A stretch of 64,000 nt of DNA from Klugiella xanthotipulae (GTDB lineage Bacteria > Actinomycetota > Actinomycetes > Actinomycetales > Microbacteriaceae): contig NZ_VFPN01000001.1 in NCBI RefSeq assembly GCF_006716695.1, forward strand, positions 682,001 to 746,000, written 5' to 3'. The notes beneath the pieces were generated by a model that did not search any database, was not told the DNA's origin, and saw only the letters and a list, made by a program, of their open reading frames with translations. Below, piece by piece: positions 1 to 64,000 of the stretch. Made by a program: the position numbers and the translations under genes. The stretch's first letter is position 1. Every line of letters starts with the position of its first letter.

Positions 1-59
1 GGTTGGTTCCTCACCTGTTATGACCGGTAGCTCACCGGGAGACGCTGACAACGAGCATC

Positions 60-94
60 TGCCGGGGGTCGCGTTTGAACCGCGACCCCCGGCA
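60..94. terminator. GC-rich perfect hairpin near the window start
   Basis: A 14-bp perfect stem (60-73 with 81-94) encloses a 7-base loop. There is no clear U-tract on either side, so it may be a weak or factor-assisted terminator between the gene left of the window and the minus-strand gene ending at 179. The rest of positions 1-178 shows no convincing gene. Confidence 0.5.
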
Positions 95-178
95 GCAAAC
101 GAATACTAATTCCCCTCGTCAAGACCGTGCGGAACTGCTACCACCCGCCGAGCGTACCGGGGCACAAGAACTTGCCAT

Positions 179-427
179 CTACTTGATATAGAAGGCGTAC
201 ATGTGCTGCCCGGTTTTCATCTTTCCCTCGTATGAGCATTTGCTGATTACTGTCACGATCGCAATCACCTGCGCGACCTGATATCCAAGGAGACATGCGG
301 TCCGCGCCTCCGCCTGGCTTGTAGAAAAGAAAACTCTTGCGGTGACGGCGTTTGCTGGAGCAGTCGGACCGAACACCAGGCCCAGACCTAGAAGTGACGC
401 AATAGCGGCTTTCGTGAACTTTTTCAT
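179..427 (-). CDS. small secreted protein of unknown function (prophage)
   Basis: An 82-residue protein that I do not recognise. It starts MKKFTKAAIASLLGLG and has a typical Sec signal peptide: two lysines, a hydrophobic core and a likely cleavage after APANA near residue 27. The mature part is about 55 residues with three cysteines, so one disulfide is possible if it is exported. I chose the ATG at 427 rather than the upstream ATG at 472 because AGGAG lies about 12 bases before it and the signal peptide begins exactly there. It points against the phage late genes, which fits an independently expressed lysogenic conversion gene, but that is inference. Confidence 0.55.
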   Translation of the reverse strand: MKKFTKAAIASLLGLGLVFGPTAPANAVTARVFFSTSQAEARTACLLGYQVAQVIAIVTVISKCSYEGKMKTGQHMYAFYIK

Positions 428-566
428 GTGACCTCTTTCTCCTGACGGCTGCCGACTAGCAAACCAACTCAACTCTATCGTCTGCGTTGGAGCTCCGCAT
501 ACCTCCGCCGTGTACTGACACGAATCGCCTCCACCTTCAATCGTTCGCCCAAGGAGTCAAATAGCC

Positions 567-809
567 ATGGCCGATAAGCCCACAGTCATCAACATCGCCG
601 CCACGATCCTTATTCAGGTAGACGGCAACACCCTCGCCTCAGACCCGCTTACCCTGCCCGTGCCGCTCAACGGCCAGCCCGTGCAGGAACGCGGCGTGTG
701 GCCCCTTGAACTCGACCGTGATGCCCTCATCAAAATGATCGAGGGAGCCATCCAGGCGGCAGCAGATTCAATTCCCACCACCCCCTCCGAAGACAACCAC
801 CCCCTGTAG
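567..809 (+). CDS. phage protein of unknown function, 80 aa
   Basis: A small acidic protein that I do not recognise. It has no membrane segment or signal peptide. An AAGGAG site lies about 14 bases upstream of the ATG, and the gene is followed after 49 bases by the HNH gene on the same strand. Base composition matches the surrounding phage genes. The middle part alternates polar and hydrophobic residues in a way that suggests a small beta domain, and the C-terminus is proline- and polar-rich. The opposite frames are also open here, as is common in high-GC DNA, so the call rests on the ribosome binding site and position. Confidence 0.5.
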   Translation: MADKPTVINIAATILIQVDGNTLASDPLTLPVPLNGQPVQERGVWPLELDRDALIKMIEGAIQAAADSIPTTPSEDNHPL

Positions 810-858
810 GCGGGAACACCCCCACCAGACAACCACCCCACCCACCCGGAGGTACCCC

Positions 859-1164
859 ATGGCCTGGGAGAATAGCCGACCAAGCCACGTGCCAACAGCA
901 GTCCGTGACGCCTGCCTTGCACGAGACAACCACCGGTGCACCGTTACCCAGCGCAACGGCACCCGCTGCCCCGAGACCGCCAACCTTGAAGCCGCCCACA
1001 TCGACCAATGGGTGTGGGGTGAGACCACGACAGTAGCGATGGTCGTAACCAAGTGCCATTGGCACCACAACCGCGAGACCCAAGCGCAAGCCGCCGCCGC
1101 ACGTGGTCCTCGACAGTCCTACCTCCGAGCTGAGGAGCGTCACCCTGGACTACTCCACGAGTAG
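859..1164 (+). CDS. HNH endonuclease, phage type
   Basis: A 101-residue protein with the elements of an HNH nuclease. The first metal-binding cysteines lie in HRCTVTQRNGTRCPE, the first catalytic histidine in EAAHID and the closing cysteine and histidines in CHWHHN. In many siphoviruses a small HNH protein is encoded next to the terminase genes and is needed with terminase for cutting DNA at packaging (established for HK97-like phages). Its position about 0.9 kb before the small terminase gene fits that role. A GGAGG site lies 7 bases before the ATG. Whether it cuts at a cos site cannot be read from the sequence. Confidence 0.75.
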   Translation: MAWENSRPSHVPTAVRDACLARDNHRCTVTQRNGTRCPETANLEAAHIDQWVWGETTTVAMVVTKCHWHHNRETQAQAAAARGPRQSYLRAEERHPGLLHE

Positions 1165-1230
1165 CGCACAACGAACCAAACGCATCGCAGACGCACGTCA
1201 CGGGCCACACATGCAAAAGGAAAAAACCCA

Positions 1231-1383
1231 ATGCGAACATTCCTCAGAAACTTCACAGGAACCATCCTGGCACCCCCTCCCCCCGGGCGTTTCCAGCGCG
1301 GAGAGGTGCTGTTGGTTTCGCTGTGTACGGGTCTGGGCCTTTACCCCCGCATTGCTCGCGCACGTGCCCGCCTGAGTGCCTAG
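1231..1383 (+). CDS. possible small membrane protein, 50 aa
   Basis: A short open frame starting MRTFLRNFTGTILAPPPPG with a weakly hydrophobic stretch (EVLLVSLCTGLGLYP) followed by an arginine-rich tail, so a single-pass membrane protein is possible. An AAAAGGAAA sequence lies about 10 bases upstream. It is in line with the HNH gene and ends before the convergent primase-like gene. Very short high-GC open frames arise by chance, so confidence is low. Confidence 0.35.
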   Translation: MRTFLRNFTGTILAPPPPGRFQRGEVLLVSLCTGLGLYPRIARARARLSA

Positions 1384-1453
1384 CACCCTCGCCGTAACTT
1401 GATTCGCACTAGCGAACCCCGACGACTCAGAACGCCGCTACGGCAAATAAGCG

Positions 1454-1990
1454 TTACAGCGGGAGGATTCGTCCGGCCTGATACACGCGGCCAGTGATCG
1501 TGATGTACCGACCAATGCTGTAGCGCTCGACAGACAGGCCGCGGATAATCTGCCGGGTGCCCTTGCCCTCGGGCAGTGTGCCCCAGATATGCAGCCCATC
1601 ACCGGATGGCGAGACCTCGACATAATGCCTTGGATAGTCGGCCAGGTACCGAGCGCACTCAGCCGTAGGCACGCCGTCGTCCAAGCAGTGGTCGAGGTCG
1701 ATACAGCCAATCCCGTCGCCTAAGACGAACCCGAGGCCGACACCAAACGTGGCATGCTTCGCCTCGACGTACTCAGCCCACGTGCTCGGATTCGTGGAGC
1801 TCGCACTCTTCCCCGTGATCGCATCGAGCGGTCGCTTGCGTGCGTCGCGGCGCACCCACCGCGCCCGCTCCCGCAGTTCGGCCGGGAGCTGTGGCCGCCG
1901 GTGGTGATACACGCGGCACTTCGAGCTACAAAACCTCGCCTGCGCGTTCTTCGCCACGATGGATTTCCCGCATTGCTCGCACGTCCTCAT
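1454..1990 (-). CDS. zinc-finger plus primase-polymerase-like (AEP) domain protein
   Basis: A 178-residue protein. The N-terminus has a CXXC...CXXXC zinc finger (CEQCGK ... FCSSKCRVYHHRR). The rest resembles the N-terminal half of phage and plasmid primase-polymerases of the archaeo-eukaryotic primase superfamily. The features are an acidic pair in GCIDLDHCLDD, a SPSGDGLHIWG segment and a final YSIGRYITITGRV segment. No helicase domain follows, so this is a stand-alone version and shorter than most. It lies opposite to the late genes, ends about 70 bases after the small upstream ORF and starts 85 bases before the terminase gene, so the late promoter and its own promoter may share 1991-2075. 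Priming activity is inferred from family resemblance only. Confidence 0.65.
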   Translation of the reverse strand: MRTCEQCGKSIVAKNAQARFCSSKCRVYHHRRPQLPAELRERARWVRRDARKRPLDAITGKSASSTNPSTWAEYVEAKHATFGVGLGFVLGDGIGCIDLDHCLDDGVPTAECARYLADYPRHYVEVSPSGDGLHIWGTLPEGKGTRQIIRGLSVERYSIGRYITITGRVYQAGRILPL

Positions 1991-2075
1991 TTACCAATTG
2001 TAACGGTTTTAGCCTCATAATTCCAAGCATCGCGCCGGAACGGCAAGAGCGCAGATCCCGAAACGGGAGAGTGAA

Positions 2076-2546
2076 ATGGCCGGCGTCGGACCCCCACCCA
2101 AAGACCCCAATAAGCGCGCCCGCCGAAACAAGGATGTCGCGCCGCTGCACGTCGTGACCGTCGAGCCTGACCCACAACCCGAACTTCCCGAGTTCGAGGT
2201 GCAGGTAACTATCGACGGCGACTTGCAAAGCACCAAGTTCGTGTGGCCCGAGGCAACCCGTCGGTGGTGGAACGTCATGGGAGACCACCCGCTCGCCCCA
2301 AGCTTCACCAACCTTGATTGGGAATATCTTCTCGACACGGCGCGTCTCCATGCCGACTACTGGCAAGGGAATCTCAAGCAGGCCGGCGAGCTGAGGCTAC
2401 GAATGGCGAAATACGGTTTCACCCCCGAAGACCGCGCTCGCCTTCGAATCAGTTTCGCGCAAGCAACAACCTCAGAAGCCGAGGCCCGAACGAAGTCCGA
2501 CAAACCCCCGTCATCTCGGGACCGGTACGGAATGAGCGCAACCTAA
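2076..2546 (+). CDS. terminase small subunit
   Basis: A 156-residue protein placed immediately before the large terminase, with its stop directly adjacent to the next ATG at 2547. Its N-terminus is basic and proline-rich (PPPKDPNKRARRNKD), as in many actinophage small terminases. A central helical part contains WPEATRRWWNVMGDHP and LDWEYLLDTARLHADYW. The role is recognising phage DNA for packaging together with TerL. The start is supported by a GGGAGAG site 6-12 bases upstream; the same AAACGGGAGAG string precedes the scaffold gene at 6670. The identification rests on position and overall pattern rather than a diagnostic motif. Confidence 0.75.
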   Translation: MAGVGPPPKDPNKRARRNKDVAPLHVVTVEPDPQPELPEFEVQVTIDGDLQSTKFVWPEATRRWWNVMGDHPLAPSFTNLDWEYLLDTARLHADYWQGNLKQAGELRLRMAKYGFTPEDRARLRISFAQATTSEAEARTKSDKPPSSRDRYGMSAT

Positions 2547-4239
2547 ATGCCCTGGAAGCCCCTCGACGGCGACAAGTTCCCCACCCTGGGGTTTCACGTG
2601 GCCGACCAGATGACCGAGTTCCTTGTGACCCCAAACGCGGGCGATGGAGAACCGACGCCCTTCATGCCCACGCGCGAACAGCTTGAATTTCTTGTCCGCC
2701 TGTACCAGCTCGACCCCATCACGGGCGCACGGGTCAAGCACCGGGGCGTGTTGAAGCGGCCGCGAGGGTGGGGTAAGAGCCCGTTTGTGGGCGGCGTCAT
2801 GATCTCGGAGGCTCTGTTCGAGGTAGTTCCAGATGGCTGGGACGCCGACGGGCAGCCCGTCGCCAAGCCGTGGTCCGCGGTACGCACGCCCCTTGTTCTT
2901 GTCACAGCAACCACAGAAGAGCAGACAACGAACACGTGGCACCCTCTACTCGAAATGCTTCGTGGGGGCAGCGCGGCGGATTACTTCGACTGCGATCCAA
3001 TGGACTCGTTCGTGGCGCTGTCCAGCGGCGGGCGGATCGAACCTCGCACATCCGCCGCCCGTTCAGTAATCAGTAAAGGGTGCGCCTACCGTCGCCGCAT
3101 CCCTCGACCAGACCGAGGAATGGGTGCGCGGCAATGGCGGCGTCCGGTTCGCCCAGACGCTTCGCAACAACGCCACGAAGCTGGGCGGCATCACAATCGA
3201 GACGCCTAACGCCTACACCGAGGGTGAGCGCAGCGTGGCAGAGGCCAGCCACAAGTTCTATCTCTCCATCAAGGCCGGCAAGGTTCGCGGCGTGGAGTCG
3301 GAAGACGTTTCCACCCTCGTGTACGACGACCGTGAAGCTCCTGCCGACACTGACATTGACGATGCGGAATCGCTCATCGCTGGCCTCCGAGTGGCCTATG
3401 GTGACTCGTCAAACCATCCTGACGGGTGCGTTATCCATAACCCGCCCTGCCCGCCAGGCTGGTCGCCCATTGGCGGCATCGCCAGCGACTTCTGGGACAC
3501 CTCGAATGACCCCATGACCATGCGGGCAGACTTCCTTAACCAGACCAGTCCCGAGCGGACAGCATTCGTCTCAGCCTTGGAAATGGAACTCATCAGCAAG
3601 CCCGACAAAGTCGTGTCCAAGACTGAGCCGGTCACGCTGGGGTTTGACGGGTCCGAGGGCCGCAAGCGCGGGATCGCCGATGCCACGGTGCTCGTGGGGT
3701 ACTCGGTTACCCAGAAGCACCTTTTCAAGATTGGATGCTGGTCCCAGCCAGAAGGCCCCACCGGGGTCGGTTGGAAGCCGGACAAGAACGAAGTCAACGC
3801 CGCGTTGCACCAAGCATTCAAGGATTACAACGTGGTGGGGTTCTACGCCGACGCGTCTGCCGGATGATCTGGCGACGTGAAGGCATGGGAAACGAAGTAC
3901 CGCAAGCGGCTGAAGGTCGGGATATCCAAAGAGCAACCGATCCGATGGAACCAGCGACTTGTGTCACGCACCGTTGAAGAATTCGCGAACCTGTACTCCG
4001 CCATTATCGGCGAAGACATCACGTTCGACGGCGGCCTTGAAATGCTCATGCATTTCAAGAACGGTCGTCGTGACCCCCGCCGCGGCGGCTATGTCGTGAA
4101 GAAGCCGGACGACGATCAGGACTTCTCCAAGGTGGATCTGGTCTGGGGCGCAATGTTTGCTCGCGCCGCGGGCGAGGACGCCATTGGCAAGGGCGTCGGA
4201 GCACAAACGAAATCTCGCATGGCCCGTGCGCTTTATTAG
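2547..4239 (+). pseudogene. terminase large subunit, disrupted by a frameshift and a stop codon
   Basis: The whole span would code for about 560 residues, the normal TerL length, but it is broken twice. The ATPase part begins at 2547 and carries a Walker A-like RPRGWGKS near residues 71-78. Around 3063-3076 a tandem TCAGTAA duplication shifts the frame. The true product continues in the other frame as SVKGAPTVAASLDQTEEW and on into the nuclease domain (VTLGFDGSEGRKRG, FYADAS). A TGA at 3865-3867 then interrupts the same frame, which reopens at once as SGDVKAWETKYRK and runs to 4239. Removing one 7-bp copy and reading TGA as a sense codon restores a single ORF. Packaging by this prophage is therefore probably defective unless the lesions are sequencing errors. 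Confidence 0.85.
3063..3076 (+). repeat. 7-bp tandem duplication (TCAGTAA x2) inside terL
   Basis: TCAGTAATCAGTAA is an exact two-copy tandem repeat. Seven is not a multiple of three, and coding similarity switches from frame 3 to frame 1 exactly here. Deleting one copy joins ...TSAAR-SVKGAPTVAASLDQTEEW without a gap, so this looks like a slippage duplication that inactivated the gene. Confidence 0.8.
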
Positions 4240-4248
4240 GAGGATCGA

Positions 4249-5781
4249 GTGGCTACAACCCCCACCGAGTGGCTGCCCGTACTCGCTAAAAAGCTGGATG
4301 CGGGACTCCCCCGCATCCAGCTTCTACGCAGCTACACCACCAAAAACCCGCCGTTACCCGAGATGGGCCACCACTTACGCGCGTCCTGGGTGGCGTTCCA
4401 GCGAAAGGCATGCACCAACTACGGCGGACTCGCCGTGAAGAGTATGGCCTCCCGCATGGTGACTAACGGGGTATCTGTCGGTGGCAGCATCGACAGCCCC
4501 GAGGCCATCCATGCGCGGAAGATCCTACGAGACAACCGCTGGTCGATCCTGGTCGGTGACGCCGTGCGGGACTACCTCACGTGCGGCGTAACCTTCATTG
4601 TCACGGGAACGGACGAGGACGGCAAAGCCGCGATCACCGTCGAGAAGCCAGAGCAAGCCATTGCCTCGATTGACCCCCTTCGCCCGTGGAAAGCGCGGGC
4701 GTTCCTGAAAACCTGGCGCGACCTAGATCTCGGCACGGACCATGCTCTCGTGTGGGCCGACGGGCAGCGCCAGCGATTCGAGCGAGAATCAACGGACGAC
4801 TCGGGCAAGCTCATTTCCCGTATTGCAGGAGGCTGGCAAGCGGTTGGCGCGCCGGATGTATACACTGGGCGCCCCCCGGTCGTCATCCTGGAACGCCCCG
4901 ATGGTAAGGGGTACTTCGAGGATGACACCGACGTTATTGACCGCATTAACCTGGGCAAGCTACAGCGTCTCGTCATCACGGCAATGCAAGCCTTCAAGCA
5001 GCGCGGCATTAAGGGCCTCCCCCAGGAGGACGAAGACGGCAACGATATCGACTGGTCCGAGCGACTACCCTATGCGCCCGGCTCATTGTGGGATCTCCCG
5101 GATAGCGTTGATATTTGGGAATCCGGGTTAACAGATATCCGTCCCCTTCTGGAAGGCGAGAAGTCAGACGCCCGCGACTTTGCGGCGGTATCGTTTACCC
5201 CGATCACGATATTCCTTCCAGACGGTGAGAACCAAACCACGGCAGGGGCGGCGAACGCGAAGGAAGGCCAGGTCAGCCAGGCCCGAAACGAGATCGACCG
5301 CATCACCGTCGGCCTCTCCCTCGCTGTCGTCTACGCCCTCCGCATCGAAGGTGTCGAGATCGGCGAGGATACGGTTGTGGTGGGCTGGCAACCGCCCGAC
5401 CGGGTAAGCACCCCGGAGAAGGTTATTGCAGCCAAGGACGCGAAAGCAGCCGGATTCAGCCAGCACTATATCGCCACGCACGTCATGGGCATGACACCCG
5501 AAGAAATCGCCCTGGAAGAAACGCACCTCGCCGCCCAGCAGCTCGCCGCGGCCGAGATCTTCCAGCCGATACCCCAGGATGGAACACCCGCAGCGCCCGC
5601 CGCGGTTGACCCGACTGAGGTCAAAGCCCAGTTCGATGCTCTCGGCGTTGGTGTACGTGCCGGCGTGGATCCCGATGCCGCGGCCACGGCCGCTGGGCTC
5701 CCGGGTATCAAATTCACCGGGGCCACTCCGGTATCCCTCCGACTGCCACAGGCGGAAGCGGATCTCCTAGAAGAGAAGTAG
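4249..5781 (+). CDS. phage portal protein
   Basis: A 510-residue protein directly after terminase, in the position and length range of the SPP1 gp6-like portal family. The portal forms the dodecameric ring through which DNA enters the head and to which terminase and connector proteins dock. It has the typical mixed alpha/beta body and an acidic, alanine- and proline-rich C-terminus (about residues 430-510). The start is a GTG at 4249 with an AGGAGG site 5 bases upstream, at the very end of the terminase reading frame. The reading frame is intact, in contrast to terL. Confidence 0.85.
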   Translation: MATTPTEWLPVLAKKLDAGLPRIQLLRSYTTKNPPLPEMGHHLRASWVAFQRKACTNYGGLAVKSMASRMVTNGVSVGGSIDSPEAIHARKILRDNRWSILVGDAVRDYLTCGVTFIVTGTDEDGKAAITVEKPEQAIASIDPLRPWKARAFLKTWRDLDLGTDHALVWADGQRQRFERESTDDSGKLISRIAGGWQAVGAPDVYTGRPPVVILERPDGKGYFEDDTDVIDRINLGKLQRLVITAMQAFKQRGIKGLPQEDEDGNDIDWSERLPYAPGSLWDLPDSVDIWESGLTDIRPLLEGEKSDARDFAAVSFTPITIFLPDGENQTTAGAANAKEGQVSQARNEIDRITVGLSLAVVYALRIEGVEIGEDTVVVGWQPPDRVSTPEKVIAAKDAKAAGFSQHYIATHVMGMTPEEIALEETHLAAQQLAAAEIFQPIPQDGTPAAPAAVDPTEVKAQFDALGVGVRAGVDPDAAATAAGLPGIKFTGATPVSLRLPQAEADLLEEK

Positions 5782-5784
5782 GCC

Positions 5785-6597
5785 ATGACCTCGAAAGAAC
5801 TGGCCTACCAGGCCATGGTGGCCGCGACCCGCGAGCGAGTGCTTGCACAGGCCGCGGCCACCTGGACCGGGCTCGGGAGTTACCGTGACTTCGATGCCCG
5901 CCGTTTCGTGGCCCAGGTCGTGCCGCTCGTACAGGCCGGCCAACTCCATGTTGCGACTCTCACCGCGGCCCATATCGCCGGTGCGGCCACAGCGACGCCC
6001 ATTGACCGTGACGCCATCCTCGACGGTCGCGGCACAGCCACCAGTGAGGTGTACCGGCGCCCATTCGTGACCGCCTACACGGCACTCTCCGAAGGGGTTC
6101 CTCTCGACGAGGCATTACGCCGCGGCGCGGCTCGACTAATGGGCCTAGCCTCGACGGACATGCAAATGTCGCGCGTGCGCCAGGCGCAACGCTCGATGGT
6201 TGACCGGGGTATCGATCAGTATCACCGCGTTCTCACGGGCCGGGAAAACTGCGCCCTATGCGTCATTGCCAGCACTCAGCGGTACTGGGTCGCCAACCTC
6301 ATGCCGATACACCCGGGGTGCGATTGCTCTCCCCAGAAGCTCACCGGCAACAACCCACTCCGGCAGGTCATTAACCCCGACCTACTTAATCTGACTCACA
6401 AGGCGATTGACCAGCAGCTTGGACTCTCCGACCGCGGAGCCCGCGACCTCGGTCTCGGCAAAGAGAGCAGCGCCGGTAACCCCCTGAGCGATTACACCGA
6501 CCTCATTACCACGCAGATCCACGGTGAGATTGGGCCGGTGCTCACCTGGCGGTCACACCAGTTCACCACCCCGGCCGACATTCCCGACCTCACCTAA
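5785..6597 (+). CDS. MuF-like head protein (minor capsid protein)
   Basis: A 270-residue protein following the portal with a 3-base gap, the standard place for a MuF-type minor head protein. The C-terminal half holds a cysteine- and histidine-containing segment (GRENCALCVIASTQRYW ... MPIHPGCDCSP), a recurring feature of MuF-domain proteins in actinophages. MuF proteins are packaged in the head and may help DNA injection or assembly. There is no sign of an added toxin domain: the protein ends about 80 residues after the cysteine segment. Confidence 0.75.
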   Translation: MTSKELAYQAMVAATRERVLAQAAATWTGLGSYRDFDARRFVAQVVPLVQAGQLHVATLTAAHIAGAATATPIDRDAILDGRGTATSEVYRRPFVTAYTALSEGVPLDEALRRGAARLMGLASTDMQMSRVRQAQRSMVDRGIDQYHRVLTGRENCALCVIASTQRYWVANLMPIHPGCDCSPQKLTGNNPLRQVINPDLLNLTHKAIDQQLGLSDRGARDLGLGKESSAGNPLSDYTDLITTQIHGEIGPVLTWRSHQFTTPADIPDLT

Positions 6598-6669
6598 AGA
6601 CTTCCGGCACCAGCCGGTAGAGCCACCGCACGGCGGCTGACACAACCCGAAACGGGAGAGATAACAACC

Positions 6670-7275
6670 ATGTCCACAACCCCTGCAAACCCTCCGGCAT
6701 CCGCCCCCCCCCCGGCCGCACCCGAAACGGGAACGCCGACCGGCGAGACACTGCCAGAATCCACCCAGTTGAGTCCGAGCGAAACGCTCACCCTGGCCCA
6801 GGCACTCGCAGAGATCGAGCGCCAGAAGGGGTTCGCGCGCACGTGGGAAACCCGATCCAAAGAGAACCACGCGAAGGCCGTGAAGTTTGACGAATCGGTT
6901 GCCGCCCAGCTCACAAAGGAAGAAGCACTTGCCGCCCAGCTCGCTGAGATGCAAGGCAAGCTGACCGCACGTGAGCAGGCCGACGAGGCGAAACGCCTCG
7001 CAGCCGAAGTCGCGCAAACCCATGGCGTGCCGGTATCCGCTCTACGCGGGACAACGTTAGAAGAGCTAGAGGCGCACGCCTTAGAGCTCAAAGCGCTCAT
7101 CCCGGTGACACCGGCGGCACCCCCAGCCCAGGGCCAAGGTCCGGTGGGTGACCCCATTGGCGGCGAGGCCCAAATCACGTCCGCCGCTGACCTTGACAAC
7201 ATGACCCCACAGCAGATCGAGGCCGCCCGCAAGGCGGGCAAGCTTGACGCGCTCATGGGGATTACTACCTCCTGA
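6670..7275 (+). CDS. capsid scaffolding protein
   Basis: A 201-residue, highly charged and alanine-rich protein immediately before the major capsid gene. The N-terminal 40 residues are proline- and threonine-rich and disordered. Residues about 45-140 form a long predicted helix or coiled coil (AQALAEIERQKGFARTWE and following), typical of scaffolds that template capsid assembly. The C-terminus ends in a short helical region (TPQQIEAARKAGKLDALMG) of the kind that contacts the coat protein. The start has a CGGGAGAG site about 10 bases upstream. No protease gene is seen, so scaffold removal by exit rather than cleavage is likely (inference). Confidence 0.75.
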   Translation: MSTTPANPPASAPPPAAPETGTPTGETLPESTQLSPSETLTLAQALAEIERQKGFARTWETRSKENHAKAVKFDESVAAQLTKEEALAAQLAEMQGKLTAREQADEAKRLAAEVAQTHGVPVSALRGTTLEELEAHALELKALIPVTPAAPPAQGQGPVGDPIGGEAQITSAADLDNMTPQQIEAARKAGKLDALMGITTS

Positions 7276-7290
7276 AAGGGGCAATAGCCC

Positions 7291-8112
7291 ATGTCCATCA
7301 CACACGCAATTCCAAAGATTTGGTCCGCGAAAATCCTGACCGACTTTCGTGAAAACGCAATTTTCGCCGGCCTCGCAAATCGCGAGTATGAAGGGGAGTT
7401 GAAGTCCGGTAACTCCATCCGCATCCCCGGCATCGAGCCCATCGAGATCCATGATTACAAGGCCGCCGGGCGCACCACTGAGCCGGATGAAGTCAGCGAC
7501 ACGGGCCTCGATCTTCTGATCGACCAGGAAAAGTCCTTCGACTTCATTGTCGATGACATTGACGCTGCCCAGGCATCCGCGCCTCTGATGTCGGCCTACA
7601 CCCAGTCCGCCGCCGACGGACTCGTCGAGGATAGTGACAAGTTCCTGGCTGCCCTGGCGATTGCCAACGGAACAGCAGTCACGCCGGGCGCACCGGTCAC
7701 CAGTGCCGAAACCGCATGGAACGCCATCCGCGATCTCCGCAAGGCTCTAAATAAGGCCAAGGTTCCCCAGGCCGACCGCCTCCTAATCGTCAACGCCGAG
7801 TTCGCATCGTACTTGGAGGAATACGAGTCGAAGATTATGGCGGTGGATACCTCTGGTGACTCGTCCGGTTTGCGCGAGGCCACTATCGGTAAGCTCCTCG
7901 GATTCACAACCTACAACAGTGAAAACGTGCCCACCACGAACAAGCCGCAGATGATTGGCTTCCACCGCTCATCCATCGCTTTCGTTTCGCAGATCTCCGC
8001 AACGGAGGCCATGCGGGCCGAGAAGAAGCACGCCGACCGTCTCCGTGGCCTGCACGTCTACGGCGGCAAGGTCATCCGACCCACCGCCGTCGTAACTTAC
8101 ACGGGGGCCTAA
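7291..8112 (+). CDS. major capsid protein
   Basis: A 273-residue protein with the layout of the short coat proteins common in actinobacterial siphoviruses. The N-terminus reads IPKIWSAKILTDFRENAIFAGLANREYEG. A GNSIRIPGIEPIEIHDY segment follows, corresponding to the early strands of HK97-fold coat proteins, then a long helix rich in A, D and S. It follows the scaffold with a 15-base gap and precedes the connector genes, the conserved head-module order. It should be the most abundant virion protein. Confidence 0.85.
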   Translation: MSITHAIPKIWSAKILTDFRENAIFAGLANREYEGELKSGNSIRIPGIEPIEIHDYKAAGRTTEPDEVSDTGLDLLIDQEKSFDFIVDDIDAAQASAPLMSAYTQSAADGLVEDSDKFLAALAIANGTAVTPGAPVTSAETAWNAIRDLRKALNKAKVPQADRLLIVNAEFASYLEEYESKIMAVDTSGDSSGLREATIGKLLGFTTYNSENVPTTNKPQMIGFHRSSIAFVSQISATEAMRAEKKHADRLRGLHVYGGKVIRPTAVVTYTGA

Positions 8113-8114
8113 TC

Positions 8115-8336
8115 ATGGTTGTCGTAGTAGGTGCCTCCGGCGTAGAGATGGATCTGCCTCCTGCCATTGCCTCCGGGATGATCGCACGCGGCGACGTGGT
8201 CGCCGTCGATCCGGGTGATCCCGTCGATCCGGGTGATCCGGGTGATCCGGGCGATCTTGACGACCTGGACGATCTGGACGCCGATTCGCCCCCGAGCCCC
8301 GAGCCCACCCCGGCCAAGGGCAAGCGCAGCAAGTAA
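8115..8336 (+). CDS. small repeat-bearing head protein of unknown function
   Basis: A 73-residue protein located two bases after the capsid stop codon. Its N-terminal 30 residues (VVVVGASGVEMDLPPAIASGMIARGD) form a small beta/alpha unit of the kind seen in short proteins encoded between capsid and connector genes in actinophages. The C-terminal half is a degenerate DPGD/LDD repeat followed by a proline-rich and then lysine-rich tail (AKGKRSK). It could be a head decoration or fibre protein, but that is inference. The repeat number may vary between related phages. Confidence 0.6.
   Translation: MVVVVGASGVEMDLPPAIASGMIARGDVVAVDPGDPVDPGDPGDPGDLDDLDDLDADSPPSPEPTPAKGKRSK
8207..8285 (+). repeat. 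short in-frame tandem repeats coding DPGD/LDD
   Basis: Units of GATCCGGGTGAT and shorter GATCC(G)GG variants repeat in frame, then drift to GATCTGGAC-type units. All are multiples of three, so copy-number changes would keep the frame and lengthen or shorten the acidic linker. Confidence 0.7.
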
Positions 8337-8353
8337 TCGAAAGTGAGGTCACG

Positions 8354-8923
8354 GTGGAAACCCTGGCAACCATAGAAGATGTAGTCTCGGCGATTGGCCG
8401 TGACCTCACTGACGACGAAGCAGCCCGCGCGCAGTTTCCGCTCGACAAGGCGTCCGAGCTGTTCCGCCGCGAGGCGCGCCAACACTTCACTCCTGGCGTG
8501 TCGAGCCCTCGTCTGCGGGTGGTGGGTGGGCTTGTCACGCTTCCGCAGCGGCCCGCCGGCGTGGTTACAAAGGTAACCGACTCTCACGGCCGGCAGGTGC
8601 CGTTCACACAGGATGCCGAGCTGGTCCGGGTACCTGAGCGGGCCGGGCCACTCGTGCGCGTTACCTACTCACACGGCAACGAAGTGGTGCCCGACCTCGT
8701 TCGCCTGACCGTCACCGAGATTGCCCGCAAGGTGCTGGGCATCAGCAAGAAGGCACTTGCGGGCGTAACGCAATACTCGGACACCACGGGCCCATTCACC
8801 GAGTCGGAAACCTACGCCACGTGGGCGCAGGGCGGGCAGACGATGCTATCGCCGGACGATGCTGCCACGGCGAGAAGCTATCGCGTGTACCGACGTTATG
8901 CGATAGTGCAGGACTCGCGATGA
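8354..8923 (+). CDS. head-tail connector (adaptor) protein
   Basis: A 189-residue protein starting with a GTG at 8354. The N-terminal part (ATIEDVVSAIGRDLTDDEAARAQFPLDKASELFRREARQHF) is the helical bundle typical of HK97 gp6/SPP1 gp15-type adaptors. A beta domain (LRVVGGLVTLPQRPAGVVTKV and following) comes after it. The adaptor ring binds below the portal. It overlaps the next gene by 4 bases, indicating translational coupling within the head-tail joining module. Confidence 0.75.
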   Translation: METLATIEDVVSAIGRDLTDDEAARAQFPLDKASELFRREARQHFTPGVSSPRLRVVGGLVTLPQRPAGVVTKVTDSHGRQVPFTQDAELVRVPERAGPLVRVTYSHGNEVVPDLVRLTVTEIARKVLGISKKALAGVTQYSDTTGPFTESETYATWAQGGQTMLSPDDAATARSYRVYRRYAIVQDSR

Positions 8924-9243
8924 GCACGATCACCGTCGAGCGCTCGACGACGGTTCACGACGAGTACGCGGATCCTCGACCGGGGCGTTGGGCGCATCAT
9001 CTGGACCTCGTCGCCGCCAAATATGCACCCAGCAACCCCACCGAACCTATCGCCCTCGGCCGCGCACAAGTCATCGAAAAGGGCGAGATCTTCCAACGCC
9101 GAGACGACATACCCGACATCACCGAAGCCGACCGAGTAACTGTGAACGGCGTCACCTACGACATCAACGGTCGCCCGAGGGCGTGGACCAAGAACGGAAC
9201 GTTCGTCGGCATCGTCATCGCCGTAATCAGAACAGAAGGGTAA
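8920..9243 (+). CDS. head-tail stopper-like protein
   Basis: A 107-residue, mostly beta protein encoded between adaptor and tail-completion genes. The ATG at 8920 overlaps the previous stop (ATGA). The reading frame is open further upstream, but that part lies inside the adaptor gene and is ignored. Segments such as DRVTVNGVTYDINGRPRAWTK fit the stopper (SPP1 gp16/HK97 gp7-like) beta-barrel. The stopper closes the portal channel until infection. Assignment is from order and predicted fold. Confidence 0.65.
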   Translation: MSTITVERSTTVHDEYADPRPGRWAHHLDLVAAKYAPSNPTEPIALGRAQVIEKGEIFQRRDDIPDITEADRVTVNGVTYDINGRPRAWTKNGTFVGIVIAVIRTEG

Positions 9244-9246
9244 GCC

Positions 9247-9522
9247 ATGGTTCAGATCAAGGTTAGATTCCCCGTAGGCCGCGGCACCCGCAACCACAAG
9301 GCCATCCGTGAGGCCGTCCTGCTAGACACCTACGACAACGGGTTTGAGCGTGCGATTGTCGCCGCGGCAGAGCGCGCGAAGACCCCCGATCAGGAGATCT
9401 TCGTGACTCGCGGGTTCAGTCAGCAGGGCCGGTTCTCTGTCCTCATTGTGGATCGGGGTACCGGTGACCGAGAGGCACGCCGCAAAGCGCTTCACCAGGC
9501 TCTCGCGCGGGTGTCGGCATGA
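9247..9522 (+). CDS. putative tail-completion protein, 91 aa
   Basis: A 91-residue protein between the stopper and terminator genes; the 4-base overlap with the next gene shows co-translation. It has an N-terminal beta strand (MVQIKVRFPVGRG) and later a helix rich in R and A. HK97 gp10-like proteins occupy this slot, but those are usually longer, so the assignment is tentative. A stand-alone hypothetical protein conserved in related phages is the alternative. Confidence 0.5.
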   Translation: MVQIKVRFPVGRGTRNHKAIREAVLLDTYDNGFERAIVAAAERAKTPDQEIFVTRGFSQQGRFSVLIVDRGTGDREARRKALHQALARVSA

Positions 9523-9905
9523 TCCCTTCGCGCTGGCCTGACGCTACGGCCCTGGTCCTCGACTACCTCCGCCCCCACTTCCCTCACATCACTATCACCC
9601 GCACACGAAATGCCACCGATGCCCGCCAGGTCGTTGTGGGCGACGTGTACGGCGGACGCACCACCGCCATCACCCGCTCCTGCACGATTCTTCTCTCCGC
9701 GTGGGTCATCGACCCTGACGGGCACGGGAACCTTCACGAGGCCCGCGAGCTGATGGGCGATGTCATGTACCGACTGCAACTCATGACCCGGCTTCCCGAG
9801 GTCGTCACCGCCACCGAGGGCTCCGGCCCCACAGCGGTCAAAGACACCACCGAAGTCGAATACGCCGAGGGCTCCGTGGTGCTCGGTATCCACCGAAACC
9901 GGTAG
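9519..9905 (+). CDS. tail terminator protein
   Basis: A 128-residue protein just before the tail tube gene. The helix and beta pattern (WPDATALVLDYLRPHFPHITITRTR ... DPDGHGNLHEARELMGDVMYRLQL ... EVEYAEGSVVLGIHRNR) fits lambda gpU/HK97 gp11-like terminators, which cap the tail tube and join it to the head. It starts with ATG overlapping the previous stop. The adjacent tube gene is preceded by a 69-base spacer with a GGAAGGAAA site. Confidence 0.7.
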   Translation: MIPSRWPDATALVLDYLRPHFPHITITRTRNATDARQVVVGDVYGGRTTAITRSCTILLSAWVIDPDGHGNLHEARELMGDVMYRLQLMTRLPEVVTATEGSGPTAVKDTTEVEYAEGSVVLGIHRNR

Positions 9906-9974
9906 ACGTCACCCGGCGCTGCCACACGCGCGAGCCGGTGCGTATCAACAACTCTTCCCTGGAAGGAAAACCTC

Positions 9975-10778
9975 ATGACGGATCAGACCGCCAATAACGC
10001 CGACTTCGTAAAGCTCATCAAGGATGGCGCAATTTTCATCGGCCCCCATGGCGCACCCACCCCCGACGGGCATGACTGGGCACCCGGCCCCGAGTACGTC
10101 AACCTGGGCTACTACTCCGAGGATGGCTTCACCCTTACTCCCGCTCCCGGCGACACCACCGAGTTCAAGGCCCATAACGGGGATGTCGTGCTCTCTGAGC
10201 AGGCCGACGGCAACTGGACCATCGCGTTCTCTGGCATCCAAGATGGTGTTACGCTCACGGAAGCCTACTTTGATACCGAGGTGGACCCGCTCACGGGTGG
10301 GTACAAGCTGACCTCGGCCGCAGTCAAGACATACCGCGCACTCGTCCTGATCGGCGAGGGAAGCAACGGAGATGTCATCGTCCACCACGCCCCTCGCGTG
10401 AAGGTGTCCGAGCGCGAAGCCTTGACGTTCAACGCTACAACGCTATCGGCGCGCGGCGTGACATTCACCACCTACAAGGACGCAACTCTCGGCTACCAGG
10501 CGTACGGCTGGAATAGCGGTCTCATCGAGAAGCCTGCCCCGACGGTTACCGGCGCAACGCCCTCCGCGGCGGCCACTGGGACCACGGTCACGATCACGGG
10601 TACCGGCCTCACAGGCGCGAACAAGGTGACCTTTGGATCTACGAACGGCACCGCCGTAACTGTGGTCTCTGATACGTCGATCACAGCGGTCATGCCCGCC
10701 GGCACGGCCGGGTCAGCCGCTATCAAGGTCACGACCCCAGGCGGCGTCAGCGCACCCTACCCGTACACCCGCGGGTAA
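9975..10778 (+). CDS. major tail (tube) protein with C-terminal IPT/TIG domain
   Basis: A 267-residue tube protein. Residues about 1-180 form the tube domain, in which hallmark stretches read ADFVKLIKDGAIFIGPHGAP and YVNLGYYSEDGFTL. Residues about 185-267 add an Ig-like IPT/TIG domain (PTVTGATPSAAATGTTVTITG ... VTFGSTNGTAV ... AAIKVTTPGGVSA). Such extra Ig-like domains decorate the tail surface in many siphoviruses and may bind cell-surface sugars weakly. After the stop, 10779-10868 is a spacer with an inverted GTGTGGTG/CACCACAC sequence. Confidence 0.8.
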   Translation: MTDQTANNADFVKLIKDGAIFIGPHGAPTPDGHDWAPGPEYVNLGYYSEDGFTLTPAPGDTTEFKAHNGDVVLSEQADGNWTIAFSGIQDGVTLTEAYFDTEVDPLTGGYKLTSAAVKTYRALVLIGEGSNGDVIVHHAPRVKVSEREALTFNATTLSARGVTFTTYKDATLGYQAYGWNSGLIEKPAPTVTGATPSAAATGTTVTITGTGLTGANKVTFGSTNGTAVTVVSDTSITAVMPAGTAGSAAIKVTTPGGVSAPYPYTRG

Positions 10779-10868
10779 CCCCCGCCCTCAACCCCGTGTG
10801 GTGTGGCGCGGCTACCGCCACACCACACGGTCTTCCCTCTCCGTAGCCCTTCACGAAAGTAGTCACCC

Positions 10869-11216
10869 ATGTCTCAACCCTTTGAACTCCCAGCCACACC
10901 AACCGACATCCCCATGATCGATTTTGGCCGCGATGGGAAGGTTCTGTTTCAGCTTCCCGTTCTCGGCGCTAAGGGCGTTCCGATGGGCATCACAAGCGCG
11001 TTCGCTCAGTTCAACTCGGTAGTCCACGGCCGGAACGGAAAGAAGGCATCGGACGACGCGTTCTCTGCCGCCTGGTCCTACTTCATCTCCGTACTTGCCG
11101 ACAACTACCCGGACGCCACACGGTACCTCTCGACCCTGGACGATGAGGGCCTTAAGGCCGCGATCACTCACTGGGGCGAAGCGTCCAAGGAGCACAACTA
11201 CGACCCAAAAGCTTAA
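10869..11216 (+). CDS. tail assembly chaperone, short form (G-like)
   Basis: A 115-residue protein encoded between the tube and tape-measure genes. In siphoviruses this position carries the G/GT chaperone pair that coats the tape measure during tail assembly. The sequence starts MSQPFELPATPTDIPMIDF and is mixed alpha/beta. Its last codons contain CCA AAA within a CCCAAAA heptamer six bases before the stop region, which would let a fraction of ribosomes shift to -1 and make the GT fusion described for 11240-11623. Confidence 0.8.
   Translation: MSQPFELPATPTDIPMIDFGRDGKVLFQLPVLGAKGVPMGITSAFAQFNSVVHGRNGKKASDDAFSAAWSYFISVLADNYPDATRYLSTLDDEGLKAAITHWGEASKEHNYDPKA
11204..11210 (+). promoter_or_regulatory. 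-1 programmed frameshift site CCCAAAA
   Basis: The heptamer fits X XXY YYZ in the correct phase: C CCA AAA in the zero frame, slipping to CCC AAA. After a -1 slip the reading frame is open without a stop straight into the 11240-11623 frame. The zero-frame stop TAA follows at 11214, so the two products would share about 113 residues. Confidence 0.85.
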
Positions 11217-11623
11217 GCTTCCCCGGGCTGTGGACCTACGTGCGCCAGGAGTTTTACTACGACTGGCGCGCAAGGTTCGGCACGGGATTTGAGACCGACA
11301 TTGCGGCTGGCATGAGCTGGAACGAGGCGTGGGATTTGGCCCTGGGTATTCTCCGGGACCGGGACTCTCACACGAACGCCACGCTTCGCGGGGACCTCTA
11401 CCCCACCACCGCACCGGAGCGTGCCGCGTGGGACATCTACGAGGGCACGATGAACGCAAAACGGGGCAAGAACCAACAGCCGAAGCGGATTCCTCGCCCG
11501 TGGGCAGGCAAGCCATTCCAGCCCGAAACCACCAAGGCCGACGAGCCCCAAGAGATTGACCCCGAGAGCGCCGCACGACGCGAGCGCATCCGGGCACGAA
11601 CCGAACGCAAAACGCCCGAGTAG
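11207..11623 (+). CDS. tail assembly chaperone extension (T part of GT), made by -1 frameshift
   Basis: The T segment lies in the -1 frame relative to 10869-11216. The frame is open from the slip site and encodes about 138 residues after the slip (SLSFPGLWTYVRQEFYYDWR and onward). It includes a W/Y-rich helical part and a charged C-terminus (ARRERIRARTERKTPE). A GTG at 11240 could start an independent product, but conservation of the slippery site and phase makes the fusion more likely. The GT product, starting at 10869, should be a minority species that binds the tape measure. Confidence 0.8.
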   Translation, partial: KSLSFPGLWTYVRQEFYYDWRARFGTGFETDIAAGMSWNEAWDLALGILRDRDSHTNATLRGDLYPTTAPERAAWDIYEGTMNAKRGKNQQPKRIPRPWAGKPFQPETTKADEPQEIDPESAARRERIRARTERKTPE

Positions 11624-11655
11624 CCGCGGGCTCCACCCCAGGGAGCAGGCTACCA

Positions 11656-14571
11656 GTGTCAGACGGCGTACTTTACGTAGAGGTCATGCCCTCAACCAAG
11701 GGCATCGGCCGCGCGGTGGAGAAGGACATCACCGGGCAATTCGGCGCATCCGAGAAGGCCGGAACCGGGTTCTGGTCGCGCATGGGCGGCCTCGCCAAGA
11801 CCACCGCAAAGGTGTTCGGCGGGGCTGTCGCGGTCGTCGGCGCACTGTCCATCAAGGGCGGCATCTCCCGCGCGCTCAACATCGAGGATGCCCAGGCGAA
11901 GCTCAAGGGTCTTGGTCACGACACTAAGACTGTCGAAGCGATCATGAAAAACGCTCTCGGCGCAGTCAAAGGCACCGCCTACGGTCTCGACTCAGCGGCA
12001 ACTGTCGCGGCCTCAGCCGTTGCTGCCGGCATTAAGCCCGGCAAGGAACTGGAAGGCTACCTGCGCCTCACCGCGGACGCCGCCACTATCGCCGGCACCT
12101 CGATGGAGGATATGGGTTCCATTATTAACAAGGTCACGGCCAAGGGCCGGGCCGGTATGGAAAACCTCAATCAACTCACCGAGCGCGGTATTCCCATCGT
12201 GCAGTGGCTCGCCGACGAGTACGGCGTCACCGCGGGCGAGCTGGAAAAAATGGTCTCGCAGGGCAAGGTTGACTCCGCCACGTTCCGCAAGGTCATCGAA
12301 GAAAACATCGGCGGTGCCGCGCTGGCCTCGGGTGAAACGACCCGTGGCGCGCTCGCAAACATGATGGCGGCGTTCTCACGGCTGGGTGAGGCTGCGGTGT
12401 CGGGCGTCATGCCGCAGATGAAGCACGCGTTCGGTGCAATCACTACCGCCGTAGACAGCCTGACTGATGCTGTACGGCCCGCTGCCGAACGTTTCGGTGG
12501 TCTCGTCGAGCTACTGCGCACCGGTGATTTCACGGCGGCGATGCGCGAGAATTTCGGCTGGCAAGAAGATTCCCCAATTGTCTCCGCGATGCTCCGCATT
12601 CACCAGGGCGTAGCCGGGCTATTCGAGCTCGTGAAGACCGGGACGTTCACAGAAGACCTGACCCGCGCGTTCGGGTGGGAGCCTGACGACCGGATCGTAG
12701 ATTTCCTGTTGGGCATACGTGACGGCGTGACGGACATCGGCCCGGGCCTGAAAACCCTGGTTGAATACTTCACCCCGCTGGGCGTAGCTATGAAGGTCAT
12801 GGAGCCCTCAATGGGGCTACTACAGGCCGCTTTCTTCGACCTCACCGACGCTCTCGGCGGCGCGCTGAAAGACGCCCTGCCCTCGCTTGTGAAGAGCTTC
12901 GTGGATCTCGCGGTGGCGCTCGTACCACTCCTGCCATCGCTCGTGGAACTCGTGGCATCTGTAGTACAGCTCGCGGCATCGGCGTTGCCGCCGCTGGTCA
13001 CCGTGCTGGCGTCCGTCGCTGGCTGGTTGACTGAGAATGAGGTGGCGGTTCAAGCCCTCGCCATCGCGCTAGCAGCCGGGTATGCCGGGTACCTTGCGTA
13101 CAAGTCGATTGGCACGATCATGGCGACCGTGAAAAACGCCACCCTGGCGGCGAAGATTGCACAGCAGGCATACACCGCGGCGATGGCTGGTGGCAACCTG
13201 GCGTCAATCAAGGTCGCTAAATCAAGCGCGTTGCAGACCATGGCCCTTGCGAAGGGCGCGCTTGCGGGTAAGGCGATGCTCGCCATGCAGAAGCTCGCGA
13301 CCGCAGCCCAATGGCTGTGGAACGCGGCACTGTCGGCCAACCCCATCGGCATCATCATTATGGCCATTGCGGCTCTCGTTGCTGGACTGGTCTGGTTCTT
13401 CACACAGACCGAACTCGGCCAGGAAATTTGGTCAGGGTTCATGGGCTTCCTTGGTGATGCGCTGGGCAATATCGGCCAGTGGTTTGCGGATGCGTGGGAG
13501 TGGATTTCAGCCGGTCTCACGGACCTCTGGGAAGGCGTTCTGAAGCCCATCTTCGAGGGCATCGGGGCCGTATTCACGTGGCTCTGGGATGCAATAATTC
13601 ACCCTTATATCTCACTCATCCTGCTCTACATCGGGCTGTGGGCCGCGCTCATCACGTGGGTATGGGGAAGCATCATCTCTCCCACATTCGTCCTGATCGG
13701 CGCAATTTTCACGTGGCTCTGGGAGAACGCCATTCAGCCCGCCATCGACGGGATCGGCGCGCTCATTACGTGGCTCTGGGAAACGGTGTTCCTCCCAGTT
13801 GGTGAGTTCATCGTCGCCGCGATCACAGGAATTGGCATCGTTGCGACGTGGCTCTGGGAAAACGTATTTAGCCCGACGTTTACCGCCATCGGCGCAATCA
13901 TCGACTGGGTGTGGAACAGCGTCATCATGCCCGTCGCCGGGTTCATCATCGGCGTCTTTCAGGGCATCGGTGCCGTCGCCTCCTGGCTGTGGGCTAATGC
14001 GATTAGCCCAGCGATAAACGCTATCGGCGGTGCGATGAACTGGGTATGGAACTCCATCATCAAACCTGTCGCCAATTTCATCGGTGACGCGTTCCGCAAC
14101 ATTGGCAACACAGCCAAGGATATCTTCAACGGTGTCCGAGACACCGTAGAAACGGTGTTTGGTGCGCTCATGGGGATCATACGCGGCCCCGTGAACGCGG
14201 TGATCGATTTCATCAACACGATGATTGGCGGACTCAACGGCATCTCTATCGAGATCCCCGACTGGGTTCCTGAGTGGGGCGGCAAAACTTTCGGCCTGTC
14301 GATCCCGAAGATTCCGCGAATGGCTGAGGGCGGCACCATCCTCCCTCGTGCTGGCGGAACCCTCGCGATCCTCGCGGAGGCCGGGCGGGCAGAGTCCGTG
14401 GTGGACACCGGGAAGATGAACGCACTTCTCGATGTGGCACTCAGCGGCCGCAGCGAAACGCCCACAAGCGGTGCGACAGTCATCCAGCACATTACGACGG
14501 TGCAGGACGACCCGACATTACAGGCCCGCCAGTGGTCCCGTGAGGCAGCGAGAGGAATGGCGTCCGTATGA
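11656..14571 (+). CDS. tape measure protein
   Basis: A 971-residue protein, the longest in the prophage, after the G/GT genes. It sets tail length and is ejected during infection. The N-terminal 250 residues include TKGIGRAVEKDITGQFG and a segment typical of phage tape measures (DAQAKLKGLGHDTKTVEAIMKN ... AMENLNQLTERGIPIVQWLADEYGVT...). Residues about 390-590 contain several hydrophobic segments that may insert into the host membrane. Residues about 630-810 are a run of tryptophan repeats described separately. The GTG start at 11656 follows a GGGAGCAGG site. No peptidase or lysozyme domain was recognised. The stop overlaps the next ATG. Confidence 0.9.
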   Translation: MSDGVLYVEVMPSTKGIGRAVEKDITGQFGASEKAGTGFWSRMGGLAKTTAKVFGGAVAVVGALSIKGGISRALNIEDAQAKLKGLGHDTKTVEAIMKNALGAVKGTAYGLDSAATVAASAVAAGIKPGKELEGYLRLTADAATIAGTSMEDMGSIINKVTAKGRAGMENLNQLTERGIPIVQWLADEYGVTAGELEKMVSQGKVDSATFRKVIEENIGGAALASGETTRGALANMMAAFSRLGEAAVSGVMPQMKHAFGAITTAVDSLTDAVRPAAERFGGLVELLRTGDFTAAMRENFGWQEDSPIVSAMLRIHQGVAGLFELVKTGTFTEDLTRAFGWEPDDRIVDFLLGIRDGVTDIGPGLKTLVEYFTPLGVAMKVMEPSMGLLQAAFFDLTDALGGALKDALPSLVKSFVDLAVALVPLLPSLVELVASVVQLAASALPPLVTVLASVAGWLTENEVAVQALAIALAAGYAGYLAYKSIGTIMATVKNATLAAKIAQQAYTAAMAGGNLASIKVAKSSALQTMALAKGALAGKAMLAMQKLATAAQWLWNAALSANPIGIIIMAIAALVAGLVWFFTQTELGQEIWSGFMGFLGDALGNIGQWFADAWEWISAGLTDLWEGVLKPIFEGIGAVFTWLWDAIIHPYISLILLYIGLWAALITWVWGSIISPTFVLIGAIFTWLWENAIQPAIDGIGALITWLWETVFLPVGEFIVAAITGIGIVATWLWENVFSPTFTAIGAIIDWVWNSVIMPVAGFIIGVFQGIGAVASWLWANAISPAINAIGGAMNWVWNSIIKPVANFIGDAFRNIGNTAKDIFNGVRDTVETVFGALMGIIRGPVNAVIDFINTMIGGLNGISIEIPDWVPEWGGKTFGLSIPKIPRMAEGGTILPRAGGTLAILAEAGRAESVVDTGKMNALLDVALSGRSETPTSGATVIQHITTVQDDPTLQARQWSREAARGMASV
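13570..14065 (+). repeat. eight W(L/V)W repeats in the tape measure gene
   Basis: The encoded protein repeats an I/F-x-W-(L/V)-W-x-x-(A/S/V) core eight times, spaced about 18-38 residues: TWLWDAI, TWVWGSI, TWLWENA, TWLWETV, TWLWENV, DWVWNSV, SWLWANA, NWVWNSI. Several copies share the DNA string ACGTGGCTCTGGGA, showing recent internal duplication. Confidence 0.8.
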
Positions 14572-15419
14572 TTCCGCTAATCGAGTTCGAGGGGCTAACC
14601 ATCCCAGGCACCCCGACCGGCGGTGCCGATGGTGCCTCCGGTTGGTTCTTTCGGGAGTTGACTGGGTGGCGCGACCTGACCGACGACAAGTCACCCATCA
14701 ATGAACGCGCCCGCCAGCACGGTGCCCACGGCGCTGCCGCTTCGTTCCGCAAGGCAGCAGCAATCAGTTTCGACGTGGCGTATATCGCCACCACGGAAGC
14801 CGACCTTCTGACGGCTCACGATGCCCTCGCGGGGATCGGCGCGGACGGCCCCGTACCCCTCCGGGTCACGGACCCGACGGGAACCACGGAGCGAATGGTG
14901 ACAGTCAGTGGCATTACCGTTGCGGACTGGCATGGACGCACATACGGCACTGCCACCGTCGATGTTCTCGCCCGCGACCCGCGCCGGTACAGCATCGGCG
15001 ACGCATGGTCCACAACCCGCCCGGCAACGGCGGGAACCGGCCTCGTGTGGCCGGCCATCTCCCCCCTGAAATGGCCGAGCACGGGCGGCTCAACTGGCCG
15101 CATCACTCTCGCAAACCGCGGCACAAAAAGCTCGTCCCCTCTATACCGAGTGTATGGCGGGTATAGCGGATTCGCGATCACGGAGCTGGCGTCGCAGCGT
15201 CAGATCTCGGTAGAACTCAGCGTGCCCGCCGGGTCATATGTCGAGATCGACACTGGTCGGCGCAGGGCCCTGCTTGATGGCCAATCGGATGTGTCCCGCT
15301 ACATCACCTCTCGTGAGTGGTGGGACATCCCCGCAGCTACATCATCCACTGTCCAAATCACGCTCACGGGCGCATCAGTAGATCCCTACTTAGCAGGGAT
15401 GGTTAGGAGTGCCTGGTGA
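14568..15419 (+). CDS. distal tail protein (Dit-like)
   Basis: A 283-residue protein immediately after the tape measure with ATGA overlap. The N-terminus (IEFEGLTIPGTPTGGADGASGWFFRELTGW) and the following domain fit the siphovirus distal tail protein family, whose hexamer links tail tube and baseplate. A second beta-rich part (residues about 160-270) could be a galectin-like or carbohydrate-contacting domain, which is common in evolved Dit proteins, but no specific motif is visible. Confidence 0.75.
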   Translation: MIPLIEFEGLTIPGTPTGGADGASGWFFRELTGWRDLTDDKSPINERARQHGAHGAAASFRKAAAISFDVAYIATTEADLLTAHDALAGIGADGPVPLRVTDPTGTTERMVTVSGITVADWHGRTYGTATVDVLARDPRRYSIGDAWSTTRPATAGTGLVWPAISPLKWPSTGGSTGRITLANRGTKSSSPLYRVYGGYSGFAITELASQRQISVELSVPAGSYVEIDTGRRRALLDGQSDVSRYITSREWWDIPAATSSTVQITLTGASVDPYLAGMVRSAW

Positions 15420-16546
15420 CGAGCTGGTATATATTCGAGACGCTTTCCGGACACATCATCACGGAGTTCACGCCGCTCTCGGGATCGTGGACGGCACGCC
15501 TTAATGAAGCGGAAACGCTCGATGTGTCCATCGACCTGGGTGACCCTGACGAGCAATCCCGGGAGTGGCGCAGTCTGGGTACCCCATGGAAGTACTCGAT
15601 TGCCGTGGAGGAATCGGGCCGGTTCTACGGCGGCCCGATCCAGCCTCACGACTGGGATGAAGATTCCGCAATCTTGAAGATCACGGCGCGCGGTATTCGG
15701 TCGATTTTCGCTCTGCGCTCCGTGCTCCCAGTTGAAGCGCTGACTACGGATCTCGTGGACGCTACAGGCGCACCAAACACCCTGCTCGACACCACGCTCA
15801 AAAACCTGGACCTGGGATCCATCGGAATGCGGGTCATCCAGCAGGCGTGCACCTGGCCGGGCAGCAACTACCCGATAGTTTTCCCGCCCGCTCGCTCGGG
15901 TACCCACGAGCGCACCTACCAAGCTGTGACTTTCCCGACCGTCGAAGACACTCTCAGCGCACTGAGCGGGGTGATCGGTGGCCCCGACTTCGACTTTCGG
16001 TTACGCCTCCGAAACCCTTCCTATTTCGAGTGGGAGTTCCTGGCCGGCACGCAGGACGAGCCACGGCTCATCTCGCCTGACACCCACACGTGGGACCTAT
16101 CAGCGCCAGACTCAGCAGGGTCGGACCTTACCGTGTCTACCAACCCGTCATCGATGGCATCCCTCTCGTGGGCCGTCGGCGGCCGTGGCGATAACAGCGT
16201 GTTGGTGGCTCAGGCGTACGACCCCCTTCTCATCCAGGATGACCATCCTCTACTGGAAGCCGTCGATACATCACGCACGAGCGTATCCGTCATGGCCACC
16301 CTCGCTGGCCACGCACAAGCACCGCTCCGAACCGGCCGCAGGCCTTGGGAGTTCTGGAAATTTTCGGCCTCGCTCCGAAGCACCCCGTTTCTGTCGGAGT
16401 ACCAGGTGGGCGACCTGTGTACACTCGCCGTCCACGACAGCCCCTACATCCCCGCAGGCGAGTACACCCGCCGCATTGTCGCACTCTCAGGAGACGATAC
16501 CAGCGACTGGGTAAAGATCACTCTCGGAGAGGTTTACGATGGCTGA
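15416..16546 (+). CDS. tail-associated baseplate hub protein (Tal-like)
   Basis: A 376-residue protein with a GTG start overlapping the Dit stop. Its start (TSWYIFETLSGHIITEFTPLSGSWTARLNEAETLDVSIDL) is the recurring N-terminus of ReqiPepy6 gp37-like minor tail proteins in actinophages, which form the hub at the tail tip. No peptidase motif is visible, so it appears to be the structural type. It overlaps the next gene by 8 bases. Confidence 0.7.
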   Translation: MTSWYIFETLSGHIITEFTPLSGSWTARLNEAETLDVSIDLGDPDEQSREWRSLGTPWKYSIAVEESGRFYGGPIQPHDWDEDSAILKITARGIRSIFALRSVLPVEALTTDLVDATGAPNTLLDTTLKNLDLGSIGMRVIQQACTWPGSNYPIVFPPARSGTHERTYQAVTFPTVEDTLSALSGVIGGPDFDFRLRLRNPSYFEWEFLAGTQDEPRLISPDTHTWDLSAPDSAGSDLTVSTNPSSMASLSWAVGGRGDNSVLVAQAYDPLLIQDDHPLLEAVDTSRTSVSVMATLAGHAQAPLRTGRRPWEFWKFSASLRSTPFLSEYQVGDLCTLAVHDSPYIPAGEYTRRIVALSGDDTSDWVKITLGEVYDG

Positions 16547-17090
16547 CCCAATGCCACCAGAAGACGGCTACCGGTATTTCTCCGCAGAGGTGGGCCGATT
16601 CAGGGCCGAACTGCGAGACCTTCAGCAAGCGGACGGATCCCAGCAGGCGCAAGCCGTCCGCCGACTCGCCGAGGCAGTCGCAGCGATACCCATTATGGGG
16701 ACCGGCACGGCCAGTGCCAGCGGTTTCGCGCTGGCATCAGGCTGGCCCACTCTCGCCAGCGTCTCGGTACCGGTACCAGCAGGAAAAACCGTCGCCACGT
16801 GCTTCGCCCTCGGCGTTGGTGCCGCGCTCGATGCCACAACTGGTGGCGTGACTTCACTCAGCGGGCGCGTAGTCATCCATGGTGAGGCTGGCGTGGCCGT
16901 TCCGGGCACCAAAGACGCCGGGGCGAGCCAGGTCAACAACGTCATCACGGCATCCCACTCGCGCACCATCTCGGGCGTATCCGGGTCGGTCACCGCTTCG
17001 GTGCAGATGTCTCCGCTAAATGCCACGGCGTTCCCCGCTCGTCCGGGGAACGTGGCGCAAATCACCCTTTTCGTATCGTTCTCGGCTTAG
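16539..17090 (+). CDS. minor tail protein of unknown function
   Basis: A 183-residue protein between hub and fibre genes. The N-terminus is a short helix (YRYFSAEVGRFRAELRDLQQADGSQQAQAVRRLAEAVA). After that comes a glycine-, serine- and threonine-rich beta region with no cysteines. This is typical of small baseplate or fibre-base proteins, but no family is recognised. It is co-translated with the hub gene (8-base overlap). Confidence 0.55.
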   Translation: MADPMPPEDGYRYFSAEVGRFRAELRDLQQADGSQQAQAVRRLAEAVAAIPIMGTGTASASGFALASGWPTLASVSVPVPAGKTVATCFALGVGAALDATTGGVTSLSGRVVIHGEAGVAVPGTKDAGASQVNNVITASHSRTISGVSGSVTASVQMSPLNATAFPARPGNVAQITLFVSFSA

Positions 17091-17099
17091 GAGGCCTCG

Positions 17100-18155
17100 A
17101 TGGTCGCTCGTGTATCATTCCCTACCGGCCTGGCTACTGGCCTGCCCATCCTCGACACCCGCCTCGCGCTCGCATCTCTCATCGCCCGCGACACCACAGG
17201 GGCACCACGTGTAGGCATCCTGCCCGCCACCTATGACCCAATTGTCACTGGGCGCGCCACGATGGCATACACCGTCGCAGATCTCAGCCTCGTCACGTCC
17301 CGTGACGGCCGCGGCGTCGAGATGTGGCGCAATGACGGCGCGCTCACCGTTACGACGACGGCGGCACCAGCTACCAACGCCAGGATCGATGTCATCTACG
17401 CGAAGGCTCGGTTCACGCTATCCGCAGATGGCGTCGATACCACCATTATTGACGTGGTGCAGGGTGCTACCGCTGCCATCGCATCGCTCGTGAAACCCGC
17501 AATCCCGGCTGGGGCCGTGGAGCTGGCAACGGCGCAGGTGCGGGCCGGAGCCACGGCGACCACATCCTCGTCCGTCATCATCACCCAGACAGTGCCATAC
17601 ACTGCCACCGCTGGCGGGGTCGTCCCGGTGCGCTCGGCTACCGAGCTTGCCGCATGGTCTCCACTCGATGGTGCTATGGCATGGTCCATAGAGACCGGAG
17701 TCACGTACACCCGCCGTGGCGGGGTGTGGGTAGACCCATCTACACCACTGGTGAGCTTTGAGACGACGACCGGAGTCACAAACTTACTCCCGTCACAGTG
17801 GATCGCTAAGGCAAACCTCAACTCCGGAGTCATACGAAATCTTGGCGGCTTTGTTGCCGAGGCGGCACAGATCCGTGTGCCATCGCCCGGAATTTATGGC
17901 ATCTCGTGCGCGATGCAGTTTGGCGGTTCAGCGGCCGGCACGGCCCGTGGCATTCGGCTCTCTATCGACGGTGTAGCATCCGCGACAAATCTTTTGGGCC
18001 CTGGGGGACGGACCTCTGACGTGTACCTACAGACCGGGCTAGCAGCGGCCGCGGTGACATCTACGGTCGCCGTGTTTGGTTATCAGGACACGGGCGGAAA
18101 TCTTAACAGTGCCACCACAAATCTTCAGATCCACCGGCTAGGTGGACTCTCGTAG
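17100..18155 (+). CDS. tail fibre/baseplate structural protein
   Basis: A 351-residue protein, beta-rich with few charged residues, in the tail fibre position. The N-terminal 180 residues (FPTGLATGLPILDTRLALASLIARDTTGAPRVGILP...) resemble baseplate-attached proteins of actinophages. The C-terminal part (TTGVTNLLPSQWIAKANLNSGVIRN ... GIRLSIDGV...) resembles C1q/TNF-like jelly-roll heads that often bind receptors. Function in host recognition is inferred. An AGGAGG site precedes the ATG. Confidence 0.6.
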   Translation: MVARVSFPTGLATGLPILDTRLALASLIARDTTGAPRVGILPATYDPIVTGRATMAYTVADLSLVTSRDGRGVEMWRNDGALTVTTTAAPATNARIDVIYAKARFTLSADGVDTTIIDVVQGATAAIASLVKPAIPAGAVELATAQVRAGATATTSSSVIITQTVPYTATAGGVVPVRSATELAAWSPLDGAMAWSIETGVTYTRRGGVWVDPSTPLVSFETTTGVTNLLPSQWIAKANLNSGVIRNLGGFVAEAAQIRVPSPGIYGISCAMQFGGSAAGTARGIRLSIDGVASATNLLGPGGRTSDVYLQTGLAAAAVTSTVAVFGYQDTGGNLNSATTNLQIHRLGGLS

Positions 18156-18166
18156 CGAGGAGCATC

Positions 18167-18895
18167 ATGCCTACTGTTCTCGGCCCAGTACTGGACTCGG
18201 CTGGCTACCCCGCCACCGGCACGCTCGAATGGCGACAGACCACACGCTTCGCCACAGATGACGGCGCGATCACCCAAGCACCCGGGGTGGCAGTCGTTAC
18301 AAAAGGTCTCATCCTGAACGACCAAGGCGAACCTTCATTCTCGATGCCGTCCAGCCCGCCCGGAACGGCTGTCCATCTCGTGGAGATGCTGGGTGCACGG
18401 TCGGTGTCGCGTCATGTGGTCATCCCTGATGTGGAGTCGGTGCGGTACGCGGACCTCGTGGATGTCGCGGCACCCGGCACGCCCGGTGTGCCCGTCGGTC
18501 CCACCGGCCCAGTCGGGCCACCCGGCGAGCAAGGCGAAGCGGGACCGGTGGGGCCGCAGGGCGAGCCCGGGCCTATCGGGCCACCGGGTACTGACGGCAC
18601 CATCATCCCGGCCGGCACGGCATCGCAGTACCTCCGCGGCGACCACACCATGCAGACACTCAACCGCGCCGCAGTAGGCCTCGGAAACGTGGACAACACC
18701 CTCGACAAAAACAAGCCGGTCAGCACCCCACAACAGGCCGCAATTGACGAGCGCGCACCGAAACATATGTCGGGCACGCTCGCTGCCCGCCCCGCCGCCT
18801 CTACGGCAGCAGGGGCACTCTACATCCGCACCGACAGCCCTGGCCTGTGGTACTCCGACGGCTCCGCGTGGGTCGTCATCACCTCGGGCGCATAG
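18167..18895 (+). CDS. collagen-repeat tail fibre protein
   Basis: A 242-residue protein with three parts. Residues about 1-100 form an N-terminal beta domain. Residues about 104-145 are a Gly-X-Y collagen-like stalk ([20 protein letters not shown] and more). The C-terminal part includes [29 protein letters not shown], a motif shared by many phage fibres just before their tip. The collagen stalk should trimerise. It is the last structural gene before the lysis genes and is likely a receptor-binding fibre or its base. GAGGAGCATC precedes the ATG. Confidence 0.75.
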
Positions 18896-18914
18896 CCCAC
18901 GTCAAAGGAGTCTT

Positions 18915-19709
18915 ATGAAAATCCGCACCGTCCGCCCCGACCCGCGCAAGTACACGCCCGGTCGCCCCAACGGAAAACCCAACCTGTTTGTCATCCATCA
19001 CCAAGCCGGGTATCAGGAGAACTCGATCCGGGTACTCACGACAGGCCAAGGTGCACCGTCGGCGAGCTACATCATCTCCGAGGGTGACGTGGTGGCGTCC
19101 GTCCCTGAGGGGGACACCCCGTGGACTAATAACAACTGGGCCAGCAACACGAGGTCGATCACGTTCGAGTTGGCGAACTCGCCGGGCATGGCTCCGCCGT
19201 CGCGCGGCACGCTCGAATCGGCAGCGCAGGTCATGGCGGCCGCTGCCCGACGCTGGGGATACACGGTCCCGCTCACACGGGCGAACGTCAAGGGACACAA
19301 CGAAGTCGCAGACAAACCCACCGCCTGCCCTGGCGGCACAGATCTCGGGTGGCTCATCGCCCGAGCAAACCAAATCCTCACCGGCACCTCGGCCCCCAGC
19401 GTGGCCGAGCAGGTGAAGGCCCTAGTAGAAAGCGGCACCATGTACGCACGAATCGTGAACACCAACCCCGCCGAAAAGACACGGTGGCTTATCAATCTCC
19501 GTACCGCAGCGTATGCCGCGATGACCTCTAACGAGCAAGGCCAAGCGGCGCTTCGCCTCAAGCTGCCCACTATCGAAATCACAGGCAAGAGCCTGACCGA
19601 GATCGAAAAAGTGCGCCAGAGCGTGAACCTCCTGCGCGATGCGCACCCGGACCTCTTCGACCCTCTGACCAAGGCCGAGCGTAAAGCCCTCGGAGTCGCG
19701 GCCAAGTAG
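18915..19709 (+). CDS. endolysin: N-acetylmuramoyl-L-alanine amidase
   Basis: A 264-residue endolysin. Residues about 25-160 form an amidase_2/PGRP-type domain. Zinc ligands are visible as the histidines in FVIHHQAG, the histidine in VKGHNEV and the cysteine in TACPG. It cuts the amide bond between N-acetylmuramic acid and L-alanine in peptidoglycan. The C-terminal 100 residues carry no recognised wall-binding repeat. I chose the ATG at 18915, which has AAAGGAGTCTT just before it; the longer open frame upstream runs through the fibre gene. There is no signal peptide, so release depends on the membrane proteins encoded next. Confidence 0.85.
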   Translation: MKIRTVRPDPRKYTPGRPNGKPNLFVIHHQAGYQENSIRVLTTGQGAPSASYIISEGDVVASVPEGDTPWTNNNWASNTRSITFELANSPGMAPPSRGTLESAAQVMAAAARRWGYTVPLTRANVKGHNEVADKPTACPGGTDLGWLIARANQILTGTSAPSVAEQVKALVESGTMYARIVNTNPAEKTRWLINLRTAAYAAMTSNEQGQAALRLKLPTIEITGKSLTEIEKVRQSVNLLRDAHPDLFDPLTKAERKALGVAAK

Positions 19710-19722
19710 GCCGTATCGGGGG

Positions 19723-20037
19723 ATGAACGCGCTACACGCCGACGACCCAGAAACCTACTCACTGGCCGAGGTCGTCCGGCTCATGGCTCGCATGGAAAAG
19801 AATCTCAACGAGATCAAGAGCGACATCCAGCGACTCGAAGCCAATTACGTGACCCGGGCCGAGTGGGAGCTTTTTCGCGAGCACGTCGCAACCGAGCTAC
19901 AGCGGTCCAGAGAGAAGCACGACAAGGACATATCGCGGATCGAACGCCGCTCTGCCTCGTGGGTGCCCTACGGTGCCCTGATCGTGTCTGGCCTCGTCGC
20001 CGCAATCACATTTATTCGGGCCATCGTGCCCAGCTAG
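19723..20037 (+). CDS. coiled-coil membrane protein of the lysis cassette
   Basis: A 104-residue protein. Residues about 15-75 form a charged coiled coil (LMARMEKNLNEIKSDIQRLEANY and following). Residues about 80-102 form one membrane segment (WVPYGALIVSGLVAAITFIRAIV). Proteins with this layout are regularly found between endolysin and holin in actinophages and may be a second holin or a holin regulator. It starts 13 bases after the amidase stop. Confidence 0.65.
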   Translation: MNALHADDPETYSLAEVVRLMARMEKNLNEIKSDIQRLEANYVTRAEWELFREHVATELQRSREKHDKDISRIERRSASWVPYGALIVSGLVAAITFIRAIVPS

Positions 20038-20045
20038 GAGAAACC

Positions 20046-20354
20046 GTGGCAAAGCACGCCCAACTAGAGGCCCCCTGGTACGCATGGCAGCGTGTCTGGC
20101 GCACCCTACTGCAAGTCGGTATCCCGACTGTCATCGGTCTCGGGGTAGTCGCCCCGCAGGTGATACAGATCATCCTCGAAGAGTACGGCGAGACCCTGCC
20201 CGTGAGTGTCCGCCTCTGGCTGCTCGCGGTCGCCGGTGGCATCACGGCCACGGCTGGTGTCATTACCAAGGTCATGGCGTTACCTGGCGTCAATGACTGG
20301 CTGGCGCGGCACACACCGTTTGGTACCGTGCCGCGCAGCGTTACCAAGGAGTAA
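20046..20354 (+). CDS. putative holin
   Basis: A 102-residue protein with two membrane segments (TLLQVGIPTVIGLGVVAPQVIQIIL and LWLLAVAGGITATAGVITKVMAL). It fits a class II holin that opens the membrane for the amidase. The GTG start at 20046 has AGGAGAAACC directly upstream, overlapping the end of the preceding gene region. An upstream ATG at 19863 would lie inside the neighbouring gene and is rejected. A strong terminator follows, marking the end of the late operon. Confidence 0.75.
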   Translation: MAKHAQLEAPWYAWQRVWRTLLQVGIPTVIGLGVVAPQVIQIILEEYGETLPVSVRLWLLAVAGGITATAGVITKVMALPGVNDWLARHTPFGTVPRSVTKE

Positions 20355-20358
20355 TCCG

Positions 20359-20402
20359 AACCGCCCCCGTCTAGGCTCACGCCCGGGCGGGGGCGGTTTT
20401 CA
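20359..20402 (+). terminator. rho-independent terminator of the phage late operon
   Basis: An AACCGCCCCCG arm pairs with CGGGGGCGGTTTT after a short loop containing a GCCCGGGC palindrome. A T-run follows on the plus strand. It sits 5 bases after the holin stop and before the convergent Fic gene. Confidence 0.85.
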
Positions 20403-20410
20403 TCGTCAAG

Positions 20411-21598
20411 CTACTCCACCGCTTTCTTTTGGATGGGCAAGAAAGCCTCGATAATTCCACGGTTTGCGCGGAATCCATCCTTCGTTTGGACAATTAGCTC
20501 CCGCCCAAGAAGCTCATTCAAGTCCCTAGATACTGTTTTTGATTCACGCCCGGCATATTCAGCCGTAATGCGGGGGCTAACCTCACGAATCTTCCCTCGA
20601 GGAACCGAAACGCCCATGGGCATATCCAACGCAAGATGCATTTGCCTTCTTTTAGCCGGAGTGTCTTCATCCTTGTACATATCATGGACGAAATTGATCC
20701 AGGTGACCTCATACTGCTGGGCTCGTATCATCTTGATCTGATCTTGCAGCTCATCAACCAAGCCTTGCAGGGCATACTGAATAAAATCCTCCACCGGGTA
20801 GCTAGGGTCACGACTGGTTCTGTCGAGAACAACAAGATACGCATCCCTCGTTCTGTTGTAGTGATTCGACAGGAGGTGTGCAGCGGTTGAGGGGACTCCC
20901 GCTTCAGTCATTAGCTGAAATTCAATCATTCTGGCAGTTCGACCGTTCCCGTCCCCGAAGGGGTGGATCCAGGCAAGGTACACATGCGCAATAATGGACT
21001 TTAAAACCGCCAGGGGAAAGATAAGTTCGGGGTTTTCGTCGGGGGCACGCATCTTGTTTAGCCATGCAACCATTTCCTCGAGAAGATATTCACAGTCTTC
21101 TGCTGGCGCACCCCTGTAGTGGCCGATGCCAACAGTTACACCGTGGGTTCGCACCTTGCCAGGTTCCACCTCCGGCTTCAGCGGGAGACCCTTGAGAATC
21201 GTCTTATTGAAATGCTTGATTCTCGAGACGGAGAGACTCTGGTCGCGCCCCTCAATCACATCGTCCATGACCTCGTTACAGAGGCTGAGGATATTGTCGA
21301 TCTCAGTGCCCAGATATTCACGGGACTGCGGAAGCTCCAAATCTCCATCGATGCGCTGCCTAACCTCGTCTTCGGAGAGAGTGTTACCTTCGATACTTGC
21401 TGTGCCATGGATGCTCTTTGTAAGCATAACTTGATGCAACTCACGGGCAGTCGCAGGCGTCAGCGGTGCCCCAGCTAAGTGCTGGCATTTAGACTTGGCT
21501 TCGCCAAGCAGCAACCATGTCTTGTGATGAAGGTTACTGAGATCAAGCTTGAAGATGATCCATGGGTGACTCGATTGGTATGTCTTCTGGTCAGGCAT
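20411..21598 (-). CDS. Fic family protein (predicted AMPylase), prophage cargo
   Basis: A 395-residue protein. The catalytic Fic motif HPFGDGNGR lies at about residues 212-220, with an intact histidine and the FGDGNGR phosphate loop, so AMP transfer from ATP to a target hydroxyl is predicted. An inhibitory motif of the [S/T]XXXE[G/N] type is visible N-terminally (TASIEGN, about 66-72), which makes this an N-terminal-inhibited (class II) Fic enzyme. A winged-helix-like DNA-binding region seems present near residues 320-390 (GKIREVSPRITAEYAG...SRDLNELLGRELI), as in many Fic-HTH proteins. It is transcribed against the lysis genes from its own leaderless promoter, at the attachment-site end of the prophage, typical of cargo genes. 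No partner antitoxin is seen; inhibition would be internal. Confidence 0.88.
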   Translation of the reverse strand: MPDQKTYQSSHPWIIFKLDLSNLHHKTWLLLGEAKSKCQHLAGAPLTPATARELHQVMLTKSIHGTASIEGNTLSEDEVRQRIDGDLELPQSREYLGTEIDNILSLCNEVMDDVIEGRDQSLSVSRIKHFNKTILKGLPLKPEVEPGKVRTHGVTVGIGHYRGAPAEDCEYLLEEMVAWLNKMRAPDENPELIFPLAVLKSIIAHVYLAWIHPFGDGNGRTARMIEFQLMTEAGVPSTAAHLLSNHYNRTRDAYLVVLDRTSRDPSYPVEDFIQYALQGLVDELQDQIKMIRAQQYEVTWINFVHDMYKDEDTPAKRRQMHLALDMPMGVSVPRGKIREVSPRITAEYAGRESKTVSRDLNELLGRELIVQTKDGFRANRGIIEAFLPIQKKAVE

Positions 21599-21603
21599 AC
21601 TTG

Positions 21604-21631
21604 ATTATGGCACAGGTTTCTGTCCAATCAA
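21604..21631 (-). promoter_or_regulatory. promoter of the Fic gene (leaderless)
   Basis: On the minus strand TTGATT (21626-21631) and CATAAT (21604-21609) are separated by 16 bases. Only five bases lie between the -10 box and the ATG, so transcription should begin at or next to the start codon, and no ribosome binding site is present. Confidence 0.6.
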
Positions 21632-21676
21632 CTGTCCCGATTACTGACCCCGCAATCGACCGTCTCTATCGCCCGG

Positions 21677-21904
21677 CTATGGCACCGACTTCTCGTGCCG
21701 TTCCAGGATCGCGGCCACGTCGATAGCCTCCGCGGCCTCGCGCACGACATCTGACGCTACGCTGCGGCGATCAGCTCGGGGCCGTCGCCGTTTAGAGGGG
21801 CCACGGGGCGGGCGGTGAGGTCTACGGACACAGCCACGCCCGCCTGCGCACCCCGCGCCAGTGAGTGCCGCGTCACCTCTGGACGGGACCCCAAAAATTC
21901 CCAC
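21677..21904 (-). pseudogene. possible frameshifted gene relic
   Basis: Two overlapping minus-strand frames each look coding over part of this stretch. One reads VSVDLTARPVAPLNGDGPEL and ends at a stop near 21760. The other ends ASDVVREAAEAIDVAAILER before a stop near 21677. A single frameshift between them would give one small protein. No family is recognised and the relic could equally be chance coding-like sequence. The rest of 21605-21931 holds only the Fic promoter and nothing else that I can support. Confidence 0.3.
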
Positions 21905-21931
21905 GTGCCATCAATCTGGCATGCTTAACGC

Positions 21932-22246
21932 ATGACTCTAAAGCTAAGCATGGACCTCTATGGCCTGACGTACGGCAGCTTGATCGATTTTGCTGACGCA
22001 GCGCGAGCATCAAACGTAGATCGAGACGCACCAGTAACTCAGGTGATGGTAGAGAACAACGATGACATGGTAGACAAGTTTGAGCTCAATGTAGGGCATC
22101 TCCCGGCAGGGCATGTCACATTCGACGCAGCCGCTGCAACAACTTTCGCCGCCGAGCTAGATAGCATCCTCGAAGGCGAGGGAGACGCACGTGGTCACCT
22201 CGAATCCCTGCGCGCTCTCCGTGACCACCTATTGAAGATTTCCTAG
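21932..22246 (+). CDS. small acidic protein of unknown function at the prophage end
   Basis: A 104-residue, strongly acidic protein (MTLKLSMDLYGLTYGSLIDFADAAR and onward) that I do not recognise. It has no signal peptide or membrane segment. The centre is beta-like and the C-terminal half is helical (AAAATTFAAELDSILEG). No clear ribosome binding site is present before the ATG. It lies between the Fic gene and the attachment site, outside the phage late operon, and is read away from Fic. Position suggests cargo or a small accessory phage gene. Confidence 0.6.
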   Translation: MTLKLSMDLYGLTYGSLIDFADAARASNVDRDAPVTQVMVENNDDMVDKFELNVGHLPAGHVTFDAAAATTFAAELDSILEGEGDARGHLESLRALRDHLLKIS

Positions 22247-22403
22247 CCATCGACAGACACGTTTCAGACACGATGACTATCCGAACTCCCCCAAATCCCA
22301 CCAATCTCGCCCATGTCTCCGTGTGGCCGCGATGCCATACAACGCATGGCGAGACGAGGGAGGGCGGCCTCCAGCGATCTCAACAGATTTCGGCTCGAAA
22401 CAA

Positions 22404-22439
22404 GAAGAGGTCGTGGGTTCAAATCCCGCTACCCCGACA
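22404..22439 (+). other. prophage attachment site (3' part of a tRNA-Pro)
   Basis: The stretch carries the variable loop, T-arm and acceptor 3' strand of an actinobacterial tRNA-Pro: AAGAGGTCGTGGGTTC, AAATCCCGC and ACCCCGACA. No 5' half, D-arm or anticodon arm precedes it, so it is not a functional tRNA. Tyrosine integrases often recombine in this part of tRNA genes and leave such a copy at one prophage end. The complete tRNA-Pro and the other junction should lie left of the window. Confidence 0.7.
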
Positions 22440-22443
22440 AATT

Positions 22444-22484
22444 ACTCCCCCTGGTTCCTGCAAAGGGATCAGCGGGGAGTTTTT
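22444..22484 (+). terminator. terminator following the tRNA-Pro fragment
   Basis: ACTCCCC (22444-22450) pairs with GGGGAGT (22474-22480), followed by TTTT. It is probably the native terminator of the interrupted tRNA gene and marks the return to host sequence. Confidence 0.7.
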
Positions 22485-22534
22485 CGTTTAACCGTTGAGC
22501 CCGGGGTAGCCGCGGAACGCCAAGGCCGGGCACA

Positions 22535-22653
22535 CAAAAAACCGGTCGACACCCGGGGGGGGAATAGATGTCGACCGGTCTTGCTTTGTGTTCACCTGCT
22601 CCCTGAGGAGGAGTGAAGGTTACGTCCGCAGCTGGGGGGAAGCTGCTGACGCA
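22535..22653 (-). ncRNA. 6C RNA
   Basis: Read on the minus strand, two hairpins display runs of six or more cytosines in their loops, the defining feature of the actinobacterial 6C RNA. The first has a GCAGCT/AGCTGC stem (plus-strand 22628-22646) with six C in the loop. The second has an 11-bp ACCGGTCGACA/TGTCGACCGGT stem (22541-22579) with eight C in the loop, followed by a U-run that makes it the terminator. The 5' end is estimated from a TAATGA box at 22660-22665. 6C RNAs are known from streptomycetes, corynebacteria and mycobacteria, where they are linked to stress and cell-division control through C-rich loop pairing. The rest of 22485-22928 shows no gene. Confidence 0.8.
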
Positions 22654-22928
22654 TGTGAATCATTACAGATGAAGTTTGGTGACTCACCGCTTCGCTCTCC
22701 AGAGGCTCCACGCAAGAATGATGAATTTTTAGCTTCTGATCTGCTGTTTATATCTAATTTGAAGAACACTCATCATTCCTCAGCCGTCAGGGGCAGATAA
22801 ATATTTAACTACCTAACTCACCTCGGGCTGAGTATTTAGGGTGAGAAGCAGCCGTTTTTTAACCTCTCGATGGCCATACCGGCTACACGCTCCCGACTCA
22901 CGAGCCCGGTAGCCGCCGGCGCCGAGCA

Positions 22929-23576
22929 TCAACGAGCGGTTGAGCGCCCGCTCGTGCCCCCGGATTCCGGCGACGACAGGGCACCGTTGCTCTCCTGCAA
23001 ATAACAGGCACCGCACAGCGACTCGTAGCTCACCTGAACGCCATCAATCGCCACCTGATCGCCGTCGAACACAAAACGATCCCCCACCCGGCGTCCGTTG
23101 AACACGGCCTTGCGCCCACAGCGGCAAATCGTCTTCAGCTCTTCGAGCGAGTGGGCAATTTCGAGGAGGCGTCGGCTGCCGGGAAAGGCCTTGGTCTGGA
23201 AATCGGTGCGGATGCCGTAGGCCATCACCGGGATACCGTCAAGAATGGCGATGCGCAGCAGATCGTCCACGTTCTGGTTACTCAGAAACTGAGCCTCGTC
23301 GATGAGCAGACAGCTCACATCACCGCCACCACGCTCCCGCACCGCCTCACGGCGCTCCTGAAAGAGGGCCCGCGCATCCTGGTCCCCCCCGATCAGGAAG
23401 TCAACGGGCCGCTCCACGCCGAGACGAGAAAGGATGCTCGACTCAGCCTTGGTGTCTACCGCGGGCTTGGCGAGGAGCACGTGGTGGCCGCGCTCCTCAT
23501 AGTTAAAGGCCGCCTGGAGCAGCGCGGTGCTCTTACCCGAGTTCATCGCCCCGTAGCGAAAGTAGAGCTTAGCCAC
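22929..23576 (-). CDS. tdk: thymidine kinase
   Basis: A 215-residue type II thymidine kinase, which phosphorylates thymidine with ATP in pyrimidine salvage. The P-loop is GAMNSGKST (residues about 9-17), the Walker B-like site is CLLIDEAQFL and the lasso region is YGIRTDF. Zinc-binding cysteines lie in CRCGRK and LCGACY. The last 25 residues (ESNGALSSPESGGTSGRSTAR) are a non-conserved tail. It is transcribed toward the 6C RNA. Its start is 48 bases from the mqo stop, so the two may be co-transcribed. Confidence 0.93.
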   Translation of the reverse strand: MAKLYFRYGAMNSGKSTALLQAAFNYEERGHHVLLAKPAVDTKAESSILSRLGVERPVDFLIGGDQDARALFQERREAVRERGGGDVSCLLIDEAQFLSNQNVDDLLRIAILDGIPVMAYGIRTDFQTKAFPGSRRLLEIAHSLEELKTICRCGRKAVFNGRRVGDRFVFDGDQVAIDGVQVSYESLCGACYLQESNGALSSPESGGTSGRSTAR

Positions 23577-23624
23577 GGGCGAACCGCGCCTCTGATCGTC
23601 TCGTGCGCCCCCGCATCCGCAACC

Positions 23625-25103
23625 TTACTCGTTGACGCGGAGCGTGGCTGCCGTGGTGGCGAGCGAGCGAGCTGCGGTCGCCGAATCCGCAGAGAGTTCG
23701 GTGCCAAAGCTGGGAACCATCTTCTGGATCTCGGGGAGCCAACCGGCAAACTTGTCGGGGAAGCAGCGCTCCAGGATCTGAAACATGATGGGGGCCGCGG
23801 TGGAGGCACCGGGAGAGGCACCGAGCAGACCAGCGATTGAGCCATCGGCCGAGGCGACCACCTCGGTACCGAACTGGAGCACGCCGCCGCGCTCAGCATC
23901 CTTCTTCATCACCTGCACGCGCTGGCCCGCCGTGATGAGGTACCAGTCTTCGTTTCTGGCGGTGGGCATGAACTCACGGAGGGCCGCCATCTTTTTCGCG
24001 CGGCTCGCCAAAACCTCACCGATCAGGTACTTGACCAGGTCGAAGTTGTCCCGGGCAACGGCCAGCATGGGGCCAAGGTTGTGGCTCCGGATGGAGCCGG
24101 GCAGGTCCCACCACGAGCCCTTCTTCAGAAACTTGGGGGTGAACCCGGCGTAGGGACCAAAGAGGAGGCTCGTGTTGCCGTCCACCACCCGGGTATCCAG
24201 GTGTGGCACCGACATGGGCGGCGCGCCCACGGCGGCCTTACCGTAAACCTTCGCCCGGTGCTGGGCGACAATCTCGGGGTTATCACAGCGCAGGAACTGC
24301 CCGCTGATCGGGAATCCACCGAAGCCCTTAATCTCGGGGATACCCGAAGATTGGAGCAGCGAGAGTGCGCCACCGCCGGCACCCACAAAAACGAAGCGGG
24401 CGTTGACGGTCTGGGCGGCGTGGCCGACATCGTTGCGCACACGGATATTCCAGGTGTTATCGGGTGCACGGCGAATGTTCTTCACGGTGTGCTCGGTGGT
24501 GACGGTGGCCCCCGCCTCACGCATAGCGTCGAAAAGCTGGTGGGTGAGTGAACCAAAATCGACATCCGTACCGGCCGGGATGCGGGTGGCCGCGATGGGC
24601 TCGCCCTTCTTGCGCCGTTCAATGAGCAGCGGGGTCCACTCGCCAATCGTGTACGGGTCTTCGCTGTATTCCATACCGGCGAACAGTGGCAAATCTTTGA
24701 GGGCCTCGTATCGACGCTTGAGGTAGGCCACGTTCGCCTCGCCCTGCACAAAGGTCATATGCGGGGCCGAGTTGATGAACGTGTTGGGCTCGTTGAGCAC
24801 CCCAGCCTCCACGAGGAAGCTCCACAGCTGCCGACTGATCTGGAACTGCTCGTTGATGCTCACGGCCTTGGCCGGGTCAACGCTGCCGTCCGTGCCCTCG
24901 GGCATGTAGTTGAGCTCGCACAGGGCGGCGTGGCCCGTTCCCGCGTTGTTCCACGCGTTGGAGCTCTCCTGGGCGACATCGCTTAGCTTCTCGAAGACCC
25001 GGATCGTCCAGTCTGGCTGCAACCGCTGAAGAAGGGTGCCTAGGGTCGCGCTCATGATACCGCCGCCGATGAGGACGACGTCAACCGTCTTTGCTCTACT
25101 CAC
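23625..25103 (-). CDS. mqo: malate:quinone oxidoreductase
   Basis: A 492-residue FAD-dependent enzyme that oxidises malate to oxaloacetate and passes electrons to quinone at the inner face of the membrane. The FAD-binding start is VDVVLIGGGIMSATLGTLLQ. Conserved segments include ESSNAWNNAGTGHAALCELNYMP, the FVGAGGGALSLLQSSGIPE block and PGASTAAPIMFQILERCFP near the C-terminus. Length is normal for the family. It replaces or supplements soluble malate dehydrogenase in the TCA cycle; whether mdh also exists cannot be seen here. Confidence 0.95.
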   Translation of the reverse strand: MSRAKTVDVVLIGGGIMSATLGTLLQRLQPDWTIRVFEKLSDVAQESSNAWNNAGTGHAALCELNYMPEGTDGSVDPAKAVSINEQFQISRQLWSFLVEAGVLNEPNTFINSAPHMTFVQGEANVAYLKRRYEALKDLPLFAGMEYSEDPYTIGEWTPLLIERRKKGEPIAATRIPAGTDVDFGSLTHQLFDAMREAGATVTTEHTVKNIRRAPDNTWNIRVRNDVGHAAQTVNARFVFVGAGGGALSLLQSSGIPEIKGFGGFPISGQFLRCDNPEIVAQHRAKVYGKAAVGAPPMSVPHLDTRVVDGNTSLLFGPYAGFTPKFLKKGSWWDLPGSIRSHNLGPMLAVARDNFDLVKYLIGEVLASRAKKMAALREFMPTARNEDWYLITAGQRVQVMKKDAERGGVLQFGTEVVASADGSIAGLLGASPGASTAAPIMFQILERCFPDKFAGWLPEIQKMVPSFGTELSADSATAARSLATTAATLRVNE

Positions 25104-25177
25104 CTGAACAGTTTAGCCACGATATGTGGTGACCGAGGGCCGCGGGCGGATGACGAGGGCGAATGAGGCCGACAACC

Positions 25178-25212
25178 GGTGACCCATAGACGGTGACCCA
25201 TAGACGGTGACC
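25178..25212. repeat. 14-bp tandem repeat after radA
   Basis: GGTGACCCATAGAC is repeated twice exactly (25178-25191, 25192-25205), with a partial third GGTGACC copy and two further degenerate GGTGACCT copies up to the radA stop. It lies in the 123-bp gap between radA and mqo. No function is evident. Confidence 0.6.
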
Positions 25213-25226
25213 TCTGTGATGGTGAC

Positions 25227-26615
25227 CTATGTGATACTGACGGCCGCCGCGGTGGGGGTGCGGGTGGCGGCGCGGGCCGTCGCGGCGGGACCCGCGGTTC
25301 GCTGGGCGAGGCGGAGCGCCTCCGCGAGGGTGGCGGCCGAGGCATCCACGACGGTACCGAACCCCAGCCGACGCGCCTCGCTCTCCCGCTGTCGGTCGGC
25401 GGTAACCGCACGGACCTCCCCCGCAAGACTGATCTCGCCGTAGGCCACGAGCCCGTGCCCGTAGGCCCGATCTGCGGCAGCCGAGGCAATCGCCAGCGCG
25501 ATAGCGAGGTCGGCGGCAGGTTCGGTGAGGCGCACCCCGCCAACGGTCGAGACATAAACATCTTTACCGCCCACAGCCACACCCGCACGGCGTTCGAGTA
25601 CGGCCAGGATCATGGCGACGCGGGCCGAGTCAACCCCGCTCGTGACCCGGCGCGGGTTGGGCGCAGAGGAGTCCACGATGAGCGCCTGCACCTCCACGGG
25701 GAGCGCGCGTCGGCCCTCCATCGCGACGGTGACACAGGTGCCGCTCACGGGAGCGTCGGAGCGGCTGAGAAAGAGTCCGCTGGGGTCGGTGACCTGGGCA
25801 ATGCCGTCACCCGTCATCTCAAAGCAACCCACCTCATCGGTGGGACCGAAACGATTCTTGAGCGCACGGATAAAGCGGAGGGCACTGCGGCGGTCGCCCT
25901 CGAAGTGGCAAACCACATCCACGAGGTGTTCGAGCAGGCGCGGACCGGCAATCGTGCCGTCTTTGGTGACGTGGCCCACCAGAATCACCGGCAGTCCTCG
26001 GGTTTTTGCCAAGCGGATGAGGGTGCTCGCGACCTCACGCACCTGGCTGGGGCCACCCGCGATACCGTCAACCGTATCGCTTGCGATGGTCTGCACGGAG
26101 TCGGCGATGAGCAGGGCCGGGGCCACAGCATCCACCTGACCCAGAATGCTGGCCAGGTCGGTCTCGGCCGCGAGGAAGAGGTTGTCGCTCATAGCGTCGG
26201 TGCGCTCGGCGCGGATGCGCACCTGGCCCACCGACTCTTCGGCACTCACGTAGAGCACGCGCTGGCCCGACGTGGCGATCTGCGAGGCCACTTCGAGGAG
26301 GAGGGTGGATTTACCCACACCTGGCTCACCGGAAAGCAGGATGGCCGCCCCCGGCACAATTCCACCACCCAAAACCCGATCGAACTCGGCCACGCCACTC
26401 GTGGTGGGCACCGCCGCCACCGTGGACACATGCGTGATGGGTCGGGCGGCGTTGCCTTCCGAGGGCGCGACGGCCGTCGCCGTGCGCCGGAGACCGGTGC
26501 GCTCCGCGGCATCTACCACCGTGCCCCACGCCTGACACTCGCCGCAGCGACCGACCCACTTTGCGGCCTGCCAGCCGCACTCAGTGCAACGGAAAACGGT
26601 GGTTACTTTTGCCAT
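25227..26615 (-). CDS. radA: DNA repair protein RadA
   Basis: A 462-residue protein with the full RadA layout. An N-terminal C4 zinc finger (CTECGWQAAKWVGRCGECQ) is followed by a RecA-like ATPase with Walker A GEPGVGKS near residue 97 and the RadA-specific KNRFGPTDEVG motif. A Lon-like C-terminal domain (YVSTVGGVRLTEPAADLAIALAIASAAADR) closes the protein. RadA is a DnaB-type helicase that drives branch migration during recombination. The extreme C-terminus is alanine- and arginine-rich and variable. The start ATG at 26615 is the first M before the zinc finger. Confidence 0.95.
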   Translation of the reverse strand: MAKVTTVFRCTECGWQAAKWVGRCGECQAWGTVVDAAERTGLRRTATAVAPSEGNAARPITHVSTVAAVPTTSGVAEFDRVLGGGIVPGAAILLSGEPGVGKSTLLLEVASQIATSGQRVLYVSAEESVGQVRIRAERTDAMSDNLFLAAETDLASILGQVDAVAPALLIADSVQTIASDTVDGIAGGPSQVREVASTLIRLAKTRGLPVILVGHVTKDGTIAGPRLLEHLVDVVCHFEGDRRSALRFIRALKNRFGPTDEVGCFEMTGDGIAQVTDPSGLFLSRSDAPVSGTCVTVAMEGRRALPVEVQALIVDSSAPNPRRVTSGVDSARVAMILAVLERRAGVAVGGKDVYVSTVGGVRLTEPAADLAIALAIASAAADRAYGHGLVAYGEISLAGEVRAVTADRQRESEARRLGFGTVVDASAATLAEALRLAQRTAGPAATARAATRTPTAAAVSIT

Positions 26616-26694
26616 GCTGCGAGCCTAACCGCAGCCACCGACATTCGCCGGGCGCGGCCTCGGGTTGTGCACAACTCGGGGTGCTGGCGGCCTG

Positions 26695-27738
26695 TTAGCG
26701 ATGGGGAGTCCAGCCCAGATGCGGCGCGATATCCTCGGCGATCACTCGCAAGATACGCTGATGGGCTTCGGCCCCGCCCGGTGCCGGGAGGGTGATAATG
26801 AGGCTGTCGATCTCCGGGAGGGCGGCATCCGCTCGCAGCGACTCGATAATCTGCTCGGGGGTGCCCGTGTGTAGGGGGCTGAATCGCATCGGGAGGGTGC
26901 GGTCGTGTGGGCGACCGTCGGGGTGCATCCGGGCGTTATAGGCGGTTATAAAGCCGTTGTGGGCCTCGGCATCCGCCTCGTTCAGAACCGGGATGACGAT
27001 GCGACCAACGGCCACCCGCCCGGAACGCCGTTCGCCGAACGGAGAATGCGCGAACGCCTCCCGGTAGGCGCGAATCTGCTCGGCCTGACGCACATCGAAG
27101 GGGTCACCCGTCTCCTCGGTGTTGAGGGTGGAGACGTGCAGATCGAGGCCCTGCTCCCCCGTGCGACGGGCGCTCGCGACGCTTCCCGGGCCGTACCAGA
27201 CACGGTCGGCCAGGCCCGGGCTGCGCGGGCTGAGCGTCAAATTGGTGTCGGCGGGCACACTCATGAAGCCCGTGCCGCTGTGCGCGATAGTCTCCCCGGC
27301 GAGGGCCGCGCGCAGACGCTCGATACGGTGCTGAGCTTCAGCCGAGAAGGGCCGCTCGCTCACGCCAAAAACGGGGTCGAGGATGGGGGCCAACTGACCA
27401 ATCCCGGCGCTCAGACCCAACTCCACCCGGCCACCGCTCAGCAGATCAACCGTGGAGGCGTCCTCCGCCAGACGAATCGGGTCTTCGTAGCGGGCCGGGA
27501 TCACCCCCGTGCCGAGACGGATACGCTCGGTGCGCTGACTCACCGCCGCAAGGAAAGTCATCGGGCTCGCGAGAAACGGCTCAAAGTGGCGCACGCGCAC
27601 CCAACCCGAGTGGTAGCCGAGCTCCTCGGCGAGCTCGAACAGGCGGATACCGTCATGCAGGGACTGGCCCGCGCCCTCCGGACCACCGTCATTAGGCACA
27701 AACGTGAGGAAGCCGAGCTGAAGGGTGCGTGAGGTCAT
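26695..27738 (-). CDS. LLM-class flavin-dependent oxidoreductase
   Basis: A 347-residue luciferase-like (TIM barrel) monooxygenase that would use reduced FMN or F420 and oxygen on an unknown substrate. Motifs include the N-terminal LQLGFLTFVPNDGG and a family hallmark TERIRLGTGVIPARYEDPIRLAEDASTVDLLSGGR. I chose ATG 27738 because the family start (MTSRTLQLGF) is there; a 30-residue extension is possible in the same frame but reads through the promoter region. It is separated from radA by 79 bases. A second LLM protein is encoded at 44607 but the two are clearly different. Confidence 0.85.
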   Translation of the reverse strand: MTSRTLQLGFLTFVPNDGGPEGAGQSLHDGIRLFELAEELGYHSGWVRVRHFEPFLASPMTFLAAVSQRTERIRLGTGVIPARYEDPIRLAEDASTVDLLSGGRVELGLSAGIGQLAPILDPVFGVSERPFSAEAQHRIERLRAALAGETIAHSGTGFMSVPADTNLTLSPRSPGLADRVWYGPGSVASARRTGEQGLDLHVSTLNTEETGDPFDVRQAEQIRAYREAFAHSPFGERRSGRVAVGRIVIPVLNEADAEAHNGFITAYNARMHPDGRPHDRTLPMRFSPLHTGTPEQIIESLRADAALPEIDSLIITLPAPGGAEAHQRILRVIAEDIAPHLGWTPHR

Positions 27739-27890
27739 GTGAACAACGTAACGCGGGGAGGGGTGATGGTCTCCCGTGCGACGCAATATTTCGGTTATTT
27801 CCGGTGTTGGGACCGTGGCGAGATGCACGGCGGGGTGGAGCGGGACAACTCGATTGGCGCTCGGGGAACGTTTCGCATAAACTCATTCGC

Positions 27891-27981
27891 GGTGACGTGT
27901 CCGAGCGGCCGAAGGTGCAACACTCGAAATGTTGTGTAGGTTCAAAGCCTACCGTGGGTTCAAATCCCACCGTCACCGCCA
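27891..27981 (+). tRNA. tRNA-Ser(CGA)
   Basis: The acceptor pair GGTGACG/CGTCACC, a serine-type long variable arm (GTAGGTTCAAAGCCTAC) and the anticodon loop CTCGAAA with anticodon CGA are visible. GTGGGTTCAAATCCCAC makes the T-arm. CCA is encoded at 27979-27981. The 152-bp gap before it holds no gene. An accessory island begins just after it. Confidence 0.95.
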
Positions 27982-27996
27982 GTTAAACAACATTAG

Positions 27997-28037
27997 AACC
28001 CCCGGTAAGAGAAATCTTTCCGGGGGTTTCTTTTTCT
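27997..28037 (+). terminator. terminator of tRNA-Ser
   Basis: AACCCCCGG (27997-28005) pairs with CCGGGGGTT (28020-28028), followed by a T-rich stretch. It lies 16 bases after the tRNA. Confidence 0.85.
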
Positions 28038-28138
28038 TCTCCCACAGTGGTGGCGGATTGCTGCCGCCCAGCCTCCAAAGCAGACTGGGTGGGGCTTGAC
28101 CTGCCCTATGGTTTGGTTTCCAGTCTCGGTGGCTAGCT

Positions 28139-28247
28139 TCAGGCGAATGTCAACTGTTTTGAGAGAGCGAGATCGAAGTCCGTGGGAGTTTGATAACCCA
28201 AAGATGAATGCCTTCGTTTGCGATTGTGGAACACCTCGATGTACTCG
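28139..28247 (-). pseudogene. IS3-family transposase relic, C-terminus only (copy 1)
   Basis: The minus strand reads YIEVFHNRKRRHSSLGYQ followed by about 15 residues to a stop at 28139-28141. This is the characteristic C-terminal end of IS3-family OrfB transposases, downstream of the catalytic glutamate. Everything before it is missing: the reading frame is cut at the junction with copy 2. Confidence 0.7.
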
Positions 28248-28270
28248 AATATCGAGGTGTTCCACAACCG
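28221..28270. repeat. near-perfect inverted repeat at the junction of two IS relics
   Basis: CGATTGTGGAACACCTCGAT (28221-28240) is the reverse complement, with one mismatch, of 28251-28270, around a 10-base centre. The palindrome is produced by joining the same coding segment of two transposases in opposite orientation. Confidence 0.8.
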
Positions 28271-28375
28271 GAAACGGCGTCACTCCCGGCTCGGGATGCG
28301 CTCACCCGTCGAGTACGAGAAACTGTACGACAATCTCAAATGCTGCGATCAGGAACCTAACTACACGATTCCATG
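28228..28375 (+). pseudogene. IS3-family transposase relic, C-terminus only (copy 2)
   Basis: The plus strand reads EHLDVLEY, then after a small frame loss near 28250 IEVFHNRKRRHSRLGMRSP and VEYEKLYDNLK to a TGA at 28373-28375. It is again only the C-terminal end of an IS3-type OrfB, from a different element than copy 1, since their residues diverge after RRHS. The 28376-28632 gap that follows is AT-rich and without a recognisable gene. Confidence 0.65.
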
Positions 28376-28632
28376 AAACCCAGGACACATCTAAGAGGAT
28401 TTCCTGGCGGATCAGATTCCCTTTTATGGATTATCTGTCTCTATCAAACACGACACGATTCATCTCGAATCTATTTGCGGCCCCCGACTGTCGCCATTGA
28501 ACTGCACTATGTGCGTACACTGCCTCACTTTACTTTCGCCAAAATTACATCAACAAGTGATCTCAGTGCCGCCAGAGAGTGCTGCGGTTGAAAAACTTGA
28601 TCTGCCGGGCTGCCCATGAGCATTCACTCACC

Positions 28633-30129
28633 TCAGGAGATGACCCAAGCTTGGGTGCATTCATTTTCTGCGTCCGCTTCAAGCTGCTCAATAAGATTAT
28701 CGATTCGCAAGACACCTCCCCATGTTCTCACGAGAATATATCCATCGGGGTGCTGTAAGACACCAAGGAACTCGTGTTCGCCGACTGCTCCGTAGCGTAT
28801 ACGAAGCCAGCGATCAGTTGGCTCGTGCCAGAGCAGCGCGAGTTCATGCTTATTCTTGGAGTTGTTGAACGCGACAGATGACATCATTAACCATCCATCT
28901 GCTAGCACCGTTCTCGTTACATGCCAACTTTTCTCGAGACCGTCGCTGCCAGTAATGGCACAGCTACGAAGCAGTTGCCAAGTGCTCGTCGTCTCTTCTG
29001 CTTTGCTCATTTCGTACTCGAAAAGCTTGAGAGGGGGGCGGGTCATAACGACGAAGCGGCCTCGCTCGCTCAGGTACGAGAACTGGTTGAATGAGACGCC
29101 AGGAACGCGCGGGCACGAGGCTCCATATTTGTCGCTAGAAGAGCCAAGATCCAGAAGAACCCCGCTCACGTTCAGCAGATCATGGTTCCCATCCCAAGAA
29201 AGGATGCGCTCCCCGCCGGCGCTCGGCATCCCGGCGAGATCCCGATCTCGCGATTGCGTGTCTAAAAGCTCACGAGATGCTCTGTTTCCGTGCGCTGCGT
29301 CTTCGACAATCCACACCAGATCGTCATTCGTAATCAGAAGGTGCGCTCCGAACCATGCAACCTTGCAGCCCAATGAAGCCGACGCAGTGGCTTCGAGCTC
29401 TATGAATTCCCATGCACTGTCATCCATCGGGTCAGCCGAAATCATTACTGAGGTTCCCCCCATGGGTGCGCCGCTTATGGGATCGAACGTCGAAGTATCT
29501 ACCGAGTCATCTAGGAAGGTTGCACAGTACAGCCCATACTCCGACGAGTAATCGTAGTTGCGAATGATGCGGCGCGGGTGCGTAAAGTGTGATTGTACGA
29601 CGCGCGGAGGCCACGGTCGAAAGTCGACAAGTGTCTGCCGAGTGGAACGTTGGCCTTCGATTTCGACAATATCCCACAGGCCATACGAGATCGGGTAGGC
29701 ATAGTCATTCTGAAGATTCTCATCTTCTATCGGGTGAAATGTGAACTCAAGTAATGGCGCCTGCTGAGAAGAAATTCTTTTACGCGACGGTTTCTTAAAG
29801 CGCTTGATAACCGTTCCTTGTTCGGCAGCGTTCCTTTCGAATGCGAGCGAATCATCTTTCGCGCAAAGGTGCAACTGGTATTGGTCGCTGTCTTCTTCGA
29901 CCTCGCACAAAAGTAGGTCAAACCGTTGGAGACTGGAGGCTAGCGCCGGAAGATAATCTTCGGCTATTTCATCTTGGTGCTTTTTTATGAGCGCGGCAAC
30001 CGACGAACCCTGGAGCGCTTTTTGGTGCTGTGGAAACCGAAATTCGAGCAGCCAACACGTCTCAGAAATGCCGGCTTTCCAATCGACCGCAACACAGTTC
30101 GTCTCAATGAACACTTCAGACCTCTTCAT
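28633..30129 (-). CDS. large protein of unknown function (island)
   Basis: A 498-residue soluble protein that I do not recognise. It lacks a signal peptide and membrane segments. From about residue 150 on it shows repeated short beta segments with tryptophans and aromatic-aspartate turns (for example SYGLWDIVEIEG, LLITNDDLVWIVEDAAHG, RWLRIRYGAVGEHEFLGVLQHPDGYILVRTWGG), which suggests a beta-propeller. The N-terminal 120 residues are a separate alpha/beta part. Lower GC and rarer codons set it apart from the host genes. I start it at ATG 30129 because a TATAAT box lies nine bases upstream; a longer frame to 30207 exists but overlaps another relic. Confidence 0.65.
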   Translation of the reverse strand: MKRSEVFIETNCVAVDWKAGISETCWLLEFRFPQHQKALQGSSVAALIKKHQDEIAEDYLPALASSLQRFDLLLCEVEEDSDQYQLHLCAKDDSLAFERNAAEQGTVIKRFKKPSRKRISSQQAPLLEFTFHPIEDENLQNDYAYPISYGLWDIVEIEGQRSTRQTLVDFRPWPPRVVQSHFTHPRRIIRNYDYSSEYGLYCATFLDDSVDTSTFDPISGAPMGGTSVMISADPMDDSAWEFIELEATASASLGCKVAWFGAHLLITNDDLVWIVEDAAHGNRASRELLDTQSRDRDLAGMPSAGGERILSWDGNHDLLNVSGVLLDLGSSSDKYGASCPRVPGVSFNQFSYLSERGRFVVMTRPPLKLFEYEMSKAEETTSTWQLLRSCAITGSDGLEKSWHVTRTVLADGWLMMSSVAFNNSKNKHELALLWHEPTDRWLRIRYGAVGEHEFLGVLQHPDGYILVRTWGGVLRIDNLIEQLEADAENECTQAWVIS

Positions 30130-30138
30130 TTTTGTCCG

Positions 30139-30167
30139 ATTATACAACAACAGAAGCTTATTGAAAA
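30139..30167 (-). promoter_or_regulatory. promoter of the unknown island gene
   Basis: A perfect TATAAT (minus strand, 30139-30144) is preceded at 17 bases by TTTTCA. Nine bases separate the -10 box from ATG 30129, so the transcript would have a leader of only about two to four bases and no ribosome binding site. Confidence 0.6.
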
Positions 30168-30185
30168 TAAGCCGACATGCCTCAC

Positions 30186-30293
30186 TTACTTTGAGCGCGT
30201 GACCCACCCATCGGGAAGAATAACCAAACCGTAGGGCAGGTCAACCGCCGCCCAATCAACACCTTCCCCGAAACAATCACCACAACCATCGGA
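30186..30293 (-). pseudogene. possible C-terminal gene fragment
   Basis: An open minus-strand frame reads EGVDWAAVDLPYGLVILPDG and WVTRSK before a TAA at 30186-30188, with a stop just upstream at 30294-30296. It looks like the natural end of a protein but has no start. The remaining 30294-30401 is AT-rich and empty. Confidence 0.25.
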
Positions 30294-30401
30294 CTACACT
30301 TCTACCGAACCTATATTTTAATAAACTTCCTAAACGTGCAGCAGACCCTTACGTCCAGCCACTTGGGAAGTTGTCTATGCGAAGAAACAGCTAGTGGGAT
30401 T

Positions 30402-30737
30402 CTATTTAAGCTCGAGAAAAATTGTAGAAACTTTATTGCTCCCGCAACTTCCACTCGACATCTGACCAACTTTGACCCAGTATCCGTAATGTACTGACCT
30501 TATGCTGTCCTGACAAACCACCCTTGCTCGATAATAGCCAGCGCCAGCGTAGCATCTGAAGCCTCCATGAAAGAATTCGTCGTTTATATTGATCCATGAT
30601 TTTTCACATTTATTCGGAGGATAAGCAAGGGCTGGTGACGCTGGCCCCAATATTAGTCCTGATATGCAAAGACCGAGCGTTGCGAGTATCGCAATAAGGC
30701 GTGGTTTCAGCTTGTTTCGATCATTCGCGGTTTCCAT
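30402..30737 (-). CDS. small secreted cysteine-containing protein of unknown function
   Basis: A 111-residue protein with a long signal peptide: a charged n-region (METANDRNKLKPR), a hydrophobic core (LIAILATLGLCISGLILG) and likely cleavage after PALA near residue 38. The mature domain of about 73 residues has four cysteines and many aromatic residues (GGFRCYAGAGYYRARVVCQD), suggesting a compact disulfide-linked fold. A strong AAAGGAGAATT site precedes the ATG. It sits directly beside the IS3 element, whose end begins 19 bases upstream of the ATG, so its native promoter may have been displaced or replaced by the IS. Confidence 0.65.
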   Translation of the reverse strand: METANDRNKLKPRLIAILATLGLCISGLILGPASPALAYPPNKCEKSWININDEFFHGGFRCYAGAGYYRARVVCQDSIRSVHYGYWVKVGQMSSGSCGSNKVSTIFLELK

Positions 30738-30794
30738 AATTCTCCTTTGAATTTAAGTGGTTTGGCCTGGGTTTAGTTCCGACTATTTTGTTCA

Positions 30795-31706
30795 TCACTC
30801 GACGGTTGTCACGAGTGACTGCGCCTCAGCATAGTACGCCGTCTCAACCTCGACCGGGGTTCGCCTGCCTAGCTCGCCGTGGAGGCGCTCATTGTTCCAC
30901 CACCACACATACTCCAGGGTGGCGAGTTCGACTTCCTCAACTGTTTTCCAGGGGCCACGCCTGCGGATGAGTTCTGCTTTGTAGAGCGCGTTCACTGACT
31001 CGGCCAGGGCATTATCGTAGCTGTCACCTACGGTCCCCGTTGAAGGAATCGCCCCCAGTTCTCTGACGCGGTTGGAGTAGACCATCGACATGTAGTTCGA
31101 TCCGTGGTCGCTGTGATGCACGGCCCCGTCGAGCGTTCCACCTGATTGCCAGGCCGCCATCTCAAGCGCCTGCAGCGGCAGTATCTCAGCTTTCAGTGTT
31201 GAGGCAACGTTCCAGCCAACGATCTTACGATCAAAGACATCAATAATGAACGCGGTGTATGCGAACCCAGCCCACGTAGCAACGTAAGTGATGTCACACA
31301 CCAACAACTTCATTGGCCCGTCGGCCACGAACTGGCGTTCGACGAGATCACCCGGCAGCTGATCCCTGACGTCACTCGTTGTTGTGAAGGCTCTCTTCGA
31401 ACGACGTACTCCACGCACTCCGGCGATTTTCATCAGACGCTCGGTTTGGTCGCGTCCGATGACCCACCCTGCTCTGGTGAGGAGGGCGTGCATCTTGCGG
31501 CGCCCGTAGACGCTGTAGTGCTGTTTGTGGAGTTGACGGATCTCGGTGACGAGAATCTCGTCGCGTAGTTTCCTGACCGACGGGAGTCTGTGTTTCGCTG
31601 CCCGATATCCTCGGGACGTCAGAAACCCACGAATTGCCGAGCCCAGCACACGGCACAGGAACTCAACCCCGAAACGATCACGATAGGTATCGATGAATTG
31701 GATCAT
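30795..31706 (-). CDS. IS3-family transposase OrfB (DDE integrase domain)
   Basis: A 303-residue catalytic subunit. The HTH-like N-terminal part (HKQHYSVYGRRKMHALLTRAGWVIGRDQTERLMKIAGV) precedes an RNase H-fold rve domain. The catalytic residues are visible as D in VCDITYVATW, D in HHSDHGSNYMS and E in NALAESVNALYKAEL. It overlaps orfA by the ATGA at its start and lies in the -1 frame, so the active OrfAB fusion could be made by frameshifting. A stop-restart at ATGA would give free OrfB. Confidence 0.92.
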   Translation of the reverse strand: MIQFIDTYRDRFGVEFLCRVLGSAIRGFLTSRGYRAAKHRLPSVRKLRDEILVTEIRQLHKQHYSVYGRRKMHALLTRAGWVIGRDQTERLMKIAGVRGVRRSKRAFTTTSDVRDQLPGDLVERQFVADGPMKLLVCDITYVATWAGFAYTAFIIDVFDRKIVGWNVASTLKAEILPLQALEMAAWQSGGTLDGAVHHSDHGSNYMSMVYSNRVRELGAIPSTGTVGDSYDNALAESVNALYKAELIRRRGPWKTVEEVELATLEYVWWWNNERLHGELGRRTPVEVETAYYAEAQSLVTTVE

Positions 31707-32017
31707 TTCGTTCGTGGCGGGTCGAGTTCCTTGGCGAAAAATATGCTCGCAGCTCGCAAGACTTCGTTTGCTTTCTTGAGTTCAGCGACTTCGCGGCGCA
31801 GTCGCCGGTTCTCCTCGTTCATATCAGTGGTCACGCCGGGTTTTTGGCCAGTATCGATCAGCGTTTGACGATGCCAGATACGCAGCGTGTCTGGTGAGAC
31901 ACCGAGGAGCTTGCCGACCTGGTTGCTGGCTGCGTTGAGGCTCGTATGCTCGGGGAGCGCTTCGGTGAGCATACGCAGCGCGCGTTCACGGAATTCTGGT
32001 TCATATTTGTTTGCCAT
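31703..32017 (-). CDS. IS3-family transposase OrfA
   Basis: A 104-residue DNA-binding subunit. It has a helix-turn-helix (NQVGKLLGVSPDTLRIWHRQ, residues about 32-51) and a leucine-zipper-like coiled coil (NEENRRLRREVAELKKANEVL) used for dimerisation with OrfAB. It starts 26 bases inside the right inverted repeat with AAGGATAGGAACACC upstream. Confidence 0.92.
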   Translation of the reverse strand: MANKYEPEFRERALRMLTEALPEHTSLNAASNQVGKLLGVSPDTLRIWHRQTLIDTGQKPGVTTDMNEENRRLRREVAELKKANEVLRAASIFFAKELDPPRTK

Positions 32018-32324
32018 GGTGTTCCTATCCTTGTTGAAAGTACGGAACTAAACCCAGGCCAAACCACTCGACGACGGGTTCACTCATCTCGTCAGCTTAT
32101 CCCCACGAGGATGCCTACCGAGGCTGCCCAACCCGCGGAAAAGGGTGGCCGGTGACGCAGATATGGTGCACTTCTGGTCACGGTGGCCACCACCATCTCA
32201 ATTCTCGCGTCGTCAGCCGGGAACTGGACAAAACCCGCATCGACGCTACACGCCCGAATCACCGTGACCTAGGCTGGGACCAGAAACGACCCACGCAGCT
32301 TCTCGGCTTGGCAAGGAGACACCG

Positions 32325-33929
32325 ATGACGACTCACCCCGGCCCCGCTCAGCCCGACCACACCCCCACATCCCCGGTCACTATCGACCTCGACCCGGGCA
32401 GCCAACCCCTAGCCCACGCCCCCGCAGGCCTCGACCCGCGGCACGCCCGCGCTGTTCCCGAGGCGGCAGACCCGCACGCGCACCCCACCACCGACTTTCG
32501 CACCGACCTGGAGCGGCTCCGATTCTCCCCCTACTTCTCACGACTGTCGGCCGTAACGCAGGTGATACCACAGGCAAATGTGGGGCCGGTCATCCACAAC
32601 CGGCTCACGCACACGATCAAGGTCGCCTCGGTGGCGCGCACGATCGCGGTGGGGCTGCAGGCCGACACGGGGCAGGCCGGCGATATCCTCCGGGCCCTCG
32701 GCGGCTGCGACCCCATCGTGGTGCAGGCGGCGGCGAGCGCCCACGACCTCGGGCATCCCCCGTTCGGTCACCTCGGCGAGCGGGTGCTCGACCGGGTGGC
32801 CCGCGAGCGGTTGGGGCTACCGGAGGGCTTCGAGGGAAACGCGCAGACCTTCCGCATCCTCACCGAGCTTGACACCCACGGGGCCGCGCAGCCAGGCCTC
32901 AACCTCACCTCAGCCGTGCGGGCCGCCGTGCTCAAGTATCCGTGGACGCGGCTCGAATGGCGCGACAACTTCACCGAGCTTCCCCCACACGAACGGCCCC
33001 ACGGAGTGGGCGAGGTGACCCCGACGGGGGCCCACAAGTTCTCCGTCTACGGTCTGCACGCCCGCGAGGTCGCGACGGTGCGCGCCGCCTACCCCGCCAT
33101 CGGGCCGTGGCAACAGACGGTGGAGTGCCAGGTGATGGATATCGCCGACGATATCGCGTACTCAATTCACGACCTCGACGACTTTTATCGCGCGGGGGTG
33201 TTGCAGCAGGCCTCCGTCTCGGCCGAACTGCGCACCTGGCTGCGCGACCAAACGCTCCTGGCCCGCACCCCCCTCGCCGACCTCACCGCGCGCCCCCGGG
33301 ACCCGGGCAACTCACTGGAGTTGCTGCGCCGCCGGATCGTCTCCCGGGATGCCTGGATCGCCAACGACGATGCCTTCCGCGCCGCGGTGGAGCGGGTCAA
33401 CGAGGAACTGGTGGATGACCTCCTCGCGGTCCCCTTCGACGGCGGCATCGCCACCGAGCGTTCACTCTCCGCCTTCATTCGCAGCTGGCTCGACCGGTTC
33501 CAACGTTCCATCGTGGTCGATCCTGCGCCGCAGGTGCGCAGTGGTCACGTACGCCTGGAGCGGCAGGCCTGGCACGACGTGATTGTGCTCAAATTTGTGC
33601 ACACCCGCTTCGTGCTCGACAACCCCGACCTCGCCACCGCCCAGCGCGGGCAGGCGCACCTGATGGAGGTGCTTGTCCTCGGGCTGGAGGAGTGGCTCAC
33701 CGACCGCAACGATGTTGGTCGCGCCCCGCGCCGCCTCATCGAGTCCGCCGAGGCGACAACGGAAAGCTACCGGCACCTCCGCGCGGATTCCCCCGAACTA
33801 TTGAGTGGCCCCACGGATGACGAGAGCATCCAGCGCCGAGGCCGGGGCCGGGCCGTGATCGACTACGTGGCGTCGCTCACCGACGCCCAGGCCATCTCAA
33901 TGGCGGGCCTGATTCGGGGGGTGGGATAG
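32325..33929 (+). CDS. dgt: dGTPase (deoxyguanosinetriphosphate triphosphohydrolase-like)
   Basis: A 534-residue HD-domain enzyme that hydrolyses dNTPs to nucleosides and triphosphate and helps to control the nucleotide pool. HD metal ligands are visible: H in NRLTHTIKVASVARTIAVG, HD in ASAHDLGHPPFGHLGE and D in DIADDIAYSIHDLDDF. The first 60 residues are a proline- and histidine-rich extension (PGPAQPDHTPTSPVTIDLD) longer than usual. AAGGAGACACC precedes the ATG. The 256-bp gap between the IS and this gene holds a possible TAGGCT -10 box and no gene. Confidence 0.9.
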   Translation: MTTHPGPAQPDHTPTSPVTIDLDPGSQPLAHAPAGLDPRHARAVPEAADPHAHPTTDFRTDLERLRFSPYFSRLSAVTQVIPQANVGPVIHNRLTHTIKVASVARTIAVGLQADTGQAGDILRALGGCDPIVVQAAASAHDLGHPPFGHLGERVLDRVARERLGLPEGFEGNAQTFRILTELDTHGAAQPGLNLTSAVRAAVLKYPWTRLEWRDNFTELPPHERPHGVGEVTPTGAHKFSVYGLHAREVATVRAAYPAIGPWQQTVECQVMDIADDIAYSIHDLDDFYRAGVLQQASVSAELRTWLRDQTLLARTPLADLTARPRDPGNSLELLRRRIVSRDAWIANDDAFRAAVERVNEELVDDLLAVPFDGGIATERSLSAFIRSWLDRFQRSIVVDPAPQVRSGHVRLERQAWHDVIVLKFVHTRFVLDNPDLATAQRGQAHLMEVLVLGLEEWLTDRNDVGRAPRRLIESAEATTESYRHLRADSPELLSGPTDDESIQRRGRGRAVIDYVASLTDAQAISMAGLIRGVG

Positions 33930-34077
33930 CTTTTCCCCCGGGTGGGATGTCCACCCAGAAGCAGGGCGTCGCTGAGCGCCACAGAGAAAACACAGAGAAA
34001 ATCTGACGGACGGCAGCGGGTGTGCGGATACGCGCGCGTACCCAAACGTCAACGCAATTTCTGCGTGGAGGAGCACC

Positions 34078-34686
34078 CTAGCTCAGGATAAACTGCCGCG
34101 TATCCGCCGACTCAATCCCGGCGAGCGAGGCGGTCAGGTGGTACGAGACCCCCGCTGCGGGCACCACCTCGCGGTCGGTGCCACACGTATCGGGGCCGCT
34201 ACGGGTACGATCCCAGGCAAAGGGCGTACTCGTGATCGGCTTACCGGGTTCGAGCAGGATGATGTTGTCGGTGGCATCCTGCTGGCAGTCCGTGGACACC
34301 CAGTAGATCTCCGTACCGCTCGTGATCGTGAAGACCATAGCCCGGGTACCCGCGTTAATGCTGCACGCCGTCGTCCCGGTGTTGGTGACGCTCAGGGAGA
34401 GCATCGGCTTGGCATCCGGCGCGTACGTGGTCGCGTCGGTGATGGGGGTCACGGCGACCTGGGTGCCGGAGCACTCGGCGGTCCCCTCCGCCTCTGCGTC
34501 CGCCGCCGGGGTCGTCGTTGTCGGGACTGATGACGGCTGAACCTCAGCGCTGGCACCGGGGCGCACCACAATCAGCACGATCGCAACAATCACCGCAACC
34601 AGACCGGCCAAAACCAGCAGCCTGCGACGCAGGTACACATTGGTGGCTGGCGGCCCACCCGGGTTCGCGGAGGAAGACATGACCAT
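34078..34686 (-). CDS. membrane-anchored extracytoplasmic protein
   Basis: A 202-residue protein with one N-terminal membrane anchor (LLVLAGLVAVIVAIVLIVV, residues about 24-42). A threonine/proline/alanine linker follows, then an extracytoplasmic domain of about 130 residues with four cysteines. The domain is beta-rich (MLSLSVTNTGTTACSINAGTRAMVFTI), similar to DUF4232-like domains in actinobacteria. A second ATG at 34680 is an equally possible start. Function is unknown. The 148-bp gap from dgt to this gene's end shows no gene. Confidence 0.65.
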   Translation of the reverse strand: MVMSSSANPGGPPATNVYLRRRLLVLAGLVAVIVAIVLIVVRPGASAEVQPSSVPTTTTPAADAEAEGTAECSGTQVAVTPITDATTYAPDAKPMLSLSVTNTGTTACSINAGTRAMVFTITSGTEIYWVSTDCQQDATDNIILLEPGKPITSTPFAWDRTRSGPDTCGTDREVVPAAGVSYHLTASLAGIESADTRQFILS

Positions 34687-34740
34687 AATCTAGCGAGAGT
34701 CCGGCGAAATCGCCTCAAGACACGACGAATCTGCCCGGTC

Positions 34741-35265
34741 TCACAGGTGCTTGATCATGCGCGTATTGCCGAGCGTATTCGGTTTCACCCGGGCGAGCTC
34801 CAGAAACTCGGCGATACCCTCATCGGGCGAGCGCACCAGTTCGGAGTAGAGCGCGGGGTCAAGGAGCACATCCTCGGCAACCCCCGGCACCACACCAAAC
34901 CCATTGCGGCTAAAGAAATTAACCTCAAAGGTGAGACAGAATAGTCGGCTCAGGCCCAGCGCCCGGGCGTTCTCCTCCAGCGCGGCGAGCAGTTGTCGGC
35001 CCACACCGCGACCGAGGGCACCGGGGGCCACCGCGAGGGTGCGCACCTCACCCAGGTCTGCCCACATCACGTGGAGCGCCCCGCAACCAACAACCTCGCC
35101 ATCCGCCGCCTCGGCAATGCAGAACTCCTGCACCGACTCGTAGAGCACAACGGTTTCTTTCCCCAGCAGGATGCGCTGCTCAATGAGCGGGGCGATCAGC
35201 CGCTGGATGTGGGGGATGTCGGAGGTGCGGGCGCGGCGAACCGAAACCAGCGTCTTATCCGTCAT
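34741..35265 (-). CDS. amino-acid N-acetyltransferase (ArgA-like GNAT)
   Basis: A 174-residue GNAT enzyme. The acetyl-CoA site is seen in VRTLAVAPGALGRGVGRQLL (Q/R-x-x-G-x-G/A). Short stand-alone GNAT proteins with the beginning RRARTSDIPHIQRLIAPL and the segment LFCLTFEVNFFSRNGF act as N-acetylglutamate synthases in actinobacteria (first step of arginine synthesis). That role is the best match. The gene is not next to other arg genes. A different small-molecule acetyltransferase remains possible. Confidence 0.75.
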   Translation of the reverse strand: MTDKTLVSVRRARTSDIPHIQRLIAPLIEQRILLGKETVVLYESVQEFCIAEAADGEVVGCGALHVMWADLGEVRTLAVAPGALGRGVGRQLLAALEENARALGLSRLFCLTFEVNFFSRNGFGVVPGVAEDVLLDPALYSELVRSPDEGIAEFLELARVKPNTLGNTRMIKHL

Positions 35266-35360
35266 CCTGCCACTGTACAGGGCGATTAACCCACATCGGG
35301 CACCACCCGCCCCGGCGGAAGCCGGTGGATAGTGCCCGATGGTGTTCGGCTCGGTATCGC

Positions 35361-37889
35361 CTAGGAGACTTCACCCAGCGTGGCCGCGGTGGATGCCGCA
35401 GCCGCGGCCGAGGAGGCCACGGTTGATCCGGTGCCGCCCGCGCTCTCACGCGACACGGTCTCAAAGGTGAACTGGCCCGCCACAAAATCGACCTTCACAT
35501 GATCGCCCGCGACGAGTTCACCGTTGAGGATCTTCTCACTGAGCTTGTCCTCCACCTCGTGCTGAACGGCGCGGCGCAGCGGCCGGGCACCCAGCGCGGG
35601 ATCGAAGCCCACCTCAATGAGGCGCTGCTTAGCCGGAACCGCAATCTCGATGGACATATCGCGGTCGAGCATCCGGTCGCGCAGACGGGCCACAAAGAGG
35701 TCCACAATCTGCAACAGCTCGGCCGGGTTCAGCTGCGGGAAGACGATGACATCGTCCACCCGGTTGAGGAACTCGGGCTTGAAGTGCTTCTTGAGCTCCT
35801 CGTTAACCTTGCCCTTCATCTGGCTGTAGTCGGTGGCGCTGTCACCCTCCAACTGGAAGCCAACCGGGCCACCGGCAATGTCGCGAGCACCCAGGTTGGT
35901 GGTCATGATGATGACGGTGTTCTTGAAGTCAACAACGCGACCCTGGCCGTCCGTGAGTCGCCCCTCCTCCAGAATTTGCAGGAGCGAGTTGAAGATGTCC
36001 GGGTGGGCCTTCTCAATCTCGTCAAAGAGGACCACGCTAAACGGCTTGCGGCGCACCTTCTCGGTGAGCTGGCCGCCCTCCTCAAAGCCGACAAACCCGG
36101 GAGGGGCCCCAAAGAGGCGGGAGACGGTGTGCTTCTCGCCGTACTCCGACATGTCGAGCGAGATCATGGCGTCCTCGTCGTCGAACAGGAACTCCGCGAG
36201 GGCCTTCGCCAGCTCGGTCTTACCCACGCCCGTGGGACCGGCGAAGATGAACGAACCGCTGGGGCGCTTCGGGTCTTTCAGGCCCGCGCGCTGGCGGCGG
36301 ATGGTGCGGGCGAGGGCCGAAATCGCCTCGTCCTGGCCGATCACGCGCTGGTGCAGGGCCTTCTCCATGAAGACGAGTCGCGAGGACTCCTCCTCGGTGA
36401 GCTTAAAGACCGGGATACCCGTGGCCTGGGCCAGCACCTCGGCGATGAGTCCCTCATCCACCTCGGCCGTCGTCTGGACATCCCCGGCACGCCACTGCTT
36501 CTCCAGCCGCAACCGCTCGCCCAGAAGCTTCTTCTCCTCGTCGCGCAGGGAGGCGGCCTTCTCGAAGTCCTGGCCCTCGATGGCGGCCTCCTTCTGCTGG
36601 CGCACCGCGGCAATCTTCTCGTCAAACTCGCGCAGCTCGGGCGGCGAGGACAGGATCGACAGGCGCAGACGCGCACCGGCCTCATCAATCAGGTCGATAG
36701 CCTTGTCCGGCAGGAAGCGGTCGCTCACGTAGCGGTCGGCCAGATTGGCCGCGGCCACAATGGCACCATCGGTGATCGACACCTTGTGGAAGGCCTCGTA
36801 CTTGTCGCGCAGGCCCTTCAGGATGTTGATCGTGTGCGGCAGGCTCGGCTCGGCCACCTGGATGGACTGGAAGCGGCGCTCCAGGGCGGCATCCTTCTCA
36901 AAATGCTTGCGGTACTCGTCGAGGGTGGTCGCCCCAATCGTTTGCAGCTCGCCACGGGCCAGCAGAGGCTTGAGGATACTCGCCGCATCAATTGCACCCT
37001 CGGCGGCACCGGCACCCACGAGCGTGTGGATCTCGTCAATGAAGACAATGATGTCGCCCCGCGTCTTAATCTCCTTGGTGACCTTCTTGAGGCGCTCCTC
37101 GAAGTCGCCGCGGTAACGACTACCGGCAATCAATGACCCCAGGTCGAGCGAGTAGAGCTGCTTATCCTTGAGCGTCTCGGGCACATCGCCCTTGACGATG
37201 GCCTGGGCAAGGCCCTCCACAACGGCGGTCTTACCCACACCGGGCTCACCGATCAGGACGGGGTTGTTCTTGGAACGGCGCGACAGAATCTGCATGACCC
37301 GCTCCACCTCTTTTTCGCGGCCGATCACAGGATCAAGCTTGCCCTCGCGTGCGGCACTCGTCAGGTTGCGGCCAAACTGGTCAAGCACCTGCGAGTTCTT
37401 GTCGCTGCCCGTGGGTTCCTGTCCGCCGACGGCGACGGACTCCTTGCCGCTCTGGTATCCGCTCAGTAGCTGAATAACCGTCTGGCGCACGCGGTTGAGG
37501 TCCGCGCCCAACTTGACGAGAACCTGGGCGGCAACACCCTCACCCTCGCGGATCAGGCCCAGCAGAATGTGCTCGGTGCCAATGTAGTTGTGGCCCAGCT
37601 GAAGCGCCTCACGCAGGCTGAGCTCCAGCACCTTCTTGGCGCGAGGAGTAAAAGGGATGTGCCCGGTGGGCTGCTGCTGGCCGGTGCCGATGATGTCGGT
37701 CACCTGCTCGCGCACCGCATCCAGCGAAATGCCGAGAGACTCCAGCGCCTTCGCAGCAACGCCCTCACCCTCGTGGATCAACCCGAGCAGAATGTGCTCG
37801 GTGCCAATGTAGTTGTGGTTGAGCATTTTGGCTTCTTCTTGAGCCAAAACGACCACTCGACGCGCACGGTCGGTAAATCTTTCAAACAT
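35361..37889 (-). CDS. clpC: ATP-dependent Clp protease ATP-binding subunit ClpC
   Basis: An 842-residue Hsp100 unfoldase that feeds substrates to ClpP. Two N-terminal Clp_N repeats (residues about 1-145) precede an AAA+ D1 module with GEPGVGKT. A middle domain with a UVR-like helix ([31 protein letters not shown]) and a D2 module with GPTGVGKTE follow. Walker B-type sites are [12 protein letters not shown] and [13 protein letters not shown]. The C-terminal tail is serine- and alanine-rich. ATG 37889 has a GGAGCGACC site just before it. A ClgR-like palindrome lies 75-93 bases upstream. Confidence 0.95.
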
Positions 37890-37963
37890 TGGTCGCTCCT
37901 CACAGGTCGGGCAGTTGGGGCCTTGCTATAGAGAGTAACCACGGATGCTCGAAAATATACAGA

Positions 37964-37982
37964 TGTTCGCCGTCGGCGTTAC
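37964..37982 (-). promoter_or_regulatory. possible ClgR operator upstream of clpC
   Basis: TGTTCGCCGTCGGCGTTAC contains CGC-N5-GCG in an imperfect palindrome. This matches the known ClgR consensus (WNNWCGCYNANRGCGWWS) at most but not all positions. ClgR activates clpC and clpP in actinobacteria (established). Its location, 75 bp before the start codon, would suit an activator site. Confidence 0.4.
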
Positions 37983-38227
37983 GGGAGACGGTGACTACCC
38001 GCACGATGAGGGCTGGCACACCCCGGAGCATAATGACGGACAAGGTGTGCGTTAATAGAGTGGAAGAATTGATGGTGCACTCGCCACCATCGGGGGCCGT
38101 ATCCGAAGGGGATCCGGTCGCAGCTGAAAGTACGCCACAACAGTTCCGCCGTTCGGGCACGGAACAGGAAACTGCAGGTCTTTCGGGTTAGGGTGGGCAG
38201 GAAACGGCGCGCAACGAGAGGTGTGTC

Positions 38228-39232
38228 ATGGGTAACACGGAGGCGAAGCCTCAGGAGGTCGCCGACCGGGTGGGGCAGCGATCATCAACTATCCGCGCCT
38301 CCGGCGCAGTCACCATCATTGAGGCCCGCAACGTCCCGCTCGGCGGCGTGCGCGCCATGACCGTGCGGCGCACCCTCCCCCACCGCGAGCGCAGCACCAT
38401 CGGTGCCTGGTGCTTCGCCGACCACTACGGGCCCGACGACCTCACCGCCGGGCCGGGGATGGTCGTCCCGCCGCATCCCCACACCGGCCTACAGACCGTG
38501 AGTTGGCTCTTCAGCGGCGAAATCGAGCACCGCGACAGCACCGGCAGCCACGAGATGGTGCGACCCGGCGAGCTCAACCTGATGACCGCGGGCCGCGGTA
38601 TCAGCCACTCCGAGGTCTCCACCGACGCCGAACGTTACCTCCACGGCGTGCAGTTGTGGACCGTCCTACCGGATGCCTCCCGACGGGTCGCCGCCCACTT
38701 TGAGCACCACACCATCCCCGCCGTGCACTACGGGCAGGCCACCCTGCTGGTGTTTATGGGACAGCTGGCCGGGTTCAGCAGCCCAGCCACCACCTACAGC
38801 CCGCTCGTCGGGGCCGAGATTCGCCTGCCAGCCAACGCCGATGTGGTCATCCCCGTGCAGGCCGGGTTCGAACACGGGGTGCTCGTGGACGAGGGAGAAG
38901 TTCGCCTCAACGCCACCGAGATCCCGCGCCGTGCGCTCGGCATCGTAGCCCCCGGTTTCCGCACCCTGCAACTGCGCAGCGGCGACGCACCCGCGCGCAT
39001 CATCCTGCTAGGTGGCGAACCGCTCAACGAGAGCATCGTGATGTGGTGGAACTTCATCGCGCGCAGCCACGAGGAAATCGTCGAGATGCGCGCCCAGTGG
39101 CAGGTGGAGGTAGTGGGCTCCAACGGACGCCCCGACCCGCGCGGCCGCTACGGCGTCGTCGCCGGATACCCGGGGAAGCCCCTCCCCGCACCCGCCACGC
39201 CCATGTCTCGGCTCAAACCGCGACGGCAGTAA
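38228..39232 (+). CDS. pirin family protein
   Basis: A 334-residue bicupin protein of the pirin family. Metal ligands are recognisable in the first cupin: VPPHPHTGLQTVSWLFSGEIEHRDS (H-x-H and E/H) and ELNLMTAGRGISHSE. The pirin C-terminal domain is present (LLGGEPLNESIVMWWNFIARSHEE). Some pirins are quercetinases or redox sensors, so no exact reaction is claimed. The first 30 residues are an extension. It is divergent from clpC; the 338-bp gap between them holds the ClgR-like site and promoters but no gene. Confidence 0.88.
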   Translation: MGNTEAKPQEVADRVGQRSSTIRASGAVTIIEARNVPLGGVRAMTVRRTLPHRERSTIGAWCFADHYGPDDLTAGPGMVVPPHPHTGLQTVSWLFSGEIEHRDSTGSHEMVRPGELNLMTAGRGISHSEVSTDAERYLHGVQLWTVLPDASRRVAAHFEHHTIPAVHYGQATLLVFMGQLAGFSSPATTYSPLVGAEIRLPANADVVIPVQAGFEHGVLVDEGEVRLNATEIPRRALGIVAPGFRTLQLRSGDAPARIILLGGEPLNESIVMWWNFIARSHEEIVEMRAQWQVEVVGSNGRPDPRGRYGVVAGYPGKPLPAPATPMSRLKPRRQ

Positions 39233-39246
39233 CCCGGCACACGGGA

Positions 39247-39756
39247 CTAGGCGATCGGGTCGAGCGTGATGCGGGCATCCTGGCCGTCCTCCGTGGAGGC
39301 CAGGATCACGATGCTCACCGCCGACTGCGGGTCAATGTCGGCAGGGGTGTCCAGGGTCCAGGTGCGCGGCCCAAAATCGGCCGTGCAGACCTCCTGGGCG
39401 GACTCTCGAGTGGTGAGCGTCACGGTGTTACCCGCGCCCACCCTCACGCCCGTGACCTCCGGCAGGCAGGAGGAACTCCCAAATGTGGTCACACTGTACT
39501 GGGCACCGCCCGACTGCCACACCGCGAAGGGAGCGCCCAACACGTTGGGATCCTCAGCGTCGGAGTCCCCCGGGACGGAGTCGTCCCTGGGGTCGGGGGT
39601 GGCCGTCACCAGAACATCCGGACCGCCGGGCGAGGCCGTCACCGGCGGCGTGGGGGCGGCAGAGCCGCCCTGCGCGCATCCCGTCAGGGCAAGGACGAAG
39701 GCGGCGAGAACCACCGGAAACACCCGAATAGGTCGTCGTCGTGCTACACATTCCAT
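39247..39756 (-). CDS. lipoprotein of unknown function
   Basis: A 169-residue predicted lipoprotein. A basic start (MECVARRRPIR) and a hydrophobic stretch lead to the lipobox LALTGCAQ, with the lipidated cysteine near residue 28. The mature part begins with a glycine/proline/threonine linker and has a beta-like domain (QYSVTTFGSSSCLPEVTGVR). I chose ATG 39756 since the lipobox spacing fits; the longer frame adds 38 non-conserved residues. It converges on the pirin gene with a 14-bp gap. Confidence 0.65.
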   Translation of the reverse strand: MECVARRRPIRVFPVVLAAFVLALTGCAQGGSAAPTPPVTASPGGPDVLVTATPDPRDDSVPGDSDAEDPNVLGAPFAVWQSGGAQYSVTTFGSSSCLPEVTGVRVGAGNTVTLTTRESAQEVCTADFGPRTWTLDTPADIDPQSAVSIVILASTEDGQDARITLDPIA

Positions 39757-39881
39757 GCCAAAAACTGTAACGCGCCGCGCGGGGCTCCTCCCCCCGCCGC
39801 GGGCGGATGATCCCGGATTGTTATCCTCGTGGGACACCGGGATGCGACGGCTCGGCAGCAACCCGCTCACCGAAAGCCAGA

Positions 39882-41366
39882 CTATTGAAGGGCCGAGGTG
39901 AGCCGGGCCAGGTTATCGAGCATGGTGGACCAGATGGAGTGTCTGCGCCACTCCTCCCGCGTGAGCTCCCGAGAGTTGCTGCGATACCCCTCCACGATCT
40001 CATCGAGGGCGCGCACAAAAGACTCACCGTGCACCATCATCGAGACCTCCATATTGAGGCTGAACGAACGCATATCCATATTGCTCGACCCGACAACGGC
40101 CACCGCGTTATCAATCGTGAAGTGCTTAGAGTGCAGAATATACGGCGGGCGATACATAAAGATGCGCACACCCGTCTCCAACAGATCCTCGTAGTATGAG
40201 CGCTGGGCGTGGTAAACGAGGGCCTGGTCGCCCACCTCGGAGACAAAAATTTCCACCGAGACGCCCCGGGAGGTTGCTGCCTTCAGCGCGTACAGAATGG
40301 ATTCGTCGGGCACAAAGTAGGGGCTTGTGATGCTGATCCGCTCGGTAGCGTTGTAGAGCAGGGCCAGAAACATCTGAAGATTATTCTCGCCCGCAAACCC
40401 CGGACCGCTCGGCACCGCCTGACAGTCGAGGGTGGGGCCAGCGACCACAGGGGGATCCTCGTGAACCCAGTTGGCCAGGGAGTCGTTAGTCTCGGTGTAC
40501 CAGTCACCCAAGAAGATCGCGTTGAGGCCCGACACAATCGGACCCTCCACCCGCACCATGAGATCCTTCCAGGACAGACCGCGACGCCGATTGCTGCGCT
40601 TGTTGTAGCTGGAGTCAATCAGGTTCTGCGAGCCCATAAAGCCCACCTCACCATCCACGATCAGGATCTTGCGGTGGTTGCGTAGATCGGGCCGCTGGTA
40701 CTGGCCCCGCCACGGGCGCACCGGGAGCATCAGATCCCACTCCACGCCGATCTCGTCCAGTTTGCGCCGGGTGCGCAGGTAGCCCGGCGAACGGACGGAA
40801 GCGATGTGGTCGAGCAGCACGCGCACCGCGACGCCGCGCTCGACGGCATCCCGAAGCGCCTCAAAGAACACCCGGGTGGTGGGGTCGTAGGCGAGGATGT
40901 AAAACTGTACGTGCACATAGTGCCGGGAGTTACGCACGGCCTCGGCCATGCTGCGGATGGTCAACTCGTACTCCGTGAGCAGGGTGGCCCTATTGCCACC
41001 GGTGAGCGGGAGGGCACCCAGATTCTGACCCATGGCGGCCATCGCGGGGAGCCAGGGCGGCGCATCCTTCATATCACTGACCCGGTCGCTACCGGTTGTG
41101 GCCTCCGTGATCAGGCGGTTAATCTCGTCCTGCTTGCGACGGCGCGCGCGCGGCAGGCGGCGACTGCCGATGACGAGGAACAGGATAATGCCCACATAGG
41201 GGATAAAAAAGATGGCGAGTAGCCAGGCCATCCCCGAGGTGGGGCGGCGATTACGGGGTACCACGATGATCGCCACAACGCGGATGGCAAAATCGACCAC
41301 CAGAAGGGCCGTGGCCACCCACACCGAAAAGGTGGCCTCATCAAACCACGTCAACGGGTCTACCAC
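39882..41366 (-). CDS. cls: cardiolipin synthase
   Basis: A 494-residue phospholipase D family enzyme that joins two phosphatidylglycerol molecules to form cardiolipin at the membrane. Two N-terminal membrane segments (VWVATALLVVDFAIRVVAIIVV, AWLLAIFFIPYVGIILFLVIG) are followed by two HKD motifs. They are HRKILIVDGEVGFMGSQN (here N-H-R-K) and HSKHFTIDNAVAVVGSSN. It starts with GTG 41366 after GGGAGGGAGACC. It lies 39 bases after a small membrane protein gene and downstream of lysS on the same strand. Confidence 0.92.
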   Translation of the reverse strand: MVDPLTWFDEATFSVWVATALLVVDFAIRVVAIIVVPRNRRPTSGMAWLLAIFFIPYVGIILFLVIGSRRLPRARRRKQDEINRLITEATTGSDRVSDMKDAPPWLPAMAAMGQNLGALPLTGGNRATLLTEYELTIRSMAEAVRNSRHYVHVQFYILAYDPTTRVFFEALRDAVERGVAVRVLLDHIASVRSPGYLRTRRKLDEIGVEWDLMLPVRPWRGQYQRPDLRNHRKILIVDGEVGFMGSQNLIDSSYNKRSNRRRGLSWKDLMVRVEGPIVSGLNAIFLGDWYTETNDSLANWVHEDPPVVAGPTLDCQAVPSGPGFAGENNLQMFLALLYNATERISITSPYFVPDESILYALKAATSRGVSVEIFVSEVGDQALVYHAQRSYYEDLLETGVRIFMYRPPYILHSKHFTIDNAVAVVGSSNMDMRSFSLNMEVSMMVHGESFVRALDEIVEGYRSNSRELTREEWRRHSIWSTMLDNLARLTSALQ

Positions 41367-41405
41367 GGTCTCCCTCCCCCAGGATTGGTGCGCGTGCTCG
41401 GCCGT

Positions 41406-41642
41406 CTACTGCGCGGGAGAGGCGGGGGTACTCGTCTGCTCAACGGCGGCATCCGCCACTACCGGGGCGGCAGGGCGGGGCGGCAGGCCACGGCGCTGGC
41501 GCTCCTCGGCCTCAACCTTACTGAACGCCGCGCGCTCGGTACGGTCCACCCGGATAATAGCGCGGACGATGAACCAAAAGATTGCGCCCAGCAGGACCGT
41601 GGGCGTGATCGCCCAGAGCGCTGCCGTAAGTGTCTCTGACAT
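41406..41642 (-). CDS. small single-pass membrane protein
   Basis: A 78-residue protein with one membrane segment (LWAITPTVLLGAIFWFIVRAIIRV, residues about 9-32). A charged juxtamembrane helix and an alanine/proline-rich cytoplasmic tail follow. Such proteins are encoded between lysS and cls-like genes in related actinobacteria (recollection, not checked). Function unknown. ATTATGTC at its start follows GGAGG within the 31-bp lysS spacer. Confidence 0.65.
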   Translation of the reverse strand: MSETLTAALWAITPTVLLGAIFWFIVRAIIRVDRTERAAFSKVEAEERQRRGLPPRPAAPVVADAAVEQTSTPASPAQ

Positions 41643-41673
41643 AATCCTCCAAGAGTACCTGAGAAGCTCGAGA

Positions 41674-43203
41674 TTACTTCACGAGCGGGAAAAGAATCGT
41701 CTCGCGGATGCCGAGGCCGGTGAGTGCCATCAACAGACGGTCCACCCCCATCCCCATACCGCCGCTTGGTGGCATCCCGTGTTCGAGGGCGCGGAGGAAC
41801 TCCTCATCGAGACTCATCGCCTCCAGATCACCCGCCGCAGCCTGGCGGGCCTGGGCAATGAACCGCTCACGCTGCACGACGGGATCGACCAGCTCGGAGT
41901 ATCCCGTGGCCAGCTCGAAACCGCGGATGTAGAGATCCCACTTCTCGACGACGCCCTCAATACTGCGGTGGGCGCGGGTGAGCGGGCTCGTCTCTACCGG
42001 AAAATCGAGCACAAAGGTGGGGGCGGTGAGGTCGCCCTTCACGCAGTGCTCCCACAACTCCTCCACCAGCTTGCCGTGGTTGGGCAGAGCTACCTCCACA
42101 CCCAGCCTGTCGGCGAGAGCCAGCAGCTCACCCACCGAGGTCTGCGGGGTGATGACAACCCCGGCGGCCTCGGACAGGCTCTCGTACATGCTGATCCGGT
42201 CCCACGTGCCGCCCAGATCGTATTCGGTGCCATCGGCCCAGGTCACAACGTGGGAGCCGGAGACGGCGAGCGCGGCGTTCTGAATCAATTCCTGGGTGAG
42301 GTCGGCGATGCTGGTGTAGTCGCCGTAGGCCTCGTAGGCCTCCAGCATCGCAAACTCGGGGCTGTGCGTGGAGTCGGCACCCTCGTTGCGGAAGTTACGG
42401 TTGATCTCAAACACGCGGTCAATGCCGCCGACCACGGCACGTTTGAGGAAGAGCTCGGGCGCAATGCGCAGATAAAGCTCGGTGTCGAACGCGTTGGAGT
42501 GGGTGCTAAACGGGCGGGCGGAGGCCCCGCCGTGCAGCGTCTGGAGCATGGGGGTCTCCACCTCGACAAAGCTGTGCTGCGCAAACGTGGTGCGCAGACT
42601 CGTCATGGTGGTCGAGCGGGCGAGCACCGTCTGGCGGGCCTGCTCCCGCACGATCAGATCGAGGTAACGCTGGCGTACGCGCGTCTCCTCGTTCAACTCG
42701 TTGTGCAGGGTGGGTAGGGGGAGCAGAGCCTTGGCCGCGATGGCCCAGTCGGTCACCATCACCGAGAGCTCGCCGCGGCGGCTCGAAATCACCTCACCGG
42801 ACACAAAAACGTGGTCACCCAGATCAACCAATTCTTTCCAGCGCTGCAGGCTCTCCGCCCCCACCTCGGCGAGGCTCACCATCGCCTGAATACGTGAGCC
42901 ATCACCCGATTGCAGGCTCGCAAAACACAGCTTGCCGGTGTTGCGGGCAAAGACCACGCGTCCGGCGAGTGCGACGGTGTCTCCCGTTGCGGTATCCGTT
43001 TCGAGGGTGGCGTAGGCCGCACGCACCTCGGGGATGGTGTGGGTGATCGGAACGCTGACCGGGTAGGCACCACCGCCGGCATCCGCCGCTTCGTTGATAA
43101 GGCGCTCTCGCTTGGCGAGGCGGACCGCTTTCTGCTCGGAAATGTCGTCGGCGGTGGGTTCTGCGGCGGCGGAATCTGCGGCTGAAGTGGTCGTGTCGCT
43201 CAT
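41674..43203 (-). CDS. lysS: lysyl-tRNA synthetase, class II
   Basis: A 509-residue class II synthetase that charges tRNA-Lys. An N-terminal OB-fold anticodon-binding domain ([22 protein letters not shown]) is followed by the catalytic domain. Motif 2 is seen in [32 protein letters not shown]. Motif 3 is seen in [21 protein letters not shown]. An N-terminal extension of about 40 residues is acidic and alanine-rich. It lies first in a row of three minus-strand genes. The 128-bp gap upstream separates it from the ABC/LLM operon. Confidence 0.96.
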
Positions 43204-43331
43204 ACGGGGTGCGTGCTCCTGGGTTGATGTACGGGGGACAGTCTACCGAGGTATCCGCGGGAACGGACGGGTGCGGTGGGGGTGCCGCCCGCTGCCCGCC
43301 CCGCAGTGGGTGGCGGTCGAGCGCCGGGTCG

Positions 43332-43940
43332 CTACCCCTCGGCCGGGTTCTCCGGCTCGCCGAGGGAGAGCATCAGACGGTTGGCCCAGTTGAAGAATGA
43401 GGAGCCGTTAATCACGTCAATGATTTCGCTGTCCTCCAGACCGGCCGCGCGCAGCCGGTGGATGTGCTCGGCCGAGAAGCGCACGGGGGTCGCGGCGAGC
43501 GCGACCGAGGCGGCAACGATGGCGCTCCAGCGCTCGTCGAGCGGGGCGGTGACTCCCTCGTCGAGGAGGAGCTGCACATCATCCGTTCGTTTGGCATAGT
43601 GACCCGCGAACCGGGCGTGCACCGAGGCGCAGAACACACAGCCGTTCTCGCGCGAGGTGGCCGTGGCGGCCAGCTCGCGCTCGGCGCGGGGCAGGCCACC
43701 CGTGGTGTTGTAGAAGATGTCTTTATCCGTCGTGGTGCGGGCGGCCAGAATCTCGGGGTCGCGGGCCAGCAGAGCGAAGTACGGGGAGGCGGCCCGCGAC
43801 CTGTCCACGACGCCCGCCCAGTGGCGGTCGGTAAACTCCTCGACGGGCAGCGGCGTGAGCCACGGCACCCAGCCGATCTGGGCCGCGGTGAAGCGCTCGG
43901 GACGGTCAAGGTGGGGATAGGTGGTGACGGTGTCGGTCAC
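43332..43940 (-). CDS. alkylhydroperoxidase-like CMD protein with CXXC motif
   Basis: A 202-residue carboxymuconolactone decarboxylase (AhpD-like) protein. The redox site ENGCVFCASVH is intact (Cys101, Cys104, His108), so thiol-based peroxide reduction or a related redox step is plausible. It is the last gene of a seven-gene operon. Its GTG start at 43940 overlaps the stop of the previous CMD gene by 4 bases, and the longer open frame to 44069 is rejected because it runs into that gene. I recall similar proteins grouped as the Avi_7169-type family, found with the same partners; this should be verified. Confidence 0.8.
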   Translation of the reverse strand: MTDTVTTYPHLDRPERFTAAQIGWVPWLTPLPVEEFTDRHWAGVVDRSRAASPYFALLARDPEILAARTTTDKDIFYNTTGGLPRAERELAATATSRENGCVFCASVHARFAGHYAKRTDDVQLLLDEGVTAPLDERWSAIVAASVALAATPVRFSAEHIHRLRAAGLEDSEIIDVINGSSFFNWANRLMLSLGEPENPAEG

Positions 43941-44563
43941 GATGAGGCCTCCGTGGGGTGGGTGAGGGGGAGCGTCTCCGCCAGGGTCAGCAGACCGGAT
44001 ACAACGCGGATCTGGAAGGTGAGGAACGCGATCAACTGGGACAGCGTGACGATACCGTCGGTATCCCACCCGGCGGCGATGAGCGCCTCAAGCGCCTCGG
44101 GCCGTGAGTCTCGGGGGTGGAAGACCAGGCGGTGGGCGTGGTCGAGAGCGGCGGCGAGGCGGGTTCCCAGCGCATCCCGACCGGCGGTGCCCACCTGGAA
44201 GGTGAGCCCCTCTTGGTTCTCGGCCTGGAGGCCAGCCTCTCGGTAGCTGCCGTAGGGCCCCTCGGCCTGGCCCGCGTCTGCCGCAGACCGGACGGCGCTG
44301 AGGAGCGCGGGGTGATCACCCAGGCCAGCCGCATAGAACTCCGTTAGCCGTACGTCTTTGTGCAGCGCCGCGACAAACACCGCGATGGCGTAGCGCTCGG
44401 CGAGACCGATATGGCTCTCATCAACGGGCTGGAAAAGCGCCTCGAAACTGCGCTGAGTATGTTCACGGGTGGCGGGGCGGAGCGAGCGGAGCGTGTCGAG
44501 CGTGTCATCCGGACGGGTGCCGAGTAGCACGTCAATCACATCGGGTGGGATACGTATGGTCAC
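43937..44563 (-). CDS. CMD-like partner protein lacking cysteines
   Basis: A 208-residue, mostly helical protein of the CMD/AhpD-like type. It contains no cysteine at all, so it cannot use the CXXC chemistry of its neighbour. It may be a structural or substrate-binding partner. The arrangement of two CMD-type proteins in tandem with an LLM monooxygenase matches a family I recall as Avi_7170-type. The gene overlaps the next one by 4 bases (GTGA) and follows the LLM gene after 43 bases. Confidence 0.7.
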   Translation of the reverse strand: MTIRIPPDVIDVLLGTRPDDTLDTLRSLRPATREHTQRSFEALFQPVDESHIGLAERYAIAVFVAALHKDVRLTEFYAAGLGDHPALLSAVRSAADAGQAEGPYGSYREAGLQAENQEGLTFQVGTAGRDALGTRLAAALDHAHRLVFHPRDSRPEALEALIAAGWDTDGIVTLSQLIAFLTFQIRVVSGLLTLAETLPLTHPTEASS

Positions 44564-44606
44564 ACTGTTCTCCTGGGGGTCGGGGCGATGGTGGTCTGTG
44601 GCCGCG

Positions 44607-45632
44607 CTACACGGTCGCGGCGGCGGTCAACGCGGGCGAGCGCCAGCCCAGCGCCGGGGCCACCTCGCTAGCCGTGAGCTCAATCGAGCGCAGAATAAGC
44701 TCATGCGGCGGGTCAATGGAGTGCACCTGGAAGGCGAGATCGGTTACCCGGGCGAGCGCGGTGTCCCGACTGATCTGCTCAAGCACCTCCTCCGGGGTGC
44801 CCACGTAGGCATCAAACGCGGCAATCAGATCGTCCACGTCATCGCTCTCGAGGCGCAGGCCGAACGTGGTGAAGTTCTTCCGGGCTGCACGCAACCCCGC
44901 CTCGGCGCACGCACGGGCCTCCTCACGGGAGTCCGCCACGAAGAGGGTGCGCGAGCCCATAATGCGGGGGGTAGCTCCGGCCGGGAGGGCATCAAGGTAG
45001 CCGTCGATGATGGGGTTTTGCAGGTCGCTGAGCGAAGCGTCCGGATTCTCGGCCGTGCGCGGCTGCGTGCGCGAGAGCAGTAGACCATCACCGCGACTCC
45101 CCGCGCGGGTACCGCCTGCCGTGCTGAAGGTGGAGTGCCAGATGCGGTCACGTAGCTGCGGAGCCGCCGGATAGAGGCGGTTATCGGTGCCGTTGATGCC
45201 GGTGCCGGACCAGGCATCCAGGAGGGTCTGAAAGCACTCGCCAAAGATCGAACTGCGCTCGGCCGAATCGTGACCGAACGCCGTGAAGGATGACGGGGTG
45301 CCGCCCGTACCCACCCCCAGTTCGAGACGGCCGCCCGAGAGGAGATCGAGCACGGCGGCATCCTCGGCGACCCGGATGGCGTTTTCGAGCGGGAGCGTAA
45401 TCACACCCGTGCCCAGACGGATCGTGGAGGTATGCGCAGCCACATGCGAGAGAAAGACAAAGGGCGAGGGCAGCCCGCCCTCCGCCTCGTGAAAGTGGTG
45501 CTGGGCGACCCAGGCGGTATCGAAGCCGACGCGCTCCGCCTGGCGAATCTGCTCGGTGGCGAGGCGGTACCGCTCACCGGCGGGGACGTTATCGAGGAGG
45601 CGGCTAAAGTATCCGAGGCGGGGAGAGGTCAT
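44607..45632 (-). CDS. luciferase-like FMN-dependent monooxygenase
   Basis: A 341-residue LLM-type TIM barrel flavin enzyme. Typical features are RLGYFSRLLDNVPAGERYRLATEQIRQAERVGFDTAWVAQHHF near the N-terminus and TIRLGTGVITLPLENAIRVAEDAAVLDLLSGGRLELGVGTGGTP. It likely takes reduced FMN and oxygen; the substrate is unknown and may be what the adjacent importer brings in. It is encoded 11 bases downstream of the ATPase gene. I recall a matching group named after KPN_01858 that sits in the same kind of locus. Confidence 0.82.
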   Translation of the reverse strand: MTSPRLGYFSRLLDNVPAGERYRLATEQIRQAERVGFDTAWVAQHHFHEAEGGLPSPFVFLSHVAAHTSTIRLGTGVITLPLENAIRVAEDAAVLDLLSGGRLELGVGTGGTPSSFTAFGHDSAERSSIFGECFQTLLDAWSGTGINGTDNRLYPAAPQLRDRIWHSTFSTAGGTRAGSRGDGLLLSRTQPRTAENPDASLSDLQNPIIDGYLDALPAGATPRIMGSRTLFVADSREEARACAEAGLRAARKNFTTFGLRLESDDVDDLIAAFDAYVGTPEEVLEQISRDTALARVTDLAFQVHSIDPPHELILRSIELTASEVAPALGWRSPALTAAATV

Positions 45633-45643
45633 TATTCACTTTC

Positions 45644-47398
45644 TCATGGGGTGTGCGGGGATGTGGGAGTGGCGGTCACGGGTGCCGTCACGGGGGTGCG
45701 GCCGGGAATCGCGTCGAGCAGGGTGCGGGTGTACTCCTCACGCGGGGAACCAAAAACATCGGCGGTACGGCCGCTCTCAATCACCCGCCCCCTGTTCATG
45801 ACCGAGACGGTGTGCGAGAGGTGCCGCACCACCGCGAGATCGTGCGAAATAAAGAGGTAGGTGAGACCCAACTCGTCTTGGAGTCGTTCGAGTAGGTCGA
45901 GGATCTGTGCCTGCACCGTCACATCGAGCGCCGACACGGCCTCGTCAAGCACCACCACCTCGGGCCGGAGGATGAGCGCGCGGGCAATCGCCACCCGCTG
46001 ACGCTGACCGCCCGAGAGTTCGCGTGGCCGACGACCGGCAAGCACCCGCGGCAGCGCCACGTGGTCGAGGGAATCCGCGACGGCCGCGGCCCGCTCGGCC
46101 GCGGTTGTACGGCCATAGTTACGCAGCGGCTCGCCAATGATCTGGGCAATGCTCTGGCGCGGATCCAGAGAGCTGAAGGGGTTCTGATAAACCAGCTGGA
46201 CCGTCTTGCGGAAGCGGCGTGCTGCCTCCCCCGTTAGCGCGGCAAGATCCTGGCCAGCCACCTCGATCATGCCCGTGGTGGGGCGCACGAGCCCGACGAC
46301 CGCGCGAGCCGTCGTGGTTTTGCCCGAGCCAGACTCTCCCACAAGCGCGTGGGTGGTGCCGCGGGGCACGGTGAAGCTCACCTCGTCAACGGCCCGGAAG
46401 GGCTCCGCCCGTCGCCCCCGAGCAAACTCCTGGACCAGATGGGTCACCCGAATACCGGGCACCTCCTCGGGTACGCTCTCCGTCTCACCCGCTCCGGGCA
46501 GGTCGCGCGAAAGGGTGCCGGGCAACGAGCGCGGTGTACGGTACCCGGCCGCAAACGAGGGAGCGTCACGCAGGAGGGTGCGGGTGTAGTCCGCCCGGGG
46601 GCTGCCGAGGACGCGCTCGGTGCGACCCGACTCCTGCACCCGGCCATCCTTCATCACCACGACGCGGGTGGCCCGGTCGGCGGCCACCGCAAGATCATGG
46701 GTGACGAGGAGGAGGGCCGTGCCGCTCTCAGCCCGTAGATCGTCGAGCAGATCCAAAATGCGCTTCTGCACCGTCACATCGAGGGCGCTTGTGGCCTCGT
46801 CGGCGATGATGAGGTCGGGCTGCAACGCAATCGCGCTCGCAATGAGCACGCGCTGCTTCATCCCACCGGATAGCTCGTGCGGATACTGTCGGGCCCGCAC
46901 CTCCGGCTCGGGGATGCCCACCCGGGTGAGCAACTCGATCACGCGCGCCCGCGTGGCCCGCTTATCGCCCCAACGATGGATGCGCAGCACCTCGGAGAGG
47001 CTCGCCCCGATGGTTTTCACGGGGTTGAGAGAGTTGTTCGGGTCCTGCGGGATGAGGCCGATGCGCTGACCGCGCACCGACTCGAACTGTTTCGGGGACC
47101 AACCGGCGATATCCGTGCCGTCAAGACGGATCGAGCCGCCGTCGATCTGGCCGTTCTCGGCGAGCAGACCGATCACCGCCTGGGCCGTTGTGGTCTTACC
47201 GGAGCCCGACTCGCCCACAACGGCAAGTACCTCACCGGGCCGAATGCTGAGCGAGACCTCGTGCACCATACGCACCCGCTCCCCGCGCGAGGAGTACGAG
47301 ACGGAGAGATTGCTGATGTCGAGGAGCGGAGCGGCACCCGCCGAGGACGCCGCGGCGGCGAGATCCTGGGGCAGTATTTTCTGGGGCAGAGTAGTCAT
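45644..47398 (-). CDS. ABC transporter ATP-binding protein with two fused ATPase domains
   Basis: A 584-residue double ATPase of the oligopeptide/nickel importer type. Domain 1 carries GESGSGKTTTAQAV and signature LSGGMKQRVLIA. Domain 2 carries GESGSGKTTTARAV and signature LSGGQRQRVAIA. Both have Walker B aspartate-glutamate (IIADEATSALD, VVLDEAVSALD), so both sites look active. I chose ATG 47398 near the first domain; an extension upstream runs through the permease gene. It is encoded 5 bases after the permease stop and should energise uptake with the two permeases. Confidence 0.9.
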   Translation of the reverse strand: MTTLPQKILPQDLAAAASSAGAAPLLDISNLSVSYSSRGERVRMVHEVSLSIRPGEVLAVVGESGSGKTTTAQAVIGLLAENGQIDGGSIRLDGTDIAGWSPKQFESVRGQRIGLIPQDPNNSLNPVKTIGASLSEVLRIHRWGDKRATRARVIELLTRVGIPEPEVRARQYPHELSGGMKQRVLIASAIALQPDLIIADEATSALDVTVQKRILDLLDDLRAESGTALLLVTHDLAVAADRATRVVVMKDGRVQESGRTERVLGSPRADYTRTLLRDAPSFAAGYRTPRSLPGTLSRDLPGAGETESVPEEVPGIRVTHLVQEFARGRRAEPFRAVDEVSFTVPRGTTHALVGESGSGKTTTARAVVGLVRPTTGMIEVAGQDLAALTGEAARRFRKTVQLVYQNPFSSLDPRQSIAQIIGEPLRNYGRTTAAERAAAVADSLDHVALPRVLAGRRPRELSGGQRQRVAIARALILRPEVVVLDEAVSALDVTVQAQILDLLERLQDELGLTYLFISHDLAVVRHLSHTVSVMNRGRVIESGRTADVFGSPREEYTRTLLDAIPGRTPVTAPVTATPTSPHTP

Positions 47399-47403
47399 GG
47401 CGG

Positions 47404-48252
47404 TTACCTCCGGCTCGCCAGCGCGGCGCTGAGCCGGTTCGCTGAGACAACCACCAGCACAACGACCAGACCGGGCAGGGTGGTGAGCCACCAGGAGGTG
47501 GCCACATAGTTGCGACCCTCGGCGATCATCAGACCCCACTCCGGCGTGGGCGGGGGTGCCCCGTAGCCCAGAAATCCCAGGGTCGAGATGGCCAGGATAG
47601 CCGTGCCAAAGTGCAGGGCCGCGTAGGCGATCACCGGGGTGAGCGAGTTGGGCAGCACATGCCGCACAAGCACGGCCAGGTAGCGGCCCCCGCTGCCGAA
47701 CGCCGCCTCAACGTAGTCGCTGTGCCGCACCCGCACCACCTCCGAGCGCACGAGCCGTGCGAACGCCGCGACGCTCGTGATTCCCACGGCAAACGCCGCA
47801 TTGGTCGTCCCAAACCCCAGCAGGATGATGATACTGAGAGCCAGTAGCAGAGCCGGGATGGCAAGCAAAACGTCAACGAGCCGCATCAGGATGTCGTCAG
47901 CAACACCACCAATCGACCCGGCCAGCACGCCGATCAGGGTACCCAACACGAGACCCACCGTGACGGCAATAATAGCCCCGGATAGCGAGTGGATAGCGCC
48001 GTAGACGGTGCGCGAAAACATATCGCGGCCGGTCGCATCCGTGCCGAAGAGGTGGCGGAAGCTGGGGGCCTGCAACGCCGCCGCCGCATCGCCCTGCACC
48101 GGGTCAACCGGGGTGAAGAATCCGGGGGCCACCGCCCAGGCGAGCACCACCACCAGCACCAGAATGGCGAGCACGAGTGTGGGCTGCACCCGCCGCAGCC
48201 GAGCACCCGCGGTGGCCGCGGCATCCGTCCGTTCGATCAGGGGGGAGGTCAT
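47404..48252 (-). CDS. ABC transporter permease (DppC/OppC type)
   Basis: A 282-residue inner membrane permease with about six membrane segments. The first is VLAILVLVVVLAWAVAPGFF, followed by the FGTDATGRDMFSRTVYGA motif common to OppC/DppC permeases. The EAA-like loop that docks to the ATPase is SDYVEAAFGSGGRYLAVLVRHVLPN. It overlaps the other permease gene by 4 bases (ATGA). Confidence 0.9.
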   Translation of the reverse strand: MTSPLIERTDAAATAGARLRRVQPTLVLAILVLVVVLAWAVAPGFFTPVDPVQGDAAAALQAPSFRHLFGTDATGRDMFSRTVYGAIHSLSGAIIAVTVGLVLGTLIGVLAGSIGGVADDILMRLVDVLLAIPALLLALSIIILLGFGTTNAAFAVGITSVAAFARLVRSEVVRVRHSDYVEAAFGSGGRYLAVLVRHVLPNSLTPVIAYAALHFGTAILAISTLGFLGYGAPPPTPEWGLMIAEGRNYVATSWWLTTLPGLVVVLVVVSANRLSAALASRR

Positions 48253-49190
48253 GCGGGGGCACCGGCCTTTCGCGTGAGCCGAGGGTCGAGCACGGGGTAC
48301 AACAGGTCAACCACGAGATTGACCACCACAAAAACCACCGCAGAGACAAGAACCACGGTCTGAAGCACGGGGGTGTCCTGGTGGGCAACCGCCTGCTCGG
48401 TGAGTCGGCCGAGACCGGCCCGACCGAACACGGTCTCGGTCACAACCGCCCCGGCGATAAGTTCGCCACAGAGGATGCCCGCGATCGTGAGCGTGGGCAG
48501 CAGCGCGTTGGTCGCCACGTTGCGGGTGAGTACCCAGGTGCGCGAGGCCCCCTTGGCCCGCACCACCGCCACAAACGGTTGCAGCAGGGTGTCGTCAACA
48601 CTGCGGGTGAGAATCTGCGCGAGCGGAGCCGAGATCGGAATCGCAAGTGTGAGCACGGGCAGGATCAGCTCCTGGGCGGGCGACGGGTTAATCACCGGGA
48701 TCAGCCCCAGCTGAAAAGAGAACACCTGAATAAGCACAATTCCCAGCCAGAACACCGGCACCGACACAAAAAGAGACGGCAGCGAACGCAGCACGCCACG
48801 CACCCACGCCAACCGGGGAAACGTCGAAAGGAACGCGATGCTCACGGCCAGGAAAACGGCCGCGAGAAACCCGAAGGCCGCGAGTCGCAGCGTATCGGGG
48901 AGCACCTCGGCGACGAGGTCGCGCACGGCCGTCCCGCTCTGCACCGAGTAGCCGAAGTCGCCGCTGAGGAACCCGGTGAGGGCGTGCCAGAACTGCACCG
49001 GGAGCGGGATATCCGCCCCGTAGCTCTCGCGGATGGCCGCAATCTGGTCGGGTGACAGGCCCAGCTCCGGATTCTCAAACTTGATCAACAGCGCATCCCC
49101 CGGTAACGCCTGCAACAGCAGGAACGATCCCGTGAAGGCCGCAAGCAGCACGATCACTGCCTGGCCCAGTCGGCGGAGAATGTAGCTCAC
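48249..49190 (-). CDS. ABC transporter permease (DppB/OppB type)
   Basis: A 313-residue inner membrane permease that begins YILRRLGQAVIVLLAAFTGS, the standard OppB/DppB start. The docking loop is FVAVVRAKGASRTWVLTRNVATN and the last loop contains VVTETVFGRAGLGRL, both conserved in the family. It lies 7 bases after the binding-protein stop and pairs with the next permease. Confidence 0.9.
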   Translation of the reverse strand: MSYILRRLGQAVIVLLAAFTGSFLLLQALPGDALLIKFENPELGLSPDQIAAIRESYGADIPLPVQFWHALTGFLSGDFGYSVQSGTAVRDLVAEVLPDTLRLAAFGFLAAVFLAVSIAFLSTFPRLAWVRGVLRSLPSLFVSVPVFWLGIVLIQVFSFQLGLIPVINPSPAQELILPVLTLAIPISAPLAQILTRSVDDTLLQPFVAVVRAKGASRTWVLTRNVATNALLPTLTIAGILCGELIAGAVVTETVFGRAGLGRLTEQAVAHQDTPVLQTVVLVSAVVFVVVNLVVDLLYPVLDPRLTRKAGAPA

Positions 49191-49197
49191 GATCAGC

Positions 49198-50859
49198 CTA
49201 TTTATTCAGCCACACGTTGTAGAACGAGGGGCGGGCAACCGACTCGAACCCGAAGCCCTGCACATAGCCAGCGGCGCTGTACACCTGCGGCTCCTCAAAC
49301 AGTGGAATCACGTAGGCCTGTGCGGCCAGGTAGTCCTGGACCTCCTTATCGGCGGCGGCGCGCTCCGCCGGTGTCACCTTGCTCGCGACGGCCTCCAGCA
49401 GGGTCTCCAGCTTCGGGTCGCCGATGCTGTTGTCCTGAGGATTGCGGTTGAGCAGCACGTTGCGGTTGGTCGAGTAGTACTGGCTCTTGATCACGTCATA
49501 GTCGGCCCGGCCCACGATGGAGTGGTAAATCTGCACCCGGTCGGCATCCTGGATAGCCTCGGCATAGGTACCGGCATCCGCCTTCAAAATCTGGAGGTCA
49601 ACACCGATCTTCGCAAGTTGCTGGCTGATCAGGGTGAGCGCCTCGAATGAGCGCGGTTGTGGGGCAGCTTCGTTGACCACGAGCGTGAGCTTCTGGCCGT
49701 TCTTGGTGCGGATGCCGTCGCCCGTGCGCGTCCAGCCCGCCTCGTCGAGCAGCTTCTCGGCCTTCGCGGTGTCGTAGACGAGAGTCGCCGACTCGTCCAC
49801 ATAGCCCAGCGCCGTCTTACTCAGGGTTGAGGTGGCGAGCGGGTAGTTGGCCGTGTAGATCGTGTCAATCACCTCCTGGCGGTTGATCCCGGCCAGGAGG
49901 GCCTGGCGCACCCGAATATCCGACAGGATGCCGTGACGGAAGCGCAGGTTAAGGGAGTTATTCACCCCGTTGGTCTGGGGGGCGTACACCTCAAACCCGG
50001 CGGCCTCGACCTGCTTCTCGTCCTGCGCCTCGACGGCGCGGATGAGGTCGGCCTGGCCCGAGAGCAGCGAACCGACGCGCACGCTATCTTCGGGGGTCAC
50101 AATGATCTGGATACCGTCGAGATAGGCGCGACCCTGGTGCTCCACCGAGGGCGGGCCCCAGGCGTAATCCTCCCGCGCGGCGAGCGTCAACTCGGTGCCG
50201 ATCTTCTCCCCCGTAATCGTGAACGGACCCGAGCCGATGATGTCTTCGCCATTGCCCGCGCCAAACCCTTCCAGGGTGAGATCGAGGGTTTTCGGTGAGA
50301 GCAGACCCGAGGTGATGGTCGAGGTGGCCTGCACGAATCCGGGCGACGGCTTGCTGAAGAAGAATTTCACGGTCGAGGCGTCAACAACCTCACTGTGGTC
50401 ATAGTTGTTGATGGCCTCGGAAACGGTCAGGGCACGATCCGCATCCCCCCGGCCATAAAGATCAAAGTTTTTGGCCACAGCGGCGGCATCCAGCGGGGTG
50501 CCATCCGAGAAAGTCACATCGCTGCGAAGTGTGAACGTGTACTCGGTCGCCGTCTCGTTTGTCTTCCACTCGGTCGCGATCCAGGGCTCCAACTCCAGGG
50601 TCTCTGGGTCCTGATAGACGAGCCGGTCCGCAATCTGGTTCATGATGCCGCCGTTGGGGTAGAAACCCGCGGCCGGCGGATACAGGTTGGTGTAGGTCTG
50701 CTGCTCCAGATACACCGCGGTGCCGCCCGTGATGGGCGCGCCCACCGCCGCCGGATCGGACCCAGCCGTGCGAGTGTCGGCGCAACCCGCCAACAGGATG
50801 GCCGCAGTGCTGAGAGCGAGTATCGCCGCGAATCGGGGGGATGGTATCCGGAGGGCCAC
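49198..50859 (-). CDS. ABC transporter substrate-binding lipoprotein (peptide-type, family 5)
   Basis: A 553-residue binding protein, first gene of the seven-gene operon. The signal ends in a lipobox (ILLAGCADT; cysteine near residue 26). The body is of the SBP_bac_5 type: YTFTLRSDVTFSDGTPLDAAAV near residue 130 and VRQALLAGINRQEVIDTIY near residue 315 are family signatures. Such proteins bind peptides, nickel complexes, opines or other amphiphilic solutes; the ligand here is unknown. It starts with GTG 50859 after AAAGGATCCCCC. I recall a matching group named after KPN_01854 that pairs with the LLM and CMD genes seen here. Confidence 0.85.
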   Translation of the reverse strand: MALRIPSPRFAAILALSTAAILLAGCADTRTAGSDPAAVGAPITGGTAVYLEQQTYTNLYPPAAGFYPNGGIMNQIADRLVYQDPETLELEPWIATEWKTNETATEYTFTLRSDVTFSDGTPLDAAAVAKNFDLYGRGDADRALTVSEAINNYDHSEVVDASTVKFFFSKPSPGFVQATSTITSGLLSPKTLDLTLEGFGAGNGEDIIGSGPFTITGEKIGTELTLAAREDYAWGPPSVEHQGRAYLDGIQIIVTPEDSVRVGSLLSGQADLIRAVEAQDEKQVEAAGFEVYAPQTNGVNNSLNLRFRHGILSDIRVRQALLAGINRQEVIDTIYTANYPLATSTLSKTALGYVDESATLVYDTAKAEKLLDEAGWTRTGDGIRTKNGQKLTLVVNEAAPQPRSFEALTLISQQLAKIGVDLQILKADAGTYAEAIQDADRVQIYHSIVGRADYDVIKSQYYSTNRNVLLNRNPQDNSIGDPKLETLLEAVASKVTPAERAAADKEVQDYLAAQAYVIPLFEEPQVYSAAGYVQGFGFESVARPSFYNVWLNK

Positions 50860-50907
50860 GGGGGATCCTTTCCATTCGGATCAATCGGGGGATGGCAGGT
50901 GCTACCC

Positions 50908-50937
50908 AGGCTAGGGGCCACGCACCACACCACTCAA
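50908..50937 (-). promoter_or_regulatory. promoter of the ABC/LLM/CMD operon
   Basis: Minus strand TTGAGT (50932-50937) and TAGCCT (50908-50913) with an 18-base spacer form a sigma-A-type promoter 49-78 bases upstream of the GTG. It is bordered upstream by phased CGTCA repeats. Confidence 0.5.
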
Positions 50938-50945
50938 GGTCGGCA

Positions 50946-50993
50946 CGTCACACCCACACACACCGCGTCACACTCCGTCATCCAACGTCACAC
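50946..50993. repeat. four CGTCA repeats on a 10-bp register (possible activator site)
   Basis: CGTCA begins at 50946, 50966, 50976 and 50986, that is at exact multiples of 10 bp. Three of the four extend to CGTCACAC. They start 8 bases upstream of the -35 box of the operon promoter and lie on the same helical face, which is how activators that bind direct repeats are often placed. Confidence 0.6.
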
Positions 50994-51079
50994 GGGAATG
51001 CGGTAAGAACGATTCACCCGAGGACACAAAAATACCGCCGCGCCCACCCCGGCCGCGGCGGCACCCCACACACTGTGGA

Positions 51080-51850
51080 TTACTCCGAGAAATCAGAACC
51101 TGTGGAGGGGATATCCGGCCACCCCGGATCGAACGAATCCTGCCCGGCCACGCCCACCTCCGGCGGATTCGCGTGCGAACGCAGAACCGTATCAACGGTG
51201 GCGCTCAGCACCGAGGCCAGCAGACCAGCGGGCGACTCAACACCGAGGCGAGTCAGCGTGGCGGCGGCATCCGCCACCACACGTCCGGCCAACTCCCCCA
51301 CCGAGGCGAGCGCCCGAGCATACTCGGCCCGGCCCGCCTCGGCAATCACCACGGGCTCAGCCCCCATCTCCACCACGAGCGCCTGCCCAATCGGTAGCAC
51401 GGGTGCCGGGGCCGTCACGGCGCAGTAGCTATCCATCAGCCGCGCAAGGTCGAGAGTGGTTCCGGTAAACACAATCGCCGGATGCACGGCCAGTGGAATC
51501 GCGCCCGCAGCAGCCGCGGGGGCCAACACTCCCGTGCCGTACTCGGCTGCGGTGTGCAGCACGAGCTGCCCCGACTGCCACACGCCCAGAGCGGCAAGCC
51601 CCGCCACCAAACCCGCCAACTCGGCCGTGGGTACCGCAAGCACCACCAATTCGCTGCGTTCTAGGATCTCCTCCACCGCCAAGATCGGCACGCCAGGCAA
51701 GATCCCCTCGGCCCGCTCCCTGCTCTCCGCCGACACGGCCGAGATCCCCACGACGGCGTGGCCAGCGTTGGCCAAGGCCGCCCCGATCACGGGACCCACC
51801 CGGCCCGCGCCCACAATTCCCACGCCCAGACGTCCGCTACGAACCGTCAC
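51080..51850 (-). CDS. Rossmann-like / DUF2520 protein
   Basis: A 256-residue protein with an N-terminal NAD(P)-binding fold (GVGIVGAGRVGPVIGAALANAGHAVVGIS). A C-terminal helical DUF2520 domain (MGAEPVVIAEAGRAEYARALASVGEL) follows. Related genes often precede panC in actinobacteria, and a reductase role is suspected but unproven. I chose GTG 51850, which has GTAGGAACACC before it, rather than ATG 51883, which would overlap the PH-domain gene by 26 bases. panC is not found after it; the ABC/LLM operon follows instead. The gap 50860-51079 contains that operon's promoter and repeats. Confidence 0.75.
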   Translation of the reverse strand: MTVRSGRLGVGIVGAGRVGPVIGAALANAGHAVVGISAVSAESRERAEGILPGVPILAVEEILERSELVVLAVPTAELAGLVAGLAALGVWQSGQLVLHTAAEYGTGVLAPAAAAGAIPLAVHPAIVFTGTTLDLARLMDSYCAVTAPAPVLPIGQALVVEMGAEPVVIAEAGRAEYARALASVGELAGRVVADAAATLTRLGVESPAGLLASVLSATVDTVLRSHANPPEVGVAGQDSFDPGWPDIPSTGSDFSE

Positions 51851-51857
51851 GGTGTTC

Positions 51858-53591
51858 CTACCCGGCCCGGTCGTCATGGGCACTCGCCGCGGTGATCGCG
51901 GACGACATCTCGTTAATCAGACGCAGCGCAACATCGCGATCAAGGGCAGTGACGAGCGTGACGATGCTCCCGAGCACCACCTGCGGTTGCAGGCTGGCGA
52001 CCCGCAGCTGCCGGGCCAGCCAGCCCTGCGTCAGCGAGACGCTCTGCACCCGGGCGAGCGGGACGGCGACGAGCCTGCGCGACAGCACACCGCGGCGAAT
52101 GAGCGCCGTATGCGCCGTGATCTGTACGCCGTTGCGACGGCGGCCCCAGAGCAGATACACCCAGGAGCGCCGGGGCGAGCCGGTATATCCGCCCGAGTCA
52201 CCGGTGCCGGTGAGCCCCGCCTCGACCACCTCGGCGGGGATCGTGTGTTCGGGCAAAAGCACCGCGAGTACCCGTTCTACGTCGGCACGCGAGCCGACCG
52301 GCAGCAGGGTATTCATCGCCACGGTACCGTTCGAATCCACCGTGGCCGAACCCGCTCGGGTAATTCGGATGGTCCACCAATCGAGGCCACGCCAGAGAGC
52401 CGGCTGCTTCACCTCAACCGCATGAATGCGCCCCGGTGGAATCGTCTCGTTGGTGATGGAGAGCAATCCGTAGCCGATGCGCACACCATCCCGAGTCTGC
52501 GCGATACTGAATCGCAGGAGCTTAAGCGTCTGCGAGACGATGGCTCCCGTCATCGCGATCACAAACGGCACCAGGATAAACCAGATCCAGCCGTGGACCT
52601 CCGGCACCACGAGCGGAACAACAATTGCGCCCGCGACAACAACCAGCACCCAGACGAGACCCCAATTGTAGATGAGCGAGGCCACCAGACGGGCCGGCGG
52701 GATGCGCACAATCGAGTCGGGCTCAACCTCCAGCAGCTCCGGTTCCGGCGCAAAGAACTCGTTCACGCGGCGGGTGAGGGGATCGTCGAGACCCCCGAGC
52801 GGCGAGCTACCCGGGCCGATCTGGCCGGGCAGGGGCTGACCATCCGGGCCGAGCACCAGCGGGCGCGGGGCCACCGGGGCCGCGGGAGGGTGCACCGTGT
52901 CCGCGAGGGTGCCCCCGGGACGTACCGCACCCGCCGCCACCCGGCGGTGCTGGGCTACCAGGCCGAGAATAGCCCGACGCAACTCGTCGGCATCCACGGC
53001 CCTCAGGTAGCTGAGTTCGACGTTGGAGCCCTGCCCGGCCGTGGCAACCGTGAGTTTGGCCGCGCCCAGCAGCCGAGCAAAGAGCGGCTTGTTAATGTTG
53101 ACGCCCTGGATGCGATCAAGTGGAGCCTGTCGGTGTTGCCGGTTGAGGATGCCGCTACGCACCTCAACCGCGTCATCGGTCACCCGATACGTGTTGCGTC
53201 GCCACGAAAAATAGGAGAAGGCCACGACGAGCGCAATCACAAGCAGGATGCCGAGGCCACCAACCAGCCAGACACCCCCAAACTCGTCAAGAGAGCGGTA
53301 GAACCCCTCGTCTTCTCCCCCACCGCGGCCCGAGGAGCCCGGGTCGGGGACAAAAAGGTTCACGGCTCGATCACGCAGATTAGCGATGAGAACACCCACG
53401 ATCGCCACCAGCGCGAGACCGCCGCGGAGGAACGGGGTGGCCGGATGCATCCGGCGCCACTGCCCATCGGTGAGCGATACCGCCTCGGGGGCAACGGGCA
53501 CGGGCGTCTGTGTGGGATAGTGGCCGGGCACCGACGGGAAGCGGGGAGGTGCCGACTCGTGCTCGGGCACCGGCGGGGTGGCGTCGGTCAC
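51858..53591 (-). CDS. PH-domain (bPH2) multi-domain membrane protein
   Basis: A 577-residue membrane protein of the YdbT type. It has several membrane pairs and three bPH2 domains, shown by repeated patterns such as RNTYRVTDDAVEVRSGILNRQHRQAPLDRIQGVNI and RVQSVSLTQGWLARQLRVASL. It starts with a GTG overlapping the previous gene's stop by 4 bases. A long proline-rich cytoplasmic segment lies between about residues 215 and 290. The paired small PH protein is encoded directly upstream. Cell-envelope stress roles are known for a few relatives only. Confidence 0.82.
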   Translation of the reverse strand: MTDATPPVPEHESAPPRFPSVPGHYPTQTPVPVAPEAVSLTDGQWRRMHPATPFLRGGLALVAIVGVLIANLRDRAVNLFVPDPGSSGRGGGEDEGFYRSLDEFGGVWLVGGLGILLVIALVVAFSYFSWRRNTYRVTDDAVEVRSGILNRQHRQAPLDRIQGVNINKPLFARLLGAAKLTVATAGQGSNVELSYLRAVDADELRRAILGLVAQHRRVAAGAVRPGGTLADTVHPPAAPVAPRPLVLGPDGQPLPGQIGPGSSPLGGLDDPLTRRVNEFFAPEPELLEVEPDSIVRIPPARLVASLIYNWGLVWVLVVVAGAIVVPLVVPEVHGWIWFILVPFVIAMTGAIVSQTLKLLRFSIAQTRDGVRIGYGLLSITNETIPPGRIHAVEVKQPALWRGLDWWTIRITRAGSATVDSNGTVAMNTLLPVGSRADVERVLAVLLPEHTIPAEVVEAGLTGTGDSGGYTGSPRRSWVYLLWGRRRNGVQITAHTALIRRGVLSRRLVAVPLARVQSVSLTQGWLARQLRVASLQPQVVLGSIVTLVTALDRDVALRLINEMSSAITAASAHDDRAG

Positions 53592-54124
53592 AGCCCGGAC
53601 CGCCGCGTCTCGGCGACCGCAACCAGGTGATCCCGCAGCTCGGTGGCGTCGGCATAGGCAAGGCCCGGTAAGGTGAGCCCGGTGGCCGCCGCCGCGGTCA
53701 CAAATTTGAGTTCGGCCAGGCCGAGGGCCCGGGCAAGCGGCCCGCGCTTGGTGTCAACCAACTGCATCCGGCCGTACGGGACCGCCACAATGCGCTGGTA
53801 AAAAATACCGCGACGAAAGAGCAGATCGTCCTCGCGCAGCTGGTAGCCAATCGCGCGGGCGCGGCGCGGCACGAGCACAATCGTAACCACGCTGATGACG
53901 GCCACACTCACCACCGGAACCCACTGCCAGACCGGGCCCCACCCCATCTCCAGGAGAACCGGGAGGAGCGCAACCACCGCACATACGATGCCGGTCACGA
54001 TCGAATTGACCAGCTCCACCGTGATGTAGCGCGGCGATACGCGCCGCCACTCGGTATCCGGCAGGTGTAGACCCTTCTGGATCGCACGGGGTTCGGTTCG
54101 GGCTGGGTAATCAGACATCATCAT
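53588..54124 (-). CDS. PH-domain (bPH2) membrane protein, small
   Basis: A 178-residue YdbS-like protein with two membrane segments (SIVTGIVCAVVALLPVLLEMG, WVPVVSVAVISVVTIVLVP). A single bPH2 domain (IGYQLREDDLLFRRGIFYQRIVAVPYGRMQLVDTKRGPLARALGLAELKF) follows. It is encoded together with the larger PH protein, the usual YdbS-YdbT pair. The first residues MMMSDYP leave three possible ATG starts within six bases. Confidence 0.85.
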   Translation of the reverse strand: MMMSDYPARTEPRAIQKGLHLPDTEWRRVSPRYITVELVNSIVTGIVCAVVALLPVLLEMGWGPVWQWVPVVSVAVISVVTIVLVPRRARAIGYQLREDDLLFRRGIFYQRIVAVPYGRMQLVDTKRGPLARALGLAELKFVTAAAATGLTLPGLAYADATELRDHLVAVAETRRSGL

Positions 54125-54154
54125 CTTTCTGCTGAGGTCTCGTGGACGAGGAGG

Positions 54155-54634
54155 CTAGGCGGGCTGGTCCGCAGCATCCGCGCTCCCGTCCTCCGGCGGA
54201 GGCAGGGTACAGAAATGCTCCACCACCAATCCGGCAATCACGAGCAGAATGCCCCCCAGTGCGGCGGCGCTCACCAACACCCACGATTCTACCGGCGGGG
54301 CGAGCGTACGGGTCATCATGTAGCCCAGGATGCCGAGACCCACCCCGGTAAACAACGCGCCAGCCAGCGTGGAAGCCTGGGCCGCTGCCACCAAGCGCAC
54401 GGCCGCAAACGGGTTGACGGGTGTGGATGACGCACCGGTGATCGAGCGGCGCACCGGGATCGCCAACCCCACGATCACGGCCGCGATCAGCACGAGTGTG
54501 AGGGGTAACGAGAGCGGTGGGATGATCATCGGCTGGTTATTCGCGGAGAGCCCCACCTCCACCAGGAAGGCGGCCCCGCCGCCAATCAGCACGCACAGGG
54601 TGATCGCCCCGGCCGAGGTGCGCCTGGCGCTCAC
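54155..54634 (-). CDS. DUF3180 membrane protein
   Basis: A 159-residue protein with four membrane segments, in the family of small actinobacterial proteins encoded after folK (DUF3180). The segments include AITLCVLIGGGAAFLVEVGL and PLTLVLIAAVIVGLAIPV. A VRLVAAAQASTLAGALFTGVGLG helix in the middle is typical. The GTG start at 54634 overlaps the folK stop. Function unknown. Confidence 0.85.
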   Translation of the reverse strand: MSARRTSAGAITLCVLIGGGAAFLVEVGLSANNQPMIIPPLSLPLTLVLIAAVIVGLAIPVRRSITGASSTPVNPFAAVRLVAAAQASTLAGALFTGVGLGILGYMMTRTLAPPVESWVLVSAAALGGILLVIAGLVVEHFCTLPPPEDGSADAADQPA

Positions 54635-55122
54635 GAGGCCCAGCCCCGCTCAATAATCTCGAGCAACTCGGCCACCCGGCCGTGACCCATCAGAACCGCG
54701 TGCGGGTCGAGGTCGAGCCACGGGCGCAGCACAAAATCGCGCTCGAAGGCGTGCGGGTGCGGCACCGTTAACCGCTCCGTCTGCACCATCCGACCACCGT
54801 AGGTGATGATGTCGATGTCGAGCGTGCGGCTCCCCCAGCGCTCGGTACGCACGCGGCCGTACTGCACCTCGATGCGGTTGATAAGGTCGAGCAATTCCTC
54901 GGGGCCACGATCGGTAGTCACCTCGGCGACGGCGTTCATGTAGGGGGGGATATCCGGGTCGGGTCCCCTCAGCGTGACCGCAACCGACTCGTGCAACGGT
55001 GACGGGCGCACCGAGTGAATACCCTCGGCGGCCATCAACTCGGCACAGGCCGCACCGATGGTGTTCTCACGATCTCCCAGGTTGCTGCCGAAGGCCAGGA
55101 TGCACGTCACCAGCTGCCTCAT
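54631..55122 (-). CDS. folK: 2-amino-4-hydroxy-6-hydroxymethyldihydropteridine pyrophosphokinase
   Basis: A 163-residue HPPK that transfers pyrophosphate from ATP to 6-hydroxymethyl-dihydropterin in folate synthesis. Signature stretches are ILAFGSNLGDRENTIG at the N-terminus and RWGSRTLDIDIITYGG (magnesium-binding D-x-D). LTVPHPHAFERDFVLRPW is the third block. Its ATG overlaps the folB stop by 4 bases. Confidence 0.95.
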   Translation of the reverse strand: MRQLVTCILAFGSNLGDRENTIGAACAELMAAEGIHSVRPSPLHESVAVTLRGPDPDIPPYMNAVAEVTTDRGPEELLDLINRIEVQYGRVRTERWGSRTLDIDIITYGGRMVQTERLTVPHPHAFERDFVLRPWLDLDPHAVLMGHGRVAELLEIIERGWAS

Positions 55123-55496
55123 GATCGACCCCGGACAATCGTGACGGACACGTCGGCAAAGGGCACCGTGATGGGCGCGTCCGGCTTGTGCACCGTGACC
55201 CGGGTGGCGCGCGCGGCGGCGCTGAGCAGCACCGTGGCCGCGACCCGCTCGGCCAGCGTCTCCAGCAGGTCAACGGGGTCGCGCTCAACCGAGGCGACGA
55301 CGGCCTCCGCGAGCTCGCCGTAGTGGATGGTCTGGCCGAGGTCATCGCTACGGGAGGCGGCCCGCAGATCAACATCCACCGTCACGTCGATCACGAAGCG
55401 TTGTCCCCGCTCGCGCTCGTGGTCAAAAACGCCGTGGTACGCAAAGCATTCCAGCCCGGTCAGGGTGATGGTGTCGCCCTCAAACGGTGCGGCCAT
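55119..55496 (-). CDS. folB: dihydroneopterin aldolase
   Basis: A 125-residue aldolase that converts dihydroneopterin to the hydroxymethyl pterin used by FolK. Conserved blocks are LECFAYHGVFDHERERGQRF, the YGELAEAVVASV helix and the LLETLAERVA region. VTVHKPDAPI lies near the C-terminus. I chose ATG 55496, the family start, which overlaps the end of folP by 17 bases; the longer frame adds a non-conserved stretch that lies in folP. Confidence 0.92.
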   Translation of the reverse strand: MAAPFEGDTITLTGLECFAYHGVFDHERERGQRFVIDVTVDVDLRAASRSDDLGQTIHYGELAEAVVASVERDPVDLLETLAERVAATVLLSAAARATRVTVHKPDAPITVPFADVSVTIVRGRS

Positions 55497-56292
55497 CTGC
55501 ACCCTCCTGCCAGGCTCGCAGGGTGTCCAGTGCCACCCGCGTCGCACTCACATTGTGCACTCGAACGGCCCACGCGTGGGCCTGGGCGGCCAAAACACTC
55601 ACAATAGCCGTGGGCAGATCGCGCCGATCCACGGGGGCATCGGCGGGTAGCAGCTCGGCCAGGAAACGCTTACGCGAGGCTCCCACCATCACGGGATGCC
55701 CAAGGCTCCTGAGCTCGTCAAAACGTGCCAATAGCTGCCAGTTCTGCACACCCACCTTGGAGAAGCCGAGGCCGGGGTCGAGCACCAGCTGCTCCTCACC
55801 AACACCGGCCTCTTTGGCCGCGCGCACACGGGCCTGCAACTCGCTGCGCACGTCCTGCGGAACATCGGCGTAGTGGGCGCGGTCGTCCATATTCTGCGAG
55901 CCATCGCGCCAGTGACCCAGCAGGTAGCGGAGGTCGGTTCCGGCGACGGCGGCAAACATCCCGGGGTCGGCCAGGCCGCCCGAGACGTCATTAATGATCC
56001 GCGCACCCGCGGCGGCAACTGAGAGAGCGGTCGCGGCATTGACGGTGTCAACGCTCACGGTGATGCCCTCGCGCACGAGCGCCGAGACGACCGGGAGGAT
56101 GCGGTCCTGCTCCTCCTCGGCGGTGATCCGCACGGCACCGGGGCGGGTAGATTCACCCCCAACGTCCACGATATCGGCGCCCTCGTCGCGCATCCGCAAC
56201 GCGTGCTCAACGGCGCGATTGGCCGCCAGGTACCGGCCGCCGTCGCTGAACGAGTCGGGGGTGACGTTGAGCACCCCCATGATGAGGGTCAT
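55480..56292 (-). CDS. folP: dihydropteroate synthase
   Basis: A 270-residue TIM barrel enzyme that condenses pterin pyrophosphate with p-aminobenzoate; it is the sulfonamide target. Blocks are MGVLNVTPDSFSDGGRYL, DVGGESTRPGAVRITAEEE, INDVSGGLAD and DPGLGFSKVGVQNW. The end reads RVHNVSATRVALDTLRAW. It overlaps folE by 4 bases and folB by 17. Confidence 0.95.
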   Translation of the reverse strand: MTLIMGVLNVTPDSFSDGGRYLAANRAVEHALRMRDEGADIVDVGGESTRPGAVRITAEEEQDRILPVVSALVREGITVSVDTVNAATALSVAAAGARIINDVSGGLADPGMFAAVAGTDLRYLLGHWRDGSQNMDDRAHYADVPQDVRSELQARVRAAKEAGVGEEQLVLDPGLGFSKVGVQNWQLLARFDELRSLGHPVMVGASRKRFLAELLPADAPVDRRDLPTAIVSVLAAQAHAWAVRVHNVSATRVALDTLRAWQEGADGRTV

Positions 56293-56867
56293 TCGGACCC
56301 CCCAATCAGCGCGATAAGCTCGGCGCGCTGTGCCGGCTCGCCCAGGCGTCCGCGGCCCGCCATCGTGACGGTGGTGCTTCCCAGTTGGCGCGGACCGCGG
56401 GCCGTGACACAGCCGTGCGAAGCCTCAATCAGCACAAAAACGCCGTGCGGATGCAGGGCCGACTCCAGGCTGTTGGCCACCTGCTCCGTGAGTCGCTCCT
56501 GCACCTGCGGCCGCGCCGCAAGGCTGGCCAGCAGCCGAGGCAGGGCCCCCAGACCCACAACACGCTTGTCGGGCTGATACGCGATATGCGCCACACCCTG
56601 AAACGGCAGGAGGTGGTGCTCACACATGGATCGAAACTGAATATCGCGCAGCATCACCAGGTCGCCGGTGTCCTCGCCGACGGGGATGCTGTCGGCCAGA
56701 TGCGCCTCGGCATCCTCGCCCACCCCCGAGAAGAAGTCGGTGCACGCCTCAGCCACCCGGGCGGGTGTCGTCTGGAGACCGGGGCGGTCCAGGTCCTCGC
56801 CAATCGCGGCCAGAATCTCGGCCACTGCGGCCTCAATGCGAGCCTTGTCAATACGCGACTCGTTCAC
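56289..56867 (-). CDS. folE: GTP cyclohydrolase I
   Basis: A 192-residue enzyme that opens GTP to give dihydroneopterin triphosphate. The zinc-binding block MCEHHLLPFQGVAHIAYQP is present with both histidines, and VVGLGALPRLLASLAARPQVQERLTEQVA and GCVTARGPRQLGSTTVT follow. I start it at GTG 56867, eight bases after the ftsH stop; an ATG at 56903 would overlap ftsH by 29 bases. Confidence 0.95.
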   Translation of the reverse strand: MNESRIDKARIEAAVAEILAAIGEDLDRPGLQTTPARVAEACTDFFSGVGEDAEAHLADSIPVGEDTGDLVMLRDIQFRSMCEHHLLPFQGVAHIAYQPDKRVVGLGALPRLLASLAARPQVQERLTEQVANSLESALHPHGVFVLIEASHGCVTARGPRQLGSTTVTMAGRGRLGEPAQRAELIALIGGSE

Positions 56868-56874
56868 ACTCGTC

Positions 56875-58935
56875 CTAACCGTTTGACTCCGGGGCCTGCT
56901 CATCGGCGGCCGGGGTATCGGATACGGGGGCCTTCACCCCAAAGTCGGGCCGGTACACGTCGCCCTCGGCGAGCGTGGCATCGGTCTGCGCGATTGCCGG
57001 GATGGCGACGGGCGGCAGATCCGACACGGGCCGACCCTCACTCGACAGCCACTGCGGGCGCTCGGGCAGCTTCTTGACCTCCGTGAAGATTTCGGCCAGC
57101 TGGTTGTGGTCGAGCGTCTCCTTCTCAAGAAGCTCACTCGCCAGGCGGTCGAGGACGTGCCGGTTATCGTTCAGTACCCGCCACGCCTCGTTATGCGCGT
57201 TTTCGAGGAGTTTGCGGATCTCGTGGTCTACCTTAACGGCCATCCCCTCGGAGTAGTCGCGGGCCTGACCGGCATCGCCGAGGTAGCCGGGGCCGGCCGT
57301 CGCGCCGAGCTTCACCGGGCCCAGTTCGGAGGTCATACCGTACTCGGTCACCATCTTGCGGGCCGTACTCGTGGCCTTCTCGATGTCGTTGGAGGCGCCG
57401 GTCGTCGGATCGTGGAACACGATCTCCTCAGCCACCCGGCCACCCATCGCGTAGGCGAGCTGGTCGAGCAGCTCGTTACGCGAGACCGAGTATTTGTCTT
57501 CGAGCGGGATAACCATCGTGTAGCCGAGGGCACGGCCGCGCGGCAGGATCGTCACCTTGGTGACCGGGTCGGTGTTGTTCATTGAGGCCGCAACCAGGGC
57601 GTGACCACCCTCGTGGTAGGCGGTGATGAGCTTTTCCTTGTCCTTCATCATGCGCGTGCGGCGCTGCGGCCCAGCGACCACGCGGTCGATGGCCTCATCG
57701 AGGGCGCGGTTGTCGATCAGCTGCGCGTTGGAACGGGCCGTGAGGAGAGCGGCCTCGTTGAGCACATTGGCCAGGTCGGCCCCCGTGAAGCCGGGGGTTT
57801 TGCGGGCCACGACATCCAAATCAACCGTGTCAGAGAGAGGTTTGCCCTTGGCGTGCACATCCAGAATCTCGCGGCGACCCTTCATATCGGGGGCGTCTAC
57901 ACCAATCTGGCGGTCAAAACGGCCCGGACGCAGCAGGGCCGGGTCCAGCAATTCGGGGCGGTTGGTGGCGGCAATCAGGATGACGTTGGTCTTCACATCG
58001 AAGCCATCCATCTCGACAAGCAGCTGGTTGAGGGTCTGCTCACGCTCGTCGTGGCCACCGCCCATACCCTGACCACGGCGCTGACCGACGGCGTCGATCT
58101 CGTCAACGAAGATAATGGCGGGCGAGTTCTGCTTGGCCTGGTCGAAGAGGTCACGCACCCGGCTCGCGCCGACGCCGACAAACATCTCGACAAAGTCGGA
58201 ACCCGAGATGGAGTAGAAGGGCACCCCGGCCTCACCGGCCACGGCGCGGGCGAGCAGCGTCTTACCGGTTCCGGGCGGGCCGTAAAGAAGGACGCCCTTG
58301 GGGATGCGGGCCCCCACCGCAAGGAACCGGGCCGGCTCCTGCAAGAATTCCTTGATCTCGTGCAGTTCCTCAATGGCCTCGTCGGCCCCGGCAACATCCG
58401 CAAACGTGACCTGCGGGGTCTCCTTGGAGACCAGCTTGGCCTTGGACTTGCCAAACTGCATGACCTTGTTGCCGCCGCCCTGCATATTGGACAGCATCCA
58501 CCAGAAAAAGGCACCGATCAACAGCAGGGGCAGCATGATGCCCAGGAGGGAGAGCCACCCGCTGGGCTGGGGAACCTGGTCGTTGTAGCCCTTGTCGGGA
58601 TCGGCATCCGTGACGGCCGCGACCACATCGGCCCCGCGCTGGGTCACGTAGTAGAAGTAGACCTCTTTACCGTTCTCTTTATCGGCTTTGGTGAGCGTGA
58701 GGTTGACCCGCTGCTCGCCATCCACGATCTCGGCAGACTCGACGGTACCGCCCTTCAGCAGTTCCATGCCCTTCTGGGTGTCGATCTCCTTGGCACCGCC
58801 ACCGGAGATCAGGCTCCAGCCCAAAAACACCACGAGGGCGGCCACCGCAATGTAGAGGAGTGGACCGCGAAAAAAGCTTTTCTTACGAGGAGTCTTCTCA
58901 GCCAATCGGGGCACCTTTCTGGATGCGCTCAACAT
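56875..58935 (-). CDS. ftsH: ATP-dependent zinc metalloprotease FtsH
   Basis: A 686-residue membrane protease. Two membrane segments ([38 protein letters not shown]) bracket a short outer domain. The AAA+ module has GPPGTGKT (about 219-226), [11 protein letters not shown] and the second region of homology [20 protein letters not shown]. The peptidase module has the zinc motif HEGGH. The C-terminal tail is proline- and acid-rich. It degrades membrane and short-lived proteins and leads the fol operon. The 116-bp gap to hpt holds its promoter. Confidence 0.95.
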
Positions 58936-59051
58936 GCCAACACGTCGGGCGTTATATCGCCCCAGAGTACCGGCTATTTTCTCGACACCGCTCGGGTTTC
59001 TGCCGAGGGCGTAATGGAATGGAGGGGAGCCCGCCCCGTGGCGGAGATCCC

Positions 59052-59603
59052 CTACTCGTAAATGTGCGTGGCGAGAACGGCGACATCGCGCAGATTGCGG
59101 TAGCGCTCGGCAAAGTCGAGACCGTAGCCGACCACAAAATCGTTGGGAATCTCGAAGCCCACGTAGCGCACATCAACCTCCACCTTGGCGGCGTCCGGCT
59201 TGCGCAGCATGGCGCAGATTTCCACCGAGGCGGCACCACGCGACTCCAGATTCTCCCGTAGCCAGGAGAGGGTGAGCCCCGAATCAATGATGTCCTCCAC
59301 GATCAGCACGTCCCGGCCGTGCAGGTCGCTATCGAGGTCTTTGAGGATGCGCACCACACCGCTCGACTTGGTACCAGCCCCATAGGAGCTCACAGCCATC
59401 CAATCCATCTCAACGTGCACGCGCAGTTCACGCGCGAGATCCGCCATCACCATAACCGCCCCCTTGAGCACGCCGACCAGGAGCGGGGTACGACCCTCGT
59501 AATCGGCCTCGATCTGGCGAGCCAGCTCGGCGGTCTTGGCAACCAGCTGGGCCTCTGTGACCAGAATCTCGGAAAGGTCGTCACTGATGTGGGTGGAGTC
59601 CAT
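59052..59603 (-). CDS. hpt: hypoxanthine phosphoribosyltransferase
   Basis: A 183-residue purine salvage enzyme that joins hypoxanthine or guanine to PRPP. The PRPP-binding loop [14 protein letters not shown] is intact, with [20 protein letters not shown] and [17 protein letters not shown] flanking it. It is encoded downstream of tilS with a 54-base gap, the usual actinobacterial tilS-hpt-ftsH order. Confidence 0.95.
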
Positions 59604-59657
59604 TGCTCTCTTTCGGTTTGTGCGGGTTCCGCCGCGCTGGCAAACGTTCAGCTGGGC

Positions 59658-60746
59658 TCATGTGGGGGGGGTCGCTGAGAAAACCAGCCACCCAGCATCC
59701 CTGACAACTCTAATACCGGGAAGGTCAACCGCCTTCTGGCCACGCCAATGGGTGACGAGAGCGGCAACAGCGAGGGTGTGTGTGCGGCTGAGTGAGACGC
59801 CAAACTCTGCGAGCACCACGAAGCGGATGATGCGCTGCCGGAGCGCCGCCGGGTTGTGTTCGAGGGCGGCAACCGAGACCCGGATACCCGCCTCGGCCGG
59901 GGCCACGATCTCCTCAATGAACTCCTCGATCATCTCGTCGAAGGCTTCCGCATCCTCGCGCAGTTGGTCGGCCGTGCGGGCGAGAGCCACCGCGATACCG
60001 GGGCCGAGTTCGGCCTCCAGCACCGGCAGCACGGTCTGGCGCACCCGCACCCGGGTGTATCGAAGGTCGTCGTTGTGCGGGTCCTGCCACGGCTCCCAGC
60101 CGCTATCGGCGCAGAACTGTGCGGTATCGGCGCGGCGCACACCCAGCAGCGGGCGGCGGTAGGGGCCGGAGGCCGGGGACATCCCGGCCAGGCTGGCGGA
60201 GCCCGAGCCGCGGGCCAGCCCCAGCAGCATCGTCTCGGCCTGGTCATCGAGCGTGTGGCCCAGCAGGATCACGCGGGCACCCGTCACCTCGCGGGCACGG
60301 TCGAGGGCAGCGTAGCGGGCATCCCGGGCATCCGCCTCGGGCCCGCGGTTTGAGCCGACAACAACACGGATGATAAGCACCGGGGCCAACCCCAGGTCGC
60401 GTGCCCGGTGCGCGGCCCGCTCGGCCACGGCGGCAGAACCGTCTTGCAATCCGTGGTCAACCACAACCGCACCCACGCGCAGACCGGCGTTGTGTGCCTC
60501 GAAGGAGGCGGCGGCGGCGAGCGCAAGAGAGTCGGCCCCACCGCTGAGGGCCACGAGCGCGTCGGGCACGTTGCGCCCGTCGGCCCCACCGGTCGCCCGG
60601 TCGGCGAGCAGCCCAGCCAGGCAGCCGCGCACGGCGGCACGCACCGCACCGATCACGGGCGTCAACCGCTCAGGGCGGGGCGGCGGACCGGCGGGGTGCT
60701 CGCAGATCACGAGAACGTCACCGCCGGGAGGAATCGTCTGGGGCAT
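59658..60746 (-). CDS. tilS: tRNA(Ile)-lysidine synthase
   Basis: A 362-residue N-type ATP pyrophosphatase that converts the wobble cytidine of tRNA-Ile(CAU) to lysidine. The PP-loop ALSGGADSLALA lies near residues 66-77. Other blocks are VVVDHGLQDGSAAVAER, LLGHTLDDQAETMLLGLARGSG and YRRPLLGVRRAD. The first 40 residues are an extension. It starts the tilS-hpt group. Confidence 0.93.
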   Translation of the reverse strand: MPQTIPPGGDVLVICEHPAGPPPRPERLTPVIGAVRAAVRGCLAGLLADRATGGADGRNVPDALVALSGGADSLALAAAASFEAHNAGLRVGAVVVDHGLQDGSAAVAERAAHRARDLGLAPVLIIRVVVGSNRGPEADARDARYAALDRAREVTGARVILLGHTLDDQAETMLLGLARGSGSASLAGMSPASGPYRRPLLGVRRADTAQFCADSGWEPWQDPHNDDLRYTRVRVRQTVLPVLEAELGPGIAVALARTADQLREDAEAFDEMIEEFIEEIVAPAEAGIRVSVAALEHNPAALRQRIIRFVVLAEFGVSLSRTHTLAVAALVTHWRGQKAVDLPGIRVVRDAGWLVFSATPPT

Positions 60747-60882
60747 GTCACAACGCTACAGCCGGGCGGGAATTTCGACACGATTTTGGCCAATCTACTA
60801 CTCTGGGAGGCAACGGTCGCCGTCGCGGCCACGACCACTGTGTCTCACCACCGTTTCACTCTCACCATAAGGAGCCAGCTAC

Positions 60883-61377
60883 ATGGCCGCATTTGACGCC
60901 GTCATTGAAATCCCCAAGGGCAGCCGTAACAAGTACGAGATCGATCACGAAACCGGCCGGGTCTTCCTCGACCGCGTGCTCTTCACCTCGTTTGTGTACC
61001 CCACGGACTACGGGTACTTCGAGAACACGCTCGGCCTGGATGGCGACCCCGTTGATGTGCTTGTGCTGCTGGAGTACCCGCTGTTCCCCGGGGTCGGCGT
61101 GAAGGTTCGCCCGGTGGGCGTGCTCAACATGAGCGACGAGGCCGGAAACGACGCCAAGGTGATCGCGGTTCCGCACAAGGACCCCCGCTGGAGCCACATC
61201 CAGGACATCGCCGACGTGCCCGAGCAGACCCGCACGGAGATCGAGCACTTCTTCACGCGCTACAAAGACCTGGAGCCCGGCAAGTTTGTGAAGATCGAGG
61301 GCTGGGGCGACGCCGCCGAGGCCACGCAGATTGTGGAAGACGGCTTTGTTCGTCTCACGGAGGAGGGCGGCCACTAG
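60883..61377 (+). CDS. ppa: inorganic pyrophosphatase, family I
   Basis: A 164-residue soluble pyrophosphatase that drives biosynthetic reactions by removing pyrophosphate. Metal-binding [18 protein letters not shown] is intact, with [19 protein letters not shown]-like N-terminus (here [15 protein letters not shown]) and [27 protein letters not shown] precedes the ATG. It is divergent from tilS; the 136-bp gap holds its promoter and the tilS promoter. Confidence 0.96.
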
Positions 61378-61393
61378 GCGACGCTTCCTGCGG

Positions 61394-61442
61394 ATACGCT
61401 ACGGGCGGGTGACTCACGGCGAGTCACCCGCCCGTAGCGTAT
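61394..61442. terminator. perfect 22-bp hairpin between convergent genes
   Basis: A 22-bp perfect stem (61394-61415 with 61421-61442) has a 5-base loop. It lies between ppa and the convergent M23 gene and probably ends transcription from both sides, although U-runs are poor. Confidence 0.75.
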
Positions 61443-61487
61443 GGTCGGCGCACAGGGGCCCGCCGAGACTGCGAGCGGGCGGAGATT

Positions 61488-62840
61488 TTAGTAGAGATTC
61501 ACCCCGCGTGCCGCCATAAACGGCACCGGGTTGGTGTGGCTGCCGTTCACGTAGGTCTCAAAGTGCACGTGGCATCCGGTGGACATCCCCGTGGTTCCCG
61601 TGCCGGCAACCACCTGACCCGCCGCAACCGACTGGCCGAGGGAGACGTAAACACCGCCGTTCATGATGTGGCCGTAGCGGGTCTTGATACCGCCGCCGTG
61701 GCTAATCTCGACCATATTGCCGTAGCCGCCGTTGGCCCAGCCCGCGTAGGTGACAACACCGGCCGCCGCCGCAAAGATGGAGGATCCACACGAGTTGGCG
61801 ATGTCGCTGCCGGTGTGGAACGAACCAGAACAGCCGTAGTTGGCGCAGAGCGAGTTGCGGTACCCGTAGCCGGAGGTATAGCGACCGTTGCTGGGGCGGT
61901 ACCAGACACCGGTACCCACAACAGGTGCCCCACCGCCGCCGCCGGGGCTCGCGGCCGCACCGCTCCCAGCCGAGGAGCCCTGGGATGCCCGCCAGGCAGC
62001 CTCCTCGGCCGCCCGCTTAGCCGCGGCCGCAGCCTCGGCCTTGCGACGCTGTTCTGCCTCGATCCGCACTCGTTCCTCGTAGCCCTTCACCGTCTCAGTA
62101 GTCTTATCTTTGAGCGCGTCCAGCTGCGCGTTGAGGGTGACCTGCTGAGCCTCCTGAGCGGCCAGCTTCTCCTGTGAGGCCTGGGCTGCGGCGGCGGCGG
62201 CCTGCATAGCCGTCTCAGCCTCCTGGCTGAGGCGCTCACGCTCGTCCTTGGCCACCTGAGCCTGCTCGCCGAGCGAGGCTGCGTTGTTGGTGGCTACCTG
62301 AGCGTCTTCGTACAGGGCGGTGTTGCGCTCGGTCGCGCGGGTCATCATGCTCAGTCGTGAGAGCAGGCCGTCCGCCGCAGCGGCGTCCTGGTCGAGGAAC
62401 AGTTCGAGAGTCTGGTCAGTACCGCTCGTGCGATACATCTGGGAGGCGACGGATGCGGCCTGATCGGCGGCGTCCTCCGCCTTCTTTTTACTGGCAGCGG
62501 CCTCATCGGTGAGGGTGGTGAAGCGGACATCGGCCTCCTGGAACTTCTGCTGCGCCTCCACGTAAATATTAAAGGTGCGCTCGGCCTCCACCTTGGTGGC
62601 CTCCACCTCGTCTTGGAGCCGCACAATAAGGCCCTCAATTTCGGTGACCTTGGCGGCCGTGGCGGCTTCGTTCTTCTTTGCGGCCTGAACGTCTGACCAG
62701 GTGGGCAGGTCGAGCGCGTAGGCCGGCTGGGCGGCTGTGGCATTCAGCCCGGCCGCAAACAGGCTGCCGACAAGTGCAACAGTGAGCCCGCGGCGCAGAG
62801 CGCGCCGACGTGTGGATGTGGTGTGTACCGTGTGTGCCAT
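61488..62840 (-). CDS. secreted M23 family peptidase (LytM-like) with coiled coil
   Basis: A 450-residue exported protein. Its signal peptide runs from MAHTVHTTSTRRRALRRG to a cleavage near AQPAYA (about residue 42). Residues 50-285 form long alanine/glutamate-rich coiled coils. A glycine/serine linker and a C-terminal M23 domain follow, with zinc ligands visible in SFHTGSDIANSCGSS (H and D) and CHVHFETY (H-x-H). The layout resembles EnvC/RipA-type cell separation factors, so it may cut or regulate cutting of septal peptidoglycan. I chose ATG 62840 for its signal peptide and GAGGGAAC site. Confidence 0.85.
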   Translation of the reverse strand: MAHTVHTTSTRRRALRRGLTVALVGSLFAAGLNATAAQPAYALDLPTWSDVQAAKKNEAATAAKVTEIEGLIVRLQDEVEATKVEAERTFNIYVEAQQKFQEADVRFTTLTDEAAASKKKAEDAADQAASVASQMYRTSGTDQTLELFLDQDAAAADGLLSRLSMMTRATERNTALYEDAQVATNNAASLGEQAQVAKDERERLSQEAETAMQAAAAAAQASQEKLAAQEAQQVTLNAQLDALKDKTTETVKGYEERVRIEAEQRRKAEAAAAAKRAAEEAAWRASQGSSAGSGAAASPGGGGGAPVVGTGVWYRPSNGRYTSGYGYRNSLCANYGCSGSFHTGSDIANSCGSSIFAAAAGVVTYAGWANGGYGNMVEISHGGGIKTRYGHIMNGGVYVSLGQSVAAGQVVAGTGTTGMSTGCHVHFETYVNGSHTNPVPFMAARGVNLY

Positions 62841-62890
62841 GTTCCCTCGCTTTGCGACCGACGCCGCAACCCCGGATTTCGTCTTGTTTG

Positions 62891-63133
62891 TCACATCGTT
62901 AACAGTGTCCACACTAGCAACAGCCCCCACAATCCCCCGAAAAACCCTTCAAGGATCGCTGTGATGCGTGCGCGAGAAGCCGTCATGACGGCGCAGAACA
63001 CGCTCACGACCCTACCCCCGAAAACCATTTTTTGCCGATAATTCCGGGCCTGTCGGGCGATTTTTGCGATCCGCTGGCGACTCGATTTGATTATTGAGGA
63101 GATTTCATCGTAAGCTTGTGCCTCGGTAGTCAT
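62891..63133 (-). CDS. possible small membrane protein, 80 aa
   Basis: An open frame (MTTEAQAYDEISSIIKSSRQ and onward) with a basic helix. A C-terminal membrane segment ends the protein (GFFGGLWGLLLVWTLLTM, which contains several glycines). It lies between the M23 gene and the tRNAs. No ribosome binding site precedes it. Base and residue composition look protein-like, but without homologs the call is weak. If not a gene, 62841-63151 is only the promoter region of the M23 gene. Confidence 0.35.
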   Translation of the reverse strand: MTTEAQAYDEISSIIKSSRQRIAKIARQARNYRQKMVFGGRVVSVFCAVMTASRARITAILEGFFGGLWGLLLVWTLLTM

Positions 63134-63151
63134 GGTGTTGAAAAGCGCTAA

Positions 63152-63227
63152 GGCCCCATCGTTTAGTGGCCTAGGACACCGCCCTTTCACGGCGGCAGCA
63201 CGGGTTCGAATCCCGTTGGGGTCACCA
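63152..63227 (+). tRNA. tRNA-Glu(TTC)
   Basis: Acceptor GGCCCCA/TGGGGTC (one G-U pair), anticodon loop CTTTCAC with TTC, T-arm CGGGTTCGAATCCCG and encoded CCA at 63225-63227 are present. Confidence 0.95.
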
Positions 63228-63255
63228 GAACTACCACAGTATAATTCCACAGTAT

Positions 63256-63332
63256 GGCCCTGTAGCGCAGTTGGTTAGCGCGCCGCCCTGTCACGGCGGA
63301 GGTCGCGGGTTCAAGTCCCGTCAGGGTCGCCA
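63256..63332 (+). tRNA. tRNA-Asp(GTC)
   Basis: Acceptor GGCCCTG/CAGGGTC, anticodon loop CTGTCAC with GTC, T-arm CGGGTTCAAGTCCCG and encoded CCA are present. It follows tRNA-Glu after 28 bases that contain a CCACAGTATAATT repeat. Confidence 0.95.
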
Positions 63333-63337
63333 AGTAG

Positions 63338-63371
63338 TGGAAGTCCTTCCTTCGGGGAGGGCTTCCACCCT
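63338..63371 (+). terminator. hairpin after tRNA-Asp
   Basis: GTGGAAGTCCTTCC pairs with GGGAGGGCTTCCAC around TTCG; it is followed by CCTTG rather than a long U-run. It may end the Glu-Asp transcript or act in processing. Confidence 0.6.
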
Positions 63372-63394
63372 TGTAGGGCGATGTATTTGTCCTA

Positions 63395-63467
63395 GGCTCT
63401 GTAGCTCAGTTGGTAGAGCGTTCGACTGAAAATCGAAAGGTCACCGGATCGATGCCGGTCGGAGCCA
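63395..63467 (+). tRNA. tRNA-Phe(GAA)
   Basis: Acceptor GGCTCTG/CGGAGCC, anticodon loop CTGAAAA with GAA and T-arm CCGGATCGATGCCGG are present. CCA is not encoded (the sequence continues ACTGA), so CCA addition by the nucleotidyltransferase is needed, unlike in the two tRNAs just upstream. Confidence 0.95.
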
Positions 63468-63469
63468 CT

Positions 63470-63506
63470 GAAACCCCGTGTAGCTTCTACATCACGGGGT
63501 TTCTTT
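63470..63506 (+). terminator. terminator of tRNA-Phe
   Basis: AAACCCCGTG pairs with CACGGGGTTT and is followed by CTTTG. Downstream, 63516-63535 carries four CCCCG copies. The rest of 63507-63859 holds no gene that I can support. Confidence 0.8.
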
Positions 63507-63665
63507 GCATTAACGCCCCGCCCCGCCCCGCCCCGGGTGACTTTTCCTCACAGATCGACGTTTATTTCGCCGCTTTGTGCACAAAACTCACCCGTATTGC
63601 ATAAAAACCGCCCGCGGCCGGTGGGGGCTGCACGGGAGCGCAACCATCCCGGGGCGGCAGCCAGC

Positions 63666-63698
63666 GCACCGTAGGTGGGGTGATGCCGCCTACGGTGC
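63666..63698. terminator. 10-bp inverted repeat before the last gene
   Basis: GCACCGTAGG (63666-63675) pairs with CCTACGGTGC (63689-63698). There is no U-run, so its role is unclear: terminator, attenuator or protein site upstream of the membrane gene at 63860. Confidence 0.4.
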
Positions 63699-63859
63699 GG
63701 CACAAAATTTACTCGACCTGAAGCATCGGCTGTGCTATCAAGGTTTCAGGGAGGTGTCACCCGCCAGGCGGCGCGGCCCCACCCCGGCAGAGCACAATCA
63801 AATAGCGTCACTCCCCCCGGCACATCGAACCCACCGGGCTCCGACCGCACGGAGTAATC

Positions 63860-64000
63860 ATGACCGACACAACAGCATCCGCCCCCCTCCCCCTGACCCT
63901 CACGCCGGGTAAGGCCGCCGGTCTGCGCTGGGTGGGTATCCTCGCGATCACCGCAGGCATCCTGATGGTGATCACGGGTGCCGTTGTCTGGGGCGTGGTG
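63860..64000 (+). CDS. membrane protein, N-terminal part only (cut by window end)
   Basis: The open frame starts MTDTTASAPLPLTLTPGKAAG and enters a hydrophobic segment (LRWVGILAITAGILMVITG) before the window ends after 47 codons. ACGGAGTAATC precedes the ATG with the GGAG about 5 bases away. It is probably an integral membrane protein; nothing more can be said from the visible part. Confidence 0.7.
   Translation, partial: MTDTTASAPLPLTLTPGKAAGLRWVGILAITAGILMVITGAVVWGVV

What the first reader, a model, noticed from the sequence alone, without database searches (positions are those of the whole stretch)
2547..3209. Large terminase gene inactivated by a 7-bp tandem duplication
TCAGTAATCAGTAA at 3063-3076 is an exact two-copy repeat, and TerL coding switches frame exactly there. 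Deleting one copy restores a continuous SAAR-SVKGAPTVAASLDQTEEW reading. Replication slippage of this size is reversible, so the lesion could also act as a rare on/off switch for packaging in a domesticated prophage.
Basis: seen in the sequence. Interest (0 to 1): 0.55.

Follow-up and report, generated by a model that had tools for sequence, protein, structure and literature searches.

The report
Recently broken phage DNA-packaging gene
A dormant virus in a bacterial chromosome carries a DNA-packaging motor gene that is broken in two places, so it is most likely a recently disabled virus rather than a switchable one; this is an ordinary kind of decay.

Summary
TCAGTAATCAGTAA lies at 3063-3076, and large-terminase (TerL) homology leaves one frame there and resumes in another. 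In 18 relative rows (17 distinct) the two halves share one open frame, so the window carries a 7-bp insertion relative to them. The repeat alone proves nothing: the window holds 5 exact 7-bp tandem pairs against 4.5 expected, one of them native to the same gene.

The switch reading fails. It cuts the nuclease domain before the third invariant acidic residue. Losing one repeat copy would still leave a truncated TerL.

The prophage (34.7 kb, 47-bp att repeats, tRNA-Pro) otherwise looks whole: 10 other genes with matches in two compared phages are uninterrupted over the matched parts. TerL shows little further erosion (3 of 156 invariant columns). No second TerL was found in the genome. Best reading: a young terL pseudogene in a packaging-defective prophage.

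Curiosity: the closest isolated phage, vB_MoxS-R1, has its own TerL frame break elsewhere; its authors speculate on frameshifting (PMC9030533).

The parts
2547..3209 (+). terL fragment 1: 220-aa ORF; residues 1-173 homologous to the TerL N-terminal ATPase part (Walker A lysine codon 2775), then out-of-frame tail
3063..3076 (+). two exact copies of TCAGTAA; 7-bp insertion relative to 18 relative rows; frame break
3070..3864 (+). terL fragment 2 in the other frame: DQTE (Walker-B-like, 3106-3117) and the first half of the nuclease domain (Asp codons 3646 and 3850). First ATG/GTG/TTG start of that frame is GTG 3124, downstream of DQTE
3865..3867 (+). second lesion: in-frame TGA where all 18 relative rows have Trp
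3868..4239 (+). terL fragment 3: end of the nuclease domain with the third invariant acidic residue (codon 4135)
859..1164 (+). HNH endonuclease gene upstream of the terminase genes (PHROGs and R1/xhp1 similarity; no Pfam hit)
2076..2546 (+). terminase small subunit, uninterrupted
   Evidence: (PF25673, E 1.3e-26)
4249..5781 (+). portal protein, uninterrupted
5785..6597 (+). head maturation protease, uninterrupted over the match
6670..7275 (+). head scaffolding protein, uninterrupted over the match
7291..8112 (+). major head protein, uninterrupted
8354..8923 (+). head-tail adaptor, uninterrupted
11656..14571 (+). tape measure protein, one frame over the (partial) matches
18915..19709 (+). endolysin (Amidase_2)
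22404..22450 (.). right att repeat (47 bp, identical to L025 7679-7725 in the 3' part of tRNA-Pro, 34,725 bp upstream)

Best explanation
This is a recently inactivated large-terminase gene in an otherwise complete-looking temperate prophage of a Microbacteriaceae bacterium. One lesion is a 7-bp tandem duplication, most simply made by replication slippage, which breaks the frame between Walker A and the Walker-B-like DQTE stretch. The other is a nonsense codon that cuts the nuclease domain. No fragment keeps both ATPase motifs, and none keeps all three invariant nuclease acidic residues, so DNA packaging should fail. Shown: both lesions, the homology, the uninterrupted neighbouring genes that could be compared, and no other TerL found by four searches. 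Inferred: loss of packaging, the slippage mechanism, the young age, and that excision, replication and lysis may still work.
For: Both junctions lie in one open frame in 18 of 18 complete relative rows (17 distinct), with Trp at the TGA in 18 of 18. In 398 family genomes, 21 of the 21 other genomes with a match have their best match in an open frame of 514-727 aa without stops, while the window's frame is 265 aa. The only matches to phrog_9 or to the relatives' profile in the own genome are the pieces of this gene, and PF03354 and PF03237 give none. Little erosion: 3 of 156 covered invariant columns differ (window 66% to its nearest row), against 7 of 164, 13 of 170 and 30 of 187 for intact rows at 73, 62 and 61% to their nearest. 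GC3 of the pieces is 0.71-0.77, within the 0.63-0.79 of 15 other prophage genes. 10 other prophage genes with matches in vB_MoxS-R1 or xhp1 are uninterrupted over the matched parts. att repeats flank the element.
Against: No reads were seen, and the only other copy (L010, IMG/VR) is identical over 8,864 bases and probably the same assembly, so a sequencing error is not formally excluded. vB_MoxS-R1 is reported as inducible, with an estimated 2000 virions per cell, although its deposited TerL is also split (PMC9030533 passages), so a split annotation does not always mean a dead phage. The low erosion could also mean that the gene is still in use by some unknown recoding.
Confidence: 0.9

Rival explanations
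1. Reversible slippage switch: gain and loss of a 7-bp copy turns packaging on and off.
For: An exact two-copy repeat sits at the frame break.
Against: A second lesion, TGA at 3865-3867, remains whatever the repeat does and cuts off the third invariant nuclease acidic residue. Only two copies; 7-bp pairs are at chance level. Of 53 loci held at that time, the 14-base repeat occurs only in the 6 copies of this locus. No second allele found.
Confidence: 0.02
2. Sequencing or assembly error: one or both lesions are not in the living strain.
For: No reads available; the IMG/VR copy is probably the same assembly; TerL is otherwise little eroded.
Against: Two anomalies of different kinds in one gene. 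10 other prophage genes are uninterrupted over their matches. Of 10 host ORFs scanned, 8 have NCBIfam hits; malate:quinone oxidoreductase, cardiolipin synthase and LysS match end to end and RadA nearly so, the other four hits are partial or split. A 7-bp duplication is not a typical short-read error (recalled).
Confidence: 0.06
3. Programmed recoding: TerL is made by ribosomal frameshifting (as its authors speculate for vB_MoxS-R1) plus stop readthrough.
For: vB_MoxS-R1, an inducible relative, has a TerL frame break and its authors speculate on a -1 frameshift (PMC9030533 section 3.7 passage). The window's TerL keeps almost all invariant residues.
Against: The R1 break is at Walker A, about 96 codons upstream of this one, where the window is in frame. 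The other 17 of 18 relative rows have no break in the region compared. Two separate recoding events would be needed. No recoding signal was recognised by eye; none was sought by a program.
Confidence: 0.02

Closest known systems
Inactivated packaging or structural genes in cryptic prophages (recalled as a general kind)
   Same: A packaging gene with a frameshift and a nonsense codon in an integrated prophage
   Different: Here only terL is seen to be hit among the genes that could be compared, so the loss is probably young
TerL of Microbacterium phage vB_MoxS-R1 (NC_070775; PMC9030533)
   Same: Best-ranked record of the phage collection for both TerL pieces (about 67% identity); its TerL is also annotated in two overlapping pieces
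   Different: Its break is at Walker A, and there is no nonsense codon later in the gene; the phage is reported as inducible
TerL of Actinomyces phage xhp1 (MG941013)
   Same: 58-63% TerL identity; primase-polymerase, TerS, TerL, portal, protease, scaffold and capsid in the same order
   Different: Its TerL is one intact ORF of 556 aa
HK97 large terminase (PDB 6z6d) and TerL nucleases such as G20c (5m1f)
   Same: Fold of a relative's model: 5m1f Z 16.4, rmsd 3.0, 173 residues, model 333-538; 6z6d Z 17.5, rmsd 9.7, 353 residues
   Different: The model is weak outside the nuclease domain (mean pLDDT 54.8); no sequence-level hit in the PDB

Membership tests
Large terminase (TerL), functional gene | Homology to TerL over its length | tested here: met
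   phrog_9 on fragments 1 and 2 (fragment 3 alone had no hit); all three pieces match 18 relatives' TerL in order
Large terminase (TerL), functional gene | One continuous reading frame | tested here: not met
   7-bp frame break at 3063-3076 and TGA at 3865-3867
Large terminase (TerL), functional gene | Walker A and Walker B in one polypeptide | tested here: not met
   Walker A lysine (codon 2775) is before the break; DQTE (3106-3117, Walker B by recall) is after it in another frame
Large terminase (TerL), functional gene | Nuclease domain with three acidic residues | tested here: not met
   Invariant D at 3646 and 3850 precede the TGA, D at 4135 follows it; the catalytic role is recalled
Slippage-switched (phase-variable) gene | Repeat change alone toggles a complete open frame | tested here: not met
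   TGA at 3865-3867 persists in the resumed frame
Slippage-switched (phase-variable) gene | Both allele states seen in isolates | tested here: inconclusive
   Only one allele held; the genus has one genome in the collection
Programmed frameshift gene | Break conserved at the same site in relatives | tested here: not met
   0 of 18 relative rows break there; R1 breaks elsewhere
Temperate prophage | att repeats, integrase, repressor-like gene | tested here: met
   47-bp repeat 34,725 bp apart, left copy in tRNA-Pro; integrase and HTH regulator

The most novel reading that the evidence does not exclude
In this TerL lineage frame breaks recur (here and in the inducible phage vB_MoxS-R1), and the protein is still made by recoding across the frame break and the TGA, so that packaging is limited at translation.
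Probability: 0.02. Interest if true: 0.6.

Novelty: new member of a known kind. Interest (0 to 1): 0.12.

Why it matters
Mostly as a clean example of early prophage decay: one late gene dead by two lesions while the genes that could be compared are preserved, so the element may still excise, replicate and lyse without making DNA-filled particles (inferred). It also warns against reading a short tandem repeat at a frame break as a switch before the rest of the gene has been checked.

Tried and rejected
Reversible switch: rejected because of the second lesion. Split-protein function: rejected because no fragment keeps both ATPase motifs and the first ATG/GTG/TTG start of fragment 2 (GTG 3124) lies after DQTE. 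A second TerL acting in trans from the same genome: not found with phrog_9, PF03354, PF03237 or the relatives' profile; Pfam as a whole also misses this gene's three fragments and an intact relative, so the two Pfam negatives say little about this family. A GIY-YIG search of the own genome bore on nothing and is not used.

Led nowhere: a six-frame comparison of the relatives' open frames with the prophage was swamped by shadow frames of high-GC DNA and its output was cut; it is not used. The TerL pieces and alignment gave no PDB sequence hit. The AlphaFold model of a relative is weak outside the nuclease domain. The second IMG/VR contig holding the 18-base pattern (L054) does not read as TerL there. 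Paper searches for terL pseudogenes or tandem duplications in prophages and for Nyceirae were seen as listings only; none of the listed papers was opened apart from PMC9030533 (passages). The IMG genome number 2818991320 gave no paper. Three distant loci (L003-L005) were dropped before the count of 18 because they lacked one or more of the three matches; L010 was left out as the same sequence. My notebook entries 1 and 2 hold two slips mended here: the TGA place (mended in entry 3) and the number of comparable genes (12 there, 10 by recount).

Full report
What is there. The 14 bases TCAGTAATCAGTAA are at 3063-3076. The ORF 2547-3209 starts as a large terminase (TerL): phrog_9, E 1.1e-14, residues 9-172. 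From 3070 the homology runs in another frame: fragment 3124-3864 matches phrog_9 at 5.2e-7, and the resumed frame reads SVKGAPTVAASLDQTEEW.... A second interruption follows in that frame, TGA at 3865-3867, after which homology resumes and runs to the end of the gene at 4239.

Comparison with relatives. I searched with pieces, never with a mended gene. tblastn of the three pieces against fetched loci gave 18 rows with all three pieces (L006-L009, L011-L024); L003-L005 are distant and incomplete and were dropped, and L010 is the same sequence as the window (100% over 8,864 bases). L009 and L018 are identical over the stretch compared, leaving 17 distinct; several others are close to each other (up to 99%). 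In 18 of 18 rows the parts on both sides of the window's frame break and of the TGA lie in one open frame, and at the TGA all 18 have tryptophan. In 15 rows the flanks overlap by exactly one codon, in 3 the first match stops short with consistent spacing, so the window has a 7-bp insertion. One row, phage vB_MoxS-R1, is broken elsewhere, at Walker A. Among 398 genomes of the family, 22 including the window's match fragment 2; the best matches of the 21 others lie in open frames of 514-727 aa with no stop, the window's in 265 aa.

Is the repeat itself remarkable? No. Exact 7-bp tandem arrays: 5 in the window, 4.49 +/- 2.13 expected from 100 first-order simulations. One of the five, at 3202-3215, lies in the same gene, in frame, and codes for T-P-N-A-Y, of which P, N and A are invariant in the relatives. 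It is the frame break against homologues that makes the pair at 3063 a duplication.

Consequence. The Walker A lysine is codon 2775, before the break. DQTE, Walker-B-like (label recalled), is at 3106-3117, after it. The invariant Asp codons 3646 and 3850 lie before the TGA, the invariant Asp codon 4135 after it. A model of an intact relative (L011) places residues 333-538 on TerL nucleases (5m1f, Z 16.4, rmsd 3.0, 173 residues); its mean pLDDT is only 54.8, with the nuclease part better. The TGA corresponds to its residue 435, inside that domain. So a strain that lost one repeat copy would still make a TerL without the end of its nuclease domain. The switch idea fails on this.

The rest of the prophage. 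A 47-bp direct repeat lies 34,725 bp apart, the left copy in the 3' part of tRNA-Pro in the upstream stretch L025, the right at 22404-22450. Between them are an integrase, an HTH regulator, replication genes, HNH, small terminase, portal, protease, scaffold, capsid, tail, tape measure, amidase and Fic-domain genes. I compared 64 of the 131 annotated proteins of vB_MoxS-R1 and xhp1 with the prophage: 20 hit, on 11 prophage genes, and terL alone of the 11 is interrupted over the matched parts (44 had no hit, 43 of them printed and one, xhp1_hnh, hidden by my name test). The other prophage genes could not be tested that way. No other terminase was found in the genome, though the Pfam negatives are weak because Pfam misses this family's fragments and an intact member.

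Age. Of 157 columns invariant in 16 relatives, the window's pieces cover 156 and differ at 3. Intact rows differ from the columns invariant in the others at 7 of 164 (73% to nearest), 13 of 170 (62%) and 30 of 187 (61%); closer rows differ at 0-7. The window's nearest row is at 66%. GC3 is ordinary. So the gene was probably under selection until recently (inferred); the order of the two lesions is unknown.

Error? No reads are held, and the IMG/VR copy is probably the same assembly. Of 10 host ORFs scanned 8 had NCBIfam hits, three end to end and RadA nearly so, so the assembly is not full of frame errors there. Two anomalies of different kinds in one gene are best taken as real.

Host. Its family is inferred to be Microbacteriaceae: genome G379, placed in the same family as the window, holds the same TerL stretch as Frigoribacterium faeni L009 (NCBI lineage).

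Prior reports. PMC9030533 (12 of 27 passages seen) describes vB_MoxS-R1, induced by mitomycin C with an estimated burst of 2000, its TerL in two ORFs, and speculates on a -1 frameshift that needs verification; it also mentions a split terL in Gordonia phage Nyceirae. The R1 break (L006 about 3230) is about 96 codons upstream of the window's, at a place where the window and the other 17 rows read through. It does not explain this case, but it shows that a split TerL annotation can occur in a phage reported as active.

Verdict. Observation right; inactivation right; switch wrong. An ordinary, young terL pseudogene in an otherwise complete-looking prophage.

Noticed in passing
L006 about 3228-3236 (NC_070775.1 about 19,720-19,730): Inducible Microbacterium phage vB_MoxS-R1 has a frame break in TerL exactly at Walker A; its authors speculate on a frameshift (PMC9030533). 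The other 17 relative rows read through there, so sequencing error, recoding or a real lesion remain open.
   Followed up: partly
window 3202-3215: A second exact 7-bp tandem pair (ACGCCTAACGCCTA) in terL, in frame, coding T-P-N-A-Y: a control showing that such pairs need not be lesions.
   Followed up: yes
window 20411-21598 (-): Fic/DOC-domain protein (PF02661, E 1.8e-14) near the right end of the prophage, a likely cargo gene.
   Followed up: no
window 30795-31706 (-): IS3-family transposase ORF matching profile positions 92-369 of 369 only, that is, without the N-terminal part that IS3 elements usually make by frameshifting (recalled).
   Followed up: no
window 37561 and 37786: A 33-bp exact repeat 225 bp apart inside the Clp-family ATPase gene 35361-37889, perhaps the two N-terminal repeats of Clp proteins (recalled).
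   Followed up: no
window 13573-13860: Repeated 14-17-bp stretches in the tape measure gene, coding repeats of a tryptophan-rich motif.
   Followed up: no
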